This document shows positions 1-34,119 of a stretch of DNA of 34,119 nucleotides, in pieces. The translations under genes and the position numbers were made by a program. The stretch is from the NCBI RefSeq assembly GCF_000337355.1, contig NZ_AOJH01000055.1, positions 1 to 34,119 of the forward strand. The letters are read 5' to 3'. Position 1 is the stretch's first letter, and every line of letters begins with the position of its first letter. Below the pieces are notes generated by a model. That model was not told the DNA's origin and did no database searches. It saw only the letters and a list, made by a program, of their open reading frames with translations. This DNA is from Halorubrum kocurii JCM 14978. Its GTDB lineage: Archaea; Halobacteriota; Halobacteria; Halobacteriales; Haloferacaceae.

Positions 1-542
1 GGCACGTCGGTGTACGTCTCCCCGGCCTCCGCCGGCTCGCCGCGCGGTGCGCGCAGGCGGAACGAGACCTCGCTGAGGTTCGCCGTCGCCGACGACTCGT
101 CCAGCGACGGCAGGTGCATCCGGATCCCCTCGTCGGTCTGGATCACGTTCGTCTTGAGCGTGAAGTCCACGTCGTCGACGCGGTAGCGCTCGCTCGCCAG
201 GTCGTCGTCGACCTCCTGGAGCGCCGCGCCGAGGTTCGAGAAGACCTGCTTCGGCTCCACCGCCGGCCGCTGGGCCTCGAGCTCTCCGACCCGCTCCCGA
301 AGCGCCTCCCGCTCCGCCTCCGTCTTCGAGAGCCGGCGTTCCAGGGCGGTCCGCTCGCTTCGAACGTCCAGCACGTCGGTCTGGAGGCGAACGAGCGACT
401 CCTGCTGTTCGGTGATCAGCCGTTCGACCGCCGCCCGCTCGACCGTCTCGAGCTTGTCGACGTCGACCTGGGGGATCTCCTCGAGCTGGAACGTCTCGGC
501 GACCCGCGTCGTGTCGGCGTCGAACGCGAAGCGATCGCTCAT
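1..542 (-). CDS. coiled-coil protein of unknown function (3' part beyond the window)
   Basis: I do not recognise this protein. It starts with ATG at 542 and reads through the left edge of the window without a stop, so at least 180 residues are present. Residues about 28-95 are rich in Glu, Arg, Leu and Gln with heptad-like spacing, which suggests a coiled coil. A more beta-like region follows, with the stretch FTLKTNVIQTDEGIRMHLP near residue 130. The start overlaps the stop of the upstream gene as ATGA, so it is the fourth gene of a translationally coupled minus-strand operon. The beta-like part may be distantly related to the other operon products (inference). No signal peptide or membrane segment is seen. 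Confidence 0.75.
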   Translation of the reverse strand, partial: MSDRFAFDADTTRVAETFQLEEIPQVDVDKLETVERAAVERLITEQQESLVRLQTDVLDVRSERTALERRLSKTEAEREALRERVGELEAQRPAVEPKQVFSNLGAALQEVDDDLASERYRVDDVDFTLKTNVIQTDEGIRMHLPSLDESSATANLSEVSFRLRAPRGEPAEAGETYTDV

Positions 543-1060
543 GGGCTGCGGGACTCCGGCGGGACGGGGGCGATGCGGAGCCGCACCTCGCTGGCGATCT
601 CGGCGTCCAGATCGTACTCGTCCGCGGTGCGGTGGTTCAGCGGGACGGCGCTCACGACCGGCTTGTAGCCGCGGATTTCGTCGGTCTCCGGGTCGCGGAT
701 CTCTTGTCCCTCGATCGACAGCGTCATTTCCAGATCGGCTTCCACGTCGGCGAACCTGAGCCACGACGCGTCGAGGTCGTACGCGAGGCTCCCGTCCTCG
801 ATGTCGCGGTCGATCGCGCGCTGGACCTCCATCGACCGACGGTCCAGCTCCTCTTGGCCCTCGGCGACCGAGAACGCGACCGTCCGGATGAACTCCTTGA
901 GCGGCCGCGCGAGCCACTCGTCAGTCGGCACGCTCGCCTCCGGTTCCGGCGTTCCCGGCGGTATCCGCCACCCCGGCGTCACCGGTGTTCCTTGTCTCCC
1001 CGGCGTCACCGGTGTTCCTTGTCTCCCCGGCGTCACCGGCGTTCCCTGCGTTTCCGACAT
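539..1060 (-). CDS. operon protein of unknown function, third gene, with N-terminal TPVTPG repeats
   Basis: Up to 173 residues. The core from about residue 48 (RPLKEFIRTVAFSVAEGQEELDRRS, shown in part) can be aligned by eye with its two upstream neighbours: a P-[LF]-x-[ED]-[MFL] start, a GxxxAQxxLD-like helix, then a strand region with a Phe-Ser/Ala-Asp/Glu step (LRFADVEADLEM). Function is unknown. The residues before the core are three Gly-Thr-Pro-Val-Thr-Pro repeats, encoded where the gene overlaps the end of the previous gene by 140 bases. All other overlaps in this operon are 4 bases, so the real start may be the GTG at 931, giving about 130 residues and an 11-base overlap. Either start keeps the conserved core. 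Confidence 0.7.
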   Translation of the reverse strand: MSETQGTPVTPGRQGTPVTPGRQGTPVTPGWRIPPGTPEPEASVPTDEWLARPLKEFIRTVAFSVAEGQEELDRRSMEVQRAIDRDIEDGSLAYDLDASWLRFADVEADLEMTLSIEGQEIRDPETDEIRGYKPVVSAVPLNHRTADEYDLDAEIASEVRLRIAPVPPESRSP

Positions 1061-1676
1061 CGCTCGTCTCTTCGGGCCCGATCGCGACCGGCGGGGGAGT
1101 CGGTTCGAGCCGGGCCGCGAGCCGGGCGTTCGCGCCCGCCTCGCGGTCGAACGTTCGACGGTCGATCACGGACTGCGTGCCCGCCCGGAGGTCGAACGCC
1201 GGCTCCGCGCGCTCGCCCTCCGGTCGGTCGCGCCCCGACCGGTCGCGGTCCGCGGCGCTCACGTCGACCGCGACCTCGATCGTCGCGTCGCTGAACCGGT
1301 AGCGGGCGGGCGTGAGCCCGAGTTCGAGCAGGGACCGAGGTTCGGCCGGCGCGGCGTCGGTGGTGACCGTTCCGTCCGACGCCACTGTGCGAGTCAGCGA
1401 CGGGACGACGTCGATCTCCGTCTCCGCGAACGTCGCGAGCGTCGCGGCGGTCCGCGCGTCGAGCGCGGTCTGGGCGTCGGCGACGCCGGCGGCCAGCAGG
1501 TAGACGAGGTCGTCGAACGGGAGGTCCGCGACCGCTCGGGTCGGTCGGTCGGGGGCGGTACTGCGCGGCGGTAGGTGGTGTGCTCGTAGCGGCATGGGGC
1601 TCGACGCGGCCGCCCTCCGTCCGCCCTGCGGACTCGGTGCGAGGGCGCACGCGCGGAGCGCGGCGAGGGCGTTCAC
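921..1676 (-). CDS. operon protein of unknown function, paralogue of the first gene
   Basis: Up to 251 residues from a GTG at 1676 that overlaps the preceding stop by 4 bases. An ATG at 1595 is an alternative that removes a low-complexity leader. Residues about 53-140 match the 175-residue protein just upstream: LPFDDLVYLLAAGVADAQ parallels VPFPEMIASMGQGIADAQ, and ETEIDVVPSLTRT parallels ETDIEVVPAITRT, followed by a shared S-LLELGLTP-x-x-Y-x-FSDA step. They are therefore tandem paralogues (seen directly). The C-terminal third is low complexity: charged, then Gly/Asn/Thr/Asp repeats. The family resembles short conserved proteins found in bacteria and haloarchaea with no assigned role. No catalytic motif is visible, so a structural or assembly role is only a guess. 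Confidence 0.75.
   Translation of the reverse strand: MNALAALRACALAPSPQGGRRAAASSPMPLRAHHLPPRSTAPDRPTRAVADLPFDDLVYLLAAGVADAQTALDARTAATLATFAETEIDVVPSLTRTVASDGTVTTDAAPAEPRSLLELGLTPARYRFSDATIEVAVDVSAADRDRSGRDRPEGERAEPAFDLRAGTQSVIDRRTFDREAGANARLAARLEPTPPPVAIGPEETSDVGNAGNAGDAGETRNTGDAGETRNTGDAGVADTAGNAGTGGERAD
974..1054. repeat. three tandem 27-bp repeats inside overlapping reading frames
   Basis: Units lie at 974-1000, 1001-1027 and 1028-1054. The first two are identical and the third has diverged. Because 27 is divisible by three, each unit adds nine residues in both overlapping frames: Gly-Asp-Ala-Gly-Glu-Thr-Arg-Asn-Thr at the end of the upstream gene, and Gln-Gly-Thr-Pro-Val-Thr-Pro-Gly-Arg at the start of the downstream gene. 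Confidence 0.9.
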
Positions 1677-2200
1677 TCCGTCTCCTCGTCGTCGGTCTGT
1701 CGCTGGTCGACCGTCTCGACCTCGGGGAAGAGGTACGGCGGCTCCGGAACCGGGACCATCGTGGTCTTGAGCTCGCTCGTCCCGTGGACCTCCTTGCCGA
1801 ACTTCCGGTTGTGGCTCACGTCGGTCTGGATGCTGCCGCCCCAGAGGCCGAACCCCGCGTGCGCCTCGGCGCTGACGTCGATGTTCGTCTCCCGTTCGGT
1901 GGTCGTCTTGATGTCCATCTCGACCTCGATGACGGCCTCCGAGAACTGGTAGAAAGTCGGGAACAGCCCCGCCTGCAGCAGCGAGACGTCGATTGGCGTC
2001 GCGGAGGAGTAGGTGACGTCGCCGTCCGAGTCGATCGTCCGCGTGATCGCCGGGACGACCTCGATATCCGTCTCCGCGAGGATCTTCGCGACCTCGACCG
2101 AGTTCATGTCCAACTGGTTCTGCGCGTCCGCGATCCCCTGACCCATGCTCGCGATCATCTCGGGGAACGGCACGTCGAGTAGCTCCTGTCCTACAGACAT
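1673..2200 (-). CDS. first gene of four-gene operon, unknown conserved family
   Basis: 175 residues from ATG at 2200. The N-terminal part has VPFPEMIASMGQGIADAQ followed by an LDMNSVEVAKIL helix. A beta-rich middle part follows (DIEVVPAITRTIDSDGDVTY, then FYQFSEAVIEVEMDIK). The acidic end is rich in Asp, Glu and Gln. The same architecture is repeated in the next two genes of the operon. It looks like a small DUF2589-type conserved protein, a resemblance from memory that I cannot verify. Upstream lies an AT-rich promoter with an 18-bp palindrome. No membrane segment, signal peptide or enzyme motif is seen. Confidence 0.8.
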   Translation of the reverse strand: MSVGQELLDVPFPEMIASMGQGIADAQNQLDMNSVEVAKILAETDIEVVPAITRTIDSDGDVTYSSATPIDVSLLQAGLFPTFYQFSEAVIEVEMDIKTTTERETNIDVSAEAHAGFGLWGGSIQTDVSHNRKFGKEVHGTSELKTTMVPVPEPPYLFPEVETVDQRQTDDEETE

Positions 2201-2207
2201 TCTTAAC

Positions 2208-2233
2208 TATTTATTGCAATAAATATTAAACAC
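2208..2233 (-). promoter_or_regulatory. operon promoter with 18-bp perfect palindrome
   Basis: The sequence tatttattgcaataaata (2208-2225) is a perfect inverted repeat directly before the ATG at 2200. It partly overlaps the AT-rich TATA region (about 2220-2233) expected 25-30 bases upstream. A dimeric repressor bound here would block the promoter (inference). Confidence 0.6.
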
Positions 2234-2289
2234 GTATGTAATAAATCAGAGATATTTTCACCGGTTTTACCAGAATTGAGGCGAGAATG

Positions 2290-2332
2290 CCCCTTCCTCA
2301 AGGAGCGACCAACGGGAGCGAGTAGGGAGGAG
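2290..2332 (+). ncRNA. solo right-end/omegaRNA-like hairpin, probable IS remnant
   Basis: ccccttcct (2290-2298) pairs with agggaggag (2324-2332) with one mismatch and one G-U pair. The signature CTCAA follows the left arm and GAGTAG leads into the right arm. The hairpin at the 3' end of the tnpB gene (3608-3651) has exactly this layout. No transposase gene lies upstream of this copy, so it is either the relic of another TnpB-type element or part of the left end of the present one. Confidence 0.5.
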
Positions 2333-2393
2333 ATGAATCGCCGCACACCAGTACAAACCATTAAGACAACATATCGAGAATCAATAGACAGCG

Positions 2394-3644
2394 ATGGAGT
2401 ACAGTCACCGCTACCATGCCTACCCGACACAAGAGGTAGCGGCTGAACTAGACTACCATATCGACGTTCATCGCCAAGCGTACAACTACACCCTGTACGA
2501 GTACGAGAACGTGGACGACGACGACATCGGCTCTGCGTACAAGCACCACTCCCGACTCCCCAACTGGAAAGATGAGTTCCCCGTTTTCTCGGAAGTCAAC
2601 TCGAAGGCTCTACAACGAACCGTCACTCGGTTCTACCAGAATCTCACTGGACTCTCCGAGCAGAAGCAAAACGGACGCAAGGTCGGGAAGCTCAACTGGA
2701 AGTCTCCGAGAGAGTTCCAGAGTATAACGTATTCGCAGTCTGGCTTCGAACTCAAAAACACGAGTGGCCGACACGCGACGCTCTGGCTCTCCAAAATCGG
2801 AGATACCAAACTCCGCTACCACCGCGAGATCCCCGACGAAGCAGCTATCAAAGAGGTCACAGTGAAAAAAGGGACGACCGGTGACTGGTTCATCTCTTTC
2901 GGGCTGGAAACCGACGAGGCTGACCTGCCCGAGAAACCCGAGGTGGAGATGCTCGACACGAGCAACAGTATCGGGATCGACCTCGGCATTCTGAACTACA
3001 TCCACACGTCGGACGGCAACACCGTGGACTGGCTCGACCTCAAAGACGAGTACGATCGTCTCCGTCGAGAGCAACAGAACCTCTCGCGGAAGGAACACGG
3101 GTCGAACAACTACGAGAACCAGCGCAAAACGGTTGCGAAGGTCAAACGCCACATCCGCCGAAAGGTGCTGGACTACCAGCACAAGCTCACGATATGGCTC
3201 GTCACAGAGTACGATGCGGTGTTCGTGGAAGACCTGAACGTCGCTGAGATGCTTCAAGGCGATGGGAACGCGCGGAACAAGCAGGCTGCGGCGTGGCGAC
3301 AGTTCATCACTCTTCTGGAATACAAAGGTGAGCTGTACGGGACACACGTCGTACAAGTCGACGCAGCGGGAACGACGAAAGAGTGTGCGACGTGTGGTGT
3401 GGAGACAGCGAAACCCATCTGGGTCAGAGAGCACTCGTGTCCGAGTTGTGGGTTTGAGTGTAACCGTGACGCGAACGCGGCGATGAACGTCTTGCAGAGA
3501 GGCTTTGCTGAACTAGGGCTGGGATGGCCCGAAGACACGCCTGTGGAGACTGCGCTCCCCGCGGATACCCATTCGGTGTCTGCAAAGCGCGTCATAGAAG
3601 CAGGAAGCCCCACCCTCAACGAAGCCGCACCAGCGGCTGAGTAG
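2394..3644 (+). CDS. tnpB: RNA-guided endonuclease TnpB (IS1341-type transposase)
   Basis: 416 residues, full length. TnpB proteins are RNA-guided nucleases that cut DNA matching the sequence next to the element's right end and so help retain it. The N-terminal OrfB helix-turn-helix region covers about residues 1-90. The RuvC-like catalytic residues are all present: Asp196 (IGIDLGI), Glu279 (VFVEDLN) and Asp359 (NRDANAA). A zinc ribbon uses Cys331, Cys334, Cys349 and Cys352. The C-terminus (GSPTLNEAAPAAE) is encoded by the left half of the right-end hairpin, so the guide RNA overlaps the coding sequence, as known for archaeal IS1341 elements. The protein appears intact. It has no tnpA partner. 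Its codon use is less GC-rich than that of the neighbours, in line with mobile origin. Confidence 0.93.
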   Translation: MEYSHRYHAYPTQEVAAELDYHIDVHRQAYNYTLYEYENVDDDDIGSAYKHHSRLPNWKDEFPVFSEVNSKALQRTVTRFYQNLTGLSEQKQNGRKVGKLNWKSPREFQSITYSQSGFELKNTSGRHATLWLSKIGDTKLRYHREIPDEAAIKEVTVKKGTTGDWFISFGLETDEADLPEKPEVEMLDTSNSIGIDLGILNYIHTSDGNTVDWLDLKDEYDRLRREQQNLSRKEHGSNNYENQRKTVAKVKRHIRRKVLDYQHKLTIWLVTEYDAVFVEDLNVAEMLQGDGNARNKQAAAWRQFITLLEYKGELYGTHVVQVDAAGTTKECATCGVETAKPIWVREHSCPSCGFECNRDANAAMNVLQRGFAELGLGWPEDTPVETALPADTHSVSAKRVIEAGSPTLNEAAPAAE

Positions 3645-3651
3645 GGTGGGG
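3608..3651 (+). ncRNA. TnpB omegaRNA 3' end / element right-end hairpin
   Basis: Nine-base stem ccccaccct (3608-3616) with agggtgggg (3643-3651). A nested stem agccgc/gcggct lies at 3623-3628 and 3633-3638. The full RNA probably begins inside tnpB, like the sense overlapping transcripts reported for archaeal IS1341 genes. The guide would be the bases just after the right end, starting around 3660. Confidence 0.7.
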
Positions 3652-3660
3652 TAGTTCACG

Positions 3661-3821
3661 CTGGGCTTTCGGACGCTAACCGACGGGCGCAACGCCCGTG
3701 GCGATTTTCAATCAACCTCTCGGAGACCGTATCGCCGGCTGTATCCGGATCGCGGCGAGCGGCGCGGTCGTGTCGGCCAGCCGCGAGAATGCTTATACAG
3801 GCCATACTGGGATACACACCA
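3661..3821 (+). other. intergenic stretch between IS right end and flavin reductase gene
   Basis: It contains a strong hairpin acgggcg-caa-cgcccgt (3683-3699) followed by a T-rich stretch (gattttc), which could act as a terminator. The TATA box cttatac at 3792-3798 is centred 27 bases before the next ATG. No gene is seen. Confidence 0.5.
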
Positions 3822-4415
3822 ATGGACATCGACCCGGACGAGGCCGTCGACGACATGTACCGGCTCTTGACGAGCATCATCGTCCCCCGCCCTATCGGGT
3901 GGGTCTCGACGCGGAGCGCCGCCGGCGTCGACAACCTCGCTCCGTACAGTTTCTACATGGGAATCATCGAGGCGGAGCCGCCGGTGGTGATGTTCTCGGC
4001 CGAGGACCGAGCCGATGGGATCCAGAAGGATTCGACGCAAAACGTCCTCGAAACGGAGGCGTTCGGTCTCAACTTGGTCACTTCAGACTTGGTCGAACAG
4101 ATGGACCGGACCAGCCAGGGCGTCGACAGCGACACGGACGAGTTCGACCTCGTCGGATTGGCGCGGCGAGAGGCCGACACCGTCGACGTGTCGCTCGTCG
4201 CCGCCGCCAAGGCGACCATGGAGTGTACGCTTCACGACACGCTCTCCATCGGCGATCACACCGTCGTCTTCGGACGCATCGAACTGATCCACGTCGACGA
4301 CGCACTCCTGACCGACGGGAAGATAGACGTCCGGAAAATCGACGCAATCGGGCGATTGACCGGATCGTACTACGCCGAGCTGGAACCGTTTCAGGTTGAC
4401 CGCGACTGGCAGTAG
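3822..4415 (+). CDS. flavin reductase-like (DIM6/NTAB-type) flavoprotein
   Basis: 197 residues. The protein matches the FMN-binding split-barrel flavin reductase-like family: TSIIVPRPIGWVSTRS near residue 17, APYSFYMGIIEAEPPVVMFS after it, and the FGRIELIHVDD strand late in the protein. Members bind FMN and reduce flavins or act as flavoredoxins; the substrate cannot be told here. The start at 3822 is chosen because a TATA box lies 27 bases upstream, giving a leaderless message, and because homologues begin shortly before the first conserved strand. An upstream in-frame ATG at 3789 overlaps the TATA box and is rejected. The gene stands alone between an IS element and a tRNA scar, so it may belong to a transferred segment (inference). 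Confidence 0.85.
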   Translation: MDIDPDEAVDDMYRLLTSIIVPRPIGWVSTRSAAGVDNLAPYSFYMGIIEAEPPVVMFSAEDRADGIQKDSTQNVLETEAFGLNLVTSDLVEQMDRTSQGVDSDTDEFDLVGLARREADTVDVSLVAAAKATMECTLHDTLSIGDHTVVFGRIELIHVDDALLTDGKIDVRKIDAIGRLTGSYYAELEPFQVDRDWQ

Positions 4416-4440
4416 TCGGCTAGCAATCTGCTGGAAAGGA

Positions 4441-4774
4441 AGTCCGCCCTCCCCGAATTGAACTCGCCGAGACAGTCCGGGCGTGCGGCTCGCTTCGCTC
4501 GCCGGTCCGGGCTGTGACTCGTCTGCCCGATTCGGTCCGTGAGACTTCTGACTGCTCACGTTGTTCGCAGCAGAAGTCCGCCCTCCCCGAATTGAACGCC
4601 GGAAGACGTGCTCGCTTCGCTGCGCACGACTTCCGAGCCCTCGTTCGCTTCGCTCACGAGGACGGGGGACAAGTCGACTACGAAACGGCTGGAGAACGAG
4701 TCCGCCCTCCCCGAATTGAACGGGGGACAAGTCGATCTACAGTCGACTGCTCTACCAGGCTGAGCTAAGGGCGG
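4441..4774 (-). repeat. tRNA-Tyr 3'-end repeats (probable attachment-site scar)
   Basis: The last 22 bases of the tRNA, plus one further base, recur exactly at 4441-4463 and 4575-4597; the copy within and next to the intact gene is 4699-4721. Starts are 134 and 124 bases apart. The middle unit also keeps 16 bases of the anticodon-arm/variable-loop region (4662-4677, matching 4720-4735), so it is a broken tRNA copy rather than only a core att site. The spacers hold strong hairpins (4541-4579, 4602-4635 and one around 4470-4513) with cttcg cores. No integrase gene is in the window. Confidence 0.8.
4701..4774 (-). tRNA. tRNA-Tyr (GTA)
   Basis: A 74-base cloverleaf folds on the minus strand. Acceptor CCGCCCT pairs with AGGGCGG, followed by A as discriminator. 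The D arm is GCTC-AGCCTGGTA-GAGC, the anticodon arm GTCGA-CTGTAGA-TCGAC with anticodon GTA, and the T arm CCCCG-TTCAATT-CGGGG. CCA is not encoded and no intron is seen. A TATA-like box lies at 4799-4807. The 3' end is the source of the adjacent repeats, so this gene is likely an integration target. Confidence 0.97.
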
Positions 4775-4798
4775 TTACCGTATTCTACCCGCCGGATC

Positions 4799-4807
4799 TA
4801 ACTTAAG
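4799..4807 (-). promoter_or_regulatory. TATA-like box of tRNA-Tyr
   Basis: cttaagtta on the minus strand, centred about 29 bases before the tRNA 5' end. Confidence 0.6.
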
Positions 4808-4914
4808 GGTTCCCTTTCAAACGCGGTGTGATCCGCCGTACCGCGGGCCGGATCGGGGTCCTGCGTCCGCCCGCCGCGCGCGATTCTTAAGTCCCTCGCG
4901 GCGGGAGCGGGAGT

Positions 4915-5784
4915 ATGGCCGACGGCGACGATCGACAGGCGACGTTCGGGTCGGACGGGAGCTTGGAGACCGACACGACGCCGGACGCGACCGGCGAGAA
5001 CGACTTCGGCGAGGAGAAGGAGGCCAACGAGACCGACGGCGGCTACAGCCGGTACGTCGTCTCCAGCCTCCTCCAGAAGGCGGTGCGCCGCTCCGACGAG
5101 GAGGTCGCCGCGTGGGCCGCGTGGGAGCTGGCCCGCTCCGGCTACGCGTGGAACCTCTGGGACCGCCTGAACCTCTACGTCGTCGAGGACCTCCGCGCGG
5201 GCAGCGACGCGGCCCTCGCGATCGAGCGCTACGAGGAGCTCGCCACCGAGCGCTGGGAGCCTGCCGAGTGGAAAGGGCGGATCTGCGCGATCCACGCCGC
5301 GCTGGCGGCGACCCGCGCGCGCTCGACCCGGGAGGCCTCGAACGCCGACGCCTACTTCTCTGCCGTCGCCGAGGTCCGGGCCGAGGCCCGTGAACGCGGC
5401 GAGGAGCCCGCCCACGACTTCCCCGTCGGCGACCTCGAACCGGGGGGAACGTTCGACGCCGTCTTCGACGGCCACACCGGGGAGGGCGCGCGCCGCGACC
5501 GCGGCACGCGCTTTTTCAAGACCCACGGCGCTCGGGTCGGCCCGGAGGGCGAAGACGACCAGAGCGCCCGCTGGCAGCGTCTCGCCATGCTCCTCGACGA
5601 CGAGACCGACTACTCGGCGGCCGAGCTCGACCGGGCCGTCGAGCCGGTCGATCCCGAGGACCCGTGGGGCGAGCCGGCGACCGGCGCTAGAGGCGACACC
5701 GGGAACACCGGCGACGACGACACCGACAGCACCGATGAGAACGGTCCCGATCGCACCGGCTCGCTCACCGACTTCTCGGAGTAG
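4915..5784 (+). CDS. uncharacterised haloarchaeal protein with helical core
   Basis: 289 residues; I do not recognise a named family. The first 40 residues are acidic and disordered. Residues about 42-150 form a helical core beginning SRYVVSSLLQKAVRRSDEEVAAWAA, which recalls the helical C-terminal domain of MgsA/RarA-type AAA proteins (weak resemblance, inference); there is no ATPase part. The tail beyond residue 245 is low complexity (Gly, Asp, Thr). The start is supported by the TATA box ttcttaagt at 4884-4892, centred 27 bases upstream. It is transcribed divergently from tRNA-Tyr. There are no membrane segments. Confidence 0.8.
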   Translation: MADGDDRQATFGSDGSLETDTTPDATGENDFGEEKEANETDGGYSRYVVSSLLQKAVRRSDEEVAAWAAWELARSGYAWNLWDRLNLYVVEDLRAGSDAALAIERYEELATERWEPAEWKGRICAIHAALAATRARSTREASNADAYFSAVAEVRAEARERGEEPAHDFPVGDLEPGGTFDAVFDGHTGEGARRDRGTRFFKTHGARVGPEGEDDQSARWQRLAMLLDDETDYSAAELDRAVEPVDPEDPWGEPATGARGDTGNTGDDDTDSTDENGPDRTGSLTDFSE

Positions 5785-5865
5785 CCTCGGCTCGCTCGTC
5801 GGGTATCGCCGCCTCGGTACCTGCCTTCGCCAGTCCTTATCAGTGTGAACCCGTTACACGGGTGT

Positions 5866-6450
5866 ATGGTAGACGTAGCAATCGTCGGCGGCGGACCGGC
5901 CGGGCTCAGCGCGGGACTGTTCGCGGGCAAGAACGGGCTCGACACCGTCCTGTTCGACACCGACGGCACGTGGATGCATAAGGCGCACCTGTTCAACTAC
6001 CCCGGGATCGGCTCGGTCGGCGGCAGCGAGTTCCTCGCGACCGCCCGCCAGCAGGCGGACGACTTCGGGGTCACCCGGAACCAGGGCGAGGAGGTCACCG
6101 ACGTCGAGGAGCACGGCGACGGCTTCCTCGTGACGACCGAGGCGGACGAGTACGAGACCGACTACGTCGTGCTGGCGACGGGGGCGAGCCGCGACCTCGC
6201 CGAGTCGCTTGGCTGCGAGTTCGACGGCGACCTCGTCGACGTCGGCGTCTCGATGGAGACGAGCGTCGAGGGCGCGTACGCGACCGGCGCGATGGTCCGC
6301 GCCGAGGAGTGGCAGGCGGTCATCTCGGCCGGGGACGGCGCCGCCGCGGCCCTCAACATCCTCTCGAACGAGAAGGGCGAACACTACCACGACTTCGACG
6401 TGCCCGACACCGCGACCTCGGTGTTCGGCGGCCTGATCGACGACGAGTAG
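5866..6450 (+). CDS. small FAD/NAD(P)-binding oxidoreductase (thioredoxin-reductase-like)
   Basis: 194 residues. The N-terminus MVDVAIVGGGPAGLSAGLFA carries the dinucleotide-binding GxGxxG motif, and the C-terminal half has a TGAMVRAEEWQAVISAGDGA segment like the second FAD motif of thioredoxin reductases. It is much shorter than thioredoxin reductase (about 310-340 residues) and lacks the CxxC redox pair and the inserted NADPH domain. It cannot be a classical thioredoxin reductase; such single-domain proteins are common in haloarchaea and their partner is unknown. The start at 5866 fits a TATA box at 5835-5843, 27 bases upstream; the in-frame ATG at 5845 is too close to it. Confidence 0.85.
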   Translation: MVDVAIVGGGPAGLSAGLFAGKNGLDTVLFDTDGTWMHKAHLFNYPGIGSVGGSEFLATARQQADDFGVTRNQGEEVTDVEEHGDGFLVTTEADEYETDYVVLATGASRDLAESLGCEFDGDLVDVGVSMETSVEGAYATGAMVRAEEWQAVISAGDGAAAALNILSNEKGEHYHDFDVPDTATSVFGGLIDDE

Positions 6451-6497
6451 CGGCGTCGCCTCGACGGCGTTCACCGGGCATCTCCCTCTCCAGTTCG

Positions 6498-7730
6498 TCA
6501 GTCGTCAGCCGCGGCGTCGACGACGCCGGCGTCGGTCGGGTTCGCCCCGCCGTACCGCTCGACAAACGCGTCGAGCTCGTCCGGGTCGTCGGCCCCCGGC
6601 AGCCGCTCGTCCGCCGTCCGACACGGCTCGTCGACGCCGAGCCGCTCGCAGACGCGGTCGCTCGTCGCTTCGGCCATCTCCCGGTAGGTCGTCAGCTTCC
6701 CGCCGACCACGGTGTGGAGGTTCGCGACCCCCTCGTCGGCGTGGTCGATCACGCTGAAACCCCGAGAGATCCCCCGCCGATCGGATCCGGCCTCCTCGGG
6801 AGCGTACAGCGGGCGGACGCCCCACCACGTCCGGACCGTCGGCGCGTCGGCGACGGCGGGGAGCATCGCCGCGCACTCCTCGACCGACCGCTCCACCTCC
6901 CAGTCGGCCCGCTCGTACTCGTCGGGATCGTCGACCGGGACGCTCGTCGTGCCGAGCACGGCCTCCCCCTCGTGGGGCACGACGATGTCGCCGTCGTCGG
7001 GGTCGCGACACCGGTTCAACACGGGATCGAGCCCCTCGTACTCGACGGAGATCATCACGCCGCGGCTCGGCGCCATCCCCACCTCGACGCCGGCCAGGTC
7101 GGCGATCCGGTCGGCCCACGCCCCCGTGGCGTTGACCACGTGGTCCGGCCGGAGCGTGGCGTCGACCTCGCCGCCGACGCGCACGGCCGAGACCGCGCCG
7201 TCGGCCGTCTCGATGTCCTCGACCGGCGCGTCGGTGTGGACGGTGGCACCGTGTCGCTCGGCGTCGGCCGCGTTGGCGGCGACCAGTCTGGACGGGTAGA
7301 TCACGCCGTCGGGCACCCGGAACGCCTCCGCGACGTCGTCGGAGAGCCCGGGGACGACCGCCCGCGCCTCGTCGCCGTCGAGCCGCTCGGTCTCGATTCC
7401 GATCTCCTCGCAGGCGGCGATCTTCTCCTCGAAGTAGTCCGGGTCGTCGCCCGCGAGGCGGACGAACAGCCCGCCCGTCTCGCGCACGCACGCCCCGGCG
7501 ATTTCGCTGAGCGTCCGGTTCTCGCGGATGCACTCCTCGGCGCCGGGCGCGTCGGCCTCCGCGTAGCGGGCGCCGCTGTGGAGCAGCCCGTGCGAGCGGC
7601 CGGATGTCCCGCTCCCGAGCCCGCCGCGGTCGACGATGGTCACGTCGACCCCGCGAAGCGCGAGGTCGCGCGCGACGCCCGCCCCGGTCGCGCCGCCGCC
7701 GATCACGAGGACGGTCGGTTCGTCGCTCAC
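6498..7730 (-). CDS. FAD-dependent glycerol-3-phosphate dehydrogenase-like protein (GlpA-like, short form)
   Basis: 410 residues from a GTG start. The N-terminal FAD-binding motif is VLVIGGGATGAGVARDLALR. It is followed by GLGSGTSGRSHGLLHSGARY, the GlpA/GlpD signature region. Later come VVNATGAWADRI and RTWWGVRPLY, and the VVGGKLTTYREMAE motif near the C-terminus. The family oxidises glycerol-3-phosphate to dihydroxyacetone phosphate and passes electrons to the membrane. Full GlpA proteins are about 540-580 residues with a C-terminal iron-sulfur/BFD-like domain, which is absent here. No glpB, glpC or glpK is nearby, so the electron acceptor and exact substrate are open. Confidence 0.85.
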   Translation of the reverse strand: MSDEPTVLVIGGGATGAGVARDLALRGVDVTIVDRGGLGSGTSGRSHGLLHSGARYAEADAPGAEECIRENRTLSEIAGACVRETGGLFVRLAGDDPDYFEEKIAACEEIGIETERLDGDEARAVVPGLSDDVAEAFRVPDGVIYPSRLVAANAADAERHGATVHTDAPVEDIETADGAVSAVRVGGEVDATLRPDHVVNATGAWADRIADLAGVEVGMAPSRGVMISVEYEGLDPVLNRCRDPDDGDIVVPHEGEAVLGTTSVPVDDPDEYERADWEVERSVEECAAMLPAVADAPTVRTWWGVRPLYAPEEAGSDRRGISRGFSVIDHADEGVANLHTVVGGKLTTYREMAEATSDRVCERLGVDEPCRTADERLPGADDPDELDAFVERYGGANPTDAGVVDAAADD

Positions 7731-7926
7731 GCGCGGTCACCTCGGACAGCCGCGAGCCGGTCGTCGCGAGCGCACATGCGGCCGGTCGGTCGGGGTCGGA
7801 GCCTCATGTGAGACGTTACGACTAAGCGCACTTGAGACTGCCGCCGCCGGCGATCACGAAACTCCGGAGAACAGTCGTTTCACTCCGTCTACCACGGGGT
7901 GCGGTCGGCGTCGATCGGTCGCAGCG

Positions 7927-8160
7927 CTACCGCGAACTGCCCGCCGACGCCGGACACGTGTCGACGCCGAGGAGGGCGTAGAGCCCGCAGGTCCCGGTCG
8001 CGGCGGTGCCGAGCATGACGAGGGCGACGACCCCGAGGACGGGCGCGGCGAGTTCGGGGAGCGGTACCGCGCCGCCGAGGGTTCCGAGCGAGGCGATCCC
8101 GAGGACCGCTCCGAGGGCGATTCTGACGCGCTTGTCGGCCGCACCGACGTTCTGTTGCAT
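7927..8160 (-). CDS. DUF2892 (YgaP-type) small membrane protein
   Basis: 77 residues. It starts MQQNVGAADKRVRIALGAVLG, the typical DUF2892 beginning (QN-x-G-x-x-D-R-x-x-R). Two hydrophobic helices follow at about residues 13-31 and 37-56, and it ends CGLYALLGVDTCP. In bacteria this domain is the membrane part of YgaP, where it is fused to a rhodanese; here it is alone, although a tandem rhodanese is encoded about 2 kb away. Transcription is leaderless from the palindromic TATA box at 8183-8192, 27 bases upstream. The role is unknown; a sulfur-related function is only suggested by YgaP. Confidence 0.85.
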   Translation of the reverse strand: MQQNVGAADKRVRIALGAVLGIASLGTLGGAVPLPELAAPVLGVVALVMLGTAATGTCGLYALLGVDTCPASAGSSR

Positions 8161-8182
8161 ACATCACAATACGGCACACGAC

Positions 8183-8192
8183 CGTATATACG
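8183..8192 (-). promoter_or_regulatory. palindromic TATA box cgtatatacg in a divergent promoter
   Basis: Centred 27 bases before the ATG at 8160. The 83 bases between this gene and the S9 peptidase gene contain no other clear TATA; the box is symmetric and could in principle be read either way. Confidence 0.55.
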
Positions 8193-8243
8193 TTTGCACG
8201 GCCGGGAAACGTTGAAGTCGATACGCCCGCCGTATGTGATCAG

Positions 8244-10142
8244 ATGTCTGACACAGACGAGACCGACGCGCTCCGCGAGCTCGCCTCCCTCCCGACGATT
8301 TCGAGCCCGCGGGTGTCCCCCGACGGCGAGACGGTCGCCCTCTACTACGACGTCACCGGTCGCAACGAGCTTCACCTCTGTGACCCGGCGGACGGGTCCT
8401 TAGAGCAGCTCAGCGACGGCGACGTCCCCCGGTCGGTCCGCGCCGGGTTCGAGTGGGACCCGAGCGGCGATCGACTGTTCTATCACCGCGACGAGGACGG
8501 CGACGAGCAGCACGACGTGTGGGCGATGTCGCTCGACGGCAGGAGCGAACCGGTCGTCGAGATGGAGGGGCAGATCCGGCTCAACGACGTGGGCGAGGAC
8601 GGGGAGACCCTCCTGGTCGGCTCCAGCCGGGGCGGGCAGATGAACCTCTACCGCCACGACCTCCCGAGCGGCGAGACGACGAAGGTCACCGACTACGACC
8701 GGGCGGTGGCGGCGGGCCAGCTCTCCCCCGAGGGCGACCGGATGGCGTACGCGACCAACGAGACCGACGCCTACGAGAACAGCGACGTGTACGTCGCCGA
8801 CGTCGACGGCTCGAACGCCCGCAACCTCGAGATCGGCGACGTGGGCGCGGAGTCGGCCCCGATCGACTGGGGCCCCGACGGCGATCGACTGCTCGTCGTC
8901 GACAACACGACCGACCTCGGGCGGACCGGGATCGTCGACCTCTCCGACGGGGTCGACGACGCGACGGTGACCTGGTTCGGCGACGGCGAGTTCGAGGAGT
9001 CGGCGAGCCACTTCCTCGAGGGCGGCGACCGATTCGTCGCGAGCCGGACGCGCGGCGCCGTCACCGTCCCCGTCGTCTACGACGTCGAGACCGGCGAGGG
9101 CCGCGAACTCGACTTCCCGGCCGGCGTCGCCAACGTGACGGAGGGGCGATTGGCGGACGACCGCCTCCTCGCGTACCGGACCACGTCGAGCAAGCGCCCC
9201 GAACTCGTCACGTACGACCTCGCGACCGACGCGACGGAGACGGTGTTCGACGCGGAGTACGGCCCGTTCGACCCGGACGACTTCGTCGAGCCCGAGACGG
9301 TCTCGTTCGTCTCCGACGGCGTCCCCGAGAGCCCGGCGCACGCGGTCGACCACGACCCCTACGAGGAGTTCGAGATCGAGGGGCTCCTGTTCGATTCCGG
9401 TCGACGCCCCTCGCCGCTGATCGTGAACCCGCACGGCGGGCCGCGACACCACGACAGTCGGCGGTTCAGCTACCGCGTTCAGTTCCTGCTCTCCCGCGGC
9501 TACTCCGTCCTCCAAGTGAACTACCGCGGCTCCACGGGGCGCGGCCGCGAGTTCGTCGAGGAGCTGTACGACGACTGGGGCGGCGCCGAGCAGGGCGACG
9601 TGGCGGTCGGCGCCGAGCGCGTCCTCGACGAGTACGACTGGCTCGACGAGGAGCGCGTCGCCGTGTACGGCGGCTCCTACGGGGGGTACTCCGCGAACTG
9701 GCAGCTGGTCCAGTACCCGGACCTGTACGCCGCCGGGGTCACGTGGGTCGGCGTCAGCGACCTGTTCGACATGTACGAGAACACGATGCCGCACTTCCGG
9801 ACGGAGCTCATGGTGAAGAACCTCTGCGAGCCCGACGAGAACGAGGCGATCTACCGCGAGCGCAGCCCCGTGACCCACGTCGAGAACGTCGACGCGCCCC
9901 TCCTGATCGTCCACGGCGTCAACGACCCGCGCGTGCCGGTCTCACAGGCCAGGATCCTCCGCGACGCGCTCGACGACGCCGGCTTCGAGGAGGGCGTCGA
10001 CTACGAGTACGAGGAGCTCGGCGAGGAGGGCCACGGCTCCGGCGACATCGACCAGAAGATCCGCTCGCTGGAGCTGCTCGACGACTTCCTCGACCGCCGG
10101 ATCGGCGCGGAGCCGACCGCCGTCGCGTCGCTGGACGACTGA
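8244..10142 (+). CDS. S9 family prolyl oligopeptidase-type peptidase
   Basis: 632 residues. The N-terminal half is a beta-propeller with PD40-type repeats (SPDGETVALYY, DPSGDRLFYH, SPEGDRMAYATN). The C-terminal half, from about residue 385, is an alpha/beta hydrolase domain. The catalytic triad is visible: Ser478 in YGGSYGGY, Asp561 in GVNDPRVP, and His597 in EEGHGSG. The PHGGPRHHDSRRF and YRGSTGRGR segments are typical of acylaminoacyl/dipeptidyl peptidases of this family. There is no signal peptide, so it probably degrades short peptides in the cytoplasm. It starts with ATG at 8244; no strong TATA box is seen. It is monocistronic. Confidence 0.93.
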   Translation: MSDTDETDALRELASLPTISSPRVSPDGETVALYYDVTGRNELHLCDPADGSLEQLSDGDVPRSVRAGFEWDPSGDRLFYHRDEDGDEQHDVWAMSLDGRSEPVVEMEGQIRLNDVGEDGETLLVGSSRGGQMNLYRHDLPSGETTKVTDYDRAVAAGQLSPEGDRMAYATNETDAYENSDVYVADVDGSNARNLEIGDVGAESAPIDWGPDGDRLLVVDNTTDLGRTGIVDLSDGVDDATVTWFGDGEFEESASHFLEGGDRFVASRTRGAVTVPVVYDVETGEGRELDFPAGVANVTEGRLADDRLLAYRTTSSKRPELVTYDLATDATETVFDAEYGPFDPDDFVEPETVSFVSDGVPESPAHAVDHDPYEEFEIEGLLFDSGRRPSPLIVNPHGGPRHHDSRRFSYRVQFLLSRGYSVLQVNYRGSTGRGREFVEELYDDWGGAEQGDVAVGAERVLDEYDWLDEERVAVYGGSYGGYSANWQLVQYPDLYAAGVTWVGVSDLFDMYENTMPHFRTELMVKNLCEPDENEAIYRERSPVTHVENVDAPLLIVHGVNDPRVPVSQARILRDALDDAGFEEGVDYEYEELGEEGHGSGDIDQKIRSLELLDDFLDRRIGAEPTAVASLDD

Positions 10143-10209
10143 GGGGCGGCGTCGACACCGATTTGGTTTAAAAGTACGCGACCGGGCGTTCAGCGCGCGC
10201 GGACGACGC

Positions 10210-11082
10210 TCACTCGCCCGTCTCGATCGGCGCGCCGACCAGGTTGCCCCACTCGGTCCACGAGCCGTCGTAATTCCGGACGTCGTCGTAGCCGAGCAGC
10301 TCGTGCAGGAGGAACCACTCGATCGACGAGCGCTCGCCGACGCGGCAGTAGGTGATCGTCGACTCGTCGCCGTCGACGCCGGCGTCGGAGTACAGCTCGC
10401 GGAGCTCGTCCGCGCTTTTGAACGTGCCGTCCTCGTTCAGGGTCGTCCCGATCGGGACGCTGCTCGCGCCGGGGATGTGGCCGCCGCGCTGGGCCGTCTC
10501 GTTGAGCCCCTCGGGGGCGATGACCTCGCCGGAGAACTCCTCGGGGGAGCGCACGTCGACCATCGGGATCCCCTCCTCGATCGCCTTGTCGATGTCGTCC
10601 TTGTACGCGCGGACGCTCTCGAAGGGACCGCGGGCCTCGTACTCCTGTGCCGGGAAGTCGGGCTCGTCAGTCGAAAGCGGGTAGTCGTTCTCGACCCAGT
10701 ACCCCTTTCCGCCGTCGATGACGCGGACGTCGTCGTGGCCGTAGTACTTGTAGATCCAGTAGCCGAACAGCGCGAACCAGTTGGGGACGCGGCCGCCGCC
10801 GTACACGACGACCGTCGTGTCGGCCTCGATGCCGGCGTCACCGTTGCGCTCGGCGAAGTCCGCCTTCGAGACGATGTCGCGCTCCGTCTCGTCGGTGAAC
10901 ACCTCGTCCCACTCGAAGTTCAGCGCGCCCGGGATGTGCCCCTCCTCGTAGGGCGTGTACTCCGACTCGTCGGTGACGGTCGGGTTGTTGATCTCGACGA
11001 GCCGATACGCCGGGTCGTCGCTCTCGAACTGCTCGAGGTTCGATTCGACCCAGTCCGCCGTGACGAGTACGTCTTCGGGCAT
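10210..11082 (-). CDS. tandem rhodanese thiosulfate/3-mercaptopyruvate sulfurtransferase
   Basis: 290 residues with two rhodanese domains. The C-terminal domain has the active-site Cys246 in YCRVGERSS. The N-terminal domain has YGGGRVPNWF at the matching loop, without cysteine, so it is the inactive structural half, as normal for the family. The enzyme transfers sulfane sulfur from thiosulfate or mercaptopyruvate to an acceptor in the cytoplasm. I chose the ATG at 11082 over the adjoining GTG at 11085. A TATA-like box is at 11117-11126, giving a leader of roughly a dozen bases. Confidence 0.92.
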   Translation of the reverse strand: MPEDVLVTADWVESNLEQFESDDPAYRLVEINNPTVTDESEYTPYEEGHIPGALNFEWDEVFTDETERDIVSKADFAERNGDAGIEADTTVVVYGGGRVPNWFALFGYWIYKYYGHDDVRVIDGGKGYWVENDYPLSTDEPDFPAQEYEARGPFESVRAYKDDIDKAIEEGIPMVDVRSPEEFSGEVIAPEGLNETAQRGGHIPGASSVPIGTTLNEDGTFKSADELRELYSDAGVDGDESTITYCRVGERSSIEWFLLHELLGYDDVRNYDGSWTEWGNLVGAPIETGE

Positions 11083-11220
11083 CACCCGTCATAGGGCGCA
11101 ACGCGGCTTTGAAGGACCGATAATGGCGGTTCTTTCCGGCGCCTGTGACGCCGGTGGCTCCGGCTCGAACGGCGAGAACGCCGGGTACGGGCCGCCGCGG
11201 TCGGGTCTGACGGCTGATAG

Positions 11221-11646
11221 CTACCGGATCACCGTCACGGGCACGTCGGCCTTGTCGACGACGCTCTTCGCGACGCTGCCGACGACCTGCTCGCGCTCCT
11301 CCGAGAGGCCGCGGTGGCCGACGTAGATGGCGTCGACCGACTCCTCGGCCGCGTAGTCCGTGAGCGCGTCGGCCGGGCGCCCCGTGAGCAGTTGGGTGCG
11401 CACGTCGATCGGCTCGTCGCCGACCGCCTCCTCGGCGACGGCGCGCGCGTTCTCTAAGACGCCCTCCCCCGCCTCGACGGCGGCCTCCTCGCCCGGGAGG
11501 ATGATCGTCCCGTCCACCAGCTCCGAGTCCGGCGTCAACACGTGGGCGATCTCGAGCGTCTCGTAGAACGCGACCGCCTGTCGCGCGGCGTACCGGACCG
11601 CTTTGTCGCTCTCCGTCGATCCGTCGGTTGCAACGAGATAGCTCAT
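11221..11646 (-). CDS. universal stress protein UspA family
   Basis: 141 residues. It starts MSYLVATDGSTESDKAVRYA, the usual Usp beginning with the ATP-contacting Asp, and contains the nucleotide-binding motif G-x2-G-x9-G-S as GHRGLSEEREQVVGS near the end. It is a single ATP-binding-type domain, so likely a homodimer in the cytoplasm. The upstream extension to 11751 is rejected: a TATA box (acataactcc, 11670-11678) is centred 28 bases before the ATG at 11646, and family members start here. Confidence 0.93.
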   Translation of the reverse strand: MSYLVATDGSTESDKAVRYAARQAVAFYETLEIAHVLTPDSELVDGTIILPGEEAAVEAGEGVLENARAVAEEAVGDEPIDVRTQLLTGRPADALTDYAAEESVDAIYVGHRGLSEEREQVVGSVAKSVVDKADVPVTVIR

Positions 11647-11850
11647 ACGTGGAACTGGGACTGGCATCCACATAACTCCTGTCCGAAGTTCCCGGACCGT
11701 GAGGGAGCGAGGCCGCCCCCTGACGTGGGGCGTACCAATGAACGTATCCACGATCCGACCCGCGACTCGACCCGTGAGTCGGTTCCGCGGGCCGATCCGC
11801 GTTCACCGGTGTTTATAAACGCGGCCGGTCGTTTCGGAAAACGACGACGG

Positions 11851-13311
11851 ATGCCCTCCATCGCTCACCGCGGCCGCCGGAGTCCCTCCGGAGCCACCGG
11901 GTTCATCCCCGTCCTGCTCGCCAACCTGATCCCGCTCGTCGGCGTGCTCCTCCTCGGCTGGGACCCCGCGACGCTCGCCGCGGTGTACGTGATCGAAGCC
12001 GTGCTGTCGATCCCGCTGGCGGGCGCGACGGCACTGTTCGCGGCCCGTCCGCCCGCCGGGGACCGCGAGCCGGGCGTCATCAGCGTCACGAAGACGCCGC
12101 TGGCGAGCAAACGCGGCGCGTTCCGCCCGGTCTCGTGGCTCCCCCCGGTCTATCCGCGAAACCTCCCGTTCGCGGCGGCCGTCTGCGGCGCGACCGCGTG
12201 GATCGCGCTGTTCGTCGGCGTCACGTTCTCGCAGGCGTTCGACGTGCCGACCCTGCTCGGTCGTCCGACCGTCCTCGCGTCGGCGCTCGCGCTCCTCGCA
12301 GGGCAAGCGGTCGAGGCCGCCCGCGACTACCTCGGCCGACAGCGGTACGCGGAGACCTCGCCGTACGCGGTCGTGGAAACCCCGACGAGGCGGGGGGTCT
12401 TCCTGCTGTTCGTCCTGTTCGCGCTCCCGCCGCTCCACGCCGCAGGCGGCGGGGTCGCCGTGCTCGCCGCCTTCGTCGCGGCCAAGCTCGTCGTCGAGTG
12501 GTCGGCGTTCCGGACGGCTCACGGCGACGACGCCGGGGGTGGCGGCCGACTCACCGACTGGCTCGCCGGTCCGACCGAGTCGCCAGAGGACCCGGAGCCG
12601 ATCGCGGTTCCCGACGCCGAACCGGACGTCCGGATCCCGGTTCATCGCCGGACCGCCGTCGCCACCGCCGTTCTGAAGACGCTCGTCGGCGTCGCCCCGA
12701 TCTACGCGACCGGCTTCCTCGTCGCGTGGATCGCCGCTTTCGGGCTGTTCGTCGGCGGGGACCCGTCCGGTGCCGTCGTCCGCTGGTCCGCGGTCGCCCT
12801 CTTCGCGCTGTTCCTCGGCGCGCTCGCGGTAAACGCCGCCGGGTTCGCGCTCACCTACGCCCCGATCGAGTACCGGCGGTACGGCGACCGGCTGGTCGCG
12901 TACGACGCGTGGCTCGACGAACCGCAGTGGGTCGCCTCCGTCGATCGGCTCCGCGGGGCGAGCGTGGTTCACACCCGGCTCCCGGACCGCATGTTCGGCG
13001 CGCGAACCGTCGGGTTGACCGCGGGCGTGGGCGACGACGAGACGGAGCGGTTCGTCGGCCCGGTCGCCGACGGCGAGGCGCTCGCGTCGGCGTTCGACCT
13101 CCCGGTTCGCTCGACCGACCTGCCGGCGATGGACCGCCCGATCGCCGCGGTCGCGGTCGCTGTCGGACTCGCGCTCGCCGCCGGCGCCGTCGCGCTGATC
13201 GCCGGCCCGTGGGGCTCCTCGGCCGATGTCGTACGGGTCTTCTTCCTGCTGCCGTTCGCCGTCTGGTCGGTACGATGGCTATGGCGGCAGGCGTACGACG
13301 AGCCGGAGTGA
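11851..13311 (+). CDS. DUF6498-like polytopic membrane protein with C-terminal PH-like region
   Basis: 486 residues. It opens with GFIPVLLANLIPLVGVLLLGWDPATL, which fits the DUF6498 start as I remember it. About seven to eight hydrophobic helices follow across residues 17-330, separated by loops rich in Asp/Glu and Pro. Residues about 345-420 (WVASVDRLRGASVVHTRLPD, then RTVGLTAG and DDETERFVGP) look like a bacterial PH-type domain; two further helices end the protein. The function is unknown. The start at 11851 sits about 36 bases after the tttataaa box at 11812-11819. Its convergent neighbour side carries structured repeat copy A. Confidence 0.82.
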   Translation: MPSIAHRGRRSPSGATGFIPVLLANLIPLVGVLLLGWDPATLAAVYVIEAVLSIPLAGATALFAARPPAGDREPGVISVTKTPLASKRGAFRPVSWLPPVYPRNLPFAAAVCGATAWIALFVGVTFSQAFDVPTLLGRPTVLASALALLAGQAVEAARDYLGRQRYAETSPYAVVETPTRRGVFLLFVLFALPPLHAAGGGVAVLAAFVAAKLVVEWSAFRTAHGDDAGGGGRLTDWLAGPTESPEDPEPIAVPDAEPDVRIPVHRRTAVATAVLKTLVGVAPIYATGFLVAWIAAFGLFVGGDPSGAVVRWSAVALFALFLGALAVNAAGFALTYAPIEYRRYGDRLVAYDAWLDEPQWVASVDRLRGASVVHTRLPDRMFGARTVGLTAGVGDDETERFVGPVADGEALASAFDLPVRSTDLPAMDRPIAAVAVAVGLALAAGAVALIAGPWGSSADVVRVFFLLPFAVWSVRWLWRQAYDEPE

Positions 13312-13456
13312 ACAGATCCGCTGAGACCCTCAAAAATACCGCTTCTACACGATTGCAGCCGGTGAGGGGACTGTGGCGAGCGATTACGGGAGTGGGTATT
13401 GCAGGTCGGTGGCGACAATACGATATGTAAATCGCTGTGAGCCACAGCGACGATCG

Positions 13457-13834
13457 CTTATAAATAAACGAGGCGGTGGCGTGCGCCTGTGAGCGCCCAC
13501 CGGGCGCGAGCAGCCCGCACGAGGGAGTCGGTCGCCCGGAGCAACGCGGAGGGCGACCGACGAGGCTGGGGAGGTGTGAGGTGCGGTTGCTGAGCGGTAC
13601 GGGGTGGGACTCAAAGGGGCAGTTGCGAGGGCGAAGCCCGGCGACGGAAGCACCGCAGTAAAGGAGCGGTAGCGACTGAGCGAGGAGCGCAGCGAGCCGC
13701 GCGAGTCCCGCGAGCAACGCGAGCGGGACCACGAACGTCGCAGCCCGCGCAGCGAAGCGAGCAGGAACGACGTTCGGAGGCCCTCGCGACTGGGGCTTTG
13801 CAGGTGTTCACCGCGTCGTCGATTGTTTATAAAT
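13457..13834 (+). ncRNA. structured repeat element, copy A (candidate non-coding RNA)
   Basis: This fills most of the 665-base gap at 13312-13976, between two convergent genes. It is bounded by TATA-like boxes (cttataaat 13457-13465; tttataaat 13826-13834). Helices: P1 13480-13485/13516-13521, P2 13493-13498/13502-13507, P3 13527-13537/13551-13561 (11 perfect pairs), P4 13620-13632/13780-13792 (13 pairs, one G-U). Single-stranded conserved blocks: GAGGCTGGGGAGG-GTGAGG after P3, GGTGGGACTCAAAGGGGC before P4, and GGGGCTTTG then GGTGTTCACC after P4. Two other copies, B and C, share this plan with changed but still complementary stems. There is no convincing ORF. The flanks 13312-13456 and 13835-13976 show no gene. 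Confidence 0.75.
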
Positions 13835-13976
13835 GGACTCACTCGTGACGTGGTATTCCTACTCCCGCCATCGATCAGGAGCAGGCTTCAGCGACCGGTT
13901 TTCCGCGAGTATCTCCGAACACACGATTACAACGGATCGCTTAAATATCGAACGAGCGCCGTATACCGTTCCAGAG

Positions 13977-14513
13977 TCACTCGTCGAGCGACCGCGCCAC
14001 CAGCTCGCCCCACGGCTCGAAGCCGTGGCGGTCGTAGAAGCCCTTGGCGCGCTCGTTCGCGGGGTCGACGTCGAGCACGACCCGGTCGAGCGGGAGGTCC
14101 TGGTCGCCGGCGAGCGCGACCGCGGCGTCCAGCAGGTCGTCGGCGACGCCGGTGCCGCGACGCTCGGGCGTGACGTAGATCTCGTTGATCACGGCGGCGT
14201 CCCAGATCATCGCGAGGCGCTCGGGGAGGACGAAGACATAGCCGAGGAGGGACGGGTCGCCGACGGCGGATCCGCCCGCGTCGCCACCGTCGTCGTCGAC
14301 CGCGACCGTCACGCACCGCTCGTCGTCGTCGACGCACCGGCCCACCCACGCGAGCCACGACTCGCGGTAGCCGTCGGTGAGCTTCCCCTCGTAGGCCGCG
14401 GCCTTCTCCTCCCCGCCGGTCGATTCGCCGAGGCCGCGCTCGAAGGCGAGCTTGAGGTCGTACAGCGCGTCGGCGTCGGTCTCGGAGTCGTACGGCCGGA
14501 GGTCGGCGGTCAT
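13977..14513 (-). CDS. GNAT family N-acetyltransferase
   Basis: 178 residues from ATG at 14513, overlapping the previous stop as ATGA. The acetyl-CoA binding region is INEIYVTPERRGTGVADDLL (R-R-G-T-G-V-A loop) around residue 118, followed by LDRVVLDVDPANERAKGFYD and the HGFEPWG turn, all typical of GNAT enzymes. It would transfer an acetyl group to an amine; the substrate cannot be read from the sequence. Coupling to the ornithine-cyclodeaminase-type gene upstream suggests an amino-acid or polyamine-like substrate (inference). An insert near residues 70-85 is Asp/Gly-rich. Confidence 0.9.
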   Translation of the reverse strand: MTADLRPYDSETDADALYDLKLAFERGLGESTGGEEKAAAYEGKLTDGYRESWLAWVGRCVDDDERCVTVAVDDDGGDAGGSAVGDPSLLGYVFVLPERLAMIWDAAVINEIYVTPERRGTGVADDLLDAAVALAGDQDLPLDRVVLDVDPANERAKGFYDRHGFEPWGELVARSLDE

Positions 14514-15793
14514 TCGTCGCCGGCTTGGGGGTGTCCGCCGTCCGCGCCGACGGCGACCTCCCCCTCTTCGCCTTCCAGCACGAACTCGGCGAGCGTGGGG
14601 ACGAACGTCCCGATGTCGGTGACCATCCCGACCGCCTGCGCCGAGCCGCGGTCGAGCAGCTGGGTAACCGTGGCGGGGTTGATGTCGACGCACACCGTCT
14701 TCGTCGTCGACGGGAGGCAGTTCCCGACCGCGACGGAGTGGAGCAGCGTCGCGAGCATCAACACGATGTCGGCGTCGTGAGCCTGCTCGCGGATGGCGTC
14801 CTGCGCCTCCACGGCGTCGGTGACCGTGTCCGGGAGGGGCCCATCGTCGCGGATCGAGCCCGCGAGCACGGTGTCGACGTCGTTTCGCACGCACTGGTAC
14901 ATCACGCCCTCCGTGACGATCCCGTCCTCGACGGCGGCCTCGATCCCGCCCGCGCGGATGATCTCCGAGATGGTCCAGATGTGGTGTTTGTGTCCCTTCC
15001 GCGGGTGTTCGAGCGTCTCCACGTCCATCCCGAGCGAGGTGCCGTACAGCGAGCGCTCCAGGTCGTGGGTGGCGAAGCCGTTCCCGGCAGAGAGCGAGTC
15101 GACGTAGCCCGCCTCGACCAGCTTCGCGAGGGCGTCGCCCGCCCCCGAGTGGATCACGGCGGGGCCGGCGACGACCATCACGTTCCCGCCGTCCTCGGTC
15201 ACCTCGCGCAGCTCCTCGGCGACCTCGCGGATCGTGGACTCCGAGGGGCGCTCGGAGGAGACACCGCCCTGCATGAAGCCGAACGCGCCGCCCCCGCTGC
15301 GCGGGCGCTCGGGCGGGTTCACGCGGATCCCAGACTCGTCGGTCGCGACGAGGTCTCCCTCCTCGACCGCGTTGAGCACCTTCGTGTACGCTCGGGGGCC
15401 GCCCTCGGGTTCCACGATCAGCGCGCAGTCCATCTCGATCCGCTCGACGTCGATCCACTCGTCGTCGTAGAGCACCTCCGTCGGGTGGTTGGTGGTCGAG
15501 TAGAAGTCCGGCGGGACGACCTTGTCCGCGGGGGCCGCCACGAGGTCGACGTCGGTCGGGTCGTCCAACACCGCGCCGTTCTGGTGGAGCTCGTGGAGGA
15601 TCGCTTGGAGCGTCTCCGAGTCGTCGGCGGAGACCGCCATCCGGCAGTACGACTCCGCCTCCTCGTGGGTCCCCACGTCGAACTGCTCGACGTCGAAGGA
15701 GCCGCCCAGATCCATCACCGCGCCGAAACAGCGCTGCATCGTCCCGCTGTCGATGATGTGGCCCTCGATCTCGACGGTGCGTGAGTGGCTCAT
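14510..15793 (-). CDS. archaeal-type ornithine cyclodeaminase (TIGR00300, LOR/SDH family)
   Basis: 427 residues, the usual length of the TIGR00300 family. The N-terminal LOR/SDH-like domain covers about residues 1-110 (IEGHIIDSGTMQRCFGAVMD). The linker has TGFMQGG-type residues (GGAFGFMQGGVSSERPSE). The C-terminal domain has VMVVAGPAVIHSGAGDAL, the GNGFATHDLE turn, the KGHKHHIWTISEIIRAGG motif and VCVDINPATVTQLLDRGS. Methanogen homologues convert ornithine to proline with release of ammonia, using NAD; haloarchaeal members are assumed to do the same. It starts at ATG 15793 and is translationally coupled to the downstream GNAT gene, so the two form an operon. Confidence 0.88.
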   Translation of the reverse strand: MSHSRTVEIEGHIIDSGTMQRCFGAVMDLGGSFDVEQFDVGTHEEAESYCRMAVSADDSETLQAILHELHQNGAVLDDPTDVDLVAAPADKVVPPDFYSTTNHPTEVLYDDEWIDVERIEMDCALIVEPEGGPRAYTKVLNAVEEGDLVATDESGIRVNPPERPRSGGGAFGFMQGGVSSERPSESTIREVAEELREVTEDGGNVMVVAGPAVIHSGAGDALAKLVEAGYVDSLSAGNGFATHDLERSLYGTSLGMDVETLEHPRKGHKHHIWTISEIIRAGGIEAAVEDGIVTEGVMYQCVRNDVDTVLAGSIRDDGPLPDTVTDAVEAQDAIREQAHDADIVLMLATLLHSVAVGNCLPSTTKTVCVDINPATVTQLLDRGSAQAVGMVTDIGTFVPTLAEFVLEGEEGEVAVGADGGHPQAGDE

Positions 15794-15845
15794 ACCTCAC
15801 GGTTTCGCCCCGCGGAGAAACCCGTTTCCCATTCGGCGAACGTCG

Positions 15846-15873
15846 CGGACTCAGACCCTAGGGTCCGAGTCCG
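15846..15873 (-). terminator. 28-base hairpin directly after the M50 protease stop
   Basis: An inverted repeat with one mismatch, centred on the perfect 12-base palindrome gaccctagggtc (15854-15865). It begins two bases beyond the TAG stop of the protease gene and lies 50 bases before the next minus-strand start. No T-run follows, so terminator function is only likely. Confidence 0.5.
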
Positions 15874-15875
15874 AG

Positions 15876-17747
15876 CTAGAGCAGCCCGAGCGCCATGAGG
15901 ATCTGGTTGCCGAAGATCATCATGACCAGCCCGGCGAGCATGACGAGCCCCGACGAGACCGTGATCGTCCGGACCGCGGCGTGACGGTCGGAGACGGGGA
16001 CCCGGCTGATGACCGCCTCGGCGACCATCCGGAGGATGCGGCCGCCGTCGAGCGGGAACGCCGGGAGGCAGTTGAACAGCGCGAGCTGGATGTTGATCCA
16101 GCCGGTCCAGAAGAGGAGGTTCGCGAGCAGGAACGTCCCGCCGCCGAGCGCAGCGAACGCGCCCTCGACCACGAAGAAGTTGGTCACCTCGCCGGTGAAC
16201 CCCGCGAAGTTGAACGGCAGCCCGAACAGGCTGCCGAGCGGGAGGATGAGCGAGGCAAACACGAGCCCGAGCGGCGAGCCCGTGAGCCCGGTGAGCGCGA
16301 GCCCGTCGCTCGCCCCCTCGCCGCCGTCGCCGCCGAGCAGTTCGAGGTACGCGCCGGCCGGGTACTCGGAGACGCCGAAGTCGTCGAGCGCGAGTCCGCT
16401 CGATCCGGGGAAGACGCTCACGCCGACGAACCCGCCGTCGCGGTTCGGGTGCGGGTCGAGCTCCGCGTCGTAGCTGACGCGCTCGTCGTCAGGTCCGTAC
16501 GCGACGACCTCCGCGGTCGTCCCCGGCTCGCGCTCGCCCAGCACGCTCGAGAGCTCGTCGTTGTTCCGAACGCGCTCCCCGTCGATGGAGACGATCGTGA
16601 GGGGATCGCCCAGCGGGGCGCCAGCCGCGTGGAGCGGCCCGTTCTCCTGTACCCCGAGGGCGTACGCGCCGATCGGGATCTCGGTCGTCTCGGACTCGAC
16701 CGTGGCGTTTGCCGCGCCGTCCGCGTCGACGGTCACCGTCGCGCGCTCGTCGTCGCCGACGGCGTCGAGGAACTGCCCCTCGGTCGCCACCGACTCGCCG
16801 TTGACGGAGACGATCTCGATCGGCTCCGACTCGATCGTCACGCCCAGCGGGTTCCCGCCCGCGGAGCCGATCACCTGGAGCCGTCGGTCCACCTCGACGG
16901 TCCGCTCTCCGTCGCCGTCGTCGGCCGTGACGCTCACGGTCTCGCCGGCGTTTGCGAGCGCGGTCTCAAACTCCTCGGCCGTGTCGACCGGCGTCCCCCC
17001 GACCGCGACCAGCCGGTCGCCGCCGGCGATGCCGGTCGCCGCGGCCGGCGACTCGGGGGTCACCTCGCCGACTGCGTAGCCGGGAGCCGGCGCGATCGCG
17101 CCGACGACGGGACCGAAGAGGAGTGCGAAGACGAGGACCGTGAGGACTGTGTTCGCGGTGACGCCCGCGGCGAACATCCGGGCGCGGGCGCCCCGCGAGG
17201 CCGCCTGCGTCGCCTCCTCGTCCGGCTCGACGAAGGCGCCGACCGGGAGGAGCGTGAAGAAGACGAGCCCCATCGACTCGATGTCGATCCCTTCGACGCG
17301 GCACAGCAGGCCGTGTGCCCCCTCGTGGACGACCATCGCGATCGCGAGCCCGCCGACGATCTCGGGCGCGACCGACAGGGGGAGGAAGTCGTTCACGCCG
17401 GGGATGATGAGGAAGTTCTGCGGCTGCTGGATCGCGGAGGGCTGGACGGTGCGGATCGCGGAGAGCGCCGACGAGAGGATGAGGGCGAACGAGCCCACCA
17501 TCGCGACGAGCGCGCCGCCGAGCCCGAGGTTCGCGACGGCCCGCCAGAGCCGCTTCGGCGCGGCGAGGCGGTTCAGGAATTCGCGGCCTCGGAGGGTGCG
17601 AAGGGTCAGTACCGGTCCGGAGACGCGGACGGCCTCGGGGAGGACCCCGCGGTTCCGAAGCCAGATCGCGGCCGCGGAGTACGCGAGGACCCCCGTGAGG
17701 ACCCACAACAGCGTGTTCGCGGCGAACAGTTCCGACAGGGCGTTCAT
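15876..17747 (-). CDS. site-2 protease family M50 membrane metalloprotease
   Basis: 623 residues. The first transmembrane helix lies near residues 12-29. The zinc motif HEGAH is at His141, Glu142 and His145 inside a membrane helix, and the second catalytic motif NCLPAFPLDGGRIL provides Asp567. In between are PDZ-like segments (VGEVTPESPAAATGIAGGDR near 225 and two degenerate repeats with VSVNGE and VSIDGE). At least six hydrophobic helices are present. S2P enzymes cut transmembrane segments within the bilayer, usually releasing regulators. The substrate is unknown. A TATA-like box at 17772-17780 lies 28 bases before the ATG, so the message is probably leaderless. Confidence 0.93.
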   Translation of the reverse strand: MNALSELFAANTLLWVLTGVLAYSAAAIWLRNRGVLPEAVRVSGPVLTLRTLRGREFLNRLAAPKRLWRAVANLGLGGALVAMVGSFALILSSALSAIRTVQPSAIQQPQNFLIIPGVNDFLPLSVAPEIVGGLAIAMVVHEGAHGLLCRVEGIDIESMGLVFFTLLPVGAFVEPDEEATQAASRGARARMFAAGVTANTVLTVLVFALLFGPVVGAIAPAPGYAVGEVTPESPAAATGIAGGDRLVAVGGTPVDTAEEFETALANAGETVSVTADDGDGERTVEVDRRLQVIGSAGGNPLGVTIESEPIEIVSVNGESVATEGQFLDAVGDDERATVTVDADGAANATVESETTEIPIGAYALGVQENGPLHAAGAPLGDPLTIVSIDGERVRNNDELSSVLGEREPGTTAEVVAYGPDDERVSYDAELDPHPNRDGGFVGVSVFPGSSGLALDDFGVSEYPAGAYLELLGGDGGEGASDGLALTGLTGSPLGLVFASLILPLGSLFGLPFNFAGFTGEVTNFFVVEGAFAALGGGTFLLANLLFWTGWINIQLALFNCLPAFPLDGGRILRMVAEAVISRVPVSDRHAAVRTITVSSGLVMLAGLVMMIFGNQILMALGLL

Positions 17748-17885
17748 GACCGGTAGGTCCGTGTCGGTCGGGTGTAAGCCGTTCGGTTATCACAACCGCG
17801 CGCCGGCCGCGCCCGCCCGTTCACCCCGTCGGGAGAGACGGCCGCGAACTCAACGCCCAAGTACCCCCCGGTCCAACAGTCGGTC

Positions 17886-18125
17886 ATGATAGCGCTCACC
17901 GACTTCGTCACCCGGCTCGTCACCGATGTCGGCCGCTTCGTCGACATCTTCCTGAACGACCTGATCCTCGGTGCGGGCGACCCCGTGTCGGCGCTCCTCG
18001 TCGTCGTCGGACAGGTCCTGCTCGTCGCCGCGGTTGCCGCGATCGGCTACGCGGCGGTCGGCGCGCTCCTCCAGGAGATCGGCGTGACGCTCCCCTCGCT
18101 CGGCGGTCGCGGTCCGGCCGAGTAA
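17886..18125 (+). CDS. small single-pass membrane protein, haloarchaeal, unknown function
   Basis: 79 residues. It begins MIALTDFVTRLVTDVGRFVD. A hydrophobic helix covers about residues 36-58 (SALLVVVGQVLLVAAVAAIGYAA, shown in part), then comes a short Gly-rich tail. It is divergent from the M50 protease gene, with 138 bases between the starts. Its strong codon bias and small size fit a conserved haloarchaeal hypothetical; I do not recognise a family. Confidence 0.7.
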   Translation: MIALTDFVTRLVTDVGRFVDIFLNDLILGAGDPVSALLVVVGQVLLVAAVAAIGYAAVGALLQEIGVTLPSLGGRGPAE

Positions 18126-18170
18126 GCGCGTCCCGATCGCGGGGGTCTCTTTCAGTCGTCGTTAGCGCTT

Positions 18171-19910
18171 TCAGTCGTCGTCAGCGCCCGCGACGGTCGC
18201 TCCCCGCGCCTCCGCTTCCGAACGTCCGCCCTCCGACGCGGTCGCGCCCCCGGCGCCGCCGTCCGGGACCGTGAACTCGTCGAGCGTCGCGAGCAGCTCG
18301 TCGGACTGGTCCGAGAGCGCGTGGACCCGGCGAGTGACCTCCGACACCGTCGCGGTCTGCTCCTCGGCCGCGGCCGCGGCGGTCTCGGCCTCGGCCGCGG
18401 TCTGCCGGCTCACGGACGCGATGCCGTCAACCATGTCGACGACCTCCTGCGTCGTCCGCGCCTGGTCGTCGGTCGCCTCACTGATCTCTTGGACCGTCTC
18501 GTCGACGGTCGTCACGTCCTCGACGACCTCCTCGAACTCCCGGAGCGTCGACTCGATCGTGTCGACGCCGTCCGACACCTGCGACTCCATGGCGTCCACG
18601 TCCGCGGCGGTCTCCGCGGACGCGGCCTGCACCTCGTCGATGCGCCCGGAGATCTCGGCGGCCTCCTCGCGGGTCTCCTCGGCGAGCGCCTTCACCTCGT
18701 CGGCGACGACCGCGAAGCCGTCGCCGGAGCCGTCGGCCCGGGCCGCCTCGATGGAGGCGTTCAGCGCGAGCAGGTTCGTCTCCTCGGCGATCCCGTCGAT
18801 CACGGTGGCGATCTCGTCGATCTCACCGATCCGCTCGACGAGGTCCTCGACGGCCGTCGCCGTCTCGGCGATGCCGGCCTCGAGCGCCTCAAGCTCCTCG
18901 ATCGCCTCGGCGGCCTCCTCGCGGCCGGCCCGCCCCCGATCCGCCGCGTTCCGAGCGGTCGCGGCCGCGTCGTCGGCCGACGCCGCGATCTCCTCGACGG
19001 TCGCCGAGAGCGTGCTCATCTCGCCTGAGACCGACTCCAGCGCCTCGGTCTGCTCGGCCGCGCCGTCGCTGATCTCCTGGACCGAGCGCGCGACCTCCTC
19101 GCTGGCGTCGTCGACCTCGTCCATGCTCGCGCGCACGTCGCCGCTCGCGTCCGCGACCTCGCCCGTGAACGACGCGACCTCCCCGACCGTCCCGCCGAGC
19201 GTGGTCACGAGCCGGTTGTAGTTCCCGACGAGTTCGACGTACCGGTCCTCGTCGGTCGCGAGCGCGCCGTCGTCGATCGTCGCGGTCAGGTCGCCGGCCC
19301 GCGCGCGCCCCGCCGCGTCGCCGAAGGCGTCGACGAGCGACTCAAGCTCCCTCGTGTGCGCCTCGAGGTTGGTGGCCATCTCGTCGAGCGAGTCGCCGAA
19401 CGTGCCCGGCACGTCCTCGTCGAGCAGCGGGTCGTCGAACTCCTGTGCCGCGAGCGCCTCGGCCTGCGCGGAGACCGTCCCGAGGTAGCGCTCGACCGCC
19501 ACGAACGAGTTCACGAGACTCCCGATCTCGTCGGGCTGTTCGCTGCCGGCGAGGCCCGGCCCGGAGCCGCCCGCCGTACCGACCGCGTCGATATCGCCGG
19601 CCGCGATCGCGTCGGCGCCGGTCTCCAGCTGTCGGAGCGGGGCCACGAAGTCACGCCGCACGATGAGCAGCGTGTTGTAGATCGCGACGACGGCGCCGAG
19701 GAATAGAACGGCGGAGATGACGTACGAGAGCGTCCCGGAGATCAGAAACTGCGTCAGGAAGATTCCGACGGTGGCGAGAAACTGGATCCCGACGGCGGTG
19801 ACGACCTTCCGCTCTATCGATTCGGAGATCCCCAAGCGGTCCATCATCCCCCACAGGAGGGCCTCGTACCCCCCCCGGACCCCCGAGCGCGGCCGCGGTG
19901 TCGTCGACAT
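18171..19910 (-). CDS. methyl-accepting chemotaxis transducer with two close membrane helices and no extracellular sensor domain
   Basis: 579 residues. Two transmembrane helices at about residues 37-58 and 61-84 are joined by only a few residues, so there is almost no external sensing domain. A HAMP region follows (about 85-140), then a second HAMP-like linker and a long coiled-coil signalling domain. The hairpin tip [17 protein letters not shown] lies near residue 375, with [15 protein letters not shown] after it. This tip binds CheA and CheW. The start at 19910 is set by a TATA box (ttcataagc, 19932-19940) centred 26 bases upstream; the in-frame ATG at 19946 lies upstream of that box and is rejected. 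A layout with a very short loop also occurs in rhodopsin transducers, but no rhodopsin gene is here. A 19-bp tandem duplication spans the stop region (18149-18186). Confidence 0.93.
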
Positions 19911-19931
19911 GCCAGCAACTCGACGCAAGCG

Positions 19932-19940
19932 GCTTATGAA
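19932..19940 (-). promoter_or_regulatory. TATA box that fixes the transducer start
   Basis: ttcataagc on the minus strand, centred 26 bases before ATG 19910, implying a leaderless transcript. Confidence 0.65.
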
Positions 19941-20003
19941 CCTCACCCCGGAGTTATCAGGCGCGATTCTCGATTCCCGGTCGTCGAGAACGCCGAGCCC
20001 GAT

Positions 20004-20987
20004 TTAAAAGAGCCCGTCCACGGCCTCGGCCGCGAGGTCCACCGCGTCCTCCAGCTCCGGGCCGAGCGGCGAGCCGACCACCAGCCCGTCCGCGTGGTCG
20101 GCGAGGGCGGCCGCTCGCTCGCGGACGGTCTCGGGGGTGCCCGCCATGCAGAACGCGTCGATCATCGCCGGGGTCACGCGCTCGAAGGCCGCGGAGAACT
20201 CGCCGGCCGAGACGCGGTCGCCGATCTCGGCGGCCGCCTCGGGGTCGATCCCGTGGCGCTTCAGGACCGGCGGGGCGGCGCCCCCGGCGATGAACGCGAC
20301 CGGCGGGCGGGCGGCCTCGCGGGCGGCCGCCGCCTCTTCGGCGACCGAGACCGCGGCGTACGCGATCAGGTCGAAGTCGCCGCGGCCGTCGGGCCTGTCG
20401 GCGAGCCCGTCGTCGACCTGCTCGCGGGCCCACGCGAGGTCCTTCGGATGCGAGCCGTTGTACAGCAGCCCGTCGGCGTGTTTCGCGGCCATCCGGCACA
20501 TGTGCGGGCCCTCGCCGCCGACGTGGACCGGGATGTCGGCGCCCTGTGGCGGCTCGTAGTTGAGCCCCGCGCCCGCGGCGTCGAAGGTACCCTCGCGATC
20601 GACGCGCTCGCCGGCCCACAGCTTCTGGGCGGTCTTGAACGCCTCCAGCACGGGGCGGAGCCCGCGCTCGTCTTCGAGCCCGAGGTTCCGGAGCGTGGAG
20701 GGGTCGCCCGGGCCGAGCCCGAAGACGGAGCGTCCCTCCGACAGCTCGTCGAGGGTTGCGAGCTTCGAGGCGAGCGTCACGGGGTGGGTCTCGTAGGGGT
20801 TGGCGACGCCCGGGCCGAGCCGGACCGACTCGGTGGCGGTCGCGAGCTGCGAGAGGAACGCCCACGGGTCGCGGTTGTTGTAGTGACACGTCGAGTAGAC
20901 GGCGTCGTAGCCGGCGTCCTCGGCGCGGACGCCGAGGTCGACGAGGCGGTGCAGGTCGTGTTCGGGGGTGAGTTCGATGCCGAGCAT
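20004..20987 (-). CDS. mer: Mer-like F420-dependent oxidoreductase (luciferase-like family)
   Basis: 327 residues. The first strand is MLGIELTPEHDLHRLVDLGV. Then come DAVYSTCHYNNRDPWAFLSQ, RLGPGVANPYETHPVTLASK and the family signature VFGLGPGDPSTLRNLGL, all as in F420-dependent methylenetetrahydromethanopterin reductase. Haloarchaea do not make methane and are thought to use folates, so the real substrate may be a methylene-folate or another F420-linked compound (inference). The start at 20987 is chosen because the cofE stop ends two bases upstream; a longer start at 21008 would overlap cofE. It forms an operon with the F420 ligase gene. Confidence 0.88.
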   Translation of the reverse strand: MLGIELTPEHDLHRLVDLGVRAEDAGYDAVYSTCHYNNRDPWAFLSQLATATESVRLGPGVANPYETHPVTLASKLATLDELSEGRSVFGLGPGDPSTLRNLGLEDERGLRPVLEAFKTAQKLWAGERVDREGTFDAAGAGLNYEPPQGADIPVHVGGEGPHMCRMAAKHADGLLYNGSHPKDLAWAREQVDDGLADRPDGRGDFDLIAYAAVSVAEEAAAAREAARPPVAFIAGGAAPPVLKRHGIDPEAAAEIGDRVSAGEFSAAFERVTPAMIDAFCMAGTPETVRERAAALADHADGLVVGSPLGPELEDAVDLAAEAVDGLF

Positions 20988-20989
20988 GG

Positions 20990-21745
20990 TTACTCCTGAA
21001 ACGTCCACTGCCGGAGGGCCTGTCGCACGAAGTCGCCGTCGACCGCGCGGAAGTGGTTGTCCGAGCCGTCGTGGTCGCCGAACGCCCAGTCGCGGACGAC
21101 GACGACCGGGGTGCCGCCGTCGCCCTCGCCGGCGACGAGGTTCGCCGCCGACGCGAGCTCGTCGATCACGTTCTGGACGGTGACGCCCATCTCGCGGCCG
21201 TCGCGGTCGCGCTCGCCGCGCCAGTCGCGGCTGGCGGGCATCCCGGCCCAGCCGATCGCGACGCCGCGCTGGCCGTGTCTGAAGGGGCGCCCGCAGGTGT
21301 CGCTGACGACGACGCGGTCGGCGGCGACCCCCTCGCGGATCCGTTCCGCGCTCTCGGAGGGGCGCTCCGGGAGCAACAGCAGGTCGCCGCCGGGGACGTT
21401 CGACCGGTCGATCCCGGCGTTGACGCCGATGTGGCCGAAGCGCGTCGCGGTGAGGAGGAACGGGGCCTCCATGATCAGCTCCGTCGACTCCTCGATGACG
21501 GCCTGCGCGAAGCGCGGGTCCTTCTCCTCGCCCGCGATGTCGGCGAGCCGGCCGGCGACCTCCTCAGCGCGCGGGCTCGCCGGGAAGTCGTCGAGGTCGA
21601 AGACGCGCCCCTCGGCCTTCGAGACGACCGTGCTGGCGACGACGACCACGTCGTCCGCGCGGAGGTCGACGCGCTCCTCGATCATGGCCGCCAGATCGTC
21701 TCCCTCCCGGATCTCCGGGAGGTCCGGAACCGCGGACAGCTCCAT
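20990..21745 (-). CDS. cofE: coenzyme F420-0:L-glutamate ligase CofE
   Basis: 251 residues from ATG 21745. Recognisable blocks are VVVASTVVSKAEGRVFDL near residue 35, the GHIGVNAGIDRSNVPGG signature around residue 108, and SDTCGRPFRHGQRGVAIGWAG near residue 150. CofE adds glutamates to F420-0 using GTP and divalent metal ions, the last step of F420 synthesis. The upstream extension to 21856 runs into an AT-rich non-coding stretch and is rejected. Its partner in the operon is an F420-dependent oxidoreductase, two bases downstream. Confidence 0.93.
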   Translation of the reverse strand: MELSAVPDLPEIREGDDLAAMIEERVDLRADDVVVVASTVVSKAEGRVFDLDDFPASPRAEEVAGRLADIAGEEKDPRFAQAVIEESTELIMEAPFLLTATRFGHIGVNAGIDRSNVPGGDLLLLPERPSESAERIREGVAADRVVVSDTCGRPFRHGQRGVAIGWAGMPASRDWRGERDRDGREMGVTVQNVIDELASAANLVAGEGDGGTPVVVVRDWAFGDHDGSDNHFRAVDGDFVRQALRQWTFQE

Positions 21746-21835
21746 GTGATCCTCTGGGGTGCGACGAGGAAAAACCCCGCCGGTACCGGGCCGGTTTGAC
21801 GCTATCTGGAGCCGTTTGCAGGTACGGGGTAGGGT

Positions 21836-21960
21836 TCGAGCCGAAGAAAAGAACAATCAAAATATACATATAGTTGCTTTCCCCGAGAAAAATAATCTGT
21901 TTTTCGTGACTAAAGCCGAAATAGCAAACGTGTATTAGGAGATTAGCGAGATAATGATTC
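21836..21960. other. AT-rich island upstream of the F420 operon
   Basis: About 125 bases with many A/T runs (for example aaaatatacatatag at 21860-21874) in an otherwise GC-rich region. It is part of the 453-base gap between the cofE start and the Tsr3 start. No terminal repeats or ORF explain it. It may be a regulatory region or foreign remnant. Confidence 0.5.
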
Positions 21961-22006
21961 TTTGAGCCGAACAGTTATGCGCGGTGAGCCGCGAGCACCG
22001 CCTGCG

Positions 22007-22117
22007 ATGAGCGAACCAACCACCGAAGACGAATCGGATCCGATCGAGACGCAGACGCGCGTCCCGTCCGAAAGCGACGATTCCGAGCCGATCGTGACCC
22101 AGACCCGCGCCCCGTGA
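22007..22117 (+). CDS. possible 36-residue acidic peptide with an internal repeat
   Basis: The sequence begins MSEPTTEDESDPIETQTRVP and ends SEPIVTQTRAP. The motif SDxxPI-x-TQTR-x-P occurs twice in different form (DPIETQTRVP, EPIVTQTRAP), so the peptide itself looks like a duplicated unit. A weak TATA-like gttatg is at about 21974-21979, some 30 bases upstream. It is too short for certainty; it may be a real small protein or chance in a repeat. Confidence 0.4.
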   Translation: MSEPTTEDESDPIETQTRVPSESDDSEPIVTQTRAP

Positions 22118-22198
22118 CTGGGCGCGTCCGACGACTCCGAGCATTTTTCAGCTGAGTCCGTCCGCACGGCTTATACACGGCTCCCCCGAACGCCGGGT

Positions 22199-22702
22199 GT
22201 GGACCTGCACGTCCGGTACGAGGGCGACGACGACCCCGACAAGTGCACGGCACGGAAGCTCGCGCGCTTCGACCTCGCCGAGCTGCACCGCTCCGACCGG
22301 GCGACCCCCTACGGCGTCGTGCTCAACCCCCACGCCGAGCGCGCGCTCTCGCCGGCCGACGCCGACCGCGCTCGCGAGAACGCGCTCGTCGCGCTCGACT
22401 GCTCGTGGGAGTCGGCGGGCGAGAAGATGTTCTCCCTGCCGGGCGAACACCGCGCGCTCCCGTACCTCGTCGCCGGTAACCCCGTGAACTTCGGGCGGCC
22501 GATGCGGCTCACCACGGTCGAGGCGTTCGCGGCCGCGCTCGCCATCCTCGGCGAGCCCGAGCACGCCGAGCGAATCATGGCGAAGTTCACGTGGGGGGAG
22601 ACGTTCCTCGAGCTCAACGAGGAGCCGCTCCGGCGGTACGCGGACTGCGAGGACTCGGCCGAGGTCGTCGCGATCCAACAGGAGTACCTGGATCGGGAGT
22701 AG
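22199..22702 (+). CDS. tsr3: 16S rRNA aminocarboxypropyltransferase Tsr3 (DUF367)
   Basis: 167 residues from a GTG start. Family blocks are visible: [20 protein letters not shown] at the start, then [16 protein letters not shown] and [11 protein letters not shown], followed by [20 protein letters not shown] and [20 protein letters not shown]. Tsr3 transfers the 3-amino-3-carboxypropyl group from SAM to a modified uridine in the small-subunit rRNA decoding region. The GTG is supported by the TATA box gcttatacac at 22169-22178, 26 bases upstream, giving a leaderless message. Cytoplasmic; single gene. Confidence 0.92.
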
Positions 22703-22766
22703 CCCCGACCGCGGGCTACCGAGAACGCGGCAAGCCTTTTGCACGAGTCGCTCGTACTACACGACG

Positions 22767-23240
22767 ATGGTATCTACAGGCGACGCCGCACCCACGTTCA
22801 CCGCGAAGATCGGCACGAGCGACCACGAGCCGTTCGATCTCGACGACCACATCGGCAACGGCCCGGTCGTACTCGCCTTCTTCCCCGGCGCGTTCACGCC
22901 GCCGTGCACGAACGAGATGGTGGCGTTCCAGGAGCGCGCCGCCGAGTTCGAGGACGCGGGGGCGACGCTGTTCGGTGTCAGCGCCGACTCCCCGTTCTCG
23001 CAGGGCGCGTTCCGCGAGGAGCACGGGATCGAGTTCGACCTCGTCAGCGACATGGGCGGCGACGCGATCCGAGCGTACGGGCTGGAGATGGACATCGCCG
23101 ACCTGGGCCTCCACGGGATCGCGAACCGCGCCGTGTACGTGATCGACGACGACGGCGAAATCGCCTACGATTGGGTCGCCGACGACCCGACGAACGAGCC
23201 GGACTACGACGCCGTCCTCGACGCGGTCGAAAGCGCGTAG
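22767..23240 (+). CDS. 1-Cys peroxiredoxin (AhpC/TSA family)
   Basis: 157 residues. The active-site loop is FFPGAFTPPCTNEM with peroxidatic Cys47; Arg128 or Arg81 may be the partner arginine. There is no second cysteine, so it is a 1-Cys type that needs an external thiol. The family reduces hydrogen peroxide and organic hydroperoxides. It is a thioredoxin fold (DLDDHIGNGPVVLAFF early, then ANRAVYVIDDDGEIAYDW). The ATG at 22767 follows the Tsr3 stop by 64 bases. The 3' side holds inverted copy B of the structured repeat. Confidence 0.93.
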   Translation: MVSTGDAAPTFTAKIGTSDHEPFDLDDHIGNGPVVLAFFPGAFTPPCTNEMVAFQERAAEFEDAGATLFGVSADSPFSQGAFREEHGIEFDLVSDMGGDAIRAYGLEMDIADLGLHGIANRAVYVIDDDGEIAYDWVADDPTNEPDYDAVLDAVESA

Positions 23241-23289
23241 GACGTACTTGGCTGGTGAGTAGCGGAGCCGGTCACTTCTTCGTTCGGTC

Positions 23290-23632
23290 ATTTATAAGCG
23301 ACTGACGACGGATCGAGGATGAATGCGTTCAAAGCCCCAGCTGCTCGCTTACAAATCGTTGACAGCGGATCGACGGTGAACACCTCCAAAGCCCCAGCCG
23401 GCGAGGACGACGCACGCTCGCTGCGCTCCTCACTCGATCGCTCGCGCTGCTCGCTCCATCGTTGCGGTGCTTACGTCGCCTGCGCCGTCCTCGCCGGCTG
23501 CCCCTTTGAGTCCCACCCCCGACCGCACAGCACCTCACGCCTCCCCAGCCTCGTCGCTCGCCAGAGGCGAGCGACTCCCTCGCACCGTCGGCTCGCGGCC
23601 CTCCGGGCCGCTCACCGGGGCGCGCCGACAGC
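23290..23632 (-). ncRNA. structured repeat element, copy B (inverted; candidate non-coding RNA)
   Basis: Fills most of the gap 23241-23682 between convergent genes. On the minus strand the order of blocks is the same as in copy A. P1 pairs 23587-23592 with 23624-23629, P2 23595-23601 with 23605-23611, P3 23553-23562 with 23566-23575 (10 perfect pairs), P4 23395-23408 with 23487-23500 (14 perfect pairs). The tail module (GGGGCTTTG...TTCA...) occurs twice, at about 23327-23400 and 23283-23335. The outer TATA-like ttataagc is at 23292-23299. The TATA on the P1 side is missing or degenerate. Confidence 0.75.
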
Positions 23633-23682
23633 AGTTACACTCTCACGGAGTCTCCGATCCAGATGACCTCAGAAGATCCGAC

Positions 23683-24045
23683 TCAGTCCCCGAGCACGCC
23701 GCCGATCGCGCCCGCGAGCGCCGAGTCGATCGCGAACAGCAGCGTCAGCAACAGCCCGACGACCAGCACGCCGGCGCCGCCGAGCAGGCTCCCGACGGGA
23801 CCGCCCGCGAGCCCCACGAGCCCGCCGAACGCGGCGAGCAGCAGCGTGACGACGACCCCGCTCACCGACCCCGCGAGCAGGCCGTGCCACGTCCCCGAGA
23901 GCAGCCCGCCGCCGGCGACGTAGCCCGCGACGAACCCCCCGATCAGCCCCGCGCCGATGTGGCCGACGACCGGAGCGAAGCTGGCGAGGAGCCCGGCGAT
24001 CAGCATCACGACGAACCCGTAGCCGACGGCGCGCCAATCGGTCAT
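23683..24045 (-). CDS. DUF5518-type small polytopic membrane protein
   Basis: 120 residues with about four hydrophobic, Gly-rich helices (YGFVVMLIAGLLASF, HIGAGLIGGFVAGYVAGG, LAGSVSGVVVTLLLAAFGG, GVLVVGLLLTLLFAI). The pattern of a small Gly-rich membrane protein that starts MTDWRAVGYGF fits the DUF5518 family of haloarchaea (from memory). The start at 24045 is supported by a TATA box (gagtatttacc, 24068-24078), centred 28 bases upstream. The in-frame ATG at 24111 lies upstream of that box and is rejected. Function unknown. Confidence 0.82.
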   Translation of the reverse strand: MTDWRAVGYGFVVMLIAGLLASFAPVVGHIGAGLIGGFVAGYVAGGGLLSGTWHGLLAGSVSGVVVTLLLAAFGGLVGLAGGPVGSLLGGAGVLVVGLLLTLLFAIDSALAGAIGGVLGD

Positions 24046-24193
24046 ACGCTGTCGTACCCGGCCGCGAGGTAAATACTCGCCGCCGAATCGGTTCAAACAA
24101 TCTACAGCCAAGCGCGACGGGGGCGGCGGCGCCGAGTGACGAGCGCGCCCATGACGACCGAAATTTAAGCCATCACCGATCTAACAGGTACCC

Positions 24194-25264
24194 ATGCCCT
24201 CCGAATTCGGCGCGTCGAGCGACGGAACACAGTCGCCGGCGGATCCGGAACGCGATGCCGATCCGGAACGCGATGTCGATCCGGCACGCGATGTCGATCC
24301 GGAGCGCGATGCGGATTCCGAAGTCGACGCGACCGCGGTTCCCGACTCCGATCCCGACATGGCGCCCGTCGAGTGGGGGCCGGTCCGCTTCGAGCGCCTG
24401 CGGTCGCTGGCGCTCGGCGCGAGCGTGACTGTCGCCGGGCTCGTCCTCTCCGCGCTGCTGTTCGCCGGCGTCGGGATCGTCGCCTCGCGTCTCGGGGGCG
24501 GCGCCTCGCCGCTGGGCGGCGGACCCTCGACGCCGACGTGGGCGCTGCTCGTGCTCCTCCTCGTCGGCGGGCCGATGTCGCTTTTGTACTGGCTCGTTGC
24601 GTACGACCAGACCTCACCGGAGCGGCGTCGGGAGCTCCTCTCGCAGTTCGGTGACTACTCGTTCGACCCCTCGACGATCCGGATCGGCTGGACGCTCGCC
24701 GGCGCGGGCGTCGTGCTCGCGGTCGGGGCAGCGGCGATCGTGTCCGACCCGGTTTCGGGCGCGCTGTCGCTGTTCTCGGGGCTCGCCCCGTTGCTCGTCG
24801 CCTTCGCCGCGCTGTTCCCGGCGCTCGTTGGCTCGCGCGGGACCGACGTGCGCCTCGACCCGGCCGCCGAGACGATCGAGCGGACGTCCCGGAGCCACGA
24901 CCGGACGCGCGCGGACGACCTCGGGTCCGCGATCCGCACGCGCCGGATCGACCTCCCGTGGACAACCGTGTTCCTGCTCGCGTACCGCGGGAACGCGTGG
25001 TACCGGTCGACACCGTGGCTGTTCGTCCCCTCCGACCTCGCCGCCGACGTGGAGCGGGGACTGGACGCGACCCTCGCGCGGAGCGACGGTCCGGACCGGG
25101 CCACCGTCCCGGAGCGCGTCACCCTCGCGCTCCTCGGCTCCGCCTCGCTCGTCGTCGGGTTCGTCATGGCCGTCGCGGCCGGCGAGGGCGCGGCCGGGGC
25201 GCTGTTGGCGCTCCTGACGGCGCCGTTCAGTCTCCTCTTCCTCGCGCTCGCGGCCCGGCTGTAA
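24194..25264 (+). CDS. polytopic membrane protein with a repetitive acidic N-terminus
   Basis: 356 residues; no family recognised. Residues about 16-40 are four six-residue repeats of the type D-P-E-R-D-[AV], encoded by four 18-bp tandem units at 24242-24313. Hydrophobic helices follow at about 72-95, 112-135, 163-186, 192-212, 310-330 and 335-355. The loop around 220-260 is cytoplasmic-like with RTRRIDLPWTTVFLLAYRG after it, similar in feel to small PH-like membrane proteins (weak). The start is supported by the TATA box atttaagc at 24163-24170, 28 bases upstream. Confidence 0.8.
   Translation: MPSEFGASSDGTQSPADPERDADPERDVDPARDVDPERDADSEVDATAVPDSDPDMAPVEWGPVRFERLRSLALGASVTVAGLVLSALLFAGVGIVASRLGGGASPLGGGPSTPTWALLVLLLVGGPMSLLYWLVAYDQTSPERRRELLSQFGDYSFDPSTIRIGWTLAGAGVVLAVGAAAIVSDPVSGALSLFSGLAPLLVAFAALFPALVGSRGTDVRLDPAAETIERTSRSHDRTRADDLGSAIRTRRIDLPWTTVFLLAYRGNAWYRSTPWLFVPSDLAADVERGLDATLARSDGPDRATVPERVTLALLGSASLVVGFVMAVAAGEGAAGALLALLTAPFSLLFLALAARL
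24242..24313 (+). repeat. four tandem 18-bp repeats in coding sequence
   Basis: Units start at 24242, 24260, 24278 and 24296, with consensus gatccggaacgcgatgyc, each coding D-P-E-R-D-x. The third has an A residue in place of E. The number of units probably varies between strains. Confidence 0.9.
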
Positions 25265-25287
25265 CCCCCGCCGAGGCCGGCGGGCCC

Positions 25288-25327
25288 GTCGATCCGAGAC
25301 CGGGACCGTCGATCCGAGACCGGGACC
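25288..25327. repeat. two tandem 20-bp repeats after a stop codon
   Basis: Identical units at 25288-25307 and 25308-25327 (gtcgatccgagaccgggacc), in the 131-base gap between two plus-strand genes. No function is evident. Confidence 0.85.
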
Positions 25328-25395
25328 GGCTGTCGACACCGGATGTGAGACCCCCTACCACGCGACTCATATACTCCGGTCCCGTAGGGCCGCGT

Positions 25396-25695
25396 ATGGA
25401 CCGACAGCGTCTGGAGAAGGCCCTCGAGGCGGAGTTCGACGGGACCGAGGCCGAGCGGCGAGCGGTCGCTCGGGCGGCCCAAGACCTGGCCGACTCGGGA
25501 CGGCCCTCTCGGGACCGCGGTCACGGCCTCACCGTTCCCGGCGTGATCGACCACCTCGGCGACGCGCCCGACGGCTCCTCTGTCGTCGAGCGTTGGAACT
25601 GGTGGTTGGGTGCGCTCGACGCCGCCTACGGCGGTTACGACTACTTCACCGTGCGGTTCGTCGAGGGCGACGAGCAGGCGGGGCTCCGGCGGTAG
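25396..25695 (+). CDS. small haloarchaeal protein of unknown function
   Basis: 99 residues from ATG 25396: MDRQRLEKALEAEFDGTEAE at the start, then RDRGHGLTVPGVIDHL and the aromatic stretch VERWNWWLGALDAAYGGYDY in the second half. It is acidic and soluble. I do not recognise a domain. A TATA box tcatatact at 25368-25376 lies 25 bases upstream, which supports the start and a leaderless message. A long upstream extension in the same frame is read-through of the previous gene's shadow frame and is rejected. Confidence 0.75.
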   Translation: MDRQRLEKALEAEFDGTEAERRAVARAAQDLADSGRPSRDRGHGLTVPGVIDHLGDAPDGSSVVERWNWWLGALDAAYGGYDYFTVRFVEGDEQAGLRR

Positions 25696-25865
25696 GACGC
25701 CCTCTGACTCGGCGTCGCCCCTCTGGAGGACCCCTCTGGCTCGGCGTCGCGCTCTGACAGTCCGCCGGGCGCTCCGTTCGCGCGCTCGCGCCGCCGACGC
25801 CTCTACTTTCACTTTCACTCCGCGGATGGCTCGCTTATAACCCCGATCCGGACCTCCGTCTCGGT

Positions 25866-26042
25866 ATGAGCGCGACGAGCCGCGACCGACCCCGATACGC
25901 GACGCCGACCCGCGTCGACGTCACCGAGTGTCGGACCGACCGGATCGCCGACCGGGTGCGACGGAACCGCGTCCGCGGTAGCGAGGTACACCTCGAACGC
26001 CGCGGCGGGCGCACGTTCCTCGTGACGACACCCGCGGAGTGA
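25866..26042 (+). CDS. 58-residue basic small protein, unknown
   Basis: It begins MSATSRDRPRYATPTRVDVT and ends FLVTTPAE. It has one cysteine (VTECRTDRIA) and a run of Arg residues (RVRRNRVRGSEV), so it is basic for a halophile and could bind nucleic acid (inference). A clean TATA box cttataacc at 25834-25842 lies 28 bases upstream of the ATG, the best evidence that it is expressed. The 170 bases before it hold two partial repeats of ccctctg-ctcggcgtcgc and no gene. Confidence 0.65.
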   Translation: MSATSRDRPRYATPTRVDVTECRTDRIADRVRRNRVRGSEVHLERRGGRTFLVTTPAE

Positions 26043-26088
26043 GCCAGGCGGAGTCCGCCGTGACGCCGACCCCGACGGACCCCGCGAG

Positions 26089-27153
26089 TCAGTCGTCTGC
26101 GGGAACCTGCCCGCGGGCGGACCCGTCGTCGGACAGCAGGCTGTCGAGCCCGACGCCGAGCGCCTCGTTCGTCCGCGCGACCGACTCCTCCCGCGAGACA
26201 TCGGTCGCCAGCGTCCGGACCGCGTCGACGTTCTCCGGCACCACGTCGGCCTCCTGGTGGATGTTCTGGAACAGGTAGAGGTCGCGTCCCTGCACGCTCA
26301 CCGACTCCTCCCAGACGCAGTTCTCCCAGAGGTCGCCGCGCGGTCGCCCCACGTCGGCCGCGTAGTCCTTCAGCGTCCCCGCGCCGTCGATGCCGGCGTG
26401 TTCGGGGATCAGGAACACCCGCGTCTCCGCGCGGAGCAGCTCCCGGACCGCCGCCGCGGTCGGCTCTCGTTCGAGCGTCACGTTGACGCTGTGGGTGTGC
26501 ATCCCGGTGACCGGCGCCTTCAGCGCGGCCGTGTCGACCGTGACATCCGGTAGAACCGCGTTCACGTCGGGACCGTGGTGCGAGGGGACGGCCGCCGGGT
26601 CCGGCACCACGTCGTTTATCGGGCCGCGTCCGGTCTCGCTCGGGTCGCCGCCGCGGCGCACGAGGGTCACTCTGGCCTTCTCGACGCCGTACGCCTCGTC
26701 GAGCGGGGCGAGCAGCCGCGAGAGGCCGGTCGTGTTACACGAGACGACGCGGAGCGAATCGGCGTCGCGGATCGTCCCGCTCGCGCGGGCGTTGAAAGAG
26801 GCGTCCGCGATCCCGGCGTCCTCGCCGCCCTGGTAGATCGCGGGCGTGCCGTGGGCCTCGTAGGTCGGTCGGTTGCGCTCGCCGACCCCCGCGGGCGCGC
26901 AGTCGACGATCACGTCGACGGCGTCCAGCAGGTCGCCGAGGGTGCCCGCGGTCGCGAGGCCGGCCTCGTCGAACGCGGCGGCTCGGTCGTCGATCGCCGC
27001 GTACAGGTCGTAGCCGTGGCGGAGCGCGCCCTCGGCGCCGTAGTCCGGACTCGTCTTCGTTACGCCGACGAGTTCCATGTCGGGTTGGGCCGCGACCGCG
27101 TCCGCGACGCGTTTCCCGATCGTCCCGTACCCGTTGACGCCCACGCGTATCAT
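26089..27153 (-). CDS. gap: type II glyceraldehyde-3-phosphate dehydrogenase
   Basis: 354 residues. N-terminal NAD(P)-binding [20 protein letters not shown]. The catalytic Cys139 is in [11 protein letters not shown], and [12 protein letters not shown] and [11 protein letters not shown] are typical of the archaeal type II enzyme. It interconverts glyceraldehyde-3-phosphate and 1,3-bisphosphoglycerate. In haloarchaea the type II enzyme serves mainly gluconeogenesis (known from Haloferax). A TATA box agtataatct at 27176-27185 lies 27 bases upstream, so the message is leaderless. It is monocistronic and divergent from the aminopeptidase gene. Confidence 0.95.
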
Positions 27154-27331
27154 GGATCCCGGTCGCTCGGGGAACAGTATAATCTTTTCGAGAGATGCAA
27201 GAAGAAATTAACTACGGCGAGAGTAATCGGTCAGTTAATTCGCGTGCAGTGACGGTGAAACTGAATTTCGAAACGGAGTAAATTCGGTGTCGATGAGAAG
27301 GACTAACGCCCGGCGCCACGGATCGGTGGGT

Positions 27332-28282
27332 ATGTCGAGTGAACTCGCGGAAGCAGCCGAGACCGCCGTCGAGCAGTGTCTGCGCGTCGCGCCCGGGGAG
27401 TCTGTGGTCGTTGTCACCGACGACACGCGCGAGCGCATCGGCGAGGCGCTCTACGAGGCCGCGAGCATCGTCACTGACGACGCGACGGTCCTCCGGTACC
27501 CGCCCGCAGACCAGCACGGGACCGAACCGCCCGCGCCCGTCGCGGCCGCGATGGCCGAGAGCGACGTCTTCCTCGCGCCGACGGCGAAGAGCCTGAGCCA
27601 CACCCGCGCTCGCGGGAGCGCCTGCGAGGCGGGAGCGCGCGGCGCGACGCTGCCCGGGATCACGGAGCCGGTGTTCACGACCGGGCTCGACGCCGACTAC
27701 GCCGCGATCGACGCCGCCTGCGACGACGTGCTCGCGCGGGTCGCCGACGCCGACGAGATACGGGTGACCTCGCCCGCGGGCACCGACATCACGTTCGGCG
27801 TCGGCGACCGCGAGTGGCTCGCCGACACCGGAATGGTCCACGAGCCCGGCGACTTCTCGAATCTGCCGGCCGGCGAGGTGTTCATCGCGCCCGAGACTGC
27901 GACCGGCACGTACGTCGTCGACGGGACGATGATGCCCCACGGCCTGCTCGGGACGGGGAAGGAGCTGGTGTTCGAGGTCGAAGACGGCCTCGTCACCTCG
28001 GTCGGTGACGACGCGGTCCGCGCGGAGCTCGAGGCCGCCGCTGAGTCGGTCGGCGACGCCGCCTACAACCTCGCGGAGCTGGGGATCGGGACCAACGTCG
28101 GCGTCGACGAGCTGGTCGGCTCCGTGCTCTTAGACGAGAAGGCGGGCGGCACGGTCCACATCGCGATCGGCGACAACGCCGGCATCGGCGGCGAGACCGA
28201 CGCGCCCGTCCACCTCGACGGGATCCTCCGGAATCCCACGGTGTACGCCGACGGCGAGGAGATCGAACTGCCGAGCGCGTAG
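27332..28282 (+). CDS. aminopeptidase, M29-like
   Basis: 316 residues from ATG 27332. Features of the M29 (AmpS/PepS) family are seen in the second half: AELGIGTNVGVDELVGSVLL, then LDEKAGGTVHIAIGDN and APVHLDGILRNPTVY, which carry the Glu, His and Asp metal ligands. It likely cleaves N-terminal residues of peptides in the cytoplasm with two metal ions. It is shorter than bacterial M29 enzymes (about 410 residues), the N-terminal part being reduced, as is usual for the archaeal subgroup. The ATG at 27287 would add 15 basic residues and is not chosen; no strong TATA box is seen. Confidence 0.82.
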   Translation: MSSELAEAAETAVEQCLRVAPGESVVVVTDDTRERIGEALYEAASIVTDDATVLRYPPADQHGTEPPAPVAAAMAESDVFLAPTAKSLSHTRARGSACEAGARGATLPGITEPVFTTGLDADYAAIDAACDDVLARVADADEIRVTSPAGTDITFGVGDREWLADTGMVHEPGDFSNLPAGEVFIAPETATGTYVVDGTMMPHGLLGTGKELVFEVEDGLVTSVGDDAVRAELEAAAESVGDAAYNLAELGIGTNVGVDELVGSVLLDEKAGGTVHIAIGDNAGIGGETDAPVHLDGILRNPTVYADGEEIELPSA

Positions 28283-28313
28283 CGCGGGCGCGCAGATCGG
28301 AGTCGAGTGTGCC

Positions 28314-28620
28314 TTTATAAATGACTGGGCGGTGGCGCGTGCCTCTGAGCGCCCACCGGGCGCGAAGAGCACGCGCGAGGGAGTCGCGAACGAAGTGAGC
28401 GACAGGGCGAGAGCGAAGCTCTCGCTTGCAACCGGACGTAGTCCGGTGACAGCGTGGCGCGCAGCGCCACGGGCAGCCGGCGGCGAAGCCGCCGGCGACG
28501 AGGCCGGGGAGGCGTGAAGCTACGGGGCGGTTGCTGGCGGGGGGGGGACTCAAAAGGTCCGCCTCGCGGCTGGGGCGTTGACGGTGTTTACCACTGATCG
28601 GCAGTCAGCTATTTATAAGT
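28314..28620 (+). ncRNA. structured repeat element, copy C (candidate non-coding RNA)
   Basis: Fills the gap 28283-28639 between convergent genes. TATA-like tttataaat (28314-28322) and atttataagt (28611-28620) bound it. P1 is gcgcgtgc (28335-28342) with gcacgcgc (28369-28376), P2 28349-28354 with 28358-28363. P3 is a 5-bp outer stem (28383-28387/28495-28499) that encloses an array of perfect hairpins with GNA triloops at 28407-28425, 28431-28447, 28454-28470 and 28476-28496. The conserved GAGGC-GGGGAGGCGTGA and GGGGGACTCAAA blocks follow. P4 is reduced to about four pairs. Confidence 0.75.
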
Positions 28621-28639
28621 AAAATCGCGACACGATTCG

Positions 28640-29551
28640 TCACTCCACCGCCGCAAGAGCGACCCCCGCGACCCCTGGGACACCGACGACCTGATGCCGC
28701 CAGCCGTCGCCGGCGTCGACGCAGAGCGTGCCGGCGTCGGTGACCGCGACCGACACGCCGGGACCGTAGCCGAGCGCGACCGGCTCTTCGTCGACCGGGA
28801 GCTCCGAGGGCCGCCACGTCTCGTCGTCCCACTCGGCGTCGTCGGCCCCGTGGACGAACAGGGCGCCGTCGGCGACCGCCATCGCGTGCCCGTCGCCGTC
28901 GGCGGCGACCGCGGTCGCGTCGCCCTCCAGCGCCGTCATCCACCCGTTGCCCAGCCAGTACATGCCGGCCGTCGTCGCCGCGAGGGGCATCCCCGCTCCC
29001 GCCACGTCGCGGGCGTCGTCGAGGCCGACCGCGGTGAGCGCGCGCGGCGCGCTCGCGCCGTCGTCCCGGGTGACCCGGTGGACCCCGTCGCCGGCGGCGA
29101 CGAGGGGGCCGTCGATCGCGCGCGGGTCCGAGACGGTCCCGACCGAGGTCGCCGCCGACTCGGAGCGGTCGTCAGCGACTTCGACGCGGTCGATCTCGCC
29201 GCCCTCGCCCGCGACGAGGAACGCGCCGTCGTGGACGCCGACCGCGACGAGCGGCTCCGTGCCGACTGGGGCCGCGTCGACGGGCTCGAACGCGAGGTCG
29301 TCGCCGACGGGCGCGACCCGGAGGCCGTCGTCGGTCGCGACGCCCAGCAGGTCCGGGGCGTCTCGCCGCGGGAGGACCGCGGCGTCGCGGGCGGGATCGC
29401 GCGCGACCATGTCGAACGCGCCGATCTTGTCGGCCGAGAGCGCCACCCGGACGACGCCGCCGTCGGTGGCGACGTACGCGTCGGTGCGGCCCGCCGTCCC
29501 GGCGTACACGCGCTTCTCCTCGATCGAGATGTCGTCTTCGGCGGGTGCCAT
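28640..29551 (-). CDS. HVO_0234-type beta-propeller protein
   Basis: 303 residues. It begins MAPAEDDISIEEKRVYAGTA, which I recognise from the HVO_0234 family of haloarchaeal beta-propeller proteins (from memory). The rest is made of short repeating strands with Asp/Val/Ala patterns such as TDAYVATDGGVVRVALS, GVATDDGLRVAPV and VGVHDGAFLVAGEGGEIDRV. No catalytic motif or membrane helix is seen. Start at 29551 from a TATA box ctcataagc (29574-29582), 27 bases upstream. The function is unknown. Confidence 0.82.
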   Translation of the reverse strand: MAPAEDDISIEEKRVYAGTAGRTDAYVATDGGVVRVALSADKIGAFDMVARDPARDAAVLPRRDAPDLLGVATDDGLRVAPVGDDLAFEPVDAAPVGTEPLVAVGVHDGAFLVAGEGGEIDRVEVADDRSESAATSVGTVSDPRAIDGPLVAAGDGVHRVTRDDGASAPRALTAVGLDDARDVAGAGMPLAATTAGMYWLGNGWMTALEGDATAVAADGDGHAMAVADGALFVHGADDAEWDDETWRPSELPVDEEPVALGYGPGVSVAVTDAGTLCVDAGDGWRHQVVGVPGVAGVALAAVE

Positions 29552-29601
29552 TGCCGGGCGTTCGGTCGGGGGTCTCATAAGCCCCGCGCGGCGAGGGCGG
29601 C

Positions 29602-29685
29602 GGTGACGGCGGTAAGGACGGTGACGGCGGTGAGGACGGTGACGACGGTGAGGACGGTGACGGCGGTGAGGACGGTGACGACAGA
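29602..29685. repeat. 18-bp tandem repeats between divergent genes
   Basis: Four full units (29602, 29620, 29638, 29656) plus a part unit of ggtgacggcggtgaggac with two variants. It lies between the promoter of the propeller gene and the start of the membrane protein gene. A minisatellite-like tract; no coding role is likely. Confidence 0.88.
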
Positions 29686-29766
29686 TGGCGGCAGTGGCGG
29701 GCTCCCGCTCCCCGCCGGTTCGCCCGTTTCGATGGCCATTAGGTCGCCGCCCGCGAACCGCCGGTC

Positions 29767-30750
29767 GTGCAATCGGTCGCCGTCGAACTCGTCGCCCTGC
29801 TCGCCGAGGTGGCCCCCCGGCTCGCGCGCATCGCGGCGTTCATCGCGGTCGGCGTCTTCGCCGCCAACGTCGCGGTCGCGTTCGGCCTGATCCGGTACGT
29901 CGCCGGGCTCGCCGGGTGGCTCACCCGCCCCGCGAACCTCCCCGACGAGGTCGGCACCGCGATCCTCACGACCGCGGCGTCGACGACGGCGGGGTACGCC
30001 ACGCTCGCCGAGTACCGCGAGTCCGGACTGCTGGACGACCGGGCGACGCTCGTCGCCGTGACCATCAACACGTTCTTCGGGTTCGTCCAGCACGTCTTCA
30101 CCTACTACATCCCGGTGTTGATCCCGATTCTGGGCGCGGAGACGGGGGTCGTCTACGTCTCCGCGCGGGCCGGAATCGCGCTGGCGATCACCGTCACGGG
30201 CGTCCTCGCGGGCGGCGTCCTGCTGTCCGAGCGCAACGTCGACCGCTCCGCGCTCGCCGACGTCGACGCGACCGGTCCCGACGCCGACGACCGCACGAAC
30301 CGGGAGCGCGTGCGCGAGGCTGCGGAGAAGTCGTGGTCCACCCTCCGGCGGATCGTCCCGCGGCTCGCGGTCGTCTACACCCTCGTGATCGGCCTCGTCA
30401 CCAACGTCGACGTGGAGGCGCTGACGAGCGTCGCCGAGCCGATCACCGGCGTCTTAGGGCTCCCCGGCGCCGCGGTCCCCGTGATCGCCGTCTACACCCT
30501 CGACACGACCGCCGGCGCGGTGACGCTGTCCGGCACCGCCGAGGGCATTTTCACCGTCCGGACCGCGGTCGCGAGCCTGCTCATCGGCGGGATCCTCTCG
30601 TTCGCCGTCTCCACGTTCCGGCGCTCGATCCCCTTCCAGTACGGGATCTGGGGCGCCGAGTTCGGGACGAAGGTGATCGCCGTCAACACCGCGCTGAAGC
30701 TCGTCTTCATCTCGGCGACCGTCGCGCTGCTGCTCGCGCCGGTGTGGTAG
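29767..30750 (+). CDS. nucleoside recognition (Gate) domain membrane protein
   Basis: 327 residues from GTG 29767. Six to eight hydrophobic helices. The helix pair around AASTTAGYATLAEYRES and FGFVQHVFTYYIPVLIPIL, and the later VPVIAVYTLDTTAGAVTLSG with ILSFAVSTFRRSIPFQYGIW, form two related halves of the kind seen in Gate/nucleoside-recognition proteins (SpmA-like, FeoB core). The transported or sensed compound is unknown. A weak TATA-like ccattagg is at 29734-29741. The protein ends shortly before the convergent katG gene. Confidence 0.85.
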   Translation: MQSVAVELVALLAEVAPRLARIAAFIAVGVFAANVAVAFGLIRYVAGLAGWLTRPANLPDEVGTAILTTAASTTAGYATLAEYRESGLLDDRATLVAVTINTFFGFVQHVFTYYIPVLIPILGAETGVVYVSARAGIALAITVTGVLAGGVLLSERNVDRSALADVDATGPDADDRTNRERVREAAEKSWSTLRRIVPRLAVVYTLVIGLVTNVDVEALTSVAEPITGVLGLPGAAVPVIAVYTLDTTAGAVTLSGTAEGIFTVRTAVASLLIGGILSFAVSTFRRSIPFQYGIWGAEFGTKVIAVNTALKLVFISATVALLLAPVW

Positions 30751-30818
30751 GCGGGTCAGGGACGACGCGGCCGTCACTGCGAGGGCCGACCGCTCGCGGC
30801 GAACGACCCCCTATCGAC

Positions 30819-33165
<2,347 letters not shown>

Positions 33166-33179
33166 CCGAACGTGTTCGG
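33166..33179. promoter_or_regulatory. palindrome ccgaacgtgttcgg upstream of the DUF2249 gene
   Basis: A near-perfect 14-base inverted repeat (CGAA-N4-TTCG core), its centre about 46 bases before ATG 33219. The same motif with one base changed lies at 33889-33902, its centre about 44 bases before the ATG of the next gene. It resembles the palindrome reported before haloarchaeal denitrification and DMSO-reductase genes (from memory), so a NarO/DmsR-type activator is possible. Confidence 0.6.
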
Positions 33180-33218
33180 CTCAACACGAATTCGGACGGG
33201 CCCCGACCCTCCGATCGC

Positions 33219-33464
33219 ATGTCGAGACTCGACGTCCGCGAGATCCCGCCCGTGAACCGCCACGACAAGATACACGAGGAGTTCGACGGGATGGACCCGG
33301 GGGAGACGCTCACCATCGTCAACGACCACGAGCCGGAGCCCCTGTACTGCGAGATGGCGGCCGAGGTCCCCGCATTCGACGAGGAGGCGTACGAGGTGCG
33401 TCGGAACGCGCCAAACGAGTTCGTCGCGGAGTTCCCGAAGAGCGAAGAGCCGAAGAGCCAGTGA
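33219..33464 (+). CDS. DUF2249 domain protein
   Basis: 81 residues from ATG 33219. The pattern LDVREIPPVNRHDKIHEEFD, GETLTIVNDHEPEPL and the Tyr/Cys next to it (LYCEM) is DUF2249, a small TusA-like fold. Haloarchaeal members often lie near denitrification or nitrite-reductase genes. The ATG at 33219 is the natural start; an ATG at 33081 would read through the AT-rich promoter. The palindromic site before it suggests oxygen- or nitrate-linked control (inference). Confidence 0.85.
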   Translation: MSRLDVREIPPVNRHDKIHEEFDGMDPGETLTIVNDHEPEPLYCEMAAEVPAFDEEAYEVRRNAPNEFVAEFPKSEEPKSQ

Positions 33465-33561
33465 CCCGCGACTGAGGCCGCGGGCGTTCAGTCCGCCTCT
33501 CGGTGTGGGCGCCAGCGAGACGGCGGCGGCGCTTTTCCGGAGCGGCTACGGCTCACCGAGG

Positions 33562-33852
33562 TCAAAGAGCCGGCGGACCGCTCGCGGCCGAGCCCGCGCC
33601 GCCTCGCCGCTCTCGCTCCAGCGCCCGGTCCGGGGCGGCGGTCAGCCGCCCGACGAGGGCGGACCCGAGTTCCCGGACGGTCTCGCGCTGTTCGTCGGTG
33701 AGGTCGCCGCGCGCGTCGAGCGTCGTAACGGCCTCTTCGACCTCGCGCCGCTCGATCTCGGCCGTCCGACGGCGGAGGCGCCGCTGGAGGCGCTCCGGGT
33801 CGGGTGCGGTTCCGGGCCGGTCCGGAGAGGGGTCCGCCTGATCGGTGCTCAT
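33562..33852 (-). CDS. small protein resembling the C-terminal dimerisation region of glutamyl-tRNA reductase
   Basis: 96 residues from ATG 33852. The core RRRTAEIERREVEEAVTTLD, then LTDEQRETVRELGSALVGRL and TAAPDRALER, has the helical pattern of the HemA dimerisation domain (LAAPTxxLR end). There is no catalytic HemA part, so it is a stand-alone homologue, perhaps a helper for heme or nitrite-reductase function. The resemblance is by eye only. A TATA-like gagaatacgc (33878-33887) and the shared 14-bp palindrome precede it. Confidence 0.65.
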   Translation of the reverse strand: MSTDQADPSPDRPGTAPDPERLQRRLRRRTAEIERREVEEAVTTLDARGDLTDEQRETVRELGSALVGRLTAAPDRALERERRGGAGSAASGPPAL

Positions 33853-33888
33853 ACCCTCACCACCGCCTGCGACGGGGTGCGTATTCTC

Positions 33889-33902
33889 CCGAACGTATTC
33901 GG
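33889..33902. promoter_or_regulatory. palindrome ccgaacgtattcgg before the HemA-C-like gene
   Basis: Second copy of the motif at 33166-33179; with one flanking pair it becomes cccgaacgtattcggg. Its centre lies about 44 bases before the minus-strand ATG at 33852, just upstream of a TATA-like box. Confidence 0.6.
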
Positions 33903-34016
33903 GGTGACCGCGCGCTCGACTCGCCTCCGACCCGGTCGGTCGGTAGCGGGTTTCTGAGAGCAGGTTTCGGGGAGCGGGTTTCCGGGAGCGGATTTCAGCA
34001 GTTTTCGAGGCGGAGC

Positions 34017-34080
34017 CTCCGGCCTCAAGTAGCGAGGGGTTCCGACGCTCAGTCGGAAGCGCGACGCGAGTAGGCCGGAG
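34017..34080 (+). ncRNA. solo omegaRNA/right-end-like hairpin
   Basis: ctccggcct (34017-34025) pairs with aggccggag (34072-34080), nine pairs, with CTCAA after the left arm and GAGTAG before the right arm. An inner stem ttccgac/gtcggaa lies at 34040-34046 and 34052-34058. No transposase gene lies upstream on this strand, so it is a stand-alone or relic copy. The rest of 33903-34119 shows no gene. Confidence 0.55.
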
Positions 34081-34119
34081 AGGAAGCCGACACGAACTTT
34101 CGCAACCACTATGTTACAC

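Follow-up and report, generated by a model that had tools for sequence, protein, structure and literature searches.

Two copies of a palindromic box in Halorubrum kocurii JCM 14978 are probably operators of one haloarchaeal low-oxygen regulon, which would be centred on haem in this genome and would include a free-standing HemA tail that may act in trans. Both lie towards one end of contig NZ_AOJH01000055.1, all 34,119 nt of which were analysed (the window). Box CCGAACGTGTTCGG (33166–33179, no strand assigned) is the candidate operator of a DUF2249 gene with its ATG at 33219 on the plus strand, the gap from box to ATG being 39 nt. Box CCGAACGTATTCGG (33889–33902, no strand assigned), which reads CCGAATACGTTCGG towards its gene, is the candidate operator of the HemA-tail gene, whose ATG is at 33852 on the minus strand with a gap of 36 nt. 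The box centres are ~46 and ~43 nt before the ATGs, confirming both palindromes and their placing as given in the preliminary description of this DNA.

The form CCGAAN4TTCGG is found exactly twice in the window, against a mean of 0.11 in shuffled sequence, and at least two such sites arose in one of 100 window shuffles. The core CGAAN4TTCG is not rare, with 1.1 expected in the window and 164 sites genome-wide, and of the whole-genome sites for CGAAYNNRTTCG, 33 of 44 are intragenic. Since CGAA and TTCG are frequent in coding sequence and the genome's sites are mostly inside genes, a control using the reversed pattern (1 and 20 sites) overstates enrichment, and the motif count was rejected as proof. 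By itself the motif thus carries little weight, and it is position kept across relatives that decides. Other promoter-like sites in the same genome precede a ferredoxin-like gene, DnaK, a metallophosphoesterase-like gene and others, and may be there by chance. Two more boxes fall within a 21-nt tandem repeat on another contig (L172, 6648–6682 on C75), flanked by two genes named by eye, one halocyanin-like and one for a membrane protein.

Position was compared at 80 named DUF2249 loci, from Halorubrum, Natrinema, Haloferax, Halorussus, Natrialba, Haloarcula and others. An exact CGAAN4TTCG stands 37–40 nt before the ATG in 67 of these, and a one-mismatch box takes the same slot in a further 12; a single locus has none, leaving 79 of 80 with the box at fixed spacing. 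The genome's own site frequency predicts ~0.01 exact boxes in that slot, where 67 were observed. Such spacing, conserved across genera, contradicts the idea that a GC-rich genome produced the palindromes by chance or as coding-like background; a common, mostly intragenic core would be in keeping with that idea, to which we give almost no credence. Among 64 non-redundant DUF2249 promoters, information is concentrated in the palindrome, in AA at +4/+5 after the box, in A(T) at +11/+12 and in A at +28, and the remaining columns mostly hold little. The corresponding core promoter in the window (33180–33218, plus strand) has a BRE-like AA at 33183–33184 and AT at 33190–33191, both falling in columns conserved across the 64, and it has no strong TATA. 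We read this as a box followed by a putative BRE-like element and a weak TATA; transcription would begin at the ATG or close to it, making the DUF2249 transcript near-leaderless.

The HemA-tail gene was recognised at 19 Halorubrum loci, and the box is 36–37 nt before its start in 16 of them; the other three have no box immediately upstream of it. In the core promoter of this gene (33853–33888, minus strand) an AA occupies the same place after the box as in the DUF2249 promoter, and it is present in most Halorubrum loci. Matched placing had been taken as a sign that both genes answer to one regulator, and the fixed spacing at both sets of loci supports this at the level of sequence. Several Halorubrum have a truncated haemoglobin gene past the HemA-tail box, divergent from the HemA tail, and in those species the box may serve that gene too. 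The rest of the window (33903–34119) is the contig end, and it stops before any truncated haemoglobin gene.

Both palindromes match the published haloarchaeal anaerobic motif, CGAA-X4-TTCG or CGAAYATDKTYG, so the likeness to reported anaerobic-respiration promoters has been borne out as a match to CGAA-N4-TTCG. Mutation of the motif lowers the anaerobic activity of the nos and nor promoters of Hfx. mediterranei (PMC10062603), and in Hfx. volcanii the motif is reported to be indispensable for nirK and to occur upstream of ahbD (PMC5746218). Under denitrifying conditions expression goes up for each of the four Hfx. mediterranei DUF2249 genes, two of which are listed with the motif at their promoter (PMC11218638); control of DUF2249 genes by the box is therefore already known. 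The window boxes resemble the Haloferax NarO-type box of these three papers in being the same palindrome close upstream of a start, and its known targets likewise include DUF2249 and ahbD genes. They differ in standing 36–39 nt before the ATG, compared with 66–79 nt in Haloferax denitrification promoters, and in having as a target a stand-alone HemA tail, which is not mentioned in PMC10062603, PMC5746218 or PMC11218638.

Haem genes of this genome also have the box, as the suggestion of a haem link had anticipated. On contig C45 it precedes an operon in which an Htur_1727-family gene and a TIGR04347 gene, the latter encoding a pseudo-SAM/SPASM (AhbC-like) protein, are found; in the sequence (L170, 1238–2865) the Htur_1727-family gene, named as an 'rSAM-partnered candidate RiPP', is directly before the TIGR04347 gene. 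Sampling of 19 other Halorubrum genomes showed the box before this operon in 17. It is 62 nt from the start, a layout unlike that of the DUF2249 and HemA-tail boxes. The AhbD gene on contig C86 has GTGAACACGTTCGG 42 nt before its ATG, with one conserved mismatch to the box, and GAACACGTTCG is kept in all 20 of the AhbD promoters read. At two loci in other genomes (L262, G021:C10:27000–29900; L270 in G033), AhbD and the Htur_1727/AhbC-like operon run in divergent directions, with one box in common. No box was found around full-length hemA in the stretch examined.

The HTH_10 family has 23 matches among the proteins of this genome, and two of them carry CxCx7C, the pattern that NarO carries. One HTH_10 protein with CxCx7C is encoded beside the AhbC-like operon, both here and in 8 of 11 relatives; the other is directly upstream of a DMSO-reductase-like operon. 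The upstream activator sequence of Bat/bop in Halobacterium offers a parallel as the activator site of an HTH_10-family regulator near a basal promoter (cited in PMC3184054), and differs from the box in its sequence and its target genes. A NarO/DmsR-type HTH_10 regulator would most likely turn both window genes on at low oxygen. We picture it binding the box just upstream of BRE/TATA and recruiting basal factors to a weak promoter when oxygen is low, and the outcome would be near-leaderless mRNAs from both genes.

The same arrangement might instead mark a repressor site, occupied in air by a regulator that silences the two genes and vacated by it under other conditions. An operator adjoining BRE/TATA could block TFB/TBP, and the box of the AhbC-like operon, which in many species is downstream of a TATA-like stretch, would suit such a role. 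However, the promoters of the DUF2249 and HemA-tail genes lack a strong TATA of the kind that repression would have to counter, and mutating the same motif lowers anaerobic promoter activity in Hfx. mediterranei (PMC10062603), so we regard repression as improbable and keep to activation.

The preliminary description had also hinted at a nitrite-reductase link and proposed a genome search for the box at nirK, nar or dms genes. In this genome the link did not hold up. Unlike the Haloferax denitrification regulon, the genome of the window (a draft, 98.5% complete) yielded no nirK above the family cut-off and no qNor, and no extragenic box with one mismatch or fewer was found around the DMSO-reductase-like operon. 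This operon (L167, 4076–10289) is on C86, and a second HTH_10 gene is nearby. The nitrite-reductase link does hold in other haloarchaeal families, where the HemA tail is found in islands with DUF2249 genes, cupins and an AhbD-like radical SAM protein, along with a copper nitrite reductase-like protein, a quinol NO reductase, a BAT/HTH_10 regulator (its closest relative being only 41% identical) and several boxes. Outside Halorubrum the HemA tail is often behind a second DUF2249 gene that has the box at its start. Within Halorubrum its neighbours are KatG, a cupin and truncated haemoglobin, and in most members of the genus a KatG-type haem catalase-peroxidase (PF00141; 30819–32981, minus strand, in the window) adjoins the module.

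Within the genus the module co-occurs with nirK (p 4e-5) and with qNor (p 0.02), p values that ignore shared ancestry. This co-occurrence, the islands with nirK and qNor in other haloarchaea and the truncated haemoglobin adjoining the module in relatives all speak for a box that answers to nitrogen oxides and not to oxygen, both genes then being parts of denitrification or NO defence retained by a lineage that lost nirK and qNor or never acquired them. Against it, three genomes (G000, G264 and G275) keep the module and its boxes with neither nirK nor qNor detected, and the box stands before haem genes too. We consider a nitrogen-oxide response unlikely, and prefer a low-oxygen regulon that here would centre on oxygen-independent haem synthesis through the AhbC-like operon and AhbD.

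The DUF2249 protein (33219–33464, plus strand) has 81 aa and scores 76.8 bits against PF10006 (cut-off 29.5); no second DUF2249 was found in the genome. A structure model and fold search gave it a predicted TusA/SirA-like fold. Within the regulon it is probably a small sensor or relay of the signal, by analogy with the proposed nitrate sensor DrpA, a DUF2249 protein from Thermus thermophilus (PMC6282519). Like DrpA, it is a single small DUF2249 domain tied to anaerobic nitrogen respiration. DrpA, however, was detected in the periplasm and sits with nar and DrpB (PMC6282519), whereas the window protein has no nar neighbour.

The stand-alone HemA tail (33562–33852, minus strand) is a protein of 96 aa that corresponds to the dimerisation domain of glutamyl-tRNA reductase (GluTR); it is tail only, the open reading frame holding neither the catalytic nor the NADPH-binding domain of GluTR, and a full-length HemA is encoded elsewhere in the genome, on C43. 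The window protein scores 22.1 bits against PF00745, just below the cut-off of 22.9, and four homologues pass that cut-off. A PDB profile search matched the family profile to Arabidopsis GluTR, and a model of the H. saccharovorum orthologue aligned with 4yvq, the GluTR C-terminal region, at Z 10.6, with an rmsd of 1.8 across 82 residues, against Z 7.1 for the next unrelated row. Foldseek alone gave no E-value below 0.001 for the HemA-tail or the DUF2249 model, and the HemA-tail assignment is based on the sequence profiles together with aligner Z above that of unrelated helical rows. These results uphold the first reading of the gene as a HemA tail on its own, with the fold of the GluTR dimerisation domain predicted for it. 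Differences by codon position (0.25, 0.23 and 0.42) are consistent with selection acting on the gene. A tree of HemA tails and stand-alone tails, built from few informative columns, tends to place the two groups apart. Further stand-alone genes for the domain are at L064 (~5249–5464) and L077 (5773–6177), among genes that by eye resemble cobalamin-biosynthesis genes, which is another link to tetrapyrroles.

Relative to its Halorubrum orthologues, the window copy is frame-shifted near its end by a change of the one-base type. The last helix to be expected, RAVRRLFDLGEP (33546–33593, minus strand), is conserved in the orthologues and lies here in a different frame from the ORF. The frameshift is either a real indel or an error of the draft; with the last helix lost from the frame, this copy may therefore be impaired or mis-sequenced.

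GluTR carries out the first committed step of tetrapyrrole synthesis. The HemA tail would most likely act in trans on this enzyme by pairing with its dimerisation domain, and would in this way adjust ALA supply when the cell switches over to anaerobic haem synthesis by the Ahb route. Action in trans on HemA is proposed less firmly than the regulon itself. In plants, FLU represses GluTR by binding its C-terminal dimerisation domain (PMC4726326), which makes control through that domain plausible and proves nothing here. The window protein shares its predicted fold with the GluTR C-terminal region (4yvq, PMC4726326), the domain to which FLU binds. It differs from GluTR in standing alone, without catalytic and NADPH domains, and from FLU in being the GluTR domain itself and not a TPR protein. 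We offer only tentatively, as a possibility somewhat short of an even chance, the full proposal: low oxygen induces a GluTR dimerisation domain that stands by itself, this domain partners HemA in trans, and ALA/haem flux is thereby reset on the move to the Ahb pathway. If so, the domain would be an archaeal counterpart, by way of a different protein, of FLU/GBP control of GluTR in plants.

The box and its link to DUF2249 are already known, and the free-standing HemA tail appears to be a new member of the regulon. Our search of the open-access literature found no paper on stand-alone GluTR tails, no conserved box-controlled free-standing HemA tail and no haem-gene-centred box regulon in a genome where neither nirK nor qNor was detected. 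The proposed regulon would give an unstudied small family, the stand-alone GluTR dimerisation domain, a place together with DUF2249 in a defined low-oxygen response, whose other members in this genome serve oxygen-independent haem synthesis. The spacing rule is offered as a means of finding further members of the regulon in haloarchaeal genomes, and archaeal control of the first tetrapyrrole step would become testable in a genetically tractable group.
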